Of a stretch of 64,000 nt of DNA, positions 1-64,000 are shown one piece after another. Within the stretch, counting starts at the first letter, position 1. Every line of letters starts with the position of its first letter. The notes under the pieces were generated by a model. The model searched no databases, had not been told where the DNA came from, and saw only the letters and a program-made list of their open reading frames with translations. The DNA comes from an uncultured Caulobacteraceae bacterium (GTDB taxonomy: Bacteria; Pseudomonadota; Alphaproteobacteria; Caulobacterales; Caulobacteraceae). The DNA is taken from assembly GCA_937138625.1 (NCBI GenBank), contig CAKZPF010000003.1:1-64000 (forward strand), in the 5' to 3' direction. A program made the translations under genes and the position numbers.

Positions 1-1716
1 CTGCAAACCCAACTCCTTAATGGCGACCTCTCCGCCGTCAACCAAGTCCAAGACGTCACCAACATGGCGGGGAGTGCATATAATTTCTCCTCGACAATTC
101 TCGGAGCCGAAGTTTTGTCTGATGGCCATTATGCGCCCGCCGACTATTTTGATCGCCATATCTTGGTGGTGCTGGAAAACCCACTGAACCATCAAAGATA
201 CTGGGTGAATGTGCGCGGGCAAACTGTGCCTGAAATCTTGGAGCAATTGCGCCAAGTGACCATCAATCCTGTAAACAATCTGCAAGTGCCGCGAGACCCT
301 CAAACCGGCCGACCACTGTATATTTTATCGAACGATGGTCAGACCCAACACCAACAAATGGGCGGCGTACGCAGTGATGCTTTGACGCCGTTGGTGACCC
401 AACTGTTTGCCTTGGGTTCGGAGGCCCCGATTACACGGCAGGCGGGTGTGCAGTTGCCTCAATTGCCAGAAGATTTCGAAGCCGCGTTTTGGGATTACAC
501 CGGTGATTTTGGTTTGTACATCGAACGGGGGATTCCCTCAGGACCCGATGTCACCATTACCCTAAATCAGGGCGTGCAGGGTCTGCCTGATTTTACCAGC
601 CTTGAGCAGGTACGTAGTCTTGAATCTGGCCAGATGATTTTGCGCCAGGAGGCTATACAACGCCATCAATCAGATGGAGACCGTGTGCGAGGGCGCACCT
701 ATAACACCAGCATACCGTTTGTCACCCAGCCTGGGCGCACGTTGGATATATCCTACCGCATCGAGCCCTTGCCTCGGGTCGAGGATGAAGGCTCGGATTT
801 GACCGTGCGCATCACGGATATTTACTTGGGTTATCCACAACCTCAAGCCCAAGCGCCGGCCCAAGCACCGGGGGGCGCTTCGACAAGCGCTGTGTATCGG
901 AGCTTTCAGACCCTATACCCCACAGGATATCAGCTGACCGGCCAAAATGGTGTGGCTGTTCATGCTTTTGTGAGTCCGAATTTGACTTCGCCGCCCTATC
1001 TGCACTCGGCCTTGTTGGTCGAGCTGTTACAGTCTGAGGCCACGCGATTTGCCAATATGACGTCCAGGGCCGTGCGCACAGGTCAAACAGGTGAAATGTC
1101 CGTATCCACAACCGATCAAGATGGGCGTGAATATGTCATCCGCTTTGAGGGCAATAGTGGGGTGTCGCGACAGGCCAGTGCGACACGCCAAACCGAGCCC
1201 TTGGACGAAATGACGATCACGAGCGTTGATGTTGTGCCTTCGTGGTTGAGGACATATCAAGAAGGCTATGCCCGAGAAAATGTTCATCGTGGCAGTGGGG
1301 TTTTCCGGGTGACAGTGGCCAACGGGACGACGGATCGTTACGACCCCAGTTTGGTGGATGTACCCGTGCGCGAGATTGATCGCAATATTCGCCAAAGCAT
1401 TCAGTGGCATGAGGTAAGTGTTCCGCATGGGCGGGCGCGCAGCCGCTATTTGGAATTCCGTGACCGGGTGACTGACAATCAGCGCATCACCGACCCTCAG
1501 GCCATTCACGGTAACATTCAGGGTGAAATCAATGCGGGTCGCGGGCCCAATGCCGGTGAGCCGATCACGTTCACCCGTAGTTTTGAATCTCAAGGTCAGC
1601 GTTATCGCGTTGATTATGAAGCGCGTGTGGATATCGGTGAGGCCGCACGGCATAGCGGTGTCTTCACCGGGCCAAATATCCAGTTTGTGGTCACGGGCAT
1701 CCAGCCCATCCCATAA
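1..1716 (+). CDS. large repeat-containing protein of unknown function, 5' end outside the window
   Basis: No family is recognised. The frame is open from base 1, and the first ATG inside the window (64) has no Shine-Dalgarno sequence, so the true start probably lies to the left; 571 codons are visible. Three imperfect repeats of roughly 150-170 residues can be traced. Each ends in a strand-rich block followed by a second strand: RTLDISYRIEPL then LTVRITDIYL (nt about 735-828), REYVIRFEGNSG then MTITSVDVVP (about 1130-1242), and QRYRVDYEARVD then IQFVVTGIQP (about 1600-1710). A Gln/Ala/Pro linker (about 838-880) separates the first two. No membrane segment is seen. The pattern suggests a repetitive beta-domain protein, perhaps structural or surface-associated, but this is inference. 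Confidence 0.7.
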   Translation: MQTQLLNGDLSAVNQVQDVTNMAGSAYNFSSTILGAEVLSDGHYAPADYFDRHILVVLENPLNHQRYWVNVRGQTVPEILEQLRQVTINPVNNLQVPRDPQTGRPLYILSNDGQTQHQQMGGVRSDALTPLVTQLFALGSEAPITRQAGVQLPQLPEDFEAAFWDYTGDFGLYIERGIPSGPDVTITLNQGVQGLPDFTSLEQVRSLESGQMILRQEAIQRHQSDGDRVRGRTYNTSIPFVTQPGRTLDISYRIEPLPRVEDEGSDLTVRITDIYLGYPQPQAQAPAQAPGGASTSAVYRSFQTLYPTGYQLTGQNGVAVHAFVSPNLTSPPYLHSALLVELLQSEATRFANMTSRAVRTGQTGEMSVSTTDQDGREYVIRFEGNSGVSRQASATRQTEPLDEMTITSVDVVPSWLRTYQEGYARENVHRGSGVFRVTVANGTTDRYDPSLVDVPVREIDRNIRQSIQWHEVSVPHGRARSRYLEFRDRVTDNQRITDPQAIHGNIQGEINAGRGPNAGEPITFTRSFESQGQRYRVDYEARVDIGEAARHSGVFTGPNIQFVVTGIQPIP

Positions 1717-1785
1717 ATCTGATTTGCGCCTCGTGGTGGCTATGATATGGCTGTGTGATCACAAGATCAGGCAGGGGAGCCCACC

Positions 1786-2967
1786 ATGAAAACCAAATTG
1801 ATGACCACCGCAGCGATTTTGACCTTCGCCCTTGCCGGGACGGCGCAGGCCGGCGGGCTTGGTGATTTGCTGTCAAATCCATTGGCCAAGGCGGCGGCCC
1901 AAATCGGGGCCCAAAAGCTGGGTGAGGAATTGGCAGGCGAACAAGAGTTCGGAGTGAACGGCGCCGTCAGCCCCGAGGAGCTGGCCAGTGCCCCCGCCAT
2001 CACCGGCAGTGAAATCCAAGTGCCGCTGCAAAAGGCGTCGGGGGATTTGGACATATTGGCCAAGCGTCCGGCCCTGGCGATTGCGGGTTATAATGTTGGG
2101 GCCTTTATGGATGCCAGCATTTCGGGTTCGACCACGCGCATGCAAGGGGCCGCCGTCAGCTTGGACATGGAGCTTGCGGGCGTTGACGATGCTTTGTTGG
2201 CGCGTGTGGCGGCGGCGGGCTATGCGGATCTGGTGGCGCGCTTGAACGCGGTGGGTGTCCAGGTGGTGGAGGCCCATGAGCTGTTTGCCGCCCCCGAGGC
2301 CGAAGAGATCACACGTCTGAGCGAGGCCCAGACCAAAACCCTGATGGATGGCCGCGGCAAGAAGCACTTGCGGCTGGCCGGCATGCCCAATGTGGGGGTG
2401 ATCAAGCCGTTTTCGCAAGTGATGGGGTTTGGCGGTTATAATGTGGGGGATCAGGCCAGTCATGCCCTGGATGCTGTTGTGGTCTACCCAAATTTAATTT
2501 TGGATTTCGCTTGGACTGCGGGTGGTGGACAGAAAATGTTCTCGCGCAAAGCCAGTGTTGATGGGGGTGTGCGTTTTTCCGTGGACCAGTTCAGCCAGAT
2601 TGCAGCCTTGTATTCCAAAGGCGGGCGCTATGCCGACGGCATGGTGACCTTGAATCTGAAAGCTGACCACGGTGTCGATACGCCTTTTGCCACCGCCAGT
2701 TTGGCCAAAACGACCGACAACACCGCGGCGGTGGCGGTTTCCAACGCCTTGGGTGTCGGTATGACCAGCCGCAAGGGCTCGGTGTATACGGTGGCTGCTG
2801 ACCCCGCACGCTTTGAGGCCTTGGCCCTGCAAGCCGCCAAGGGTTTCAATTCGGCCTTTATTCAGCAAGTGATGGCGGCGCGGGGGATTACCGCGCCTGT
2901 GGCCGCCGAGGTCAGCGCCGAGATGTCGGACGAGGGGGCCACGGCGGCAGCTGAGGCGGCTGAATAG
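1786..2967 (+). CDS. secreted protein of unknown family
   Basis: 393 residues. The N-terminus is a clear Sec signal peptide: a basic start (MKTK), a hydrophobic core and a cleavage site after GTAQA (residue 22), so the mature protein should be periplasmic or extracellular. The mature part begins with a Gly/Leu/Ala-rich helix-like stretch, has a mixed globular middle with several GGYNVG-type glycine motifs, and ends in an Ala/Glu-rich tail. The start at 1786 follows a purine-rich GGGGAG about 5 bases upstream. It lies 69 bp after the preceding gene on the same strand and may be co-transcribed with it. I recognise no domain and assign no function. Confidence 0.75.
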   Translation: MKTKLMTTAAILTFALAGTAQAGGLGDLLSNPLAKAAAQIGAQKLGEELAGEQEFGVNGAVSPEELASAPAITGSEIQVPLQKASGDLDILAKRPALAIAGYNVGAFMDASISGSTTRMQGAAVSLDMELAGVDDALLARVAAAGYADLVARLNAVGVQVVEAHELFAAPEAEEITRLSEAQTKTLMDGRGKKHLRLAGMPNVGVIKPFSQVMGFGGYNVGDQASHALDAVVVYPNLILDFAWTAGGGQKMFSRKASVDGGVRFSVDQFSQIAALYSKGGRYADGMVTLNLKADHGVDTPFATASLAKTTDNTAAVAVSNALGVGMTSRKGSVYTVAADPARFEALALQAAKGFNSAFIQQVMAARGITAPVAAEVSAEMSDEGATAAAEAAE

Positions 2968-3088
2968 TGCTCAGAGATGACGATCGTATCGCCCGGTTTC
3001 GCGCTTTCGGCTTGCAAGCTTAGGGGAATTCTGGTTCTGTCAGCAAAATCTGGTGCCTGACGGATGTCGGGTGCCAGAAGCGCTTAGG

Positions 3089-3207
3089 GTGTACAGCAGC
3101 CGATTTTGGCGGTTACATGCACACCTTTCGCGAGTATAGCACAATGGGTGTACAGCAGCCGGTTTTGGCGGCTATACGTTGCACCCTTCGCGGGTATAGC
3201 ACAATGG
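3089..3207. repeat. degenerate ~60-bp tandem repeat containing tRNA-Gly 5' halves
   Basis: A unit beginning gtgtacagcagcc is found at 3089 and 3148, and a third, altered start (tagtgcagcagcc) at 3208 lies inside the real tRNA-Gly, giving periods of 59 and 60 bp. Each unit carries ttcgcg[a/g]gtatagcacaatgg, at 3127-3147 and 3187-3207. This is the acceptor and D-arm end of the tRNA-Gly just downstream. The copy at 3130-3160 has the 5' half of the tRNA but diverges after the anticodon-stem position, so it cannot fold as a full tRNA. Confidence 0.8.
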
Positions 3208-3263
3208 TAGTGCAGCAGCCTTCCAAGCTGAGGATGTCGGTTCGATTCCGTCTACCCGCTCCA
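3190..3263 (+). tRNA. tRNA-Gly (anticodon UCC)
   Basis: 74 nt including an encoded CCA (3261-3263). The acceptor arms GCGGGTA and TACCCGC pair fully, the anticodon loop CTTCCAA gives anticodon TCC at 3222-3224, and a normal T-arm (GGTTCGATTCC) is present. It overlaps the third unit of the degenerate tandem repeat, which reproduces its 5' half upstream. Confidence 0.95.
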
Positions 3264-3325
3264 GCTTATGCGCCTAAGTTTCTATGTGAAATTCAGTCAC
3301 CCTGTATGCAATCAAGGCGGCCTGA

Positions 3326-3973
3326 TTAATCTTGAACGATTGAGGCCGTTGCCTGAGCAAACCAATCTGACAAGTCCGTTAAGGCCTGTTGAGCGCGTTC
3401 CAGTTGTGCGGAAACGTTCCCGATTTGGCCCTTTAGCTTGTTAATTTCATCCTGCAACTCGTTGTCATAGGGCTGATACTTAGTCAGGCTTTCTTTCTGC
3501 TCCAGCTGGGCTTTCAGGCCTTGAAGGTCATGTTTCAGTTGGCTCACTTCCGACTTCAGAAAAGCTTCCGCCTCGAAATAGGTCAGCATCTGATTGTTTG
3601 GATCCGTGTTCATACGACCGTGTTCCAAGGTGGGAGGCGTGACATCAGTGTCATCAAACTGCTGGTCAATTTCTGCGAATTTGCCTTGGATACGCGCCGC
3701 ATCATCTGCGGTGATAATGGTGGTGCCGGCGGACTCGGTGTAAATCACGTTTTGATACTCAATGATGGGGCCGTCATCCAAAGTGGGGTCTAGGTATTCG
3801 GCCAAAATGCTTTTCATTGTGGCCGGGGCAGCTTGGTATTGCTCGTATGTGCCTTGGTCGTTCTCAAGAGCCATGCCAATAAAATTGGGCTGACCACTGG
3901 CATCGCCGTGCTGAATCACCAAATTGGGATCTGTAAACAAAATGTACTGATTACTTAGTTGTGAACCGCCCAT
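3326..3973 (-). CDS. orphan protein, paralogue A of a tandem MGGS pair
   Basis: 215 residues, no recognised family. It is a paralogue of the gene at 4068-4649. Both start MGGS. They share DPNLVI / HPDLII near the N-terminus, a block with TADDAARIQGKFAEIDQQFDD here and TAEDALVIQAKMQEIDRQYDD there, then DPNNQ..FEAEAF / DPDNKQ..FEAQAY, and both end near I[V/L]QD. The C-terminal third is heptad-like and rich in Leu, Gln and Lys, so a coiled coil is likely. There is no signal peptide or membrane helix. An AAAGGAT Shine-Dalgarno lies just upstream of the ATG. The 94-bp AT-rich gap to its paralogue holds a promoter. Confidence 0.75.
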   Translation of the reverse strand: MGGSQLSNQYILFTDPNLVIQHGDASGQPNFIGMALENDQGTYEQYQAAPATMKSILAEYLDPTLDDGPIIEYQNVIYTESAGTTIITADDAARIQGKFAEIDQQFDDTDVTPPTLEHGRMNTDPNNQMLTYFEAEAFLKSEVSQLKHDLQGLKAQLEQKESLTKYQPYDNELQDEINKLKGQIGNVSAQLERAQQALTDLSDWFAQATASIVQD

Positions 3974-4013
3974 GGCCTTATCCTTTCAATGCAAGAATGT
4001 TAAATATGCTTAT

Positions 4014-4042
4014 TATAATATCGACAATATGACATAAGTCAA
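4014..4042 (-). promoter_or_regulatory. sigma70-type promoter for the 3326-3973 gene
   Basis: On the minus strand, TTGACT (4037-4042) is followed after 17 bases by ATTATA (4014-4019), or after 19 bases by TATAAT (4012-4017). The -35 region overlaps TGAC-N4-GTCA (4030-4041), a half-site arrangement also present upstream of the paralogous gene. Confidence 0.5.
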
Positions 4043-4067
4043 CATGAATTCGTATTATTTATGTCAA

Positions 4068-4649
4068 TTAGTTGCTGTCGGTGTCCTGAAGGATGCCTAT
4101 GTCTGCGGCAAGAAAGATATCATCGAGATGAGAAAGGGCGGTTTCAGCTCGGGCGAGGGCGCGCTCGTGCCCATAGAGTGTGGTCTCGGCCTCAAACTGT
4201 TTTTCACTCAGGGGCTGCAGTTGAGTGGTGTCGTCAGTCTCGGCTGCTGCCTTTTCCCACTCTCTTCTGGCGGCCGTCACATCGAACCCAGCCAGTTCCA
4301 CGTCTATTTCTAGACTTTTCTTTTGGGCCTCGAAATAGGCTTGGGCCTCAAACAGACTCAGCTGTTTATTGTCAGGATCAAAATTTTGGCCAGAGGGTTC
4401 AATATGATCATCGTCATATTGGCGATCGATCTCCTGCATTTTGGCCTGAATGACCAGGGCGTCTTCGGCCGTTACAGGTGTCGTTGGTGTGGGGTCCAGG
4501 GCCACGGCCATGGCTTTGTGAAAAGACTGGTTAGGCTCCGCCGCTTTTGACATCAATTGCGCGAACAGACTGGGGTCCTGTTGGTCATCGGTTTTGATGA
4601 TCAGGTCTGGATGTTGTGTCAGGGTCAAACTGGTGTTGCTGCCGCCCAT
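4068..4649 (-). CDS. orphan protein, paralogue B of a tandem MGGS pair
   Basis: 193 residues, no recognised family, paralogous to the protein encoded at 3326-3973: same MGGS start, shared TAEDALVIQAKMQEIDRQYDD-type block, shared DPDNK..FEAQAY block and a long helical C-terminal part predicted to form a coiled coil. An AAAGGATC Shine-Dalgarno lies about 7 bases before the ATG. It has no export signal. Each gene has its own promoter-like sequence, so the pair looks like a tandem duplication in which the control region was also duplicated. Function unknown. Confidence 0.72.
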   Translation of the reverse strand: MGGSNTSLTLTQHPDLIIKTDDQQDPSLFAQLMSKAAEPNQSFHKAMAVALDPTPTTPVTAEDALVIQAKMQEIDRQYDDDHIEPSGQNFDPDNKQLSLFEAQAYFEAQKKSLEIDVELAGFDVTAARREWEKAAAETDDTTQLQPLSEKQFEAETTLYGHERALARAETALSHLDDIFLAADIGILQDTDSN

Positions 4650-4689
4650 ACGTAAGATCCTTTTGGGTAATGTGTTAAATATTGCGCGC

Positions 4690-4718
4690 AGTCTACATGA
4701 TTATGTCACTTATGTCAA
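4690..4718 (-). promoter_or_regulatory. sigma70-type promoter for the 4068-4649 gene
   Basis: Minus-strand TTGACA (4713-4718) and TAGACT (4690-4695) are separated by exactly 17 bases. The -35 is embedded in TGACATAAGTGACA, which resembles TGACATAAGTCA upstream of the paralogue (there on the opposite strand). Both leaders also share ATATTTAACA between promoter and Shine-Dalgarno. Confidence 0.5.
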
Positions 4719-4798
4719 AATGCGGGCTGTTTGTGGGCATTGCCTTTGGCGCTGAGGTGTATGGCTCGGCGGTGCTCACTATGGCAAGCTCCGGCATT

Positions 4799-4855
4799 TG
4801 ACCCATGGTCGAGGGCATATGACCCATGGTCGAGAGCATCTGGCCTATGGTCGAG
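4799..4855. repeat. 21-bp tandem repeat, about 2.7 copies
   Basis: Copies start at 4799, 4820 and 4841 (consensus tgacccatggtcgagngcat); the last is partial. The repeat lies in the 258-bp gap between the orphan pair and tRNA-Trp. I see no gene in this gap. Confidence 0.8.
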
Positions 4856-4907
4856 TCTTGGTGCTTGCAATTTGCCCGCGCATCTGCCAAGAGAGCTGCG
4901 CCCATGT

Positions 4908-4983
4908 AGGAGTGTAGCTCAGCTGGTAGAGCATCGGTCTCCAAAACCGAGGGTCGGGGGTTCGAATCCCTCCGCTCCTGCCA
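4908..4983 (+). tRNA. tRNA-Trp (anticodon CCA)
   Basis: 76 nt with encoded CCA. Acceptor AGGAGTG pairs with CGCTCCT (one G-U), the D-arm is GTAGCTCAGCTGGTAGAGC, the anticodon loop CTCCAAA gives CCA at 4941-4943, and the T-arm is standard. Its position upstream of secE-nusG is the usual proteobacterial arrangement. Confidence 0.97.
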
Positions 4984-5045
4984 ACGTGGGCCTGATCCGA
5001 ACCCCCTCTGTGTTATCTTTCGGGACAAGTCCTCCGATTTTTTGG

Positions 5046-5260
5046 TTCGCGGCAATTCGGCCTAACCGCCTCATGCCTCCACCGGGGCGGCAAAGGGTTG
5101 CCGGCGGGCCGTCGCCCGCGCCGCTATGAAATAGCGGATAAAGGGTTCACAGCAATTCGGCCTAACGGCCTCATGCCTCCACCGGGGCGGCAAAGGATTG
5201 CCGGCGGGCCGTCGCCCGCGCCGCGATGAAATAGCGGATAAAGGGTTCGCGGCAATTCGG
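5046..5260. repeat. two tandem 100-bp triple-hairpin repeat units plus a partial third
   Basis: Units at 5046-5145 and 5146-5245 are nearly identical with a period of exactly 100 bp; 5246-5260 repeats the first 15 bases. Each unit starts TTCGCGGCAATTCGG, contains GCCTCCACCGGGGCGG, then three adjacent hairpins. In unit 1 these are CGGCAA/TTGCCG (5088-5103), GCGGGC/GCCCGC (5104-5119) and CCGCTAT/ATAGCGG with loop GAA (5121-5137). A related element with different stem sequences follows tRNA-Leu at 53775. The rest of the 451-bp gap 4984-5434 shows no gene and no convincing secE promoter. Confidence 0.85.
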
Positions 5261-5434
5261 TCGCTGTCTTTGTTGCAGTGGCTAGGAATTTTTGTCAGAC
5301 CTGGGCAGGTATTTTGTGACATGCCGCCAATCGAGCATGAAAATTAAGAAAATTACCAACTGCCCCCTTGAAAGATGTTGGCAAATGCCGTAAGGGCCTT
5401 GAGCTTCCGAACATCCTTAGTCAGAGGGTCCGAT

Positions 5435-5659
5435 ATGGCCGCCGAGCAGGGCACACTAAAAAACAAGCGCACCTCCATGCCGCAGTTTCTGAAAGAAGTG
5501 CGCCAGGAAGGGCGTAAGGTCACCTGGACCACCCGTAAAGAGACCATCGTCACGACGATTATGGTCTTTATTATGGTGGCCATTATGGCGACCTTCTTTT
5601 TCGTGGTGGATTTGGCTCTGGGTGCATTGGTTCGTGCCGTTTTGGGCTTGGGACAATAA
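5435..5659 (+). CDS. secE: SecE, preprotein translocase subunit
   Basis: 74 residues. SecE clamps SecY in the inner-membrane SecYEG channel. The sequence shows the amphipathic FLKEVRQEGRKVTW segment typical of SecE, followed by one transmembrane helix (about residues 38-60). The frame is open further upstream to 5375, but AGAGGG lies 6 bases before the ATG at 5435 and the usual length supports this start. It is followed 15 bp later by nusG, the standard pair. Confidence 0.93.
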   Translation: MAAEQGTLKNKRTSMPQFLKEVRQEGRKVTWTTRKETIVTTIMVFIMVAIMATFFFVVDLALGALVRAVLGLGQ

Positions 5660-5674
5660 CAATAAGGTTGGGCA

Positions 5675-6286
5675 ATGGCTGAGGCGGACACAAACACAGG
5701 CGAGAACACCACGGGTGATGAGGCGGCGGTCGAGAAAAAAACCGCCAACAGCAAGCATCGCTGGTACATCGTGCACGCCTATTCGAATTTTGAAAACAAG
5801 GTGGCGGATGCCATCCGGGAGCGCGCCGCAAGCCAAGGTCTTGAGGATGTGTTCTCGGAAATCTTGGTGCCCACCGAAGATGTCATCGAGGTGCGCCGGG
5901 GCCGCAAGGTCAATGCCGAGCGTAAATTCTTCCCCGGCTATGTGCTGGTGAAAATGCACATGACCGACGAGGCCTACCACCTGGTGAAGGATACGCCCAA
6001 GGTCACAGGCTTTTTGGGCTCGGGCAAGCGCCCACTGCCCGTAAGCGAAGCCGAGGTCGGCCGCATCATGGGCAATATGCAAGAAAGCGTCGAGCGCCCG
6101 AAATCGACCATCACCTTTGATATTGGTGAAACCGTCAAGGTTATCGATGGGCCGTTCCAGTCCTTTAATGGCTCTGTTGAAGAGGTGGACGAGGCGCGCA
6201 CGCGTTTAAAAGTGGCGGTGTCGATCTTTGGTCGCGAAACGCCCGTCGAGTTGGATTACAATCAGGTCGAGAAGGTCTCGGGCTGA
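5675..6286 (+). CDS. nusG: NusG, transcription elongation/termination factor
   Basis: 203 residues. The NGN domain spans about residues 27-135 (RWYIVHAYSNFENKVA, FPGYVLVKM) and the C-terminal KOW domain about 150-203 (GETVKVIDGPFQSFNG). NusG binds RNA polymerase, promotes elongation and couples it to Rho or to ribosomal protein S10. An acidic N-terminal extension of about 25 residues precedes the NGN domain, slightly longer than in E. coli. Immediately downstream of secE. Confidence 0.96.
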   Translation: MAEADTNTGENTTGDEAAVEKKTANSKHRWYIVHAYSNFENKVADAIRERAASQGLEDVFSEILVPTEDVIEVRRGRKVNAERKFFPGYVLVKMHMTDEAYHLVKDTPKVTGFLGSGKRPLPVSEAEVGRIMGNMQESVERPKSTITFDIGETVKVIDGPFQSFNGSVEEVDEARTRLKVAVSIFGRETPVELDYNQVEKVSG

Positions 6287-6294
6287 TTTTTCAA

Positions 6295-6309
6295 GGGGAC
6301 CTCGTCCCC
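6295..6309 (+). other. hairpin between nusG and rplK
   Basis: GGGGAC (6295-6300) and GTCCCC (6304-6309) form a 6-bp stem with a CTC loop, 8 bases after the nusG stop. No T-tract follows, so it is not a clear terminator; it could be an mRNA processing or stabilising hairpin separating secE-nusG from the L11 genes. Confidence 0.45.
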
Positions 6310-6389
6310 ATCACTGAGCGGGAGGGGCAACCCGGACCGCGACTTCGGTGGTCAGTCACGCCAGACGGGCCAGCGCGAAGGAGGAAAAC

Positions 6390-6818
6390 ATGGCAAAAAA
6401 AATCGAAGGCTATTTGAAGCTGCAGGTCCCTGCAGGTTCAGCCAGCCCCAGCCCGCCAATTGGCCCGGCCCTGGGTCAGCGCGGCATCAACATCATGGGC
6501 TTCTGTAAGGAGTTCAACGCCAAAACCGAAGGGATGGAGAAGGGTCTGCCTCTGCCGACCATCATCACCATTTTCCAGGACAAGTCCTTCACCTTCGAGA
6601 TCAAAACGCCGCCAGCCAGCTTTCTGCTGAAAAAGGCTGCTAAGGTGAACAAGGGCTCGCAAACCCCTGGTCGCGAAAGCGCCGGCACGGTCACCGTGGC
6701 CCAGTGCAAAGAGATTGCCGAAGCGAAGATGAAGGATCTGAACGCCAGTGATCTGGATCAGGCCGCTAAAATCATCATGGGATCTGCCCGCTCGATGGGC
6801 CTGAAGGTTGCGGAGTAA
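6390..6818 (+). CDS. rplK: 50S ribosomal protein L11
   Basis: 142 residues, the normal L11 length. It binds the GTPase-associated region of 23S rRNA. Visible features are the Pro-rich N-terminal domain ([20 protein letters not shown]) and the C-terminal RNA-binding domain. The start is fixed by GGAGGAAAAC directly before ATG 6390; upstream in-frame codons lack conservation. Followed 5 bp later by rplA. Confidence 0.97.
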
Positions 6819-6823
6819 GGGCG

Positions 6824-7519
6824 ATGGTGAAAGTAGCAAAACGTACAAAAGCTTGGGGCGAGATTGAATCGACCAAACATTACTCGGTCGAAGAGGCTGT
6901 GGCCCTGTTGAAAAAAAGCGCCAACGCCAAGTTTGACGAGACCGTCGAGATCGCCGTCAATTTGGGTGTTGATCCTCGTCATTCCGATCAGTCGGTGCGT
7001 GGGGTGTGCAATCTGCCATCGGGCACGGGCCGCGAAGTGCGCGTTGCCGTGTTCGCCAAGGATGCCAAAGCCGAAGCCGCCAAGGCCGCCGGTGCGGATC
7101 TTGTGGGGGCTGAAGATCTGGCCGAGAAAATCCAAGGCGGCTTCACCGATTTTGATCGTGTGATCGCCACGCCGGATATGATGGTGGTTGTTGGTCGCCT
7201 GGGTAAGGTTTTGGGGCCCCGTGGTCTGATGCCAAACCCCAAGGTGGGTACCGTGACGCCGGATGTCGAAAAGGCCGTGAAGGATGCCAAGGGCGGGGCC
7301 GTCGAGTTCCGCGCCGAGAAAAACGGCATCGTGCACGCCGGCATTGGCAAGGCGAGCTTTAAGGAAGATGACCTGGTGAAAAACGTGCGCGCCTTTGTGG
7401 GCGCACTGAACAAAGCCAAGCCATCGGGTGCCAAGGGGGCCTATTTCAAGAAAATCGCGCTGAGCTCGACCATGGGTCCCGGCGTGAAGGTCGACATCGC
7501 CAACGCGGTGGACGCCTAA
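6824..7519 (+). CDS. rplA: 50S ribosomal protein L1
   Basis: 231 residues, full length. L1 forms the mobile L1 stalk on 23S rRNA and represses its own operon in many bacteria. The diagnostic segment [15 protein letters not shown] is present at about residues 126-140. It lies close behind rplK and is followed by a 255-bp non-coding leader before rplJ. Confidence 0.97.
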
Positions 7520-7774
7520 GAATTTTCCCCGGTTTTCCGGGGGGATCAGCGGCACAAAGGTGTCGCTGGCCTGTCCAAGATCAGTGGTGCGCATCGCGCT
7601 TAAAGGGTTTGGCCACTGTGAGACACGAAAACGGTTTGCGGATTTGAACCGGTTTTGGGCAGGCAGTGTTTGAGATCGCTTCGGTGGTCTTGGGCACAAG
7701 CCAGGGTCGGATGCGCCGGCTTTGGTGGTGTCTGTTCGGGAAACCGGATGGGACGTTCAAAAGTGGAGAACACG
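7520..7774 (+). promoter_or_regulatory. rplA-rplJ intergenic leader with hairpin
   Basis: 255 bp without a supported gene. Close after rplA is a 6-bp GC hairpin with a TTTT loop (CCCCGG 7527-7532, CCGGGG 7537-7542) that lacks a following T-tract. The position matches the leader where the L10-L12 complex represses rplJL in other bacteria, so an autoregulatory site is expected here. I infer this from context and have not identified the kink-turn. Confidence 0.4.
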
Positions 7775-8290
7775 ATGAACAAAAGCCAAAAGGCCGCCTC
7801 CATCGAAGAGCTGAAAGGCGTCTTTGGGTCGGCTGGTGTCGTCGTTGTGGTTCACTATGCGGGTCTGAGTGTGGCCGATATGGAAGACCTCCGCGGTCGC
7901 CTGCGCGAGCAGGGCGGTGCCGTGAAGGTTGTGAAAAATCGTCTCGCGAAGATCGCCTTGGACGGATCCAATGGGGAAGACGGTGACAACCTGTTCAAAG
8001 GGCCTGTCGCCATCGCCTACTCAGAAGATCCGATCACAGCCCCCAAGGCTGTGGCGGCATTTGCCAAAGATCACGATAAGCTCGCGATCATTGGGGCCGT
8101 CATGGGCGAAGAGGTGCTGGACGCCAATGGCGTGAAATCTCTCGCTGAGCTGCCGTCTCTGGACGAGCTCAGAGGCAAGATTGTGGGTCTGTTGCAGGCC
8201 CCTGCGACCAAACTGGCTGGGGTTACCCAGGCGCCAGCTGGTCAGCTTGCACGGGTGTTTTCGGCCTATGGCGCCAAGGATGCTGCTTAA
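7775..8290 (+). CDS. rplJ: 50S ribosomal protein L10
   Basis: 171 residues. L10 is the base of the L7/L12 stalk. The N-terminal rRNA-binding domain is recognisable (VVVVHYAGLSVADMEDLR, VVKNRLAKIA) and a C-terminal helix for L12 dimers follows. The start at 7775 is preceded by GGAGAACACG; a longer in-frame reading back to 7655 is unlike L10. 59 bp upstream of rplL. Confidence 0.96.
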   Translation: MNKSQKAASIEELKGVFGSAGVVVVVHYAGLSVADMEDLRGRLREQGGAVKVVKNRLAKIALDGSNGEDGDNLFKGPVAIAYSEDPITAPKAVAAFAKDHDKLAIIGAVMGEEVLDANGVKSLAELPSLDELRGKIVGLLQAPATKLAGVTQAPAGQLARVFSAYGAKDAA

Positions 8291-8349
8291 TGGATGCCGC
8301 ATAGAACTGCACATATTCATCTTGAAAACCGTTTATCGGAGAAACTGAA

Positions 8350-8727
8350 ATGTCGAAACTGGAAAAAATCGTTGACGAGCTCTCTGAGCTGACCGTGATG
8401 GAAGCCGCCGAGCTTTCAAAACTGCTGGAAGAAAAATGGGGCGTGTCTGCTGCTGCTCCCGTGGCTATGGCCGCGCCAGCTGCTGGTGGTGGCGATGCCG
8501 CTGCTGCGGAAGAAAAGACCGAATTTGATGTCGTGCTGGCTGATGCTGGTGGCAACAAAATCGCCGTCATTAAAGAGGTTCGCGCCATTACCGGCCTGGG
8601 CCTGAAAGAAGCCAAAGACTTGGTTGAAGGTGCGCCCAAGCCTGTGAAGGAAGGCGCTGCCAAAGCCGAAGCCGAAGAGCTGAAAAAGAAACTCGAAGAC
8701 GCAGGCGCGAAAGTCGAGTTGAAGTGA
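8350..8727 (+). CDS. rplL: 50S ribosomal protein L7/L12
   Basis: 125 residues. It has the N-terminal dimerisation helices, an Ala/Gly-rich hinge (about 34-53) and the C-terminal factor-binding domain with [20 protein letters not shown]. It recruits translation GTPases. The start is preceded by a GGAGAAACTGAA leader. Confidence 0.97.
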
Positions 8728-8841
8728 TGTCGTGGGCCTGCGGCCCCCGGCATCATCCCAGAATGACCAGCGCAGTTGGGTATATCTGGGATCCAGAAAG
8801 ATGTTAGGCGGCAACGGGTCCAGACTATAAACACCCAGCAA

Positions 8842-8867
8842 GCCCGTGCGGGATGTCCCGCGCGGGC
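8842..8867 (+). other. strong hairpin in the rplL-rpoB gap
   Basis: GCCCGTGCGGGA (8842-8853) pairs with TCCCGCGCGGGC (8856-8867), twelve base pairs with one G-U and a tiny loop. There is no T-tract. It occupies the 223-bp rplL-rpoB spacer, where E. coli has a partial terminator and an RNase III site, so a role in lowering rpoBC relative to rplJL is plausible. Confidence 0.55.
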
Positions 8868-8950
8868 CTGCATGCTTCCTCAAAAGGGCACTGTGTGTTG
8901 CTTTTGGGGGCAAACAGGATCAAAGCGGCTAGACCGCACGAGGAGTGAAG

Positions 8951-11900
8951 ATGGCGCATTCATTTACGGGTAAAAAACGTATCCGCAAATCTTTTGGACG
9001 CATCCCCGAAGTTGTGGCTATGCCCAACCTGATCGAGGTGCAAAAGTCATCTTATGAGCAGTTTCTGCAGCGCGATCGTAATCGCACCGAGCCCCGCAAC
9101 GACGAGGGCCTGGAGGCTGTGTTCAAATCGGTCTTCCCGATCAAAGATTATTCCGAGCGCGCGTTGCTGGAGTATGTGACCTACGAATTTGAAGATCCCA
9201 AATTCGATGTCGATGAGTGCGTGCAGCGCGACCTGACGTATGCCGCGCCCTTGAAGGCCACTTTGCGTTTGATCGTCTTTGAACAAGACGAAGAAACCGG
9301 CGCCAAGTCCGTGCGCGACATCAAAGAACAAGATGTCTATATGGGGGACGTGCCCCTGATGACGGATAAGGGCACCTTTATCGTCAACGGTACCGAGCGC
9401 GTGATCGTCAGCCAAATGCACCGCAGCCCCGGTGTGTTCTTTGACCATGACCGTGGCAAAACCCATGCATCGGGCAAGTTTCTTTTCGCGGCCCGTGTGA
9501 TCCCGTATCGGGGGTCGTGGCTTGATTTCGAGTTCGATGCCAAAGATCTGATCTATGTGCGCATCGACCGCCGCCGGAAGCTGCCCGTGACCACTTTCCT
9601 GCAAGCCTTGGGCATGGATGGGGAAGAGATCCTGACCACCTTCTATAATGTGGTCGAGTTCAAGCACAGCAAAAAAGGCTGGACCACGCCGTTCATCGCC
9701 GAAAGCTGGCGCGGGGTGAAGCCGGACTTTGACCTGATTGACGCCAAAAGCGGCGAAGTCGTCGCCGAAGCCGGTCAAAAAATCACCGCTCGTGGTGCTA
9801 AGAAATTGGCCGAAGGCGGCCTGAAAAATCTGCTGGTGCAAAACGAGGCTTTGAACGCGCGTTTTGTTGCCCGTGATCTCGTGAACATGGAAACCGGCGA
9901 GATCTATGCCGAAGCCGGTGACGAGTTGACGCCAGAGCTGGTGGAGAGCCTGCTGGAGCAGGGGTATGACACGCTCGAGGTCCTTGATATCGATGGCCTG
10001 ATGGTGGGCCCCTATATGCGCAACACCCTGGCGGTGGATAAAGCCAACAGCCGCGAAGAAGCCCTGTCGGACATTTACCGTGTGATGCGCCCCGGTGAGC
10101 CGCCAACCTTGGAAACCGCCGAGGCCTTGTTCCAGTCTCTGTTCTTTGATTCAGAACGTTATGACCTTAGCTCGGTCGGGCGTGTGAAAATGAACATGCG
10201 TCTTGGTCTCGAGACCGCTGACGATGTGCGGGTTCTGGAAAAGGCCGACATCATCAAAATTCTGCAGACGCTTCATGACCTGAAAGACGGTCGCGGTGAA
10301 GTGGATGACATCGACAACCTGGGCAACCGTCGTGTGCGCTCGGTCGGTGAGCTGATGGAAAACCAATTCCGTCTTGGCTTGCTGCGTATGGATCGCGCCA
10401 TCAAAGAGCGTATGTCCAGCGTCGATATCGACACCGTCATGCCCCACGATTTGGTCAACGCCAAACCTGTGGCGGCCGCCGTGCGCGAGTTCTTTGGCTC
10501 GTCGCAGCTCAGCCAGTTTATGGACCAAACCAACCCACTGAGTGAGATTACCCACAAGCGTCGTCTGTCGGCCTTGGGCCCCGGTGGTCTGACCCGTGAG
10601 CGTGCGGGCTTTGAGGTGCGAGACGTGCACCCCACCCACTATGGCCGGATCTGTCCCATTGAAACGCCCGAGGGGCCAAACATTGGTCTGATCAACTCTC
10701 TGGCGACCCATGCCCGCGTCAACAAATATGGCTTTATCGAAAGCCCGTATCGGCGCGTGGCTGATGGCAAAATCACCGACGAGGTCGTCTATCTGACCGC
10801 GATGGAAGAGGCCAAATACACCATTGCCCAGGCCAACATCGAGTTGGACAAAAAAGGCAAAATTGTCGACGACATGGTGGTGTGCCGTATCAATTCGGAA
10901 GTGACTTTGGCCCCGCGTGAGCAGGTCGAGTTCATGGACGTCTCGCCCAAACAGGTGGTGTCGGTGGCTGCGGCCATGATCCCCTTCCTGGAAAACGATG
11001 ACGCCAACCGCGCCTTGATGGGCTCGAACATGCAACGTCAGGCCGTGCCGCTGTTGTGCAGCGAGGCGCCCTTGGTGGGCACCGGCATGGAAGAGGTTGT
11101 GGCCCGTGATTCTGGTGCCGTTGTGGTCGCCAAACGCAAGGGTGTGGTCGAGCAGGTCGATGCCCAGCGCATCGTGGTTCGCGCCACCGAAGAGGTCGAC
11201 CCCAGCAAATCTGGTGTTGATATTTATCGCCTGTCTAAGTTCAAGCGTTCCAACCAAAACACTTCGATCACCCAGCGCCCCATTGTGAAAACGGGTGATG
11301 TGATCGAAGCCGGTGACATCATCGCCGATGGGCCGTCAACGGATCTGGGGGAATTGGCCCTGGGTCGCAACGTGCTCGTGGCTTTCATGCCCTGGAACGG
11401 CTATAACTTCGAGGACAGCATCCTGATTTCCGAGCGCATCGTACGTGACGATGTCTTCACCTCGATCCACATCGAGGAGTTTGAGATCTCGGCTCGCGAT
11501 ACCAAATTGGGGCCCGAGGAAATCACCCGCGACATCCCGAATGTCGGCGAGGAAGCCCTGCGCAACCTCGACGAGGCCGGTATGGTCTCGATTGGCGCCG
11601 AAGTGCACCCCGGGGACATTCTGGTGGGGAAAGTGACGCCCAAGGGCGAAACCCCCATGACGCCCGAGGAAAAACTGCTGCGCGCCATCTTTGGTGAAAA
11701 GGCCGCGGATGTGCGGGATACTTCCATGCGCATGCCACCGGGGGCCTCGGGCACCATCGTTGAGGTCCGCGTCTTCAACCGCCATGGTGTTGACAAAGAC
11801 CAACGTGCCCTGTCGATCGAGCGCGACGAGATCGAACGTCTGGGCCAAGACCGGGATGACGAACTCGCCATTCTTGAGCGCAACATCTATGCCCGTCTGA

Positions 11901-13027
11901 AAGTGATTTTGATGGGCAAAAAGGCCACCTCTGGCCCCAAAGGCTTTGGCCGGGGCGATGTGACCGAAGAGAAGCTCGAGAGTGTGGGCCGCGGTCAGTG
12001 GTGGCAAGTGGCGTTGGATGACGAAAAGGCCATGGAAGAGGTCGAGTCGCTCAAAGCCCTTTATGACGCCGCTAAGCGTCGCCTCGATAACCGCTTTGAA
12101 GATAAGATCGAGAAGCTGCAGCGCGGTGACGAGCTGCCCCCAGGCGTGATGAAAACCGTCAAAGTCTTTGTGGCTGTGAAGCGCAAGCTGCAGCCCGGAG
12201 ACAAGATGGCCGGTCGTCACGGCAACAAAGGGGTGATTTCGAAAATCATGCCCATCGAGGACATGCCGTACCTCGAAGATGGCACCCATGTGGACATCGT
12301 CCTCAACCCGTTGGGCGTGCCCAGCCGGATGAACGTGGGGCAGATTTTGGAAACCCACCTGGGTTGGGCCTGTGCGGGCTTGGGTCGTCAGGTGCGTGAG
12401 TCGCTTGAGGCCTATAACGCCGGCGAGAACAAAGACGGCCTAAAAAAGACCTTGTCGGAGATCTATGGCGACAAGATCGAAATCCCGTCCGAGCAAAGCG
12501 ACGTCGAGGAATTGGCGCAAAACTTGGTGAAGGGTATGCCCATCGCCACGCCGGTCTTTGATGGGGCACGCGAAGATGACATCAACAAAGCCTTAACCCA
12601 AGCGGGGCTTGAAACCTCGGGTCAGTCTCAGTTGTGGGATGGCCGCACCGGCGAGCCGTTTGAGCGTAAAGTCACGGTTGGCTATATTTACATGCTGAAA
12701 CTGCACCACCTAGTGGATGACAAGATCCACGCCCGCTCGATTGGGCCCTACAGCTTGGTGACCCAGCAGCCGTTGGGGGGTAAAGCCCAGTTCGGCGGTC
12801 AGCGCTTTGGGGAGATGGAAGTCTGGGCTCTCGAGGCCTATGGCGCCGCCTACACCTTGCAGGAAATGCTGACGGTCAAGTCCGATGACGTGGCCGGCCG
12901 CACCAAGGTCTATGAGTCCATTGTCCGTGGTGAAGATTCCTTTGAGGCTGGTATCCCCGAGAGCTTTAACGTTCTGGTGAAAGAAATCCGCTCATTGGGT
13001 TTGAACGTAGACTTGCAGCACGGCTGA
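8951..13027 (+). CDS. rpoB: RNA polymerase beta subunit
   Basis: 1358 residues, full length. Beta forms one pincer of the enzyme and the rifampicin pocket. The rifampicin region ([20 protein letters not shown] and [10 protein letters not shown]) carries the usual sensitive residues. Other landmarks are [20 protein letters not shown] and the C-terminal [23 protein letters not shown] 8951 is chosen because GAGGAG ends 6 bases before it; a GTG two codons upstream overlaps that site. Confidence 0.98.
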
Positions 13028-13036
13028 TGATGACGG

Positions 13037-13053
13037 CGCCCGCTAGGCGGGCG
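13037..13053 (+). other. hairpin in the rpoB-rpoC gap
   Basis: CGCCCGC (13037-13043), loop TAG, GCGGGCG (13047-13053). No T-tract follows, so it is unlikely to terminate transcription between rpoB and rpoC; it could affect mRNA processing or stability. Confidence 0.45.
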
Positions 13054-13118
13054 TCAGTCACCATCACGACACAGCATACCAACGACGCACGCGTCAATTT
13101 TGAAAGAAGAGGCACCTG

Positions 13119-16100
13119 ATGAACCAAGAGGTCCTGAACATCTTCAACCCCACCGTGGCCGCGCCCACGTTTGACCAAATCCGGATTGCGCTGGCGAGCC
13201 CGGAAAAGATCCTGTCCTGGTCGTTTGGGGAAATCAAAAAGCCCGAGACCATCAACTATCGGACCTTCAAACCCGAGCGTGATGGCCTGTTCTGTGCCCG
13301 GATTTTCGGTCCCATCAAGGATTATGAATGCTTGTGCGGTAAGTACAAACGCATGAAGTACAAAGGCGTCGTCTGTGAAAAATGCGGCGTCGAAGTGACC
13401 CTGATGCGGGTGCGTCGCGAGCGCATGGGCCATATCGAGTTGGCAGCCCCCGTGGCCCACATTTGGTTCCTGAAGTCCTTGCCGTCTCGGATATCCTTGA
13501 TGCTGGATATGACGCTGAAGGATGTCGAGCGGGTTCTGTATTTTGAATCTTATGTCGTCACCGAGCCCGGCCTGACGCCTTTGGAAAAAGGCCAGTTGCT
13601 GACCGAAGACGAATATATGGATTTCCAAGACGAGTATGGCGAGGATAGCTTCACGGCCGAGATCGGCGCCGAGGCCATTCGCAACATGCTGATGGCCATT
13701 GATCTTGAAAAAGAAGCCGAGCTGCTGCGCGAAGATATGGAAGCCGCCCGAGGCTCCGAGCTGAAGTTCAAGAAAATCGCCAAGCGTCTGAAAATCATCG
13801 AGGCCTTCATCGAAAGCGGCAATCGCCCCGAGTGGATGATCATGACCGTTGTGCCCGTGATCCCGCCCGAGTTGCGCCCGCTGGTGCCCTTGGATGGTGG
13901 TCGCTTTGCCACTTCGGATCTCAATGATCTCTATCGTCGTGTGATCAACCGGAACAACCGTCTGAAGCGCCTGATGGAGCTGCGGGCCCCGGACATCATC
14001 ATCCGCAACGAAAAGCGGATGCTGCAGGAATCTGTCGATGCCCTGTTTGACAATGGTCGCCGCGGTCGTGTGATCACCGGTGCCAACAAACGTCCACTGA
14101 AATCCTTGTCAGACATGCTGAAAGGGAAGCAGGGTCGCTTCCGTCAGAACCTGTTGGGGAAACGCGTGGACTACTCGGGTCGTTCGGTCATCGTGGTCGG
14201 GCCCGAGCTGAAGCTGCATGAATGCGGCCTGCCCAAGAAAATGGCCCTGGAGCTGTTTAAGCCCTTTATCTATGCGCGCCTCGACGCCAAGGGGCTTTCG
14301 AGCACGGTCAAGCAATCCAAGCGTTTGGTGGAAAAAGAACGGCCCGAGGTTTGGGATATCTTGGACGAGGTTATCCGCGAACACCCGGTGATGTTGAACC
14401 GGGCGCCGACCTTACACCGTTTGGGGATTCAGGCCTTTGAGCCCAAATTGATCGAGGGTAAGGCCATTCAGCTGCACCCCTTGGTCTGTGCGGCCTTTAA
14501 CGCCGACTTTGACGGGGACCAAATGGCGGTACACGTGCCGCTGAGCCTGGAAGCTCAGCTCGAGGCCCGTGTGCTGATGATGTCGACCAACAACATCCTC
14601 AGCCCCGCCAACGGCAAGCCGATCATCGTGCCGTCGCAAGACATCGTGTTGGGGATTTACGCCCTGTCACAAGCCAAGGACAACGAGCCCGGCGAGGGCA
14701 AGATCTTCGCCAATCTGGACGAGATTGAATATGCTCTGAAAGACGGCATCGTGACCTTGCACACCAAGATCAAATGCCGCTTCACCGAGATGCACGATGG
14801 CGAGTTGAAAACCCGCATCATCGACACCACACCGGGGCGGATGAAGATCGCCAACCTGCTGCCGCAGCATGACAACATTCGCTATGAATTGGTGGACAAG
14901 CTGCTGACCAAGAAAGACGTGGGGCAGGTGATCGATGTCGTCTACCGCCACTGTGGGCAGAAGGCGACGGTGATCTTCTGTGACCGTCTGATGGCGCTTG
15001 GGTTTGGTGAAGCCGCCAAGGCCGGGGTCTCGTTTGGTAAAGACGACATCATCATCCCCGAGAAGAAAACCCAGCTGGTTGAAGATACACACAAATTGGT
15101 GGCCGAGTACGAGCAACAGTACGCTGACGGTCTGATCACCAAGGGTGAGAAGTACAACAAGGTGGTTGACGCTTGGGCCAAATGTACCGACCGCGTGTCG
15201 GACGCCATGATGGCGGAAATTTCCAAGCGCGAAATCAATGACGAAACTGGGCGCGAGAAAAACCTGAACGCCATTTATATGTGTGCCCACTCGGGCGCGC
15301 GGGGTTCGCAAGCGCAGATGAAGCAGCTGGGGGGAATGCGTGGTCTGATGGCCAAGCCTTCAGGTGAAATCATCGAGACGCCGATCATCTCGAACTTTAA
15401 AGAGGGCCTGACGGTTCTCGAGTACTTTAACTCGACCCACGGGGCCCGTAAGGGTCTGGCCGACACCGCCCTAAAGACGGCGAACTCAGGATACCTGACC
15501 CGTCGTCTGGTGGATGTGGCCCAAGACTGCATCATCGTCGAGGAAGATTGCGGCACCACCCAAAGCATCGAGATCGCTTCGGTGATCGATGGGGGGGACA
15601 TCATCGTCAACCTGGGCAGCCGTTTGCTGGGCCGGACCTTGGCACAAGATGTCAAACACCCGGAGACGGGCGAGGTCCTTGCCAAGGCGGATACTTATGT
15701 CGATGAGCCCTTGGTGGACATCATCGAGAACGCCGGTATCCAAGCCTTGCAGGTGCGCTCACCGCTGACCTGTGAAAGCGAGATCGGGGTCTGTGCGGCC
15801 TGTTATGGTCGTGACCTGGCACGCGGGACGCGGGTGAACATCGGCGAGGCTGTCGGTGTCATCGCCGCCCAGTCCATTGGGGAGCCCGGCACCCAGCTGA
15901 CCATGCGCACCTTCCACATCGGTGGTGCGGCCCAGGTGACCGAGCAATCCCACATCGAAAGCTCGAACGACGGTAAAGTTGTCTATCTGAACCCTGTAGG
16001 TGTGAAAGACAGCAAAGGCGCGTTCGTGGTCATGTCGCGGTCGATGCAGGTGCAGATCCAAGAAAAAGACGGTCGCATCCGCGAAAGTCACAAAGTGCCT

Positions 16101-17339
16101 TATGGTGCCAAGGTGGCGGTCGAGGATGGCCAAGAGATCAAGCGCGGCACGCGTTTGGCCGATTGGGACCCCTTCACCCAGCCGATCGTCAGTGAAGTGG
16201 GTGGCACCGTGCGCTTTGAAGATGTGGTCGATGGCATTTCGGTGCGGGAAGAAGCCGACGAAGCCACCGGCATTTCCAACCGCGTGGTGATTGACTGGCG
16301 GGCGCATCCCAAAGGCGGCAGCCTGAAGCCGGCCATGACGGTGTTGGACAAAAAGGGCGAGTTCGTGAAGCTTTCAAGCGGCAACGAGGCCCGTTCACAC
16401 CTGCCTGTGGGCGCCATCTTGTCGGTGGCTGATGGTGACGAGGTCAAGCCAGGTGACATCCTGGCGCGGATCCCCACCGAAGGCACCAAGACCCGCGACA
16501 TCACCGGGGGTCTGCCACGGGTGGCCGAGCTGTTTGAGGCCCGCAAGCCCAAGGATTGTGCGGTCATCGCCGAGGTTTCTGGTCGTGTCGAGTTCGGCAA
16601 GGACTACAAAACCAAGCGCCGCATCAGCATTGTGCCCGAGGATGAGAACCTGGAGCCCGCCGAGTACATGATCCCCAAAGGCAAGCACATTGCTGTGCAG
16701 GAGGGTGATCTGATCCAGAAGGGTGAGTATCTGATCGATGGTAACCCCGATCCACACGACATCTTGCGTGTGGGCGGTGTTGAGGCCTTGGCCAACTATC
16801 TGATCAACGAGATCCAGGATGTGTATCGTCTGCAAGGCGTGCCGATCAACGACAAGCACATCGAGGTGATCGTGCGGCAAATGCTGCAGAAGGAGGAGGT
16901 CGTCGACGCGGGTGACACCACCCTCTTGACCGGTGACACCCTGGATAAGGTCGAGCTGGAGATCGAAAACAAACGCACCGAGGCCCGCGGCGGCAAGCCC
17001 GCCACATCGGCCCCTGTATTGTTGGGGATCACCAAAGCTAGCCTGCAGACCCGTTCGTTCATCTCGGCGGCGTCGTTCCAAGAGACCACACGCGTGCTGA
17101 CCGAAGCTGCTGTCAATGGCAAGGTCGACACACTCGAAGGTCTGAAGGAAAACGTCATAGTCGGTCGTTTGATCCCGGCCGGGACCGGGGGCGCGCTGCG
17201 CAAGTTGCAACGTGTGGCCTTTGACCGAGACGAGGCTGAGGCTCTCGAGAACGCTCAGAACGTTGATGCTGTGCCGGCTGAAAGCCTGCCCGGTGCTGAG
17301 CAGCCAGAGGTCGTGGAGACCGAAGAAACCACGAGCTAA
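13119..17339 (+). CDS. rpoC: RNA polymerase beta' subunit
   Basis: 1406 residues. It holds the catalytic Mg2+ site in [12 protein letters not shown] (residues about 462-473), the N-terminal zinc site (CLCG ... CEKCG, about 70-90) and the second zinc site ([14 protein letters not shown]). The trigger-loop region [16 protein letters not shown] is intact. A Glu-rich tail closes the protein. The start has AAAGAAGAGG upstream. A strong terminator follows. Confidence 0.98.
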
Positions 17340-17363
17340 GGCGCACCAGACCACATGAAAAGG

Positions 17364-17392
17364 GGGGAGTGCTTATTGCGCTCCCCTTTTTT
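17364..17392 (+). terminator. rho-independent terminator after rpoC
   Basis: A nine-base-pair stem, GGGGAGTGC (17364-17372) with GCGCTCCCC (17378-17386), loop TTATT, followed by six T residues (17387-17392). It ends the rpoBC transcript. Confidence 0.92.
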
Positions 17393-17543
17393 ATGAATGG
17401 GCGTCTTCGGTCCCCGTTGATGTGATTCGCAAACAGGGGGCACACGTGGGCCCAAAAGCGGGGCCGGGGGCAGATGATCGCGACAATTTGTGGTCCTCTG
17501 CAGATATGATTTTCATAAAACATATTTTTCCTGACAAAGCCTG

Positions 17544-17572
17544 TTGACGATACGTGAATCACGCAGTATGGT
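17544..17572 (+). promoter_or_regulatory. sigma70-type promoter of the str operon
   Basis: TTGACG (17544-17549), a 17-bp spacer and TATGGT (17567-17572). It lies between the rpoC terminator and rpsL and predicts a leader of about 190 nt. The 433-bp gap 17340-17772 otherwise holds no gene I can support. Confidence 0.65.
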
Positions 17573-17652
17573 CCGCGCTCATTTTACGGGCCGGCTGTCA
17601 GGGTTTCCCTGAGACGCGGTCCGCAGAAACGAGACAATTTGATTGGCTTGAT

Positions 17653-17685
17653 GGCCCACGAAACACCAGGTGGGCCCACGTTTTT
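17653..17685 (+). promoter_or_regulatory. possible attenuator hairpin in the rpsL leader
   Basis: GGCCCAC (17653-17659) pairs with GTGGGCC (17670-17676) around a 10-nt loop, followed by CACG and five T residues (17681-17685). It lies within the predicted str-operon leader. The spacing to the T-run is imperfect, so this is a weak terminator or attenuator candidate. Confidence 0.35.
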
Positions 17686-17772
17686 GCGGATAAACAGGCA
17701 AGTGAATGAACGAGGATTTTGCCGCGGCCCATAGGCTATTGTCGGGCTGCATGTGATGAAGAAGGGTTAGTG

Positions 17773-18144
17773 ATGCCAACGATCAACCAGTTGATCCGCA
17801 AGCCGCGTAAGCCAAAGCCCACGCGCTCGAAGGCGCCGGCTATGGAGGCTTGTCCGCAAAAACGGGGCGTGTGCACGCGCGTCTACACCACCACACCGAA
17901 AAAGCCGAACTCGGCTTTGCGGAAGGTGGCCAAGGTGCGCTTGACCAACGGGTTCGAGGTCATTGGCTACATCCCAGGTGAGGGGCACAACCTGCAGGAG
18001 CACTCGGTAGTGCTGATCCGCGGTGGTCGTGTCAAAGACTTGCCGGGTGTGCGTTATCACGTCCTGCGCGGGGTTCTGGATACCCAAGGCGTTAAAGATC
18101 GTAAGCAGCGTCGTTCGCATTATGGCGCCAAGCGTCCGAAGTAA
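17773..18144 (+). CDS. rpsL: 30S ribosomal protein S12
   Basis: 123 residues. S12 sits at the decoding centre. [15 protein letters not shown] includes the streptomycin-determining lysine in its sensitive form, and [12 protein letters not shown] contains the conserved aspartate region. ATG 17773 gives the standard MPTINQL start; in-frame codons back to 17719 are not S12-like. First gene of the str operon. Confidence 0.98.
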
Positions 18145-18154
18145 GGGGTTTTAG

Positions 18155-18628
<474 letters not shown>

Positions 18629-18635
18629 GTGATTT

Positions 18636-20711
18636 ATGAGCCGTACGCACAAACTTGAAGATTACCGCAATTTCGGGATCATGGCGCACATTGACGCCGG
18701 GAAGACCACGACCACCGAGCGGATTCTTTACTACACCGGGAAGTCCCACAAAATTGGTGAAGTGCACGATGGTGCCGCCACCATGGACTGGATGGAGCAA
18801 GAGCAAGAGCGCGGCATCACTATCACCTCGGCTGCGACCACTTGCTTCTGGCGCGAGAAAAAACTGAACATCATCGACACGCCCGGTCACGTGGACTTCA
18901 CGATTGAGGTTGAGCGCTCGTTGCGCGTGCTGGATGGTGCCGTGGCTGTGTTCGACAGTGTGGCGGGGGTTGAGCCTCAGTCCGAGACCGTGTGGCGTCA
19001 GGCCGACAAATACAAAGTGCCTCGGATGTGCTTCGTGAACAAAATGGACCGCATGGGTGCTAACTTCTGGCGCACAGTGGACATGATCGTTGATCGTCTG
19101 GGTGCCAACCCGTTGGTGCTGCAACTGCCTATCGGTGCGGAAGCCGATTACAAGGGTGTTGTTGATCTTGTCACGATGAAGGCCATTGTCTGGCTTGAAG
19201 AAAGCCTGGGCGCTAAGTTTGAAGAGCAAGAGATCCCTGCCGATCTGCAAGATAAGGCCAAGGAATACCGCGCCAATCTGTTGGATATGGTTGTTGAGCT
19301 TGATGACGATGTCATGGAGGCGTACCTCGAGGGCAACGAGCCTGACGAGGCCACCATCCGTCGCCTGATCCGCAAGGGTACGATCTCGGGCAAATTTGTT
19401 CCTGTGCTGAACGGCACGGCCTTTAAGAACAAAGGTGTGCAGCCACTGTTGGATGCGGTTGTGGATTACATGCCCAGCCCTGTGGATGTGCCGGCCATTA
19501 AGGGCGTGAACCCCAAAACTGAAGAAGAGGTTTTGCGTAAGTCATCTGACGAAGAGCCTCTGTCTCTGTTGGCCTTCAAGATTATGGATGACCCCTTCGT
19601 TGGCTCGATCACTTTCTGCCGTGTGTATTCCGGTAAGATGGAAGCGGGCGATAGTCTGTTGAACACCATCAGCGAGAAGCGCGAGCGCGTCGGCCGTATG
19701 CTGTTGATGCACTCCAACAGCCGGGAAGACATCAAAGAGGCCTATGCTGGTGACATTGTCGCCCTGGCTGGTCTGAAGGATACGCGCACGGGGGACACTT
19801 TGTGTGATCCGCTGAAGCCTGTCATCCTGGAGCGCATGGAGTTCCCTGATCCGGTGATCGAGATCGCCATCGAGCCCAAATCAAAGGCTGACCAAGAAAA
19901 GCTGGGTCTGGCTCTGTCGAAACTGGCCGCCGAGGATCCCTCGTTCCGTGTGACCACCGACCACGAGTCCGGTCAGACCATCCTGAAGGGGATGGGCGAG
20001 CTGCACCTGGATGTGAAGGTTGATATCCTCAAGCGTCAGTACAAAATTGACGCCAACATTGGCGCGCCACAGGTGGCCTATCGTGAAACCATTGGCAAGG
20101 CCGTGGAAATTGACTACACCCACAAAAAGCAGTCGGGTGGTTCGGGTCAGTTCGCGCGCGTCAAAATTCAATTCGAGCCCACAACCGATGGCGAGCCGTA
20201 TAGCTTTGAGAGTAAAATCGTCGGCGGGGCCGTGCCCAAAGAATTCATCCCAGGTGTTGAGAAGGGTCTTCTGAGCGCCAAGGAAAATGGCCTGTTGGCT
20301 GGCTTCCCGGTCATTGACTTTAAGGCGATTTTGGTTGATGGGGCTTTCCACGACGTGGACAGCTCGGTCCTGGCCTTTGAAATCGCATCTCGTGCGGCTT
20401 TCCGCGAACTGGCAACGAAGGGTGCGCCCAAGTTGCTGGAGCCTGTGATGAAGGTTGAGGTTGTGACCCCTGAGGAATTCATGGGTGACGTCATCGGGGA
20501 TTTGAATTCACGTCGTGGGCAGATTGTGGGAACAGACACCCGCGGTAACGCCCAGGTTGTGAACGCTATGGTGCCGCTGGCCAATATGTTTGGTTATGTG
20601 AACAACTTGCGCTCGTCCACACAGGGTCGTGCTCAGTTCACCATGCAATATGACCACTACGAAGCGGTGCCCAACCAGGTCGCCCAAGAAGTCATCGAGA
20701 AATACGCTTAA
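18636..20711 (+). CDS. fusA: elongation factor G
   Basis: 691 residues, normal EF-G length. GTPase motifs are AHIDAGKTT (G1), RGITI (G2), DTPGHVDF (G3) and NKMD (G4). It catalyses ribosomal translocation. The C-terminal domain ends in the usual [17 protein letters not shown] region. Only one fusA is in the window. Confidence 0.98.
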
Positions 20712-20744
20712 GTTTGTCTAACCGTTCAGTCAGGAGCCTGAAAC

Positions 20745-21935
<1,191 letters not shown>

Positions 21936-21948
21936 TAACGACCCAAAT

Positions 21949-21983
21949 GGGGGCGGCTGCTTAAGGCTGCCCCCGCTTTTCTT
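21949..21983 (+). terminator. hairpin terminator between tuf and rpsJ
   Basis: GGGGGCGGC (21949-21957) pairs with GCTGCCCCC (21966-21974), one G-U, loop TGCTTAAG, then GCTTTTCTT. The T-tract is interrupted, so termination may be partial, letting some transcription run into the S10 operon. I saw no strong promoter in the 69-bp gap. Confidence 0.6.
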
Positions 21984-22004
21984 GAGTGAGGCGAAAGAGA
22001 TAAG

Positions 22005-22319
22005 ATGAAACGCCAAAATATTCGTATACGGCTAAAAGCCTTTGACCACCGTGTGCTGGATCATTCTGCCAAGGAGATTCTCTCGACGGCAAAACGGACC
22101 GGCGCTGATGTTCGCGGGCCCATTCCTCTGCCGACTTTGCTTGAGAAGTTTACGGTGAACCGTTCGCCGCACATCGACAAGAAGTCGCGCGAACAGTTCG
22201 AAATGCGCACGCACCGTCGTGTGATGGATATTGTTGACCCCACGCCCCAGACGCTGGATGCGCTGATGAAGTTGGACCTGTCTGCCGGCGTGGACGTGGA
22301 AATTAAGCTTGAGGCCTAA
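22005..22319 (+). CDS. rpsJ: 30S ribosomal protein S10
   Basis: 104 residues with the standard [16 protein letters not shown] start and [20 protein letters not shown] end. S10 is also NusE, the NusB/NusG partner in antitermination. First gene of the S10 cluster; one base separates it from rplC. Confidence 0.97.
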
Positions 22320-22320
22320 G

Positions 22321-23076
22321 ATGCGTACCGGAGTTGTAGCAAAAAAACTGGGCATGAGCCGCGTCTTCCAAGACGACGGTAGTCATGTGCCCGTGACGGT
22401 TTTGCAGCTGGATGGCTGTCAGGTCGTCGGCCAGCGGACCCTGGACCGCGATGGCTATACCGCCCTTCAGGTGGGCGCAGGGGCCCGCAAGGCCAAGCGC
22501 ACCAGTAAGGCCATGCGTGGTCACTACGCCAAGGCCAAGGTTGAGCCACGCGCCAAGGTCGTCGAATTCCGCGTAGCGGACGACATGATGGTGGATGTGG
22601 GCGCTGAGCTGTCGGCCGAGCACTTCGTGCCAGGTCAAAAGGTTGATGTGGCCGCCACCTCGATTGGTAAAGGCTTTGCCGGCGCCATGAAGCGCTGGAA
22701 CTTTGGCGGTCTGCGGGCCACCCACGGGGTGTCGGTGTCTCACCGCTCTCATGGTTCAACTGGTAATCGTCAAGACCCTGGTAAGGTCTTTAAGAACAAA
22801 AAGATGGCCGGTCATTATGGCGCCGAGCGCATCACCACCCAGAACCTGGAAGTGGTGCGTGTGGACGCCGAAGAGGGCCTGATCCTGCTGAAAGGGTCCG
22901 TTCCTGGTTCCGAGGGCGCATGGGTTGAAATTCGTGACGCTGTGAAAGTGGCGATGCCCGATGACGCCCCCAAGCCCGCCGGCTTGAAAGTCGAGAAAAA
23001 AGCTGACGAGGCCGCCGAGGCAAATGCCGACGCACCCAAGGCCGAAGCAGCTGAGAGCAACGGAGATGCGTCATGA
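22321..23076 (+). CDS. rplC: 50S ribosomal protein L3
   Basis: 251 residues. The start [17 protein letters not shown] and the loop near the peptidyl-transferase centre ([20 protein letters not shown]) identify L3. It has an Ala/Glu/Lys-rich C-terminal tail of about 35 residues not needed for the fold. The stop overlaps the start of rplD (ATGA). Confidence 0.97.
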
Positions 23077-23693
23077 AGTCTGAAATCATGACCCTGGACG
23101 CCAAAAAGGGCGGCGATATCGAGCTGGTGGACAGCATCTTCGCCCTTGAGGTGCGTCGTGACATTCTGCACCGCGTGGTGACTTGGCAGCTGGCCAAGCG
23201 TCGCGCCGGTACGCACAAAATCAAGCTGCGCGCCGAAATCGCTCGCACCAAGAAGAAAATGTATCGCCAAAAGGGTACCGGTGGTGCCCGTCACGGGGCC
23301 CGCTCAGCGGCGCAATTCGTGGGCGGTGCCAAGGTCTTCGGTCCGGTTGTGCGCTCGCATGCCTTCAAACTGCCGAAAAAGGTTCGGGCCTTGGGTCTGC
23401 GTCATGCTTTGTCGGCACGCGCCCATGCCGGATCTTTGATCGTCATTGATGACGCCAAGTTGAGCGCGCCCAAAACCAAGGATCTGCGCAGCAAACTGCA
23501 AAAGCTGGGTGCCGAGCACGCTTTGGTCATCACGGGCGAGTCCGTGGACGAGAACTTCAAGCGCGCTGTCGCCAACATTCCCAACGTGGATGTGCTGCCC
23601 AGCGTTGGCGCCAATGTGTATGACATTATGCGGCGGAAAACTTTGGTCTTGACCAAGGATGCCGTTGCTCAGCTGGAGGCACGCCTGAAATGA
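23073..23693 (+). CDS. rplD: 50S ribosomal protein L4
   Basis: 206 residues. The tunnel loop [21 protein letters not shown] is conserved. L4 lines the exit tunnel and regulates the S10 operon in some bacteria. Overlaps rplC and rplW by ATGA junctions, indicating translational coupling. Confidence 0.97.
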
Positions 23694-23983
23694 CTGCCAC
23701 ACGCCACTATGACATCATCCGCAAGCCGGTGATCACCGAGAAAGCCACCATTCTGTCCGAACAGAACAAAGTGGTGTTCGAGGTCAGCAAAGACGCCGCC
23801 AAACCGGAAATCCGCGCCGCCGTTGAGGCCTTGTTCAACGTCAAGGTGACCGGGGTGAACACCCTGACGACCAAAGGGAAGGTGAAGTTCTTCCGTGGTC
23901 GTAAAGGTCGGCGTTCGGATGTGAAAAAAGCCGTTGTGACCCTGGCTGAGGGTGACAGCATTGATGTGACCACGGGACTGTAG
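23690..23983 (+). CDS. rplW: 50S ribosomal protein L23
   Basis: 97 residues. L23 sits at the tunnel exit and docks trigger factor and SRP. The start region [14 protein letters not shown] and [18 protein letters not shown] are typical. Overlaps rplD by ATGA. Confidence 0.96.
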
Positions 23984-23992
23984 GGACAAACG

Positions 23993-24829
<837 letters not shown>

Positions 24830-24832
24830 GGT

Positions 24833-25111
24833 ATGGCACGTTCTCTTTGGAAAGGTCCATTCGTCGATGGCTATCTGCTGAAGAAGGCGGATGCTGTTGC
24901 GGAAAGTGGTCGCCGCGAAGTGATCAAAACCTGGTCGCGTCGCTCGACGATCATGCCGCAATTCGTTGGTCTGACTTTTGGTGTTTACAACGGTCAAAAA
25001 CATATTCCTGTGCAAGTGAGCGAGGATATGGTCGGGCACAAATTGGGCGAGTTCGCGCCTACCCGCACATACTACGGTCACACAGCAGATAAGAAAGCGA
25101 AACGAGGCTAA
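24833..25111 (+). CDS. rpsS: 30S ribosomal protein S19
   Basis: 92 residues, [18 protein letters not shown] start and the [10 protein letters not shown] region near the C-terminus. It forms a head complex with S13 and contacts the A-site finger. Three bases after the rplB stop. Confidence 0.97.
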
Positions 25112-25113
25112 GG

Positions 25114-25494
25114 ATGGGACAGACAGCTAACCCCAGCCGAACCAAGCCCGGCGAGGCCCGTGCCAAGCTGCGGATGTTGCGCGGCAGCCCCCAGAAGTTG
25201 AATCTGGTGGCCCAGTTGATCCGCGGCATGAGAGTGGATCGGGCTTTGAACGAACTTGAGTTTTCCAAAAAGGCCATGGCCCGCCCTGTGCGCGAGCTGT
25301 TGAAGTCGGCTGTTGCCAATGCGGAAAACAACCACAACCTGGACATCGACAACCTGGTGGTGGCCGAGGCTTTCGTGGGAAAAAACCTGGTTATGAAACG
25401 GTTCGCGACACGCGCCCGTGGCCGGTCTACCCGCATTCTGAAGCCATTTGCTGAAATCACCATTGTCGTTCGTGAAGTGAAGGAGGCCGCCTAA
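25114..25494 (+). CDS. rplV: 50S ribosomal protein L22
   Basis: 126 residues. Its extended loop lines the exit tunnel ([20 protein letters not shown]). Two bases after rpsS; its TAA overlaps the rpsC ATG by one base. Confidence 0.97.
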
Positions 25495-26201
25495 TGGGAC
25501 AAAAGGTCAATCCAATTGGGATGCGTCTCAACATCAACCGCACCTGGGACAGCCGTTGGTTCGCCAACAAGCGTGATTACGGTCGGTTGCTGCACGAAGA
25601 CCTGCGCATCCGCAAGTTTCTGAAGCAACAGCTGAAGCAAGCTGGTGTTTCCAAAATCGTCATCGAGCGTCCGCACAAAAAATGCCGCGTGACCATTTAT
25701 TCGGCACGTCCGGGTGTGGTGATCGGCAAAAAGGGTGCTGACATTGAAAAACTGCGCCGTCAGGTCACCAGCATGACCTCGGACGAGGTGGTGTTGAACA
25801 TCGTCGAGATCCGTAAGCCGGAAACTGACGCCACCTTGATCGCCGAGAATATTGCTCAGCAGCTGGAGCGTCGTGTGTCGTTCCGTCGGGCACTGAAGCG
25901 CGGTTTGCAACAGGCCACCCGTATGGGGGCCCAGGGCGTGCGGATCAACGCGGCTGGTCGTTTGGGCGGCGCCGAGATTGCGCGTACCGAGTGGTACCGT
26001 GAAGGCCGTGTGCCCCTGCACACGCTGCGCGCGGACATTGATTATGGCTTTGCCGAAGCTGATACCACCTATGGGATCATCGGCATCAAAGTTTGGGTTT
26101 ATAAGGGCGAAGTTATTGAACGTGACCCCATGGCCCACGAGAAACGTATGACCAGCCCGGATGGGCCGGGTGGTCGTGAACGTCGTTTGCAATCGGCATA
26201 A
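25494..26201 (+). CDS. rpsC: 30S ribosomal protein S3
   Basis: 235 residues. [20 protein letters not shown] start and a KH domain with [16 protein letters not shown]3 forms part of the mRNA entry helicase. Coupled to rplV through TAATG. Confidence 0.98.
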
Positions 26202-26213
26202 GAGTAATCAGAT

Positions 26214-26642
26214 ATGTTGCAACCGAAGAGAACAAAGTATCGCAAGGCTCATAAGGGCCGCATCCGCGGAAACGCCAAGGGTGGGTTTGCCCTGAACTTT
26301 GGTGCCTATGGTCTGAAGGCTCTGGAGCCCGAGCGCATCACTGCACGCCAAATCGAGGCTGCGCGTCGGGCCATCACCCGGCACATGAAGCGTCAAGGCC
26401 GCGTTTGGATTCGGATTTTTCCGGATTTGCCTGTGACCGAGAAGCCGATCGAAGTGCGCATGGGGAAAGGGAAGGGCTCGCCTGAATATTGGGCCGCTCG
26501 TGTCAAGCCCGGCCGCGTGATGTTTGAAATTGATGGTGTGGCTGATGACATCGCCCGCGAGGCCCTGAGCCTTGGTGCTGCGAAATTGCCGATCCGTACC
26601 AAAATCGTCACCCGTATGGGTGCAGAAGCAGCGGAGGCATAA
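26214..26642 (+). CDS. rplP: 50S ribosomal protein L16
   Basis: 142 residues. [17 protein letters not shown] start and [20 protein letters not shown] identify L16, which contacts A- and P-site tRNA elbows. Confidence 0.97.
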
Positions 26643-26644
26643 TC

Positions 26645-26878
26645 ATGGCCAAAAAGTCTGCAACGAAATCGAACACCGACATGACCGCGCAAAGCTTGCG
26701 GAGCCTGTCGATGGATCAGTTGAAGGATGAGCTGGTGAAGCTGAAAAAAGAGCAATTCAATTTGCGTTTTCAGATGGCCAGCTCCCAGTTGGAAAACACC
26801 GCACGGATGAATGTGGTGCGCAAAGATATCGCGCGCATCAAGACCATCATGCGGGAAAAGACGGCAACGCCGGCCTAA
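26645..26878 (+). CDS. rpmC: 50S ribosomal protein L29
   Basis: 77 residues: a hydrophilic N-terminal extension of about 12 residues, then the two-helix L29 fold ([33 protein letters not shown]). L29 is at the tunnel exit beside L23. Confidence 0.95.
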
Positions 26879-26891
26879 GGAGTAGTTGAAG

Positions 26892-27158
26892 ATGCCTAAG
26901 CGCGTAATGCAAGGTGAAGTCGTCAGCGACAAGGGTGACAAGACCGTCGTGGTCAAGGTCGAGCGGACCTTTTTGCACCCTCTGCTGAAAAAGACTGTGA
27001 AGCGCACCAAAAAGTACAAGGCTCATGACGAAACCAATAGCTATGCCATTGGCGACATGGTCTTGATCCAAGAGTGCACGCCCAAGTCGAAAACCAAGAC
27101 CTGGGAAGTGTCCAGCAAATTGGGTGAAACCCTGCGGGCCGCCGGAGGTGCAGAATGA
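26892..27158 (+). CDS. rpsQ: 30S ribosomal protein S17
   Basis: 88 residues. [20 protein letters not shown] start, OB fold. ATG 26892 is preferred over an in-frame TTG at 26886 because AAGGAG (26878-26883) is 8 bases upstream. Overlaps rplN by ATGA. Confidence 0.96.
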
Positions 27159-27523
27159 TCCAGATGCAAACCAATTTGGAGGTCGCCGACAATTCCGGTG
27201 CCCGCCGCGTGATGTGCATCAAGGTGCTGGGGGGCGCGAAGCGTCGTTATGCCAGTGTCGGTGATATCATCGTGGTCTCCGTTAAGGATGCCATTCCGCG
27301 TGGTCGCGTGAAAAAGGGTGATGTGATGAAGGCCGTTGTGGTGCGCACATCCAAAGACATCAAACGCAAGGATGGATCGGTCATTCGCTTTGATGGGAAC
27401 GCGGCCGTCTTGGTCAATAACAACCAAGAACCTGTTGGAACCCGGATTTTTGGCCCCGTTCCCCGTGAACTGCGCGCCAAGAACCACATGAAAATTGTCA
27501 GCCTTGCGCCGGAGGTGCTGTAA
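27155..27523 (+). CDS. rplN: 50S ribosomal protein L14
   Basis: 122 residues. [19 protein letters not shown] start and [20 protein letters not shown] end are standard. L14 forms an intersubunit bridge and binds RsfS. Coupled to both neighbours (ATGA, TAATG). Confidence 0.98.
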
Positions 27524-27843
27524 TGGCCGCAAAGATCAAAAAAGGTGACCGCGTGCAGGTGATGACCGGTCGGGACAAAGGCCGTCAAGGCGAAGTCCTG
27601 AAGGTTATGCCCACAGAAGGTCGTGCAATCGTCAGTGGTGTGAATATTGTCAAACGCCACACCAAGCCCACGCAAATGGACCCCGAAGGTGGCATCAAAA
27701 CCAAGGAAGCCCCCATTCAGCTGTCCAACCTGGCCATCTTGGATCCCAAGGACAATGTGCCAACGCGTGTGGGTTTCAAAACTTTGAAAGATGGCAAGAA
27801 AGTTCGTGTTGCCAAGAAATCAGGAGAGGTCATCGATGTCTGA
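27523..27843 (+). CDS. rplX: 50S ribosomal protein L24
   Basis: 106 residues with the KOW motif ([21 protein letters not shown]). It initiates 50S assembly at the 5' domain of 23S rRNA. Overlaps the first bases of rplE. Confidence 0.97.
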
Positions 27844-28396
27844 GACCGCTGATTATGAACCCCGTCTGAAGCGGCATTACCGCGAGGTTGTGCGCAACAA
27901 GCTGAAAGAGAAATTCAGCTATCAGAACGATATGCAGATCCCCAAGATCGAAAAGATCGTGATCAACATGGGTGTCGGGGAAGCCGCCAGTGATTCGAAA
28001 AAGATCCAGTCCGCTTTGCGTGATTTGGCTCTGATTGCGGGTCAAAAGCCTGTGCCGACCAAGGCGCGCAAGGCCATCGCCGGCTTCAAGATCCGTGAAG
28101 AGATGACCATCGGTTGTAAAGTGACACTGCGCAAAGACCGCATGTACGAATTTATGGACCGCTTGGTGACCATCGCTTTACCGCGCGTTAAAGACTTTCG
28201 GGGTTTGAACGGCAAGTCCTTTGATGGTCGTGGCAACTTTGCTATGGGCTTGAAAGAACACATCGTCTTTCCCGAAATCGATTACGACAAAATCGATGAA
28301 ATGCGCGGGATGGACATTGTGGTGCAAACCACAGCCCAGACCAACGAAGAGGCCAAGGCGCTTCTGAGTGAATTTCAATTTCCGTTTGCCAGCTAA
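27836..28396 (+). CDS. rplE: 50S ribosomal protein L5
   Basis: 186 residues. Binds 5S r[22 protein letters not shown] and [19 protein letters not shown] are typical. Start 27836 ([15 protein letters not shown]) is preceded by AGGAGAGG and overlaps the rplX stop by 8 bases; a longer frame back to 27791 lies inside rplX. Confidence 0.96.
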
Positions 28397-28407
28397 GAGA
28401 GACAATC

Positions 28408-28713
28408 ATGGCGAAAAAAAGTGCTATCAATCGCAATGAAATGGTCAAAAAACTGGCCAAAAAGTACGCGGCCAAGCGTGCAAAGCTGAAGGCGATTTCC
28501 AAAGACGAAAGCTTGCCGCTCGAGGAGCGTTGGGCTGCGCGTCTGAAGTTGGCTGAGCTGCCGCGGAATTCAGCGCCGTCGCGCATTCGCAACCGCTGCG
28601 AGGTGACCGGTCGTCCTCGTGGTTATTATCGTAAACTTCGCATGAGCCGTATTGCGCTCCGCGAGTTGGCGTCATCGGGTCTGATCCCCGGTATGACGAA
28701 GTCCAGTTGGTAA
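28408..28713 (+). CDS. rpsN: 30S ribosomal protein S14, zinc-independent type
   Basis: 101 residues, the long form without the CxxC pair: only one Cys in [17 protein letters not shown]. It helps assemble the 30S head. Confidence 0.97.
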
Positions 28714-28726
28714 GGGGAGAACGAAA

Positions 28727-29125
28727 ATGTCGATGAATGACCCCCTCAGTGATATGTTTGCGCGGATCCGCAACGCCCAGATGCGTGACAAGACCCGTGT
28801 GATCACACCGGCCTCCAATCTGCGTCAGCGGGTTTTGGATGTGCTGAAAGAGGAAGGCTATATCCGCGGCTATACCCGTGTGGAAAAAGAGGGTGCCTTC
28901 CCTGAGTTGGATATCGAATTGAAATACGCCGAAGGCGTGCCGGTAATCGCAGACATCAAGCGTGTCTCGAAACCTGGTCGTCGTGTGTATTCGTCGATCA
29001 ACGATTTGATGCCTGTGCGTAACGGCCTGGGTATCGCCATTCTGTCCACATCCAAAGGTGTGATGTCAGACTCGATGGCACGTGAACAAAATGTCGGCGG
29101 AGAAGTTCTCTGCCAAGTGTACTAA
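28727..29125 (+). CDS. rpsH: 30S ribosomal protein S8
   Basis: 132 residues. [18 protein letters not shown] start and the C-terminal [16 protein letters not shown]...GGEVLCQVY block. S8 binds the 16S central domain and represses the spc operon in E. coli. Confidence 0.97.
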
Positions 29126-29150
29126 GCAAGCGGACTAAGGTGGATTAGCC

Positions 29151-29684
29151 ATGTCTCGGATTGGAAAAAAACCGATCACCATCCCCAGCGGGGTTACCCC
29201 CACCATCGAGGGCCAGACCATCAAGGTCAAAGGCGCCAAAGGTGAGTTGGAGTTGACTCTGGTGGATGAAGTGAGCGTCTCTATGGATGATGGCGCTCTG
29301 GTGATCTCGCCCGTCAATGACAGCCAGCGGGCTCGTGCCATGTGGGGCATGAGCCGCACCTTGGTTCAGAATATGGTCGAGGGGGTCAGCAATGGCTTCT
29401 CGAAAACTCTAGAGCTGAACGGCGTTGGTTACCGGGCGCAAATGAAGGGCACCGCCCTGAACTTGCAACTGGGTTACAGCCACGACATCACCTATCCCGC
29501 ACCTGAGGGCATCAAGATCGAAGCCCCCAAGCCCACGGAAGTGATCATCAGTGGTGTGAGCAAACAACAAGTTGGCCAAGTGGCGGCCGAAATTCGCAGC
29601 ATGCGCCCACCCGAGCCTTACAAAGGCAAAGGCGTGAAGTATGCCGGCGAGTACATCCGCCGCAAAGAAGGCAAGAAGAAGTAA
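29151..29684 (+). CDS. rplF: 50S ribosomal protein L6
   Basis: 177 residues, [15 protein letters not shown] start, two L6 folds and the [21 protein letters not shown] end. It sits near the sarcin-ricin loop. Confidence 0.98.
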
Positions 29685-29705
29685 TCTGAGAGGATTGAAG
29701 TCATC

Positions 29706-30062
29706 ATGACCCGTCGTCATTTAAATGCCACCGAACGCCGCGTGCAACGTGTTCGCAAACAGTTGCGCAAAGTGGCCAATGGCAAACCCCGTTTGTCGGT
29801 GTTTCGCTCGTCCAAGCACATCTATGCCCAAGTCATCGATGACGAAAAGGGCGTGACCTTGGCTTCGGCCTCCTCTTTGGAAAAAGAGGGCCCGAAAAAA
29901 GGCACTGACCGTGAAGCCGCCGCCACCGTTGGCAAACTGGTGGCCGATCGCGCCAAAAAAGCGGGTGTGGAAGATGTGATTTTTGATCGTGGTGGCTATT
30001 TGTACCACGGTCGTGTGCGTTCGCTGGCCGATGCCGCCCGCGAAGCCGGACTGAAATTCTAA
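29706..30062 (+). CDS. rplR: 50S ribosomal protein L18
   Basis: 118 residues. 5S rRNA binder; [18 protein letters not shown] and the end [20 protein letters not shown] are diagnostic. Confidence 0.97.
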
Positions 30063-30073
30063 GGAGTGTTGAG

Positions 30074-30634
30074 ATGGCCCGTCGCCCACAACAAGAAGAA
30101 AAAGACAACGAATTTGTCGATAAGCTGGTGCACATCAACCGGGTTGCGGCCACGGTAAAGGGTGGGCGTCGGTTCTCGTTCGCGGCCCTTGTGGTGGTGG
30201 GCGATCAAAAAGGCCGTGTTGGCTTTGGTCACGGGAAAGCCCGCGAGGTGCCCGAGGCCATCCGTAAAGCCACCGACCAGGCCAAAAACAAAATGATTCG
30301 CGTGCCTCTGCGTGAAGGCCGCACACTGCACCATGACGGCAAGGGCCGCTGGGGTGCGGGCAAGATCATCATGCGTTCGGCCCCTCCAGGGACCGGTGTG
30401 ATCGCGGGTGGTCCGATGCGTGCGGTCCTGGAGACCTTGGGCGTGCAGGACGTGGTGGCCAAGTCCACCGGTTCGTCCAATGCCTATAATATGGTGCGTG
30501 CGACCTTCGAGGCTTTGAAGCAGCAAATGAGCCCCCGTCAGGTGGCCTCTAAGCGCGGCAAAAAGGTCAGTGATATTGTGTCTCGGCGTCAGTCAACGGC
30601 AGGGGAAGCCACCCCAGAGTCCGCTGAAGCCTAA
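30074..30634 (+). CDS. rpsE: 30S ribosomal protein S5
   Basis: 186 residues. Double-stranded RNA-binding-like N domain ([20 protein letters not shown]) and the [15 protein letters not shown] segment. Influences fidelity at the mRNA entry site. AAGGAG lies 8 bases before the start. Confidence 0.97.
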
Positions 30635-30651
30635 GCGAGTAGGAGCAGATG

Positions 30652-31161
30652 ATGGCTGAGGAAAAAGACACCAAAACCGCAAAAAAGGCGACCGCCAGCA
30701 AAGCGGCCGCTGCAAAGTCGACCAAGACGTCGACCGCGAAAGCCAAAACCGATAGCCAGGCTGCCGCGAAGCCCAAAGCTTCGGCGAAAGCCAGCACGGC
30801 TGCAAAGCCTAAGGCGAGCGAATCAAAAGCTGCGCCTAAGGCGAAGACCGCCAAGGCCAAACCTGCGGCGAAAGCTCAGGGTGCGGAGCAAAAATCGGCA
30901 GTTTTGCGTGCGCACAACCGTGCGCCCAAATCCCGAGGTAAGGCCCCGAAACGTGAGCGTAAAACTCTGAAAGGTCAGGTGCTTGTGGTCAAGCAGGTGG
31001 GCAGTCCGCTGCGCCGCCAGGCCCAGCAAAAAGCGACATTGGTCGGTTTGGGACTTGATAAATTGGGAAAAACGTCCATTCTGCCGGATACAGCTGCCAC
31101 CCGGGGGATGATAACAAAAGTCCGCCACATGGTGGAAATCGTCGAAGAGCGTTCGGCGTAA
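30652..31161 (+). CDS. rpmD: 50S ribosomal protein L30 with a long Lys/Ala-rich N-terminal extension
   Basis: 169 residues, against about 60 for ordinary bacterial L30. Residues about 108-165 are a normal L30 domain ([44 protein letters not shown]). Residues 1-107 are low-complexity Lys, Ala, Ser and Thr with AKPKA/AKAK motifs, resembling histone H1-type tails. Two ATGs are adjacent (30649, 30652); AGGAG at 30641-30645 fits 30652 better. The frame is open throughout and there is no internal start with a Shine-Dalgarno site near the L30 domain, so the extension is probably translated. It sits in its standard place between rpsE and rplO. Confidence 0.9.
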
Positions 31162-31182
31162 TTACGATTTGGAGTGAAAACC

Positions 31183-31704
31183 ATGGACCTGAAACAGCTT
31201 TCTGATAATCCCGGTTCCCGCAAGAAGCGCATGCGCGTGGGTCGCGGCCCTGGGTCAGGGAAAGGCAAAACCGCCGGCCGTGGTGTGAAGGGGCAAAGCT
31301 CGCGCTCTGGTGTCTCATTAGCTGGATTTGAGGGGGGTCAAATGCCTTTGCATATGCGTCTGCCGAAGCGTGGTTTTAAGCGTCCTGCACCACGTGAATA
31401 TGTTCACATCAATCTGAACCTAATCTCGAAGGCGATTGATTCGGGCAAGATTGACCCGAAAAAAACCATTGACGCCCAAACTCTGGTCGAGGCTGGCGTT
31501 CTGCGTCGCTCGCGTGATGGTGTGCGTCTGCTGGCCAAGGGCAGCTTGGACGTGCCCGCCAATTTTGTGGTCTCTGGGGCCTCGGAAGCCGCGATTCAGG
31601 CGGTTGAGAAATTGGGCGGCAGCGTTAAAGTGATCGACCAACCCGCGACCGAGGACGAGGGAAAAGCCGCAAAAGCGGATAAAGCTAAGAAAAGCGACGC
31701 CTAA
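31183..31704 (+). CDS. rplO: 50S ribosomal protein L15
   Basis: 173 residues. MDLKQLSDNPGSRKKRMRVG start, glycine-rich RGPGSGKGKTAGRGVKGQ and GFEGGQMPLHMRLPKRGF. A Lys/Ala/Asp tail of about 17 residues extends the C-terminus. Start 31183 follows GGAG by 8 bases. Confidence 0.97.
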   Translation: MDLKQLSDNPGSRKKRMRVGRGPGSGKGKTAGRGVKGQSSRSGVSLAGFEGGQMPLHMRLPKRGFKRPAPREYVHINLNLISKAIDSGKIDPKKTIDAQTLVEAGVLRRSRDGVRLLAKGSLDVPANFVVSGASEAAIQAVEKLGGSVKVIDQPATEDEGKAAKADKAKKSDA

Positions 31705-31739
31705 GACCGTCTTCATTCCCTCACGCAAGGAGATGCGCT

Positions 31740-33089
31740 ATGGCATCTGCAGCTGAACAGCTTGCAGCGAATATGAGCTTTTCCGCTTTTAAGCGCGCGA
31801 CAGAGCTCCAACAGAGAATTTTGTTCACCCTGGGGGTGCTGATCATCTACCGTTTGGGCACCTTTGTGCCCATTCCGGGTATTGATCCGGCAGCATTTGC
31901 CAATGCGTTCAATTCTCAGACCCAGGGCCTGTTGGGCATGTTCAACATGTTCTCGGGCGGTGCCGTCGAGCGGATGGCGATTTTTGCCCTGAACGTGATG
32001 CCGTACATCTCGGCTTCGATCATCATTCAGTTGATGACAGCGGTCTCGCCCAAGCTTGAGAAGCTGAAAAAAGAGGGCGGCGAGCAAGGCCGCAAACAGA
32101 TCAACCAATATACCCGCTATTTGACGGTGCTGCTGGCCACTTTCCAGGCCTATGGGATCGCTGTTAGCCTCGAGGCCAGTCCTGGTGTCGTTATCGACCC
32201 CGGCTGGTTTTTCCGCATTTCAACCGTGATCACCCTTGTTGGGGGGACCATGTTCCTGATGTGGCTGGGCGAGCGGATCACCGCCCGTGGCATTGGCAAC
32301 GGGGCGTCGCTGATCATTTTTGCCGGGATCATTGCCGTTCTGCCCAGGGGGCTGTTCCAGACCTTAAATCTCGGCCGTGTCGGTGAACTGAATGTCTTTG
32401 AAGTGCTTTTGCTGCTGGCCATTGCGGTCTCTGTGATCGTCTTCATCGTCTTTATCGAGCGTTCCCAGCGCCGATTGCTGATTCAGTATCCGAAACGCCA
32501 GATGGGCAATCGCATGACCGGGGGTGAGTCTTCGTTCTTGCCCTTGAAACTGAACACCTCAGGCGTGATCCCGCCGATTTTTGCCTCGTCGCTTTTGTTA
32601 TTGCCGGTCACCGTGATGGGCTTTGCCTCGGCGGGCAGCAACGCGCCGGATTGGTTGCAGACGGTTGTGGTGATGTTGCAGCATGGACAGCCCTTGTTCA
32701 TGGTGATGTACGCGGCCCTGATCATCTTTTTCTGCTTCTTCTACACATCCGTTGTGTTCAACCCCGAGGATACGGCCGAAAACCTGCGTAAGCATGGGGG
32801 CTTTATTCCCGGCATTCGGCCCGGTAAGCGCACGGCTGAGTATATCGATTATGTGCTGACCCGTCTGACGGTCATTGGGGCGGTGTATCTGACCATCGTC
32901 TGTTTGCTCCCTGAATTTTTGATCGCCAGCATGAATGCGCCGTATTATCTGGGCGGAACCTCGCTTTTGATTGTCGTCAGTGTGACCATGGACACGGTTG
33001 GCCAAATCCAATCGCATCTGTTATCCCAGCAGTACGAGGGACTTTTGAAAAAGACCCGCCTGCGTGGGAAGGGTCGAGGGGCACGGTAA
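31740..33089 (+). CDS. secY: SecY, protein-conducting channel subunit
   Basis: 449 residues with ten transmembrane segments. FKRATELQQRILFTLGVLI at the N-terminus, the plug region (GLLGMFNMFSGGAVERMAIF) and the cytoplasmic loops YPKRQMGNRMTGG and FNPEDTAENLRKHGGFIPGI are typical. It forms SecYEG with the secE product. The stop is directly followed by the adk ATG. Confidence 0.98.
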   Translation: MASAAEQLAANMSFSAFKRATELQQRILFTLGVLIIYRLGTFVPIPGIDPAAFANAFNSQTQGLLGMFNMFSGGAVERMAIFALNVMPYISASIIIQLMTAVSPKLEKLKKEGGEQGRKQINQYTRYLTVLLATFQAYGIAVSLEASPGVVIDPGWFFRISTVITLVGGTMFLMWLGERITARGIGNGASLIIFAGIIAVLPRGLFQTLNLGRVGELNVFEVLLLLAIAVSVIVFIVFIERSQRRLLIQYPKRQMGNRMTGGESSFLPLKLNTSGVIPPIFASSLLLLPVTVMGFASAGSNAPDWLQTVVVMLQHGQPLFMVMYAALIIFFCFFYTSVVFNPEDTAENLRKHGGFIPGIRPGKRTAEYIDYVLTRLTVIGAVYLTIVCLLPEFLIASMNAPYYLGGTSLLIVVSVTMDTVGQIQSHLLSQQYEGLLKKTRLRGKGRGAR

Positions 33090-33677
33090 ATGACGACGCA
33101 TATTGTCTTGTTCGGCCCGCCGGCGGCGGGGAAGGGCACACAGGCCAAACGCCTGGTGCAAGAGCGCAACATGGTGCAGCTCTCGACAGGTGATATGCTA
33201 CGCGCCGCGCGCCACGCGGGCACCGAGCTGGGCCAGAAGGTGGCCAGCATTATGGACAATGGTGGTTTGGTTTCCGATGACATTGTCATCTCTTTGATCG
33301 AAGAGCGCCTGGACCAAGCCGAAAACAGTGGCGGAGCGATCTTTGACGGCTTCCCCCGCACCTTGTCTCAGGCTCAAGCTTTGGATGAAATGCTTGAGCG
33401 CCGCGGCACCCGCATCAGTGCCGTCATTCGCCTGAAGGTGGATGAAGAGAAGCTGATGAACCGTGTGGAAAAGCGCTTTGCTGAAGAAGGGCGCCCAGAT
33501 GACAATCCTGAGGCCTTCGCCAAGCGCCTGAAGGCCTATGGTCAGCAAACGGCACCGCTGCTGCCCTATTACGACGAGCAGAACAAACTGTTCGAAATTG
33601 ATGGCATGGCCGCGATCGATGAGGTCTCGCGCAGCATCGAGGATATCATGGAACGCTTCGAGGCGTCGGTTTCCTAA
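33090..33677 (+). CDS. adk: adenylate kinase
   Basis: 195 residues. P-loop GPPAAGKGTQA (the usual second Gly is Ala), NMP-binding region LSTGDMLRAA, FDGFPRT, and a short LID without a zinc site (the long LID insert is absent). It interconverts ATP, AMP and ADP. It abuts secY without a gap, so it is the last gene of the spc transcript. Confidence 0.97.
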   Translation: MTTHIVLFGPPAAGKGTQAKRLVQERNMVQLSTGDMLRAARHAGTELGQKVASIMDNGGLVSDDIVISLIEERLDQAENSGGAIFDGFPRTLSQAQALDEMLERRGTRISAVIRLKVDEEKLMNRVEKRFAEEGRPDDNPEAFAKRLKAYGQQTAPLLPYYDEQNKLFEIDGMAAIDEVSRSIEDIMERFEASVS

Positions 33678-33684
33678 GTGCCTC

Positions 33685-33709
33685 GCAATTGAGAACGGTT
33701 CTCAATTGC
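33685..33709. promoter_or_regulatory. 25-bp palindromic operator upstream of sodB, Fur/Irr type
   Basis: Perfect 12-bp arms GCAATTGAGAAC and GTTCTCAATTGC flank a single G at 33697. The core TGAGAAC-G-GTTCTCA has the 7-1-7 geometry of Fur-family sites and also resembles the Irr box (TTTAGAA-N3-TTCTAAA, from memory). It lies 83 bp before an iron-superoxide dismutase gene, a known target class for iron-responsive regulators. Confidence 0.65.
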
Positions 33710-33791
33710 ATGCAAATTCAAATCTTTATGGCCTTTTGATACGAGATGGCGTAGACATCACCTGCTCATTTCAATTTCAGAAAGGATGACC

Positions 33792-34394
33792 ATGACGACC
33801 ACAGTTGCCATCAAACACAAGCCTTTGCCCTATGCCAAAGATGCGCTCACGCCCGTGATCAGCGCGCGCACCATGGACTATCACTACGACAAGCACCATG
33901 CCGGCTATGTGAAGAAGCTGAACGATGCCATTGGTGGCACCAAATACGAAGAGATGTCGCTTGAGGAGATCATTCTGGAAAGCGCGAAATCCGGCGATAC
34001 GGGTGTGTTCAACAACGCGGCCCAGACCTGGAACCATGATTTTTTCTGGACCTCTATGGGGCCTGATGGCGGCGGCAAGCCCACAGGCAAAATTGCCGAG
34101 ATGATTGACGCCACCTTTGGTGATTATGACACCTTCCGCGAGAAATTTATCTCGGCCGGCACCGGGCAGTTCGGCAGCGGCTGGGTTTGGCTGATTCAAA
34201 ATGGTGATAAGTTGGAAATCGACAGCACCCTGAACGCGCATTTGCCGCTTGAAGATGGCAAAAAAGCGATTCTCGTCTGTGATGTCTGGGAACATGCCTA
34301 TTATCTCGACCATCAAAATGATCGGAAAAGTTTCCTGGAAGGCTTTGTTGATCAGCTGGTAAACTGGTCGTTTGCCAACGAACAGCTGTCATAA
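33792..34394 (+). CDS. sodB: superoxide dismutase, Fe/Mn family (Fe type likely)
   Basis: 200 residues. Metal ligands are visible: His in YHYDKHHAGYV, His in AAQTWNHDFFW, and Asp and His in VCDVWEHAYYLDHQNDR. AAQTWNHDFFW fits the iron type. It disproportionates superoxide in the cytoplasm. Start 33792 follows AAAGG by 6 bases. Its place between adk and rpsM is unusual, with its own palindromic operator upstream and a terminator downstream, so it is an independent unit inside the ribosomal cluster. Confidence 0.95.
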   Translation: MTTTVAIKHKPLPYAKDALTPVISARTMDYHYDKHHAGYVKKLNDAIGGTKYEEMSLEEIILESAKSGDTGVFNNAAQTWNHDFFWTSMGPDGGGKPTGKIAEMIDATFGDYDTFREKFISAGTGQFGSGWVWLIQNGDKLEIDSTLNAHLPLEDGKKAILVCDVWEHAYYLDHQNDRKSFLEGFVDQLVNWSFANEQLS

Positions 34395-34400
34395 ATGACA

Positions 34401-34446
34401 AAAGGCGGGCCAAGGTTAACAAAACAGTGGCCTTGGACCCGCCTTT
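34401..34446 (+). terminator. terminator after sodB
   Basis: AAAGGCGGG plus CCAAGG (34401-34415) pairs with CCTTGG plus CCCGCCTTT (34431-34446) with one bulged A and a 15-nt loop, ending in a T-run. It separates sodB from the alpha operon. Confidence 0.75.
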
Positions 34447-34459
34447 CTTGAAAATGGGC

Positions 34460-34488
34460 TTGACGGCGTAGGGGATCTATGTCTATTC
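34460..34488 (+). promoter_or_regulatory. promoter of rpsM-rpsK-rpoA-rplQ
   Basis: TTGACG (34460-34465), 17-bp spacer, CTATTC (34483-34488). The -10 is weak, but the -35 matches other promoters in this window and it lies just after the sodB terminator. Confidence 0.45.
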
Positions 34489-34578
34489 ACTCCGCTTCGC
34501 AAGTCCATATCGGTCCCCGATGGTTATACGACCGGCGGGGCGTTTTTGCGTCTTGAGACGAGGTTAAGGAGAATTTCT

Positions 34579-34947
34579 ATGGCGCGTATCGCTGGCGTCA
34601 ACATCCCGACGAACAAACGGGTGCTGATTGCGCTTCAATATATTCATGGCATTGGTCCAAAAAAAGCCGAGGAAATTCTGGCGAAAACCAAGATTTCCGC
34701 CACCGCCCGTGTGAACGAGCTGACGGACGCCGAGGTGCTGCAAATTCGCGAAACCATCGACAGTGACTATATGGTCGAAGGGGATCTGCGTCGCGAAGTC
34801 AGCATGAACATCAAACGCTTGATGGATCTGGGCTGCTATCGCGGTTTGCGCCACCGTCGCAGCCTGCCGGTGCGCGGACAACGCACTCACACCAACGCCA
34901 GAACCCGCAAAGGCCCCGCCAAGGCCATCGCCGGCAAGAAGAAATAA
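34579..34947 (+). CDS. rpsM: 30S ribosomal protein S13
   Basis: 122 residues. [20 protein letters not shown] start, H2TH motif with [13 protein letters not shown] and the basic tail [26 protein letters not shown] is 7 bases before ATG 34579. Confidence 0.98.
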
Positions 34948-34957
34948 GGGGTAGACC

Positions 34958-35347
34958 ATGGCCAAAGAGAAAACCCGCGTCCGCCGCCGCGAGCGTAAAA
35001 ACATCGTTTCCGGCGTTGCGCATGTGAACTCCAGCTTCAACAACACCATGATCACCATCGCCGATGCCCAGGGCAACGCGATTTCATGGTCGTCGTCGGG
35101 CATGATGGGCTTCAAGGGCTCGCGCAAATCCACACCATTCGCCGCCCAGATGGCTGCCGAGGATGCGGGCCGCAAAGCCCAAGAGCATGGCATGAAAACC
35201 TTGGAAGTGAACGTCTCGGGCCCAGGTTCGGGCCGCGAAAGCGCACTGCGGGCTTTGCAGTCTGTGGGCTTCACCATCACCTCTATTCGTGATGTGACCC
35301 CCATTCCGCACAATGGCTGCCGTCCGCCCAAGCGCCGCCGCGTCTGA
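34958..35347 (+). CDS. rpsK: 30S ribosomal protein S11
   Basis: 129 residues. [20 protein letters not shown] and the C-terminal [18 protein letters not shown] are diagnostic. Part of the 30S platform at the mRNA exit. Confidence 0.98.
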
Positions 35348-35416
35348 GGATTGGTGATTTTGCGCCCGACACTGGTACCGATCGGGCTGCACAACAAATA
35401 AAGAAGGATCAACACT

Positions 35417-36448
35417 GTGATTGAAAAAAACTGGCAAGAACTGATCCGCCCGGAAAAACCTGTCATCGAGACAGGCCGTGACAAAACCCGCCTGGCGCGC
35501 GTGATTCTCGAGCCGCTGGAACGTGGCTATGGGATGACTTTGGGCAACGCCCTGCGGCGTGTGCTGTTGTCGTCTTTGCAAGGGGCGGCTGTGACGTCGG
35601 TGCAAATTGATGGCGTGGTTCACGAGTTTTCTTCGATCCCCGGTGTGCGCGAAGACGTCACCGACCTGATCCTGAACATCAAAGGTTTGGCCCTGAAGCT
35701 GCACGCCGAAGGCCCCCGCCGCATGACCCTGAAGGCCACAGGCCCTGGTGTGGTGAAGGCCTCGGACATCGAAGTGCCAACCGAGATTGAAATCATGAAC
35801 CCCGACTTGGTGCTGTGTCACCTTGACGAGGGTGCCAGCCTGCGCATCGAGTTCACGGTGGATATGGGTAAGGGCTATGTGCCGTCCGAGCGTAACCGCC
35901 CCGATGATGCCCCCATTGGCCTGATCGCTGTCGACAGCCTGTTTTCGCCTGTGCGTCGTGTGTCCTATCGGGTGGAAAACACCCGTGAAGGCCAAGTGCT
36001 GGATTATGACAAGCTGACGCTTGAGGTTGAAACCGACGGCACCGTCACCCCTGAAGACGCCGTGGCTTTTGCTGCGCGCATTCTGCAAGACCAATTGCAG
36101 GTTCTGGTGCCGTTTGAAGAGGCCCTTTCGACCGGTGGCAACACCCCATCGTCCGAGCCCAAAATCGATCTGCCATTCCCACCGGCCTTGCTGAAAAAGG
36201 TTGAGGAGCTGGAGCTGAGCGTGCGTTCGGCCAACTGCTTGAAGAACGACAACATCGTCTATATTGGTGATCTGGTACAGAAGTCGGAAAGCGAAATGTT
36301 GCGCACACCGAACTTTGGTCGCAAGTCGCTGAACGAAATCAAAGAAGTGCTCACCGATATGGGCCTAAGCTTGGGCATGGAAATCTCCGAGTGGCCGCCT
36401 GAAAATGTCGAAGAGCTGGTCCGCAAATACGAAGACCATATTGCCTAA
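35417..36448 (+). CDS. rpoA: RNA polymerase alpha subunit
   Basis: 343 residues, GTG start ([15 protein letters not shown]) with AAGGA upstream. The N-terminal domain dimerises ([19 protein letters not shown]); the C-terminal domain that binds UP elements and activators ends with [18 protein letters not shown]. The 69-bp gap after rpsK shows no terminator. Confidence 0.98.
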
Positions 36449-36460
36449 AGGAACACCAAG

Positions 36461-36892
36461 ATGCGTCACGGAAAAGCACACCGCAAGCTGAACCGCACCA
36501 CCAGCCACCGCAAGGCGATGTTTGCCAATATGGCCGCGTCCTTGATCGAGCATGAGCAAATCATCACCACCTTGCCCAAGGCCAAGGAGATGAAGCCGCT
36601 GATGGACAAATTGATCACACTGGCCAAGCGTGGCGATTTGCACGCCCGTCGTCAGGCCATTGCCAAGGTTCGCGATGTCGAGCGCGTCGGCAAGCTGTTT
36701 GATGTGCTGGCGGATCGCTACAAAGACCGCAATGGTGGCTACACCCGCGTTCTGAAAGCCGGGTTCCGCCAAGGCGACCAAGCCCCAGTGGCCGTCATCG
36801 AGTTGGTCGATCGCGACGTCGAGGCCCGTGGCCGTATCGACCGCGAGCGTCTGGCCGCTGAGAACGGTGAGATGGAGAGCGCGAAAGCCTAA
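36461..36892 (+). CDS. rplQ: 50S ribosomal protein L17
   Basis: 143 residues. [20 protein letters not shown] start and [17 protein letters not shown]. Last gene of the alpha operon, followed by a strong terminator. Confidence 0.97.
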
Positions 36893-36921
36893 ACCGGTTG
36901 CGCGTTGAGCCAATAGAATTC

Positions 36922-36949
36922 AAAGGCAGCCTGCGGGCTGCCTTTTTTT
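36922..36949 (+). terminator. rho-independent terminator after rplQ
   Basis: AAAGGCAGCC (36922-36931), loop TGCG, GGCTGCCTTT (36936-36945), then further T residues to 36949. Confidence 0.95.
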
Positions 36950-37068
36950 CTGTCTCTGGGAACATCTTGGCTTTTGTGGACGGGCTGTGGCCGGGCCGCG
37001 AAATTTCTATTTCGTCATCTTGTATCTCTGGCCTTTTTTTGGCCGGAATCATGACTATCTATGTCGTC

Positions 37069-38532
37069 ATGAAAAAGTTTTCGTTTTGGATGATTTTGGC
37101 TTGGGTTTTGGCGGCGTGCTCGCCCCCCCAAACCTCGGATGCCGCGCCCTCTGAGGCCACACAGCAAAGCCCGCTTGCGACACCAGATTGGTTGAAATCC
37201 GGTGGCCTAGCCAAGCGCGAAGTGCCGCGGTCGGATGAGGAGGTCAAACTTTCTTATGCGCCTGTGGTCAGCCGCGTGGCGCCCTCGGTGGTCAATGTCT
37301 ATTCGCAGCGGGTGGTGAAATCCCAGGCCAGCGTGATCCAAGATCCGTTTTTCCGTCGATTTTTTGGTGGTAATTTTGGCGTGCCCCGGGAACGGGTGGA
37401 ACAGTCTTTGGGCTCGGGCGTCATCGTGCGCTCGGACGGTATCGTCGTCACCAACCACCATGTGGTCGCAGATGCCACAGCCTTGAAGGTGGTTTTGAAC
37501 GACCGGCGGGAATACACAGCCAAAACCCTTCTCAGTGATCCCAAGGCCGACTTGGCGATCTTGCAACTGGAAAACGCCGAGGGCTTGCCCTCCGTCGCCA
37601 TCGACGACAGCGAAGACCTGGCGGTCGGGGATTTGGTCTTGGCGCTGGGCAATCCGTTCGGTGTGGGGCAAACGGTGACCTCCGGCATCATTTCGGCCTT
37701 GGCGCGCTCGGATGTAGGCATCACGGATTATTCGTTTTTTATCCAAACGGATGCGGCCATCAACCCTGGAAACTCAGGCGGGGCCTTGGTGGACATCAAT
37801 GGCAATCTGATTGGCGTGAACACGGCGATTTTTTCTCGTGGCGGGGGCTCAAACGGCATTGGTTTTGCCATTCCGGCGGCCATGGTCAAACGGGTTGTGG
37901 ACAGCGCCATCGGCGGTGAACGCTTTGTGGAACGGCCTTGGTTCGGCATCAAGGGCCAGACGGTGAGCCAAGACATCGCCCAAAGCCTGAACCTCGATCG
38001 GCCACAGGGCCTGTTGATCTCTGAGCTCTATGCCCAAGGGCCAGCGGTCAAAGCGGGCCTGAAGCGGGGGGATGTGATCCTCAGCATTGATGGTCAGGCC
38101 ATCAACGACGAGGCCGCCTTGAAATATCGCGCGGGCGTCAAACGTCCTGGAGAACGGGTCGAGGTGGTGTATGCCCGCAACGGCAAACGTCAGCGCGTGC
38201 AGATGGAAGCCGCCGCCCTGCCAAAAACGCCCAAGTCCCAGTACCGGACGCTGGATGGCCAACAGCCCCTGGCCGGTGCCACGGTCGCAAGTCTCAGCCC
38301 TGCGCTTGCTGATGCCTTGGATCTTGATCCCTTTGCCCAAGGGGTGGTGATCGTTGAGCTGGGCCGGGGCAGCATCGCCGCGCGGGCCGGATTCCGCACG
38401 GGGGATGTGATCGAAAGCTTGAACGGTGCGGCCATATCCTCGGCGGCTGAATTGAACGCGGCACTGACATCGGCCGAAACTTGGCAACTGACGCTGATTC
38501 GCAATGGTCGCCGTCTGCGCGCCCGCTTCTAA
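37069..38532 (+). CDS. DegP/DegQ-like serine protease, predicted lipoprotein
   Basis: 487 residues. The N-terminus is a lipoprotein signal (VLAACS lipobox, Cys17), so it is probably membrane-anchored and faces the periplasm, unlike soluble DegP. The trypsin-like domain has His131 (TNHHVV), Asp161 (DPKADLAI) and Ser236 (NPGNSGGAL). Two PDZ domains follow (about 280-370 and 395-487). It would degrade misfolded envelope proteins. Start 37069 is chosen from the lipobox; an in-frame ATG at 37051 is the alternative and neither has a strong Shine-Dalgarno. Confidence 0.9.
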   Translation: MKKFSFWMILAWVLAACSPPQTSDAAPSEATQQSPLATPDWLKSGGLAKREVPRSDEEVKLSYAPVVSRVAPSVVNVYSQRVVKSQASVIQDPFFRRFFGGNFGVPRERVEQSLGSGVIVRSDGIVVTNHHVVADATALKVVLNDRREYTAKTLLSDPKADLAILQLENAEGLPSVAIDDSEDLAVGDLVLALGNPFGVGQTVTSGIISALARSDVGITDYSFFIQTDAAINPGNSGGALVDINGNLIGVNTAIFSRGGGSNGIGFAIPAAMVKRVVDSAIGGERFVERPWFGIKGQTVSQDIAQSLNLDRPQGLLISELYAQGPAVKAGLKRGDVILSIDGQAINDEAALKYRAGVKRPGERVEVVYARNGKRQRVQMEAAALPKTPKSQYRTLDGQQPLAGATVASLSPALADALDLDPFAQGVVIVELGRGSIAARAGFRTGDVIESLNGAAISSAAELNAALTSAETWQLTLIRNGRRLRARF

Positions 38533-38576
38533 GGGGTATCGCCTAGGCAGTGGCGGCCCTTGTGGTATAAGGGCAC

Positions 38577-39914
38577 ATGAGTGATTTGTTCGCAAAGGCA
38601 GGCTTGGGCTTTGACAGCCAACAGGTGACTGATGACCAAGGCCCCGCAGGCCCCTTGGCGGATCAGCTGCGCCCCAAACATGTCGCGGATGTCGTCGGCC
38701 AAGACCACTTGCTGGGGCCTGAGGGCACCCTGACCCGTTTGATCGCGGCCGGACATTTGCCCTCGCTGATTTTTTGGGGGCCGCCAGGCACGGGCAAAAC
38801 CACCATCGCGCGGCTTTTGGCCCAAGACACGGGGCATCAATTCCAACAAATCTCGGCCGTGTTTTCTGGCGTGGCGGATTTGAAAAAGGCTTTTGAAGCC
38901 GCCAAGACCCGCCGCCGCGCTGGCCAGCGTACCCTGTTATTTGTCGATGAGATCCATCGTTTCAACCGCGCCCAACAGGACGGCTTTCTGCCCTATGTCG
39001 AGGATGGCACCATCACCTTGCTGGGGGCGACCACGGAAAACCCATCTTTTGCCCTGAACGGGGCGTTGTTGTCCCGGGCGCAGGTCATGGTGCTGAAACG
39101 TCTGGACGAGGCGGCACTCGAGACCCTGTTGCAACGCGCCGAGGCCACATGCGAACGCCAATTGCCCCTGACCGCCGAGGCCAGGGCGCATTTGATCCAT
39201 ATGGCCGACGGGGACGGGCGCTATTTGCTGGGCCTGGCCGAAGACCTGTTGCGCGGCCCCGACACGCCAGAGCATCTGGATGTCCAAGGCTTGGGCCAAC
39301 GCTTGCAAACCCGGGCCCCGGCCTATGATCGCAACCGCGAAGAGCATTACAACCTGATCTCGGCGCTGCACAAATCCGTGCGCGGCTCGGACCCTGACGC
39401 GGCGCTTTACTGGATGGCGCGGATGCTGGAAGGCGGCGAAGATCCCCTATATCTGGCCCGGCGTTTGGTGCGCATGGCCGTGGAAGACATTGGGCTCGCC
39501 GACCCAGGCGCCTTGCGCGCTGCCATGGCCGCCAAGGATTGCTATGAGTTCCTTGGCGCGCCCGAGGGCGAATTGGCGCTGATGCAGGTGGCGGTGCATT
39601 TGGCCGCCGCGCCGAAATCCAATGCGGTGTATGTGGCCGATAAACGCGCGCGGAAACTGGCCAAGCAGACCGGATCCTTGATGCCCCCGGCGCACATTCT
39701 GAACGCGCCGACCAAGATGATGAAGACCTTGGGCTATGGCGACGGCTATGAATATGACCATGATGTCGAAGGCGGCGTATCGGGACAGCACTATTTCCCC
39801 GATGGCGTCGCGCGGCCCACGCTCTATGAGCCCAAGGACGCGGGCTTTGAAGCCCGCCTTGCCGAACGCTTGCAACAGATCGCCCGCATTCGCGCCGAAC
39901 GGGCAGGGGACTGA
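38577..39914 (+). CDS. rarA: RarA/MgsA replication-associated AAA+ ATPase
   Basis: 445 residues. Walker A GPPGTGKT, Walker [12 protein letters not shown] and sensor [11 protein letters not shown] are intact; the C-terminal tetramerisation region includes the [15 protein letters not shown] block. It acts at stalled replication forks. It starts 45 bp after the protease gene and overlaps no neighbour. Confidence 0.96.
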
Positions 39915-39916
39915 CC

Positions 39917-40672
39917 ATGACCAACCACACTCCCACCCCCACACCGGATGATCTGGTGATCCATCAAGACGCGCATGTCCTTGTGATCAACAAACCCAGT
40001 GGCCTGGCGGTGCAGGCGGGACGGGGTCTGACCGAGTCGCTTGAGGATCACTTGCGGCCCTTCGCCAAATCCAAAGGGCGGATGCCCAAACTGGTGCATC
40101 GCCTGGATCGGGGCACATCCGGCGTGATGGTGGTGGCGCGTACCAAACCGGCGGCGGCTTTCCTCAGCGACGCTTTTGCTCGGCGTCAGGTGCAGAAAAC
40201 CTATTGGGCGGTGGTGGCGGGCACCCTGCCGCAGCCTTCCGGCACCCTGGATCACCCCCTGCGGCGGCAAAACAACCGTCAGGGCGGACCGGATCTGATG
40301 CAGGTGTGTGATGCGAATGCCGAGGGCGCACAAGACGCCCGCACGACCTATCGCACCTTGGCGGTGGGCGATGGGCTCAGTTTGCTGGCCTGCCAGCCCA
40401 AAACCGGGCGTATGCATCAAATTCGGGTGCATCTGGCCCATGCCGGGTGTCCCATCGTTGGTGATCCCCTTTATGGCGGCCCCATCTGGCCAGAAAGCGC
40501 GCGCCTGCATTTGCATGCGTATCGTCTGGCCTGTGATCACCCTGGCGGGGGGACGCTTGAGGGCGTGGTGCCACCGCCTGCGGATCTGCAAGCGGCCTGG
40601 CGCGATCGCGGGCTGACCCTGCCCACAGAGATGGTCACGCGCCCCCAAGTCGTGCTAGAGACCCCGGCATGA
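39917..40672 (+). CDS. RluA-family pseudouridine synthase without S4 domain
   Basis: 251 residues. The catalytic Asp lies in HRLDRGTSGVMVVA, with QKTYWAVV and KTGRMHQIRVHL motifs. It lacks the N-terminal S4 domain, like RluA or TruC. The target RNA cannot be told from sequence. It starts 3 bases after rarA and overlaps crcB by ATGA. A second, S4-containing paralogue lies just beyond crcB. Confidence 0.9.
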   Translation: MTNHTPTPTPDDLVIHQDAHVLVINKPSGLAVQAGRGLTESLEDHLRPFAKSKGRMPKLVHRLDRGTSGVMVVARTKPAAAFLSDAFARRQVQKTYWAVVAGTLPQPSGTLDHPLRRQNNRQGGPDLMQVCDANAEGAQDARTTYRTLAVGDGLSLLACQPKTGRMHQIRVHLAHAGCPIVGDPLYGGPIWPESARLHLHAYRLACDHPGGGTLEGVVPPPADLQAAWRDRGLTLPTEMVTRPQVVLETPA

Positions 40673-41049
40673 AAGAGATGATGCTGGTGGGATTGGGCGG
40701 CGGCTTGGGCGCCATGACGCGCTTCGGTGTCGGGCGCGCGGTGATGGGCGCAGGCTTTGCCGGGCTGCCCGTGGTCACCTTTGTGGTCAATATCCTGGGG
40801 TGTTTGGGTTTGGGTCTGCTGGTGGGCTGGATGGCCACCCGCGGTCAAGCTTTGCAGGGTCCGGCTTGGGCCTTTTTTGCTGTCGGTTTGTGTGGGGGGA
40901 TGACCACCTTTTCCACCTTTGCCTTCGAGCTTTGGCGCGCCGCCGACAGTGGCCGCCTGGGGATGGGGCTTGGATACCTGCTGGCCAGTGTGGGCCTCGG
41001 TGTGTTGGCGGTTTGGGCGGGCTATAGCCTGGCACGGGGGGCGGTATGA
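40669..41049 (+). CDS. crcB: CrcB/Fluc fluoride channel
   Basis: 126 residues, four hydrophobic segments. The family signatures VNILGCLGLGLL and GLCGGMTTFSTFAFE (with the Phe-box residues) are present. It exports fluoride as a dual-topology dimer. Its start and stop overlap both neighbouring pseudouridine synthase genes by ATGA, so translation is coupled. No fluoride riboswitch is visible at its start. Confidence 0.94.
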   Translation: MKEMMLVGLGGGLGAMTRFGVGRAVMGAGFAGLPVVTFVVNILGCLGLGLLVGWMATRGQALQGPAWAFFAVGLCGGMTTFSTFAFELWRAADSGRLGMGLGYLLASVGLGVLAVWAGYSLARGAV

Positions 41050-42014
41050 GCCAGATTGAACTGCGGGCCATCACCAATGCTGACGGCGAAGGCCGCCTGG
41101 ATCGCTGGTTCAAGCGGTATTTTCCTCATGTCAAACATGGACAGCTTGAAAAGCTCTGCCGTACGGGTCAGGTGCGGGTGGATGGCAGGCGCGTCAAACC
41201 CAACAGTCGGGTCGAACCCGGTCAGCAGGTGCGCTTACCGCCCCAGGTGACCAACCCCTTGCCTGATGACAAAGCCCCCGATGCCCTCAGCAAAGCCGAC
41301 CAAGAGCTGATCAAAAGCCTGGTGATCTATGAAGATGAACACCTGCTGGCTCTGAACAAGCCCAGTGGTTTGGCGGTGCAGGGCGGCAGCAAAACCCGCC
41401 GTCATGTGGACGGCCTGTTGGCGGCCTTTGGCACGGGGGTGGACAAGCCACGTTTGGTGCATCGGTTGGACCGTGACACCTCGGGTTTGCTGTTGGTGGC
41501 CAAAACCCCTGCGGTGGCCAAGCATTTGACCCGCGCCTTTGCCGACCGGAAAACGGAAAAGACCTATTTGGCCTTGGTGGCTGGGGTGCCCAAACCCAAG
41601 GTCGGCCAGATTAATGTGCCGCTGATCAAGGGCACAGACCTGGATCGCGAACGCATGCGCCCGGCCCAAGATCATGAAAAAGGCGATGGGGCTTTGACGA
41701 GTTACAAGGTCCTAAGCCAACATCACGGCCAGGTTTCCTTGGTGGCGTTGCGGCCGCACACGGGGCGTACGCACCAGTTGCGGGTCCACATGGAGGCCAT
41801 CGGCCACCCCATTGTCGCTGACCCCAAATATGGCAACCAACACAGCACAGAGCGTGGCGAGGGGCTACAGCTACAGCTTCATGCTGAAAGCTTGGCGTTT
41901 GAACACCCAGATGGCTATCGTATGCAGCTGCGGGCACCACTGTCCGAGACCTTTTTGGCGGGGCTGGCGCGGTATGATGCGATCAATCCCGAGATACCCG
42001 ACATCGAGTTTTAG
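41046..42014 (+). CDS. rluC: RluC-type 23S rRNA pseudouridine synthase
   Basis: 322 residues. An S4 RNA-binding domain (about 10-70; LDRWFKRYFP, VRVDGRRVKPNSRVEPGQ) precedes the catalytic domain with HRLDRDTSGLLLVAK and HTGRTHQLRVHM. This architecture fits RluC/RluD; synteny with crcB, a HAD phosphatase and ATP12 favours RluC. Confidence 0.88.
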   Translation: MSQIELRAITNADGEGRLDRWFKRYFPHVKHGQLEKLCRTGQVRVDGRRVKPNSRVEPGQQVRLPPQVTNPLPDDKAPDALSKADQELIKSLVIYEDEHLLALNKPSGLAVQGGSKTRRHVDGLLAAFGTGVDKPRLVHRLDRDTSGLLLVAKTPAVAKHLTRAFADRKTEKTYLALVAGVPKPKVGQINVPLIKGTDLDRERMRPAQDHEKGDGALTSYKVLSQHHGQVSLVALRPHTGRTHQLRVHMEAIGHPIVADPKYGNQHSTERGEGLQLQLHAESLAFEHPDGYRMQLRAPLSETFLAGLARYDAINPEIPDIEF

Positions 42015-42023
42015 GGGGACCCA

Positions 42024-43844
42024 ATGACCGACGTGATGGAGAATATCAAAGCCAGCTTGGATGCCGCCCAGACCTTTCTGAAGGCCGGACAATCCGCAGA
42101 CGCCGAAGAATTGTGCCTGGAGGTTTTGGGCCAAGTGCCTGAACAGCCCGACGCCCTGATGATGATTGGCTTGGCCCGCAAGGCTATGGGGGACCTTGAG
42201 GTCGCCGACAAGGCCATGGTGCGCGCCATCAATGCCGATGACAGCCGGGCGGATTTTTACCTCAGCCTGGGCAATGTCCGTCGTGAATGCGGTAAAGTCC
42301 ACGACGCAGCCAAGCTTTATGCTATGGCCTTGGACAAAGATGCAGGCTCCTATGAGGCGCGTCTTTATTTGGGTGAAATGCTGCTGGAGATGGGCGAGCT
42401 GAAATCGGCCCTGAGTTATTTGACGCCCCTGACCAGCAGCCATCCCGATCACGTGCGCGTCTGGCGTGTGTTTGGCGATGTGCTGCGCGCCATGGGCCGA
42501 TCAAAAGAGGCCATTGTCGCCTATGACAAGGCCCTTGGTCTCGATGCCCATTATGGCGTGGCCCACCACAACAAAGCGGCGGCTTTGAATGATTTGGGGC
42601 AACACGAAAAGGCGCTTGAGGCGCTGGAGATGTACGGCACCAGCCGCCATGCGGCCCCCCAGGCCCACATCAACCGGGCCCATGCTTTGATGGGGATTGG
42701 CAACCACGACGAAGCAGCGCTGGAATACACCCACGCCCTGACCCAAGACCCCGGCAATTGCCAGGCGCATCGGGAACTGGCCAATTTGCTGTGGATGACT
42801 GGCAAGCCCCAGTTGCTGACCAAAACCATTGAACGTGCTCGCAGCCAGCAACCAGACAACCACCGCCTGACCTTTTTACACGCCAATTTGCTGCGGGAAG
42901 CCGGACGGCCCGAGGCGGCGCGCGATGTGCTGACCGAAGCCTTTCCTGATGCGAGCGAACTGCCGCACACTCAGGCCGCCTTGGCGGCCTTGGCACTGGA
43001 TTTGGGGGCATACAACGAGGCCCTGAACCTGGCGCGCAAGGCGGTGCAGGCCTTGCCTGCGGATGTGTATGTGCAAGACAGCCATATGGCGGCGTTGCTG
43101 GCCCTGGGCCGCGGCGGCGATGCCATTCAGCTGGCTGCCTCCATGCGGCAGTTGTATCCCCATGACCAGCGCTGGATTGGCTATGAGGCCACAGCCCTGC
43201 GGCTGCTGGGCGATGAGCGCTATAAACAGATATTTGACTATGAACGCTTGGTGCAGCCCTATGACTTGCCGGTGCCCACGGGCTGGTCGAGCCAAGCGGC
43301 CTTTTTGGCGGATTTGAAATCCGAGCTCGAGGCCATGCACAAGTTTCAGGTCCATCCCCTGGATCAATCCTTGCGCCATGGCAGTCAAACCACGCGGGAT
43401 TTGTCGACGTCGGACAATCCCGTGCTAAAGGCATTTTTCAAAGCGCTCGATCAGCCGGTGCGGGACTATATGGCCATTTTGGGCACGGATAAGGCTGATG
43501 CCTTGGGCACGCGCAACACAGGCGCTTATCGTTTCCGTTCGGCCTGGTCAGTCAAGTTGCGACCCGGTGGGTTCCATGTCAGCCATGTGCACCCCCAGGG
43601 CTGGATTTCATCGGCCTTTTATGTGGATGTTTCCGAGGCTGCGCTGGATACGCCAGAACGCCAAGGCTGGATCAAATTTGGCGAGCCAGGCCTGAAAACC
43701 GAACCCAAATTACCCGCCGAGCACTGGGTGCGGCCCGCGCCTGGGCGCTTGGTGTTGTTTCCGTCTTATATGTGGCATGGCACCGAACCCTTCACCAAGG
43801 GTGACACCCGCATCACTCTGCCGTTTGATGTGGTGCCGGCGTGA
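42024..43844 (+). CDS. TPR protein with C-terminal 2OG-Fe(II) oxygenase-like domain
   Basis: 606 residues. Residues about 1-390 are at least nine TPR-like helix pairs. The C-terminal ~110 residues carry a putative 2-oxoglutarate/iron fold: FHVSHVHPQGW gives His521 and His523, LFPSYMWHG gives His585 and TRITLPFDV gives Arg596 as the likely 2OG contact. Similar TPR-oxygenase fusions hydroxylate proteins or are uncharacterised; the substrate here is unknown. It is inserted between rluC and the HAD gene, 9 bp after rluC. Confidence 0.8.
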   Translation: MTDVMENIKASLDAAQTFLKAGQSADAEELCLEVLGQVPEQPDALMMIGLARKAMGDLEVADKAMVRAINADDSRADFYLSLGNVRRECGKVHDAAKLYAMALDKDAGSYEARLYLGEMLLEMGELKSALSYLTPLTSSHPDHVRVWRVFGDVLRAMGRSKEAIVAYDKALGLDAHYGVAHHNKAAALNDLGQHEKALEALEMYGTSRHAAPQAHINRAHALMGIGNHDEAALEYTHALTQDPGNCQAHRELANLLWMTGKPQLLTKTIERARSQQPDNHRLTFLHANLLREAGRPEAARDVLTEAFPDASELPHTQAALAALALDLGAYNEALNLARKAVQALPADVYVQDSHMAALLALGRGGDAIQLAASMRQLYPHDQRWIGYEATALRLLGDERYKQIFDYERLVQPYDLPVPTGWSSQAAFLADLKSELEAMHKFQVHPLDQSLRHGSQTTRDLSTSDNPVLKAFFKALDQPVRDYMAILGTDKADALGTRNTGAYRFRSAWSVKLRPGGFHVSHVHPQGWISSAFYVDVSEAALDTPERQGWIKFGEPGLKTEPKLPAEHWVRPAPGRLVLFPSYMWHGTEPFTKGDTRITLPFDVVPA

Positions 43845-43865
43845 CGTCTGTTGGGGATATGAGCG

Positions 43866-43899
43866 CCCTCTCCCATAGGGAGAGGGGTGGGGTGAGGGG
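43866..43899. repeat. REP-like palindrome CCCTCTCCC / GGGAGAGGG
   Basis: Arms at 43866-43874 and 43878-43886 with an ATA loop, followed by GGGGTGAGGGG (43889-43899). I remember this palindrome plus G-rich tail as a common intergenic repeat in many proteobacterial genomes. There is no T-tract, so it is not a classical terminator. Confidence 0.6.
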
Positions 43900-43995
43900 A
43901 TACTTGTCGGTTCTGATCAAGGTGTTCCCTCATGTCCGGCTCGATGCGTGCTTCCATTTTTCTGGGGGCGAAGGCCGATCAGATAAAGGACTCTC

Positions 43996-44673
43996 ATGCT
44001 GAAGCTTGCGATCTTTGATGTGGATGGCACCCTGGTGGACAGCCGCCAGATCATTCAGCGTGCTGCCGAGGTGGCCTTTGATCGCCAGGGCCTGCCCATC
44101 CCGAGCTACGACGAGGTGCGCCAGGTGGTGGGCCTGAGCCTGGATGAGGCCTTGGCCCGGCTCGCGCCTGAGTTGCCGCAGCGGGATTTGGCCGAACTGG
44201 TGCGCGTTTACCAAGACAGCTTTGGTGCCTTTCGCCTGGACCCCGCCTTTGTCGAGCCCCTGTACGATGGCGCGCACGAGATCTTGGATCATCTGAAAAC
44301 CGAGGGCTGGTTCTTGGCGCTGGCCACCGGCAAGTCCCGCCGGGGTGTTGACGAGATCGTGCGTATGCACAAATGGGACCGAATGTTTGACGCCACCTTA
44401 TGCGCCGATGACGGGCCCGGCAAGCCCAATCCGCATATGATCGAAGAAGTCCTGCGCCGCACCGGTTGCGATCGTGACCACAGCCTGATGATCGGGGACA
44501 CCAGCTTTGATATGATGATGGCCAAATCGGCCCGGGTGCGGCCCGTGGGCGTGACCTGGGGCTTTCACCAGGCCGATGAGTTGTTGGCCACCGGCATTAC
44601 GGATTTGGCCCATACGTTTGCGGATTTGCGCGGGCATTTGGGCGTGATGAACAAGACGGAGGACGCGCCATGA
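43996..44673 (+). CDS. HAD-superfamily phosphatase, Gph-like
   Basis: 225 residues. HAD motif I FDVDGTLVDS, motif II ATGKSRRG, motif III lysine in GPGKPNPHM and motif IV GDTSFDMMMA are intact, with a helical cap after motif I. Phosphoglycolate-phosphatase-like; substrate unproven. Overlaps the ATP12 gene by ATGA. Confidence 0.9.
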   Translation: MLKLAIFDVDGTLVDSRQIIQRAAEVAFDRQGLPIPSYDEVRQVVGLSLDEALARLAPELPQRDLAELVRVYQDSFGAFRLDPAFVEPLYDGAHEILDHLKTEGWFLALATGKSRRGVDEIVRMHKWDRMFDATLCADDGPGKPNPHMIEEVLRRTGCDRDHSLMIGDTSFDMMMAKSARVRPVGVTWGFHQADELLATGITDLAHTFADLRGHLGVMNKTEDAP

Positions 44674-45407
44674 CCATGGGGCTGGATCGACCCAAGCGCT
44701 TTTACAAAGAGGTGGGCATCGCCCCCCACGAAGGCCAGTTCGGTGTGATCCTGGATGGCAAAGGCATTCGCACACCCATGGGTGAATTGGTGGTGACACC
44801 GACGGCTCAGGCCACGGCCCTGTTGGCGCGGGAATGGGATGCCCAGAAAGAAGAAATCATCATCGAGGTGATGATGCTGAACCGCTTGGTCAATTTCACC
44901 CTCGACAAAGAAGAGGAACTGCGGGACGAGATTTTGACCCAATGCGCCAAATACCTCGAGACTGACTTGCTGCTTTATCATGTGGATGCGCCCGAGGCGC
45001 TCGCCAAGCGCCAGTCTGAACGCTGGCAGCCCTGGATCGATTGGTTTAACGGGGAATTCAAGGCCAAATTGACCGCAAAAACCGATATGTCGGTGGATGC
45101 CGTGCCCAATGATGTTGCCGGGCGCGTCGCCCAACATATCCGTGATCTGGATCCCTATACCCGCACGGCTTTGGGTCGGCTGGTGGGGCTTTTGGGGTCG
45201 ACAATTTTGGGTCTGGCGGTGGCGGCTGGGGCCATAGAAGGCGAGGAGGCCTATGCCATCGCTCGCCTGGATGAAATCTATCAGGCGGAAACCTGGGGTG
45301 ATGATGACGAGGCAAAAGTCATCGCCCAGGGCTTGCGTCTTGAGATTCTCGCTTTATCACAGTTCCTTCGGGCGTTGGCTGATGATCTGAAGACGGATCA
45401 AAGCTAA
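44670..45407 (+). CDS. ATP12 family F1-ATPase assembly chaperone
   Basis: 245 residues. RPKRFYKEVGI..GVILDGKGIRTPMG at the N-terminus and the ALAREWDAQKE-like block identify ATP12, the chaperone of the F1 alpha subunit, known from mitochondria and alphaproteobacteria. The conserved neighbourhood (rluC, HAD phosphatase, ATP12) supports the assignment. Confidence 0.92.
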   Translation: MTMGLDRPKRFYKEVGIAPHEGQFGVILDGKGIRTPMGELVVTPTAQATALLAREWDAQKEEIIIEVMMLNRLVNFTLDKEEELRDEILTQCAKYLETDLLLYHVDAPEALAKRQSERWQPWIDWFNGEFKAKLTAKTDMSVDAVPNDVAGRVAQHIRDLDPYTRTALGRLVGLLGSTILGLAVAAGAIEGEEAYAIARLDEIYQAETWGDDDEAKVIAQGLRLEILALSQFLRALADDLKTDQS

Positions 45408-45437
45408 CGCCCTACCGTTCACCGACCGAGGTTCAGT

Positions 45438-46970
45438 ATGCAAGACATCATCGAAGAATTGGAAAATCGCCGCGAACGCGCCCGCATGGGTGGCGGCCAA
45501 AAGCGCATCGACGCCCAACACGCCAAGGGGCGGCTGACGGCCCGCGAGCGTATCGAAATCTTGCTGGATGAAGGCAGCTTCGAGGAATACGACATGTTCG
45601 TCGAGCACCGCTGCGCCGACTTTGGTATGCAGGACAAAAAAATCCCAGGCGACGGGGTGGTCACCGGTTGGGGCACCATCAACGGACGGCTGGTCTATTT
45701 GTTCTCTAAGGACTTTACGGTGTTTGGGGGCTCGCTCAGTCAGGCTCACGCGCAAAAGATTGTCAAAATCCAGCGCATGGCCGTGAAAAACGGCGCGCCG
45801 GTCATTGGCTTGTTCGATGCTGGTGGTGCGCGCATCCAAGAAGGCGTCGATGCCTTGGGCGGCTATGCCGATATTTTCCTTGAAAATGTGATGGCGTCCG
45901 GGGTGGTGCCGCAAATCTCGGTCATCATGGGGCCGTGCGCGGGGGGGGATGTCTACTCGCCGGCCATGACGGACTTTATTTTCATGGTGCGGGACACGTC
46001 CTATATGTACGTCACCGGGCCCGATGTGGTGAAGACCGTGACCAACGAGGAAGTCAGCCACGAAGACCTGGGTGGGGCGCGTGTGCACGCGGCCAAATCC
46101 GGTGTGGTGGAAGGGGCCTTTGACAATGATTTCGAGGCCCTGACCCAGATCCGCCGCTTGGTGGATTTCTTGCCGTTGTCGAACCGTGAAAAGCCGCCGG
46201 TACGCCCGAGCTTTGATAGCCTGGACCGTTCAGAGCTGTCGCTTGACACCTTGGTGCCCGAGGATCCCAACAAGCCCTATGATATGAAAGAGCTGATCCT
46301 GAAGGTGGCGGACGAGGAAGATTTTTTCGAGATCCACCCGGATTATGCCAAAAACATTCTGTGTGGCTTTGGTCGCATTGATGGGGAAACCGTTGGCTTT
46401 GTCGCCAACCAGCCCATGGTGCTGGCCGGCGTTCTGGACATCGACGCCAGCCGCAAAGCGGCGCGCTTCGTGCGCTTTTGCGATTGTTTTGGCATTCCCA
46501 TCATCACCTTTGTCGATGTGCCGGGCTTTTTGCCAGGCACGCGCCAGGAATATGGCGGCCTGATCAAACACGGGGCCAAGCTGTTGTTTGCATATGCCGA
46601 GGCCACTGTGCCGAAAATCACCGTCATCACCCGCAAAGCCTATGGCGGGGCCTATGACGTTATGAGCTCAAAACACCTGCGCGGGGACGTCAATTATGCT
46701 TGGCCCACCGCCGAGATCGCCGTCATGGGCGCCAAGGGGGCGGTGGAAATCATTTTCCGCGCCGAGGCTGATGACCCGGCCAAGATCGAGGAACGGACCG
46801 AGGAGTACAAACAGCGCTTCGCCAATCCGTTTGTCGCCGCCCAGCGGGGCTATATCGATGATGTGATCCGGCCCCACAACACCCGCAAACGCATTGCGCG
46901 ATCGCTGAAAACCCTGCGCAACAAGCAGCTGGAAAACCCCTGGAAAAAACACGATAATATACCTTTGTAG
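45438..46970 (+). CDS. pccB: propionyl-CoA carboxylase beta subunit (carboxyltransferase)
   Basis: 510 residues. It matches biotin-dependent carboxyltransferases of the PCC type: [62 protein letters not shown] and the C-terminal [10 protein letters not shown]. It transfers carboxyl from biotin to propionyl-CoA. In the first oxyanion segment it reads [12 protein letters not shown], where I expect GGAVYSPA (Asp171, codon 45948-45950). pccA lies downstream but is separated by an opposite-strand gene. Confidence 0.93.
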
Positions 46971-47051
46971 GGCGTCTTAGGTTACTTTGGTATGCCTCGG
47001 GCGCGCGCGGTGGTGCGGCGGCCGGGTCCAGCCTTGCCAGGTTGTGAAAGC

Positions 47052-48248
47052 TTAGATCTTGGCCTTATCGACTTTGGGCGTGGTAGCGCGTGTACTGGCG
47101 TTTTCGTTGGCCGTTGCGGGCACTGGCGCGGGTTGGTCATCGCTGGCAACTGATGGGCCTTCTTTCGGGCGAATGGCCCCGCCGGGGCGCAACCGCGAGC
47201 GCCAAATCATAAAGGGGCGTGTTCCCAGGCTATAGGCCAGGCCAGAGACTGGAAACAGCAGCATCAGGGATATCGCCGTGCTCAGCAGGGATATGCCCAT
47301 CACCGCTTGCACACCGGCCATCACGCAAAAATGCCACAGGTACATTTCATAAGATCGCTTGCCGACCCATTTCATCGGCGGCGTTTCCAAAATGGCCAAG
47401 CCCCAGCGCAAAGCGCCATAGGCATACAGATTGATCATCAGCAGGCTGATGCCGATGTTCTGCACACTGTAACGCCAAGTCTGGCGAAAAATTTCGTCAC
47501 GGAACAACAGGCTGAACAGCAGCAAGGCCCCCCCGGCCACAACTGCGGGCCAGCCAACGAATTTGCGCACCCCCTCAAAGCCGCGATCATGCAGCAAAGA
47601 CGCCAGCCACGCGCCCATCAGAATGCTGTCGATGCGAGTATCAGTGGAATAATAAAGCGTGGCGGGCTCGCGGCCCAAGACATACACCCCCAGCAATCGG
47701 TTGATCAGGGCTGCAACGCAGATCCAACCGAAAACCGTTGGCAGGCTGAGGCGTTTGCGCAGCAGAAAGATCAGCAGAAAAGGGAAGATCAGATAGTAAT
47801 GTTCCTCGACGGCCAAGGACCACAAATGCCCCCAAACATTGCTGGGGTCGTTGATGGTGTGCATCTTGACGAAGTTCATGGTGTAGGTCAGGGCGGCCGC
47901 TAGGTGCAGGCCACTGGGTTGAACCTCGAGGAAGGCATAAACCGCCCCCGATCCCGCCAGGAACATCAAGAGCGGCGGCGACAGGCGCAAAAACCGCCGT
48001 TTGTAAAAGGCCACCAGGTCGATGCCATCATGTTTGATCCGTTCAGCCAACAACAGGCGGCAAATCAAAAAGCCCGAGATGAAAAAGAACAAGGTTACGC
48101 CAAACCCACCGGGCACGATATGGCCCCAACCATAATGGGCCACCACCACCAACATCACCGCAATGGCGCGCAAACCGTCAAAGCCCGGCAAATAGCCATG
48201 GCCAGCGCGACCGGGAAACGGTGTGGACAGTGTGTCAGTTTGGGACAA
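47052..48248 (-). CDS. acyltransferase family 3 (OafA-like) membrane protein
   Basis: 398 residues starting with TTG, which is preceded by AGGTGA; the next in-frame ATG lies inside the first helix. About ten membrane helices. The family motifs are GFDGLRAIAVMLVVVAH (catalytic-type Arg/His region), FFFISGFLI, RRFLRLSPPL and SLAVEEHYYLIFP. Such proteins O-acetylate surface polysaccharides or lipids. The C-terminal 40 residues are polar. It splits the pccB and pccA genes on the opposite strand. Confidence 0.88.
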   Translation of the reverse strand: MSQTDTLSTPFPGRAGHGYLPGFDGLRAIAVMLVVVAHYGWGHIVPGGFGVTLFFFISGFLICRLLLAERIKHDGIDLVAFYKRRFLRLSPPLLMFLAGSGAVYAFLEVQPSGLHLAAALTYTMNFVKMHTINDPSNVWGHLWSLAVEEHYYLIFPFLLIFLLRKRLSLPTVFGWICVAALINRLLGVYVLGREPATLYYSTDTRIDSILMGAWLASLLHDRGFEGVRKFVGWPAVVAGGALLLFSLLFRDEIFRQTWRYSVQNIGISLLMINLYAYGALRWGLAILETPPMKWVGKRSYEMYLWHFCVMAGVQAVMGISLLSTAISLMLLFPVSGLAYSLGTRPFMIWRSRLRPGGAIRPKEGPSVASDDQPAPVPATANENASTRATTPKVDKAKI

Positions 48249-48410
48249 GGTGTCACCTGGTATCGTGGTTGCCAGTTCGCAGCATAGACCACAGACCTTT
48301 CAAAGGGGTTTTCGCAATATGTACCAGGCAATTGCAAAACAGGGACCAACTCGTTAAGCATGGCCAGATCATCCAATCCGTCGGCTGTTGCGTAGCGAAG
48401 AGGGCCCCCA

Positions 48411-50414
48411 ATGTTCAAAAAAATCCTGATTGCCAACCGTGGTGAAATTGCCTGCCGTGTGATTAAAACCGCCAAGCGCATGGGCATCCAAACCGTGGCC
48501 GTTTATTCCGATGCGGACAAGGGCGGCATGCATGTGGATATGGCCGACGAGGCCGTGCACATTGGCGGCGCGGCGGCGGCCGACAGTTACCTGCGGGCTG
48601 ACCGCATCATACAGGCCTGTAAGGATACGGGCGCTGAGGCCGTGCACCCCGGATTTGGCTTCCTGTCCGAGCGTGCTGAGTTCGCCGAACAACTAAAGGC
48701 CGCAAACATCGTGTTCATTGGCCCGAACCCCCACGCCATCGAAGCCATGGGCGACAAGATCGAAAGCAAGAAATTCGCTGCCAAGGCCGAGGTCAACACC
48801 GTGCCCGGTTATATGGGCATCATCAAAGACAGCGCCGAGGCGGTGAAAATCTCGGACGAAATCGGCTATCCCGTGATGCTGAAGGCCTCGGCTGGTGGGG
48901 GCGGCAAGGGCATGCGCATAGCCTGGAACGCCAAGGAAGCCAGCGAAGGCTTTGCGGCGGCCAGCGACGAGGCCAAAAAGTCCTTTGGCGATGATCGGGT
49001 GTTCATCGAAAAATTCATCACCAACCCACGCCATATTGAAATTCAGATCTTGGGCGATAATCATGGCAACGTCATTCACCTGAACGAGCGGGAATGTTCC
49101 ATCCAACGCCGCAATCAAAAAGTGTTAGAAGAGGCCCCAAGCCCGTTTCTGGATGCCGAGACCCGCGCCAAAATGGGCGCGCAAGCGATCGCGCTAGCCC
49201 AGGCCGTGGATTATGACAGCGCCGGCACCGTCGAGTTCATCGTCGATGGGGAGAAAAATTTCTACTTCCTGGAAATGAACACCCGCCTGCAGGTGGAACA
49301 CCCCGTCACAGAAATGATCACCGGTGTGGACCTGGTGGAGCAAATGATCCGTGTTGCCTATGGCCAGAAATTGACCCTGAGCCAAGATGACATCGGCATC
49401 AACGGCTGGGCCATGGAAGCGCGCATTTACGCCGAAGATCCCTATCGCAAATTTTTGCCCTCGATCGGGCGTTTGGTGCGCTGCCAGCCGCCGAAAGAAG
49501 AAACCATCGGCACCGTCACCATCCGCAATGATACAGGCATTCGCGAGGGCGACGAAGTCAGCATGTTCTATGACCCTATGATCTCGAAGCTGATCGCCCA
49601 CGCGCCCACACGCCTCGAGGCCACAGACGGTCTGCTGGATGCCCTAGACCGCTTTCATTTGCAGGGCGTGGGCAACAACATCCCTTTCCTGGCGGCGGTG
49701 TGTGAGGAGGAAAACTATCGCACGGGCAACATCTCGACCAACTATATTGCCGAGCATTACCCCGAAGGTTTCGGCGGCAGTCCACTGCGCGAAGAACAGG
49801 CAGAGATGATGATGGCCGCGGCCGTTTACGCCCAAGATCTGTTGGATCGCCGTGCGCGGCGTGTGACGGGACAGATCTTGCACAAAGAACGCCAGCAAAC
49901 CGAATGGGCGGTGATGATCAACCGCGAGCCCCACAGCACCTTGGCCAGTTATACGGATGAGGGTTTCGAGGTCCGCGTTCAAGATCAGGACAAAACGCTG
50001 GTGTTGACCGATATCCGTTGGCGTCCAGGGCAGGCGTTGTTCCATGCCCAACTGAATGGGCATGGGTTTGTGATCACGCTGAAGCCTGAGCTCGAAGGCT
50101 TTACGCTGCGCAATCGGGGCACCACGGCGCGGGTGACGGCGATGAAACCGCGCGAGGCCGAACTTTATAGCAAACTGCCGGAAAAACAGGGTCTGGATAC
50201 GGCCAAATTTGTCATCTGCCCCATGCCGGGTCTGGTGTTGGATGTGGACGTCACCAAAGGCCAAGAGGTGAAAGAGGGCGAAACCATCGCCATCGTCGAG
50301 GCCATGAAAATGCAAAACATCATCCGCGCCGAGCACGACGGCACCGTCAAGGCGGTCAACGTCAAACCCGGAGATGCCGTGGCGGCGGACGACGTGCTGG
50401 TCGAATTTGCCTAA
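48411..50414 (+). CDS. pccA: propionyl-CoA carboxylase alpha subunit (biotin carboxylase + biotin carrier)
   Basis: 667 residues. The biotin carboxylase domain (1-450) has the ATP-grasp loop KASAGGGGKGMRI and EMNTRLQVEHPVTE. A linker/BT domain follows, and the biotinyl lysine is in VEAMKMQN near the C-terminus. Works with pccB. A GAAGAGGG site precedes the start. The 162-bp upstream gap separates it from the divergently transcribed acyltransferase, so it must have its own promoter. Confidence 0.95.
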   Translation: MFKKILIANRGEIACRVIKTAKRMGIQTVAVYSDADKGGMHVDMADEAVHIGGAAAADSYLRADRIIQACKDTGAEAVHPGFGFLSERAEFAEQLKAANIVFIGPNPHAIEAMGDKIESKKFAAKAEVNTVPGYMGIIKDSAEAVKISDEIGYPVMLKASAGGGGKGMRIAWNAKEASEGFAAASDEAKKSFGDDRVFIEKFITNPRHIEIQILGDNHGNVIHLNERECSIQRRNQKVLEEAPSPFLDAETRAKMGAQAIALAQAVDYDSAGTVEFIVDGEKNFYFLEMNTRLQVEHPVTEMITGVDLVEQMIRVAYGQKLTLSQDDIGINGWAMEARIYAEDPYRKFLPSIGRLVRCQPPKEETIGTVTIRNDTGIREGDEVSMFYDPMISKLIAHAPTRLEATDGLLDALDRFHLQGVGNNIPFLAAVCEEENYRTGNISTNYIAEHYPEGFGGSPLREEQAEMMMAAAVYAQDLLDRRARRVTGQILHKERQQTEWAVMINREPHSTLASYTDEGFEVRVQDQDKTLVLTDIRWRPGQALFHAQLNGHGFVITLKPELEGFTLRNRGTTARVTAMKPREAELYSKLPEKQGLDTAKFVICPMPGLVLDVDVTKGQEVKEGETIAIVEAMKMQNIIRAEHDGTVKAVNVKPGDAVAADDVLVEFA

Positions 50415-50438
50415 GCGGAAGCTCTATATATTTCGCGC

Positions 50439-50467
50439 TTGACATAAAAGCGCCACAAATGCACAAT
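50439..50467 (+). promoter_or_regulatory. promoter of the three-gene calcium-loop cluster
   Basis: TTGACA (50439-50444), exactly 17 bp, then CACAAT (50462-50467). The predicted start (about 50474) falls right after the left arm of the inverted repeat at 50463-50500. Confidence 0.6.
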
Positions 50468-50500
50468 ATCCTCATAAAATATGATAAGCGAGGATATTGT
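50463..50500. promoter_or_regulatory. 11-bp inverted repeat overlapping the -10 and the Shine-Dalgarno
   Basis: ACAATATCCTC (50463-50473) and GAGGATATTGT (50490-50500) are perfect inverted repeats around a 16-nt AT-rich loop. The left arm contains the -10 element; the right arm contains the GAGGA Shine-Dalgarno of the gene starting at 50502. It could be a repressor operator, or an RNA hairpin that hides the ribosome site in read-through transcripts from pccA. Confidence 0.6.
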
Positions 50501-50501
50501 T

Positions 50502-51185
50502 ATGAACACGCTGCCTTCCCAGCCAGGACCCATCAATCGGGACTCGAATTTTGTGAATTCTGACCTGCAGCTCATTGCGAAGGGTATGCCCCAGAACGCC
50601 GTGGCCTTTGCAGCGGATATCAACCAGGACGGCATACCCGACTTGGTCATTGCTAAGTTGCGAGACGCGGATCCAGAGGGCTTGCAGCAAACCGCCGAGT
50701 TTGAAATCGCCTGGGGTTCGAGGGCGGAAAAGGGCAAAGTGTCGCTATCTGCGCCTGAATATTATAATCCCGGTGACCTCCAGCCCATGGAAACGGGTGT
50801 AACGGTCTTGGAAATGGATATGAACGGCGATGGCCTGACCGAGACCATTTCCGTGCGCCATGCCCCAGAGCATAGAGAGTCTGCGCAGTACTATGATATG
50901 TCACCAGATGAAAAGTTCGCGGCTGAGCGTGGATACCTTGATATTGATCCCACGGCGGGGCATGTCACGGTGCCAGCCGAGGCGCGGATCCAAGTGATTT
51001 CAGATCCTGGTTTTGATCCTGGTCTGAGTAAGCGCGTGGATTTCAATCATGATGGCCTGCTAGATTATATGCTGCAGGACCCCAACGGCATCCAAGACCC
51101 CCATTACGATATCGAAACCCTGAAAATCGAGCAGTTGACCGATAAGTACGCCACCCACGAGATCATTCCGGTGATTGTAAAGTAG
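50502..51185 (+). CDS. calcium-loop (DxNxDG) repeat protein, paralogue 1 of 3
   Basis: 227 residues, no family name I can assign. Three EF-hand/dockerin-like loops are visible: DINQDGIPD (39-47), DMNGDGLTE (106-114) and DFNHDGLLD (180-188), each with alternating acidic or Asn ligands, so Ca2+ binding is likely. The block PQNAVAFAAD before the first loop and the C-terminal HEIIPVIVK are shared with the next two genes. No signal peptide. ATG 50502 has AGGA 7 bases upstream; an in-frame ATG at 50481 has none. Confidence 0.78.
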   Translation: MNTLPSQPGPINRDSNFVNSDLQLIAKGMPQNAVAFAADINQDGIPDLVIAKLRDADPEGLQQTAEFEIAWGSRAEKGKVSLSAPEYYNPGDLQPMETGVTVLEMDMNGDGLTETISVRHAPEHRESAQYYDMSPDEKFAAERGYLDIDPTAGHVTVPAEARIQVISDPGFDPGLSKRVDFNHDGLLDYMLQDPNGIQDPHYDIETLKIEQLTDKYATHEIIPVIVK

Positions 51186-51190
51186 ACCCG

Positions 51191-51901
51191 ATGTCTGGCG
51201 CGATCCCACACTCTGCATTTGTACGCGGGGATTTGTACGCTCTGCGTGATGAAATGCCCAAGAATTCTGTGGCCTTTGCTGCGGATCTTAATGGCGACGG
51301 TGTGCCTGATGTGGACGTGGCCACGTTTCACAGCATGCCGAGTTCTGAACAGATGAAACGGGGCGCGTCCTTCACGGGCTTTGTGGATATGTCTTATGCC
51401 ATGGGGCGGGCCAACACCAATGGCACCATTGGCCTTGGTCCGCGCCAGGAGACACTGGAGACAGAAATGGGGCCGAGCACACTGTCCGGGGGTGTGGTAT
51501 ATGAAAATCACCTGGCCACGCGTTTGGATTTGAATGGGGATGGTTTAGAGGATCTGGTCACCATCGCCTTTCGGCCCTCTTATCAATATTATGAAAACAC
51601 CAGCCGCCACACCGGTCGTTTTGAGGATGTGATCTCGCATTCCGCCTATACCAATATGCGTGGAGAGCCAAAGACCCAACCGGCAGCGGCCACAATTCGT
51701 GCTGTGCTGGATGCAGGCGTGGCGCCGGTGCATACCCTGCACAATGGCAAGGATATGAACGGTGATCGTGTGGTGGACACGTCCTTGAAAGCCGTCGACG
51801 CCCCCTTATCACCCAGTCTGATTGATTTGAGCACTGTGCTTTCAATTGAAGATATAAAGCCGTCGACAACCCATAAAATCACACCATTGATCACGAAATA
51901 A
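51191..51901 (+). CDS. calcium-loop (DxNxDG) repeat protein, paralogue 2 of 3
   Basis: 236 residues. Same architecture as the neighbours: PKNSVAFAADLNGDGVPD (first loop 32-40), DLNGDGLED (113-121), DMNGDRVVD (third loop, Arg for Gly) and the C-terminal HKITPLITK. No signal peptide or membrane segment. It begins 5 bases after gene 1 and has no good Shine-Dalgarno, suggesting translational coupling. Function unknown. Confidence 0.76.
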   Translation: MSGAIPHSAFVRGDLYALRDEMPKNSVAFAADLNGDGVPDVDVATFHSMPSSEQMKRGASFTGFVDMSYAMGRANTNGTIGLGPRQETLETEMGPSTLSGGVVYENHLATRLDLNGDGLEDLVTIAFRPSYQYYENTSRHTGRFEDVISHSAYTNMRGEPKTQPAAATIRAVLDAGVAPVHTLHNGKDMNGDRVVDTSLKAVDAPLSPSLIDLSTVLSIEDIKPSTTHKITPLITK

Positions 51902-51911
51902 CGGAGGGGAT

Positions 51912-52655
51912 ATGTCAGGGGGAACACACGCAAAGATTGCTAATCAAAGCGTCTTTAATGGCCAAAGCCTGGAAAACTTGGCGGAGCAACTGCCTCAGAA
52001 CAGTGTGGGGTTTGCCGCGTATTTGGATGGGGATGATGTGCCGGATCTGGTGGTGGCCAATTTCCATTACATGGTGGCGGATCAGTACCATGATGGGGTC
52101 ACCCTAAACGATGATTTTCAGCAGTTTGTCACCTTTCAATATGCTTATGGCCGGGCCACCGAGGACGGGTCCTATGATCTGGGGCCTTTGACCAATGCGT
52201 ATTTCAACACGGCCGACCCCTATGCCACTGCGCCCGACCTTTATATGACCGACGAGGGCCTGTTCGTAAGCCCGTCCTTTGACCTGGATGGTGGTGGGCT
52301 GGCTGAGATCACATTGGTGCAGTTTACGCCGCCCATACCCGAACTTCCGATGGGGCCACAGCCCAGGGGCTTGGGAGAGGGGAAATCCTATGGTGAATTA
52401 GGCTATTACAACCGACACAGTCGTCACCATCAGATGACCAAGGCCGAAGCCCAAATTGGTGCGATTTCGGCTCGCGATCGTGCCGTGGAGCAATCGGATC
52501 GGGGGCTGGATTACAATCGTGATGGCGTAGCGGATGCGGAACTCAATCCGCCTTTGCGTTCGCCCGGTGTGATCGACCTGACGGATCTGCAAATGGATAT
52601 GTCAGACTTGCAGTCTGATGTTACCCACCTGGTGACGCCGTTGCTGGTCAAGTGA
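51912..52655 (+). CDS. calcium-loop repeat protein, paralogue 3 of 3 with decayed loops
   Basis: 247 residues. The shared block PQNSVGFAAYLDGDDVPD aligns with the first loop of the others, but the first ligand is Tyr; the second loop is DLDGGGLAE and the third DYNRDGVAD is intact. The C-terminus HLVTPLLVK matches. A strong CGGAGGGG Shine-Dalgarno precedes the ATG. Its last 8 bases overlap the convergent lipB gene. Metal binding is probably weaker than in its paralogues. Confidence 0.74.
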   Translation: MSGGTHAKIANQSVFNGQSLENLAEQLPQNSVGFAAYLDGDDVPDLVVANFHYMVADQYHDGVTLNDDFQQFVTFQYAYGRATEDGSYDLGPLTNAYFNTADPYATAPDLYMTDEGLFVSPSFDLDGGGLAEITLVQFTPPIPELPMGPQPRGLGEGKSYGELGYYNRHSRHHQMTKAEAQIGAISARDRAVEQSDRGLDYNRDGVADAELNPPLRSPGVIDLTDLQMDMSDLQSDVTHLVTPLLVK

Positions 52656-53307
52656 TCGTCTGGACAGAGCCGAAATGACGTTCAAAGGTTTGGCGTAGGG
52701 CCTGATCCACCTCGGCCATGGTCACGGGCCTGCCCAGATCATGCAGACTGGTGACGCCGTGATCACGGATGCCGCAGGGCACGAATTCGGTAAAGGCCCC
52801 CAGGTTAGGGTTCACGTTCAGGCTGATGCCGTGATAGCTGACCCATTTGCGCACCTTTACGCCAAGGGCGGCGATTTTGGCCTCTGAGCCATCGGGTTTT
52901 GCCACCCAAACCCCAATGCGACCTTCGCGGCGTTCACCTACCACATCAAACTGGGCCAGGGTGTCGATGATCCAGGCCTCGAGGGTTTGGACATATTTTC
53001 GGATATCCTTTTCCCGTTCAGCCAAATTCAGCATCACATAGGCCACCCGCTGGCCCGGCCCATGATAGGTCAGCTGGCCACCGCGATCGGTTTCCATGAC
53101 CGGTATATTTGTTTTGATCAGGTCACTGCGCTTGCCGGTGATGCCTTGGGTGATGACGGGGCTGTGTTCCAACACCCACACGCTTTCGGGCGCGTTGCCA
53201 TTTTGGATTGCCAGCACATGCGCCTGCATGCGGGCCAAGATCTCGGCATAGGGCTGGTGGCCGCTCAGCGCTTGCCAGACGGCTGATTTTTTATCGTCTC
53301 GGTGCAT
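52648..53307 (-). CDS. lipB: octanoyl-[acyl-carrier-protein]:protein octanoyltransferase
   Basis: 219 residues. LipB motifs EHSPVITQGITGK, DRGGQLTYHGPGQ, KIAALGVKVRKWVSYHG (catalytic Lys) and FVPCGIRDHGVTSL (catalytic Cys) are present. It moves octanoate from ACP to lipoyl domains. Convergent with the calcium-loop cluster and divergent from fliN. Confidence 0.96.
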   Translation of the reverse strand: MHRDDKKSAVWQALSGHQPYAEILARMQAHVLAIQNGNAPESVWVLEHSPVITQGITGKRSDLIKTNIPVMETDRGGQLTYHGPGQRVAYVMLNLAEREKDIRKYVQTLEAWIIDTLAQFDVVGERREGRIGVWVAKPDGSEAKIAALGVKVRKWVSYHGISLNVNPNLGAFTEFVPCGIRDHGVTSLHDLGRPVTMAEVDQALRQTFERHFGSVQTIT

Positions 53308-53349
53308 ATTTTAACTCTCAGGAAACGGATTTGGCCACAGAATGGACCC

Positions 53350-53604
53350 ATGGGTAAAGCACAAATCGATGAAGTGAATGTGGAAATCGCCATCGTCTTG
53401 GGGCGAAGCATGATTCCCATGCAACAGCTGTTGCGGATGGGTCGTGGGGCGGTGATCCCGCTTGAGACCTCCGAGACCGACAAGGTCTGGATTTTGGCCA
53501 ACAATCACCCCATCGCGCGTGGGGACGTGATTGTGCAAAACGAACGCATCGCCGTCAGCGTCACCGACGCAGCCGATGTCTATGACTATTACGCTCAGGA
53601 ATAG
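53350..53604 (+). CDS. fliN: FliN/SpoA-domain flagellar switch protein, standalone
   Basis: 84 residues covering a single SpoA domain: VNVEIAIVLGRSMIPMQQLL, MGRGAVIPLE and NNHPIARGDVIVQNERIAVSVTD. FliN forms the C-ring of the flagellar motor. It lacks the N-terminal part of longer FliN proteins. No other flagellar gene is near, so it is an orphan copy or a gene outside the main flagellar cluster. ATG 53350 is chosen from the domain start; upstream in-frame codons overlap the lipB start. Confidence 0.85.
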   Translation: MGKAQIDEVNVEIAIVLGRSMIPMQQLLRMGRGAVIPLETSETDKVWILANNHPIARGDVIVQNERIAVSVTDAADVYDYYAQE

Positions 53605-53682
53605 TCGCGCCCATCTGATCTAGAAAACGCTTCACAAGCTGGGGCAAGTTTGCTAACGCCTAACCCTCTGGCCAAGGGCTAT

Positions 53683-53767
53683 GCGGTCGTGGCGGAATTG
53701 GTAGACGCGCAGCGTTGAGGTCGCTGTGGGGCAACCCGTGGAAGTTCGAGTCTTCTCGACCGCACCA
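53683..53767 (+). tRNA. tRNA-Leu (anticodon GAG)
   Basis: 85 nt with encoded CCA. Acceptor GCGGTCG pairs with CGACCGC, the long class-II variable arm (TGTGGGGCAACCCGT) is present, and anticodon loop TTGAGGT gives GAG at 53717-53719. Confidence 0.97.
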
Positions 53768-53774
53768 TTATTTC

Positions 53775-54035
53775 GTTCGCGGCACCTCATTTCATTCGGG
53801 CCTCCACGGGGGCGGCTATCGCCGACGCACAGTCGTGCGCGCCACGGCGTTGCCGTGGGCAATGTGTGTTCGCGGCACCTCATTTCATTCGGGCCTCCAC
53901 CGGGTATCCACGGGGGCGATTGATTTTGTTTCGGCATTTCGAACCGAAAACCGGCTTCCATTCTCACGCACCCTTGGGACATGCTTTTTCTTAAATGCCT
54001 TCATCGCCGACGCACAGTCGTGCGCGCCACGGCGT
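53775..54035. repeat. tRNA-Leu-linked triple-hairpin repeat, one intact and one interrupted copy
   Basis: The intact copy (53775-53858) starts GTTCGCGGCA, has ATTCGG and GCCTCCACGGGGGCGGC, then hairpins CGGC/GCCG (53813-53824), CGCAC/GTGCG (53826-53839) and CCACGGC/GCCGTGG (53842-53858). The second copy is split: its first 33 bp (53868-53900) are identical to 53775-53807, and 33 bp identical to 53818-53850 recur at 54003-54035, with about 100 unrelated bases between. The 363-bp gap 53768-54130 contains no supported gene. Confidence 0.82.
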
Positions 54036-54130
54036 AAGCCTGGCAAGCTACGGGCGTGATCGGCGCTTGCCACCGGGCGGGGTGTGGTATAGCCATGATG
54101 TATCCTTTTGCCCCCACGCCCAGGTGATTG

Positions 54131-55588
54131 ATGACGGACACAAAACCCGACAGCCAAAAGCCAGACCCAGATAATGTGTCCAATGCGGACGGCGACCGGG
54201 GCCCGACCGAGGCAGAAACCCTCGAATCCATTGCGCGCTTTGAAGGGCCGGGCCTAAGCGGAGATTTTGTCGAGCTCGTTGAGCAAGCCCTGTATGATGA
54301 AAATCAACAGCGGCTAGATGTGCTGCTGTCGGCGCTTGATCCCGAAGATATTGCTGATTTGCTAGGCTTTATCAGTGTGGGCGACCGCCGTCAGGTTTTG
54401 GCGGTTCTGGATCGTGATGCCCTGGGCGAGGTCCTGCCCGAACTTGACGAAGGGGTCCGAGAAGAGGTCTTGGCCCTTGTCGAGCCTCGTCAGATTGCCG
54501 AGGTCATCGAGGATCTAGAATCCGATGATGCGGCCCTGCTGGTCGAAGATCTGGGCAGCGCGCAACGCGCCGAAGTTCTGGCGGCCGTCGACCCGGAAGA
54601 GCGCGCGGTGATCGAAAGCGCCTTGGGCTATGAAGAGGACTCGGTTGGCCGCATGATGCGCCGCGAGATCTTCGCCGCCCCCGATTTCTGGACCGTCGGC
54701 CAGGTCATTGATCATATGCGTGAGCACGGCGAGGAGCTGCCGGAAAAATTCTATGAAATCTATGTGGTTGACCCCAAGCTGCACCCGATCGGTGCGGTTT
54801 CAGCGGATCAGATCTTGCGCAAGCCCCGCGCCACGCCACTGAGTGCGATTTTGGAAGAAGACGCCCAGGTCGTGAGCGTGAACACGCCCGAAGCCGACGT
54901 GGCCTATATCTTCGAGAAATATCACCTGTTTGCCGCCGGTGTTGTTGATGAAGATGGTCGCCTGGTGGGACAGATCACTGTGGATGACGTTCTGGATGTG
55001 ATGCAAGAGCAAAACCGCCGTTCGGCATTGTCCATGGCGGGGGTGACCGGCAGCGGCCGGAACGTCAGCATTTTGGGCACCACGCGTTCGCGGTTTTGGT
55101 GGCTGTTGGTCAATCTGTTCACCGCTGTGTTGTCGGCCTGGGTGATTTCCTGGTTCGAAGACGACATCGCCCGCATTGCCATTTTGGCCGCCCTTGCGCC
55201 GGTCGTGGCCTCTATGGGGGGGAACGCAGGCGCGCAAACCATGACGGTTGTGGTGCGCGCCCTGGCCACCAAGGAACTGACCTCGGCCAACACCTGGCGC
55301 ACCTTGGGCCGCGAAACCACGGTGGGGGTCATCAATGGCATTATGTTTGCAGCCTTGACGGCGGCGGTCGTGATCCTGTGGCGTCATGATACACGTTTGG
55401 CGTTTGTGATCGCGGTGGCTATGGTGGCTAATCACATTGCGGCGGCTGTGGCGGGGGCGATAATCCCCATCGGGTTGTCGAGGGCAAAGGTCGATCCGGC
55501 GGTGTCATCGACGGTATTCGTAACAACAGTGACGGATATTGTCGGATTTTTCGCTTTTTTGGCACTGGCGAGCCTGATGCTCTTGTAA
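54131..55588 (+). CDS. mgtE: MgtE magnesium transporter
   Basis: 485 residues. Acidic N domain with repeated LxxL-type helices (residues 40-150), a CBS pair (about 165-290, e.g. GQITVDDVLDVM) and five C-terminal membrane helices with the selectivity segment ASMGGNAGAQTMTVVVR. A Mg2+ channel gated by cytosolic Mg2+. ATG 54131 is preferred to the adjacent TTG. Confidence 0.95.
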   Translation: MTDTKPDSQKPDPDNVSNADGDRGPTEAETLESIARFEGPGLSGDFVELVEQALYDENQQRLDVLLSALDPEDIADLLGFISVGDRRQVLAVLDRDALGEVLPELDEGVREEVLALVEPRQIAEVIEDLESDDAALLVEDLGSAQRAEVLAAVDPEERAVIESALGYEEDSVGRMMRREIFAAPDFWTVGQVIDHMREHGEELPEKFYEIYVVDPKLHPIGAVSADQILRKPRATPLSAILEEDAQVVSVNTPEADVAYIFEKYHLFAAGVVDEDGRLVGQITVDDVLDVMQEQNRRSALSMAGVTGSGRNVSILGTTRSRFWWLLVNLFTAVLSAWVISWFEDDIARIAILAALAPVVASMGGNAGAQTMTVVVRALATKELTSANTWRTLGRETTVGVINGIMFAALTAAVVILWRHDTRLAFVIAVAMVANHIAAAVAGAIIPIGLSRAKVDPAVSSTVFVTTVTDIVGFFAFLALASLMLL

Positions 55589-55640
55589 TTTTCGCGTTAC
55601 AGGATTAATAATGTGCGCTTAGCCTGACATTCGTGTATCA

Positions 55641-55660
55641 ATGTGTCGAAACCGACACAT
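55641..55660. other. palindrome between mgtE and the SpmX-like gene
   Basis: ATGTGTCG (55641-55648), loop AAAC, CGACACAT (55653-55660), then AATTTTA. An eight-pair stem 25 bp before the next start. It could be a weak mgtE terminator or a regulator site for the downstream gene. Confidence 0.5.
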
Positions 55661-55685
55661 AATTTTAAGAAACGGAAACTTGTCT

Positions 55686-57584
55686 ATGACTGATCGACTG
55701 AAAATCTCTCGCAAAGGTCTTGAGCTTATCAAAGGGTTTGAAGGCTTCCGCCCCCAAGCCACCAAATTGGCCAATGGCAATTGGATTGTGGGATATGGTC
55801 ACACCCGTTCAGCCCACGAAGGCAAGGCTGTCAGCGAAAGCGACGCCGAGTCCTTGTTGCAATATGATCTGCAAGAGATTGAAAACGCAGTCAATTCCCG
55901 TGTTTTGACCCCGATCAGTCAGAACCAATTTGATGCTTTGGTCTCGTTTGTGTTCAACATTGGCGTTTCCAATTTTGAGACATCAGACGTGCTGCGCAAC
56001 CTGAACGAGGGTCATGTGCTGCGCGCCGCCGAGGGCATGGAGAAATGGCGCAAAGCCCGCGTGGGTGGTGATCTGTTGATTGTCGATGCCTTGGTGCGTC
56101 GCCGTGCCGCCGAGAAATCCTTGTTCTTGACCCCCGATGCGGGGCACCGTGCGGCCTCGAGCTTTGAAGTGCGTCCGGCCATGGACCTGAACATCGAAGC
56201 CGAAGACTTGGACGAAGCCCCGAGCCGCGACAGCGGTGTCGTTGAGGGCAGCCTGGCCCCAGCCGCGCCTGCCCAGCCCATCGTTGAAACCTCTGCATCC
56301 ACGACCCAAAGCCCGAGTGCCAAACGTGATGATGAGGATCAGAGCCGCGCAGAGACAACAGCAGAGACAGCCGCCAAGAAAGAGCCCGCGTCTGACCGCA
56401 ACCCGGATGCCAAGACTGAGGATACAAAAGACAAGAGTGTCAAGTCTGAGGACACCAAGGATGAAGGGCCACGCTTTGATGACCCCATCAGCCCGGCGCC
56501 CACAGGCGACATGCCGGCAGGCAAAGACAATGTGGTGACCCTGCACGACAAGTCCAGCGAAGCCAAGCCGTTGGCCTCAGGCGTCTCGAAGACCACCATG
56601 ACCGACAGCGAAACCGAGGTCATGGACCGTACGGCCGCTTCGGCTGAAACCGAAGCCACTGACGAAGAGGTGCCCGAAACCAGCCAAGAGGAAATCTTGG
56701 ACATCGTGCGTCGCATTCGGGAAATGACCCAAAACGCGCCTAAGGTTGCCACCTACTCAGAAGAGGAGTCTTCTGACACGGCGGTTGCGGAAGCCGTTGA
56801 GCCGGAGGCCCCCAGTGCCAGCGTGGCCAAGGTCGAGGCGAAAGAGGCACCAAAAGAGCCAACCCCGTCTGCGGTTCAGCAAAGTCCAGCCGTGGAAACG
56901 CCAAAATCTGATGATTCTCGCACGGAAAAGGCGGCATCGCATACTCCCAAAGAAAAAAAGCCCGTCAGCATGACGGTCAGCGATACGGTGCGCCCCTTGA
57001 CGGGATCAGGCTTCAAAATTCCTGAGGGTGTCACGCCTTCGCCAGCCCATCCGCCTGCGCCACAGCCGCAAACCCAGCCAAAACCGGAAACGGTGGTTGA
57101 GGAGTCGGTGATCGCCGTGCCGGCGATGTCCAAAGGGGCGGATCAGGGACCAGACCCGATGTTGGTTCCCGCTGCCCATGCGCGCGCTGATGACACGCCC
57201 AAGAAAAAGCCTGTTCAGGTCATCCGCCGCGACCCTGATGCGGAAATCCCTGCTGAAGGTCTGATGGCGCCAATGTTTGAAGGGGACGAGGTCTTTGATC
57301 TTAGCATTGTTCACGATGCGCCCCCCGTTAACACGGGCCAGGATGATATCATTTTCCTGGGCGACGATGTCAGCCGCTATACGGTTGTGGGGGCCTTGTT
57401 GGGCGCCTGCGGCATCGTGTTGGGAACGAAGAACTTGATGGGGGGCACCACTTCGGCTTTTGCTGGTGTGATTCCCCTGATGTTGGGTGTCTTGTTGCTA
57501 GCAGCGTCTGGGTATTTCATCTTCAAGAACTATCAAAAGTACACCGAACGCAACAGCAAACTGGGCAGCACCGCCAACGCCTAA
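55686..57584 (+). CDS. spmX: SpmX-like polar scaffold: degenerate GH24 muramidase, disordered linker, two C-terminal membrane helices
   Basis: 632 residues. Residues 1-150 are a phage-type lysozyme domain (LELIKGFEGFRPQ, GYGHT, FVFNIGVSNF). The catalytic Glu19 remains, but the positions of the catalytic Asp (Glu+9) and Thr (Glu+15) are Leu28 and Ile34, as I recall for SpmX. Residues 165-555 are a low-complexity acidic and Pro-rich linker. Two helices follow (about 566-585 and 593-613). This is the SpmX layout, where SpmX places the histidine kinase DivJ at the cell pole. There is no phage context. The start was chosen at the muramidase domain; upstream in-frame codons lie in the palindrome. 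Confidence 0.82.
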   Translation: MTDRLKISRKGLELIKGFEGFRPQATKLANGNWIVGYGHTRSAHEGKAVSESDAESLLQYDLQEIENAVNSRVLTPISQNQFDALVSFVFNIGVSNFETSDVLRNLNEGHVLRAAEGMEKWRKARVGGDLLIVDALVRRRAAEKSLFLTPDAGHRAASSFEVRPAMDLNIEAEDLDEAPSRDSGVVEGSLAPAAPAQPIVETSASTTQSPSAKRDDEDQSRAETTAETAAKKEPASDRNPDAKTEDTKDKSVKSEDTKDEGPRFDDPISPAPTGDMPAGKDNVVTLHDKSSEAKPLASGVSKTTMTDSETEVMDRTAASAETEATDEEVPETSQEEILDIVRRIREMTQNAPKVATYSEEESSDTAVAEAVEPEAPSASVAKVEAKEAPKEPTPSAVQQSPAVETPKSDDSRTEKAASHTPKEKKPVSMTVSDTVRPLTGSGFKIPEGVTPSPAHPPAPQPQTQPKPETVVEESVIAVPAMSKGADQGPDPMLVPAAHARADDTPKKKPVQVIRRDPDAEIPAEGLMAPMFEGDEVFDLSIVHDAPPVNTGQDDIIFLGDDVSRYTVVGALLGACGIVLGTKNLMGGTTSAFAGVIPLMLGVLLLAASGYFIFKNYQKYTERNSKLGSTANA

Positions 57585-57614
57585 GCTTGCTAGAAATCTG
57601 AATCAATAAAATCG

Positions 57615-57647
57615 CGCCCGGGGCTTGGTCCCGGGCGTTTTTCTTTT
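57615..57647 (+). terminator. rho-independent terminator after the SpmX-like gene
   Basis: CGCCCGGG (57615-57622), 7-nt loop, CCCGGGCG (57630-57637), then TTTTTCTTTT. Confidence 0.93.
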
Positions 57648-57681
57648 ATAAGGGACCCTGAGAAACAGGAGGCCCCTACCG

Positions 57682-58848
57682 ATGACCCCGAACGACAGCT
57701 TTATGAATTTTGGACTGGGTGAAACCGCCGATGCCATCCGCGATATGGTGGCGACCTTTTCGCAAAATGAAATTGCCCCCCTGGCTGAGGAGGTGGACCG
57801 CACCGACGAATTCCCCCGCCATCTGTGGCCAAAAATGGGCGAGCTAGGTTTACATGGCATCACTGTCCCCGAAGCTGACGGCGGTGCGGGTCTTGGCTAT
57901 CTGGAACATTGCCTGGCGGTTGAAGAAATCAGCCGGGCGTCGGCCTCGGTCGGTTTGTCGTACGGCGCGCATTCAAACCTGTGCATCAACCAAATTGCCC
58001 GCTGGGGCAATGACGAACAAAAGGCCAAATACCTGCCGAAACTGATTTCGGGCGAGCATCTGGGCGCTTTGGCCATGTCCGAGGCGGGTGCGGGCTCTGA
58101 TGTGGTTTCAATGGGCCTGAAGGCCGAGAAAAAGGGCGATCGTTATCTGCTGAATGGCAACAAGTTCTGGATCACCAATGGCCCGGACGCCGAGGTCTTG
58201 GTGGTCTATGCCAAAACCGACCCGACTGCGGGGCCCAAGGGCATCACGGCCTTCTTGATTGAAAAGGGCATGAAGGGCTTTGGCATTGCGCAGAAACTTG
58301 ACAAATTGGGGATGCGCGGCTCGCTGACCGGTGAGCTGGTGTTCGAAGACTGCGAAGTGCCCGAAGACAACATCATGGGGCCGCTGAACGGCGGCGTGAA
58401 GGTGTTGATGTCGGGTCTTGATTATGAGCGCGCCGTGCTGGCGGCAGGCCCCTTGGGCATTATGCAAGCGGCGCTCGATGTGGTCTTGCCGTTCGTGCGC
58501 GAGCGCAAACAGTTCGGCAAGCCCATTGGCTCGTTTCAATTGATGCAGGGTAAGGTTGCTGACATGTATGTGGCGCTGAACTCGGCGCGGGCTTATGTGT
58601 ATGCGGTGGCCCAGGCCTGTGATCGGGGCGAGACGGCACGCAAAGATGCCGCAGGCGCCATTTTGTTTGCCGCCGAAAGGGCCACCGAGGTCTCGTTACA
58701 AGCCATCCAAGCCTTGGGCGGTGCCGGATATCTGAACGAAAGCCCAGTGGGCCGTTTGCTTCGGGATGCCAAGCTTTATGAGATTGGGGCCGGAACCTCC
58801 GAGATCCGTCGCTATTTGATCGGGCGCGAACTGATCGGCGAGTCCTAG
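57682..58848 (+). CDS. ivd: isovaleryl-CoA dehydrogenase
   Basis: 388 residues, acyl-CoA dehydrogenase fold. The catalytic Glu in [18 protein letters not shown] is placed as in isovaleryl-CoA dehydrogenase, and [11 protein letters not shown] and [20 protein letters not shown] are family signatures. It oxidises isovaleryl-CoA in leucine breakdown, passing electrons to ETF. Followed after a gap by mccB, liuC and mccA on the same strand, which supports the leucine assignment. Confidence 0.93.
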
Positions 58849-58867
58849 GTCGCTGCGCCAAACATAA

Positions 58868-58896
58868 AAAAAGCCCGGGGTGAGCCCGGGCTTTTT
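58868..58896. terminator. bidirectional terminator between ivd and the small minus-strand gene
   Basis: AAAAAGCCCGGG (58868-58879), loop GTGAG, CCCGGGCTTTTT (58885-58896). A-tract on one side and T-tract on the other make it work for both converging genes. Confidence 0.93.
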
Positions 58897-58913
58897 CTTA
58901 ATGTGTCGATGTC

Positions 58914-59291
58914 TTAGTTGATGGGGGTATAAACCTCAGCCTCTTTAGCGTAGGGGTGCACATGGGTGGTGCTGTGGCCCCACATCTCACCGCGGAATTG
59001 GGCTTCGTTATAATCCATGTCCAAAGGCATGGAGTTGGGGCTGATCATGCCGGCCTCTTTATAGGTAGCTTTGCTGCCATCAGCGGCAAAGACGGTTTCC
59101 GTATAGATGGTTGAGCCATGACCATCGTTGAATGTGAACTCGACCATCACATCGCCATTGGCCAAAACGGTTTCGTCGACATCCTGGCCATTGACGGTCA
59201 CTTGCTTGGTGGCGGTATCAAAGGCGATGCGCTCGTTGCCATTGTGTTGGGCGTCGTGGTTGATATTGAAATTGAAATTGACGGTGCTCAT
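58914..59291 (-). CDS. small orphan protein
   Basis: 125 residues, no family recognised. It looks strand-rich at the start (VNFNFNINHDAQ), with FTFNDGHGSTIYTETVF in the middle and a His-containing end (GHSTTHVHPY). No signal peptide. A GGGAGGAAACCT Shine-Dalgarno precedes ATG, and its own promoter lies at 59325-59353. It ends at a bidirectional terminator, so it is a single-gene unit. Confidence 0.8.
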   Translation of the reverse strand: MSTVNFNFNINHDAQHNGNERIAFDTATKQVTVNGQDVDETVLANGDVMVEFTFNDGHGSTIYTETVFAADGSKATYKEAGMISPNSMPLDMDYNEAQFRGEMWGHSTTHVHPYAKEAEVYTPIN

Positions 59292-59324
59292 AGGTTTCCT
59301 CCCTTATGTTCCTTAAGCAGCCGG

Positions 59325-59353
59325 AGCATAGGGCGAGGGACGGTATGCGTCAA
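59325..59353 (-). promoter_or_regulatory. promoter of the 58914-59291 gene
   Basis: Minus-strand TTGACG (59348-59353), 17-bp spacer, TATGCT (59325-59330), 34 bp before the start codon. One of the best sigma70-type matches in the window. Confidence 0.68.
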
Positions 59354-59395
59354 GTGGCGAACGAAATCATTCAGTTTTTGTGACAATGTTCCAGG

Positions 59396-61186
59396 CTAAA
59401 GGCCAAAGCCGCTGATTTGATCAGTGGGCTTGCGTGCCACATGGGTGACGGCACATTCCAGTTGTTGCAGGGCATGAACCGTGAAATGATAGCCTGCTTG
59501 CGTGGCCTCATCAAACGCCTTCCAGTCGCGGATCTCGATGTTTTCCAGTGGTGGCAGAATCAGCACGTCGACATTGTCGGCGCGACTGGCCATATCCTTG
59601 TGATTGCGCACGGTGGCGGCGCGCATCAGGATGCTGGCGATGGGTAGGCCCTTGTGCGTTTGGCCGGACATCATCCAGGAGACCAGATTGTCAGGGCCCT
59701 GCAGATCCTTGGGCTGGACACCCTTGGCCCGCGTGACATCCACACCCACCACCACGCCCCCATGGAACTGGCGCATAACGTCGGCGGGAAAGTTCTTCAT
59801 CACGGCCCCATCGACCAAGACCTGGTCGTTCATAACCACGGGCGGCAAAAGCCCGGGAATGGCCAGGGATGCGCGCAAGGCATCGCGCAAGCGGTCATTG
59901 CGGTGCACCATAGGGCTGCCGCTTGTCAGGTTGGATGACAGGCAAAAATAGGGGCGCCACAGGTCGGCGATGTCAATATCGCCAAAATGGGCCTTCAGGC
60001 GCTCCTCGACCTTTTGGCCCTTGGTCAAAGACAAAATGGGAAAGGTGATATCACTCAGGGGATTACTGTCGACAAAGGCAAGGCGCAAGCGGTCTTCGAT
60101 TTCTTCATCATTCCAGCCCATGGCTACGGATGCGGCCACAATCGCCCCCATCGAAGTGCCCCCCACAAAATCAATGGGCACGTGACTTTCCCGCATCGCG
60201 CGGATGGCCCCCAAATGGGCATAGGCCCGCGCACCGCCGCCTGATAACACCACGCCCACACTGTGGCCGGTGATGGTGCGCGCCAGGCGGGCAATGTCTG
60301 CGGGGCGCTTGTCGATAATGTGCATCAGACGGTGGGGCAGGGTGCTATCAAACCACGCCCGGCCACCACTGGGCATACGGGTCATCTCGGGGTGGACCAA
60401 GATCACATCGAAAAAGCCCTGACGCACCAGGGGTGTGTTGAACTTCAGGTCGGCAAACTGGGGCGCGGGGCTGCCGCCTTGGCCGAACAGGAGGGCGCGG
60501 TCAGATTGTCGCAAACACTGAGAGATCCAACTGCCATCCGAAGCTTCGGCACAAAACAGGGTGTAGTCGTGCTGGGCCTCGACCGTGCTGTACCATTCCG
60601 TCGGTTGGCTGGCGGCGGACTGATCCACGACCTTGACGCTGTAACCCATTTTTTTGATGGCCGTAGCAATGGTCTCGGCCAGGTCGCGCATCACAAGACC
60701 CTTTTTCAAGCTCACGAGGGCATAGACATTCGGCTCGGATGATTTGATATGACGGCCAGACGTGCGCAGCCGGTAGACCATCAGCCGCGAGATATCGGCC
60801 ATCAACTGGGGGTCAGATCGGATCAAACGCATAAAGGCCCGGCGGGGCAAGGCCAAAAGCTCGCTGTCGCGCATGGCCTTGACGGTGGCTGAGTGGCGCA
60901 TGCCGCTGATCATCGCCATCTCGCCAATGGGCTCGCCCGGGCGGATCACCCCGACAAATTGCGGGGCCTTATCTTCGGGGTCGGTGGCGTTGGGGTCGTG
61001 GCGAAACACACCCAGCCGTCCTGTGCGCAGAATATAGACCATATCTGCGGCCTCGCCCGCATTCATCAGGGTTTGTCCCCCGGGCAGGGATAACCACACC
61101 GCATCCTCGCCCACCAATTTGAAATGGCGGCGGGAAAACAGACGCGCCACAGGGCTGTCAGGCAGGGGCGGCAAGTGAGAAATCAT
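59396..61186 (-). CDS. patatin-like phospholipase with N-terminal cyclic-nucleotide-binding domain
   Basis: 596 residues. A cNMP-binding domain lies at about 20-150 (AGEAADMVYILRTGRLGVF, GEPIGEMAMISGMRHSATV). The patatin domain follows at about 310-510: oxyanion GGGARAYAHLGAIRAM, nucleophile GGTSMGAIV and the DGAVMKNFP dyad Asp. This is the NTE/RssA-type architecture, a membrane-associated lysophospholipase. ATG 61186 gives MISHLPPLPD; a longer frame upstream would overlap the divergent mccB leader. The Shine-Dalgarno is weak. Confidence 0.88.
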   Translation of the reverse strand: MISHLPPLPDSPVARLFSRRHFKLVGEDAVWLSLPGGQTLMNAGEAADMVYILRTGRLGVFRHDPNATDPEDKAPQFVGVIRPGEPIGEMAMISGMRHSATVKAMRDSELLALPRRAFMRLIRSDPQLMADISRLMVYRLRTSGRHIKSSEPNVYALVSLKKGLVMRDLAETIATAIKKMGYSVKVVDQSAASQPTEWYSTVEAQHDYTLFCAEASDGSWISQCLRQSDRALLFGQGGSPAPQFADLKFNTPLVRQGFFDVILVHPEMTRMPSGGRAWFDSTLPHRLMHIIDKRPADIARLARTITGHSVGVVLSGGGARAYAHLGAIRAMRESHVPIDFVGGTSMGAIVAASVAMGWNDEEIEDRLRLAFVDSNPLSDITFPILSLTKGQKVEERLKAHFGDIDIADLWRPYFCLSSNLTSGSPMVHRNDRLRDALRASLAIPGLLPPVVMNDQVLVDGAVMKNFPADVMRQFHGGVVVGVDVTRAKGVQPKDLQGPDNLVSWMMSGQTHKGLPIASILMRAATVRNHKDMASRADNVDVLILPPLENIEIRDWKAFDEATQAGYHFTVHALQQLECAVTHVARKPTDQISGFGL

Positions 61187-61320
61187 AATGATATTCTGCG
61201 CCGCAAAGGTGAAAGAAGATGAAATCACCCACGGCCAAACCCAAGATTTTCTGCGGGCCTGCCTCCCCGCCGCCAAGATTTTTGAATTGCGGGGTGGTGC
61301 CCCCCTTGTTAGGAAGGCGT

Positions 61321-62922
61321 ATGAGCATCCTGACCAGTCAACACAATCCGGCCTCGGACGAGGCCAAAGCCCGCGAAGCCCACAATCGGGGCCTGTTGTC
61401 GGACCTAAGCACCGCCCTGCAGACCGCAGGTCTTGGGGGTTCGGAACGGGCACGGGAAAAGCACGTCAAGCGCGGCAAGCTGTTGCCTCGGCACCGCGTC
61501 GAGCGTTTGCTGGATCCGGGCAGCCCGTTCCTGGAGCTCTCGCCCCTTGCGGCTTATGGTATGTATGGGGGGGATATCCACGGGGCCGGGATGATCACCG
61601 GCATTGGCCGCATCCAGGGTCGCGAGTGTGTGGTGGTGGCCAATGACGCCACGGTCAAGGGCGGCACCTATTATCCCATGACAGTGAAAAAGCACCTGCG
61701 CGCGCAAGAGATTGCCCGTGAAAACCGCTTGCCCTGTGTGTACCTTGTCGACAGTGGCGGGGCCAATTTGCCCCACCAAGCCGAGGTCTTTCCTGATCGG
61801 GATCACTTTGGCCGGATTTTTTACAACCAAGCCCAAATGAGCGCCGAGGGCATTGCCCAAATCGCCGTCGTGATGGGCAGTTGCACCGCTGGTGGGGCCT
61901 ATGTGCCGGCCATGTCGGACGAAAGCATCATTGTGCGCAACCAAGGCACCATCTTCCTGGGCGGCCCGCCACTGGTGAAGGCGGCCACGGGCGAGGTGAT
62001 TTCGGCCGAGGATCTGGGCGGGGCCGAGGTGCATGGCCGCCAGTCTGGCGTTGTTGACCATGTGGCCGAGAATGATGACCATGCCCTCGAGCTTGCCCGT
62101 CGTGTGGTCAGCCATTTGCCGCAAAACAAAACCACGGTGCTGGCCCAAAGCCGGGCCCCGAAATATGACCCGTCTGAAATTTATGGCATCCTGCCCGAAG
62201 ACGTCCGCGCGCCCTATGACGTGCACGAAATCATCGCCCGCTTGGTCGATGGCTCGGAGTTTGACGAGTTCAAAGCGCTATACGGCAAGACCTTGGTCAC
62301 AGGCTTTGCGCAGATTCACGGTGCCCCTGTGGGCATCATTGCCAACAATGGCGTGCTGTTTTCAGAAAGCGCACAAAAGGGCGCACATTTTATCGAACTG
62401 TGCTGCCATCGGCGCATCCCCATCGTGTTTTTGCAAAACATCTCAGGCTTTATGGTTGGCGGCAAATACGAAGCCGGCGGCATCGCCAAGGATGGGGCCA
62501 AGCTGGTGACGGCGGTGGCCACGGCCAATGTACCAAAAATCACCATCCTGATTGGCGGCTCGTTTGGGGCTGGGAACTATGGCATGTGCGGCCGGGCCTA
62601 CAGCCCACGGTTCTTGTTTCAATGGCCCAATGCCCGGACCTCGGTGATGGGGGGCGAGCAAGCGGCCAGTGTCCTGGCCACGGTGAAACGCGATGGCATT
62701 GAGGCCCAAGGCGGCAGCTGGTCCGCAGAGGAAGAAGAGGCCTTCAAGGCCCCGATCCGCGAGACCTACGAGGCCGAGGGCTCGCCCTATTATTCCACGG
62801 CGCGTCTGTGGGATGATGGCATCATCGATCCCGCCCGCACGCGCGATGTGCTGGGCCTGTGCCTATCGGTCACCCAAAACGCCCCCACGCCCGAGCCCAA
62901 ATTCGGTATCTTCCGGATGTAA
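61321..62922 (+). CDS. mccB: methylcrotonyl-CoA carboxylase beta subunit
   Basis: 533 residues. Typical MCC beta features: [71 protein letters not shown] and [15 protein letters not shown]. It carboxylates 3-methylcrotonyl-CoA in leucine catabolism. ATG 61321 follows AGGAAGG. First gene of mccB-liuC-mccA. Confidence 0.95.
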
Positions 62923-62941
62923 GTGAAAAAGGACACCTGTC

Positions 62942-63742
62942 ATGACCACCACAACTGAAACCAAAGCCGTTGAGTTGACCGCCACCCCTGGTGGTGTGGC
63001 GGTGATCACCCTGAACCGTCCGGAAAAGCGCAATGCCTTTTCGGGCAACACCATCGAGCAGTTGCAGGATACGTTTGCCACCTTACGGGCGGCGGATCAT
63101 GTGAAATTGGTCTTCTTGCGTGGGGCCGGGGGCGTGTTTTCCGCCGGGGCTGATTTGCAATGGATGAAGGCCGCCGCGGATTATACCGAGGAAGAAAACA
63201 AACAAGACGCCCTGGCCTTGGCGCATATGCTGCGGGATCTTTACCACCTGCCGCAAGTGACCTGTGCCCTGGTTGAGGGCGCGGCCATGGGCGGTGGCTG
63301 TGGTTTGGTGGCGGCTTGTGACATGGCCGTGGCTGTCAAGGGCACCAAGTTCGCCTTTTCCGAGGCACGTCTGGGTCTGACGCCCGCCACCATCTCGCCT
63401 TATGTTATACAGGCCATTGGTCCTCGGGCCGCGCGCTGGCTATTTGGCACCGCCGAGGTGTTCTCGACGGATCTGGCGTTGCGTTTAGGCCTCATCACCG
63501 AGGAAGTCGAAGACGCCACCGCCCTGCAAAAAGCCATGAGCCGTATCGAGGAACAGGTGGCCTTGTGCGCGCCAGGGGCCATTGCTGACGCCAAGGATTT
63601 GGTGGATACCGTTTGTTTTGCGCCCTTTGATGATCGCCTATTGGAAGAAACCGCCAAGCGCATCGCCCACCGCCGCGCCACCGATGAGGGCCGCGAGGGC
63701 ATCGCCGCCTTTTTGGGCAAGCGCAAAGCCAGCTGGGTATAA
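62942..63742 (+). CDS. liuC: methylglutaconyl-CoA hydratase
   Basis: 266 residues, crotonase fold. [11 protein letters not shown] and [16 protein letters not shown] form the oxyanion and catalytic region; [15 protein letters not shown] is typical of the AUH/LiuC group. It hydrates 3-methylglutaconyl-CoA, the product of MCC. Its stop is 5 bp before mccA. Confidence 0.9.
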
Positions 63743-63747
63743 GCCAT

Positions 63748-64000
63748 ATGTTCAATAAGATCCTGATTGCCAATCGCGGAGAAATCGCCTGCCGCATCAT
63801 CGAAACGGCCCGCAAATGGGGCGTGCGCACGGTGGCGGTCTATTCCGATGCCGATGCCCAGGCCCGCCATGTGCGCATGGCCGACGAGGCGGTGCGCATT
63901 GGCCCCGCGCCATCGGCGGAAAGTTATCTGAAGGGCGATCTGATCTTAAACGTGGCGCGCGACACGGGCGCCCAGGCTATCCATCCGGGTTATGGCTTTT
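63748..64000 (+). CDS. mccA: methylcrotonyl-CoA carboxylase alpha subunit, 3' end outside the window
   Basis: 84 codons visible, the biotin carboxylase N-terminus ([25 protein letters not shown], cut by the window edge at the AIHPGYGF region). It resembles pccA strongly; its place directly after mccB and liuC makes it the MCC alpha subunit. Confidence 0.9.

Follow-up and report, generated by a model that had tools for sequence, protein, structure and literature searches.

A multi-hairpin palindromic repeat of Alphaproteobacteria beside tRNA genes and inside protein-coding genes

The window analysed here is the whole stretch of 64,000 nucleotides at the start of contig CAKZPF010000003.1, from an uncultured Caulobacteraceae bacterium. 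It carries copies of a repeat element of about 95-100 bp with four to five hairpins, located downstream of tRNA-Trp and tRNA-Leu genes. The element is probably an interspersed multi-hairpin DNA palindrome of Alphaproteobacteria, of the REP/RPE kind, which would spread as DNA through a non-RAYT enzyme and settle in the slot of a terminator. Judged from the sequences, covariation across copies is overwhelming evidence for structure.

Copies in the window and structure of the element

The features of the two loci, all on the forward strand, are as follows.

4908..4983, +, tRNA-Trp(cca), 5' of the array (ARAGORN, Rfam RF00005)
~5037-5043, +, T-run before element copy 1
5044..5144, +, element copy 1 (box TTCGCGGCA, P2, CTCC..GGGGCGG, P3, P4, P5), from Tandem Repeats Finder (TRF); match to covariance model (CM) R1 at C3:5046-5124, E 2.7e-9
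5088..5103, +, P3 of Trp copy 1 (hairpin 1 of the first-pass annotation), CGGCAA-AGGG-TTGCCG, from covariation
5104..5119, +, P4 of Trp copy 1 (hairpin 2 of that annotation), GCGGGC-CGTC-GCCCGC
5121..5137, +, P5 of Trp copy 1 (hairpin 3 of that annotation), CCGCTAT-GAA-ATAGCGG
5145..5244, +, element copy 2 (TRF); CM match C3:5146-5224, E 3.6e-8
5245..5260, +, third repeat, 5' box part only (GTTCGCGGCAATTCGG) (TRF, 2.2 copies)
53683..53767, +, tRNA-Leu(gag) (ARAGORN)
53768..53866, +, full Leu copy with leader TTATTTCG and box TTCGCGGCA 8 nt past the CCA; CM match C3:53776-53845, E 6.1e-9
53813-53824, +, P3 of the Leu copy, CGGC/GCCG
53826-53839, +, P4 of the Leu copy, CGCAC/GTGCG
53842-53858, +, P5 of the Leu copy, CCACGGC/GCCGTGG
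53868..53918, +, second Leu copy, interrupted, 5' half; nhmmer match 53868-53904
53919..54004, +, nested palindromic insert (GGCATTTCGAACCGAAAA...TTTTTCTTAAATGCC), ~85 nt, in the P3 loop of the second Leu copy
54005..54038, +, second Leu copy, interrupted, 3' half (P4 + P5); nhmmer match 54002-54046

The first-pass annotation had described 100-bp tandem units after tRNA-Trp and a related element after tRNA-Leu. Both are recovered here: the array at 5044-5260 has a period of 100 with 2.2 copies and 94% matches (TRF), and the two tRNA genes end at 4983 and 53767. The three hairpins it proposed lie at the claimed positions in Trp copy 1 and the Leu copy, and an extra fourth hairpin, variable in sequence, is located 5' of the CTCC motif in the window copies. 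In Trp copy 2, hairpin 3 has a single uncompensated mismatch (CCGCGAT/ATAGCGG).

Relatives of the nested insert also split element copies after tRNA-Lys, tRNA-His and tRNA-Arg(tct). At least four element copies (window 53919-54004 and loci L042, L083 and L087) carry such a palindrome (GGCATTTCGAACCGAAAA...TTTTTCTGAAATGCC; ~85-115 nt) in their P3 loop, reminiscent of the rhizobial or CIR-type intergenic palindromes. Upstream of tRNA-Trp, window positions 4795-4855 contain imperfect tandem repeats of TTTGACCCATGGTCGAGNGCAT.

The folding energy of the window copies is unremarkable, with z between -0.8 and -1.2 against dinucleotide shuffles. It is no better than that of shuffled sequences, so evidence for structure must come from comparing the copies with each other. 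The consensus order is a T-rich leader of 8-10 nt, the box CTC(A/G)CGSC, P1 (3 bp) around a hypervariable P2, CTCC..GGGGCGG, P3, GRCG, P4, TTGCC and P5. The P4 loop NGTC is conserved across the family, and a T-run of at least three is found in the leader of 74 of 96 copies, compared with 18 of 96 at the control. The linkers are conserved, while the stems vary freely yet stay complementary. For the six base pairs outside the fixed positions of the search pattern, 96.6% of cells are paired (60.5% when shuffled) in an alignment that is not model-fitted, and pairing falls to 31-41% when the partner is slid. The corresponding value for 101 distinct CM hits is 97.3% (68.1% when shuffled), in an alignment fitted to the CM. 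The compensatory stem change reported between the two window loci is thus borne out in the family. In L194 and L301, tandem repeats of just the box (ATTCCCTCACGGC) separate tRNA-Thr from a full element.

Stems also differ between copies at the same site. At one gene in one genus, orthologous 3' copies in five species have P2, P3 and P4 arms that differ yet pair perfectly (for example GGCCAC/GTGGCC vs GCTCGC/GCGAGC), with conserved loops and linkers; a sixth species has a deletion remnant and a seventh an empty site. This pattern would result either if compensatory changes follow rapidly or if copies exchange whole hairpins. The empty-site comparison among these species gave no clean target-site duplication, the flanks being too diverged. 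Another copy, after tRNA-Thr, is shared by three species of a single genus.

Distribution and location relative to genes

The covariance-model search proposed in the first-pass annotation found further copies both in this genome and in other genomes of the class. With model R1, built from 54 copies, about 25 copies (E up to 0.1) were identified in the 2.02-Mb genome. By DNA searches, further copies were located after tRNA-Thr(ggt), His, Thr(cgt), Ala(cgc), Cys, Lys and Arg(tct) and at non-tRNA sites. Scanning 84,980 species with a 24-base degenerate pattern gave 73 stretches, nearly all alphaproteobacterial, with Roseibium hamelinense and Oricola indica among the cultured carriers. In the class sample, at least 29 of 385 alphaproteobacterial genomes from about 20 families are positive by R1, a lower bound with 12 candidates scored per genome; among relatives, with more candidates scored per genome, the number is 9 of 41. 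One other genome is positive among the 24 sampled from the window's own family. The phylum sample contains no positive outside Alphaproteobacteria, and the element does not follow tRNA-Trp in 29 relatives. Therefore, the family is class-restricted and patchy.

Genomes that carry the element have multiple and tandem copies. Plasmid carriage was considered and rejected, as two element queries found no close copies on plasmids. Two contigs from a viral collection, either viral or chromosomal in origin, bear the element (L161 and L162). In the window's own genome, contigs C7 (L080:1-67) and C3 (L081:2474-2645, the C3 end) end within element copies that are nearly identical, and the assembly is probably broken there by the repeat.

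Among 99 distinct CM copies from other genomes, 19 begin 6-11 nt past the CCA of an intact tRNA (Ser, Arg, Thr, Phe, Leu, Met, Ala). Another 34 begin at most 60 nt, mostly 2-25 nt, past a same-strand stop codon, a count that is approximate because ORF calling simply took the longest ORF. In the pattern-derived set, all tRNA cases (13 of 13) fall at 8-11 nt. In 31 of 97 copies the box lies 8-11 nt past the end of a CCA, compared with 6 at the control position, and the adjoining gene 3' end is on the same strand for 29 copies and on the opposite strand for 3 (p 2.6e-6). One copy follows RNase P RNA (L098). The linkage to tRNA genes seen in the window therefore holds for part of the family only: 19 of the 99 copies have this address; in the family as a whole, many copies follow stop codons and eight lie inside protein-coding genes.

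The tRNA address coincides with that of terminators. In the window's own genome, tRNA intrinsic terminators mostly start 8-11 nt past the CCA, which is the element's slot, and tRNA-Lys alone has both. No U-tract follows the window copies; across copies, a T-rich stretch is found 3' of P5 in 48 of 96, compared with 18 of 96 at the control.

The eight Pfam-verified genes that hold the element encode UvrB (four genes, at different positions), UvrD, UbiD, a hydantoinase and a DNA methylase. All eight ORF copies are antisense and in one frame, and encode GK(R/G)DR(A/P)(P/S)AGQAAPAE; two sense frames are also open (7 of 8 and 6 of 8) and are not used. In PDB alignments with solved homologues, hydantoinase B has an additional segment of 32 residues (96 nt), and UbiD and UvrD have about 32 and 80 extra residues. 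NCBIfam gave no match for the encoded peptides.

Comparison with known repeat families

The first-pass annotation did not recognise the element as a named family, and this holds for Rfam, where no RNA family matches at the gathering score. RPEs (Rickettsia palindromic elements) are palindromic repeats of about 100-150 bp in ORFs and intergenic regions, with no known transposase, and those of Rickettsia are also located in tmRNA and RNase P RNA (PMC2229807, PMC10969869). The element is like them in being an alphaproteobacterial palindrome that is both intergenic and in-frame in conserved proteins, in one consistent frame, and also beside RNA genes. However, the RPE stem is formed by terminal inverted repeats (about 12 bp), whereas the outermost conserved stem of the element, P1, is 3 bp. 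The element also differs in being built of four to five hairpins, each separate and joined to the next by a conserved linker, in its antisense-only coding frame and in its hosts, which are mostly free-living alphaproteobacteria, while RPE was described from Rickettsia. The two were compared by description, and the peptides of the element are without NCBIfam match.

REPs are located less than 20 bp from gene 3' ends and also inside uvr genes, and the CGTC-REPs of alphaproteobacteria are without a dedicated transposase (PMC3733652). In general, the element fits the REP description (palindromic, multi-copy, within ~20 bp of gene 3' ends). It shares with CGTC-REPs the alphaproteobacterial hosts, the location less than 20 bp from gene 3' ends and in uvr or other repair genes, and the lack of an associated transposase. 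Nevertheless, CGTC-REPs are single hairpins of 20-40 bp with stems of 8-9 bp, and the element consensus lacks their features (CGTC/TGTC tag, AT-starting 8-9 bp stem, CCA tail). Some of the loci also have a CGTC-REP-like motif, GTCATTGC..GCAATCCA, at other places, separate from the element. GTAG REPs with their RAYTs are similar as palindromes near 3' ends, some of them intragenic, but the element consensus has no GTAG tag and the window's own genome no RAYT gene.

CIRs (CcrM-associated intergenic repeats of Caulobacter) were reported to be strictly intergenic with a conserved GANTC (PMC2229807, PMC10969869). Like the element, they are alphaproteobacterial repeats of about 110 bp with several inverted repeats; the element differs in that it is also found in ORFs and its consensus is without GANTC, CIR1-4 being set apart by description. 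Br-REP1 of Bradyrhizobium is a 3'-UTR repeat with three palindromes (PMC5082802), and its central palindrome CCGGAATCTCGAGATTCCGG is unrelated to the element consensus. An intrinsic terminator does not fit the window copies, which have GC hairpins without a U-tract. As for MITEs, the genus comparison, with its diverged flanks, gave no clean target-site duplication, and there is one candidate direct repeat, in L188. From the above, we file the element as sharing the ecology of REPs and RPEs and belonging to no named family in the open-access literature, although an older description could exist.

Palindromes that code for protein have been described in Rickettsia and among some REPs; the element extends them to an apparently uncatalogued family across free-living Alphaproteobacteria, and we found no mention of the precise tRNA address of the element in the open-access literature. 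Such repeats pass covariation tests meant for structured RNA. Strong covariation with almost no G.U is a caution for RNA discovery pipelines, as the pairing may be held in DNA. Orthologous copies with wholly different perfect stems make the co-change of arms directly testable.

Pairing in RNA or DNA and possible origins

G.U pairs make up only 0.9% of paired cells (10 of 1069) in the element CM hits, compared with 5.7% (27 of 475; p 1e-7) in tRNA acceptor stems and 10% (77 of 771; p 2e-20) in terminator-like hairpins from the same loci, with p-values only indicative since the copies are related. None occurs at the six pairs outside the fixed positions of the search pattern. P4 contains 2 of 448, a count weakened by the selection of part of this set with two fixed pairs, which leaves the other G.U counts intact. 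Two-sided stem changes are plentiful, and one-sided G.U states are nearly missing. This near-absence points to palindromes that would be kept in DNA, or in both strands, rather than in RNA. Compensation had been read in the first-pass annotation as selection on RNA or single-stranded DNA; RNA is not required, and the DNA alternative is favoured because G.U pairs are nearly absent.

The reading that we consider probable, a palindrome spreading as DNA, would work as follows. The hairpins, extruded or single-stranded, may be what is recognised or copied, which would give the nearly Watson-Crick-only stems. The mobiliser would not be a RAYT transposase but some other enzyme. Copies would survive at the least harmful sites, namely the slot that an intrinsic terminator would fill, where termination or protection of transcripts by the sense strand may come in addition. 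Mobility, maintenance at the DNA level and a 3'-end effect on transcripts are what we infer for the element. Against this reading, no copy was seen to move, no clean target-site duplication was defined and the two plasmid queries gave no close copy. No mobilising gene was found either: RAYT (PF01797) is missing from the window's own genome, as it is from 9 others among 15 element-rich ones, and mobilisation by RAYT is rejected here for want of the gene. Retention at orthologous sites within genera and the tight sense placement suggest a host function beyond a purely selfish reading.

Another explanation is possible, but we consider it unlikely: the sense hairpin cluster, as a 3'-end RNA element, would act as a terminator for the tRNA or gene upstream, by itself or together with Rho, or would block 3' exonucleases, and would be kept for this function. 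It would account for the box at 6-11 nt past the CCA in 19 of 19 close tRNA cases and mostly 2-25 nt past stops, for the strand bias of adjoining 3' ends (29 same-strand, 3 opposite) and for the 8-11 nt slot shared with tRNA intrinsic terminators, both being present only at tRNA-Lys. ORF copies are never sense despite open frames; a sense strand that stops transcription would have this effect. However, the U-tract is inconsistent (48 of 96 copies vs 18 of 96 at the control, none in the window), G.U avoidance is unlike that of terminators or tRNAs, and the element would be dispensable, since its distribution is patchy and it is missing at the same tRNA in 29 relatives.

A bolder combination, which we hold to be rather doubtful, is a class-wide mobile palindrome that would target tRNA 3' ends (6-11 nt past the CCA), take or duplicate the T-loop-to-CCA segment and double as a host 3'-end element, with its arms renewed whole in DNA.

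It appears still more improbable that the element together with a T-loop-to-CCA segment forms one mobile or duplicating entity, in the manner of integrases that use a T-loop-to-3'-end att site. In the window's own genome, 10 of 39 tRNA genes do have a copy of their own 3' end, its last 18-20 nt (15-20 of 20 nt matching), at a distance of 70-200 nt on the 3' side; the copy breaks off in the T-loop or close to it. Similar units follow tRNA-Ser in L190 and tRNA-Met in L203. Within a long ORF in L188 (1480-1620), the element and a tRNA-like 3' end (GGATTCGAACTTGTTCCCCTCGGGTCCACCA) are flanked by the direct repeats GGTCCACCA / GTCCACCA, one candidate target-site duplication. Against this, the majority of focal copies elsewhere are not next to a tRNA, and tandem duplication would give the same layout. 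Several of the 3'-end copies here also enclose other hairpin families and not the focal element, so they are kept as a lead outside its definition. A cloverleaf or tRNA-like fold of element plus tRNA 3' copy was tried and rejected, as the units folded otherwise.

The own 3'-end copies spaced by other hairpin families are found at the tRNA loci L042, L046, L047, L052, L056, L062, L064, L065 and L071. These families include the GGGGTCCCCACAAG...GTGGGGCA and GACGGGTT..AACCC types, with no sequence relation to the focal element.

Finally, the element could have been no more than a degenerate structure or a duplication confined to the locus, which individual folding energies no better than shuffles would allow and which the first-pass annotation had expected to leave no other copies, or stems broken without compensation. 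This is refuted by the genome-wide and class-wide copies with strong covariation.
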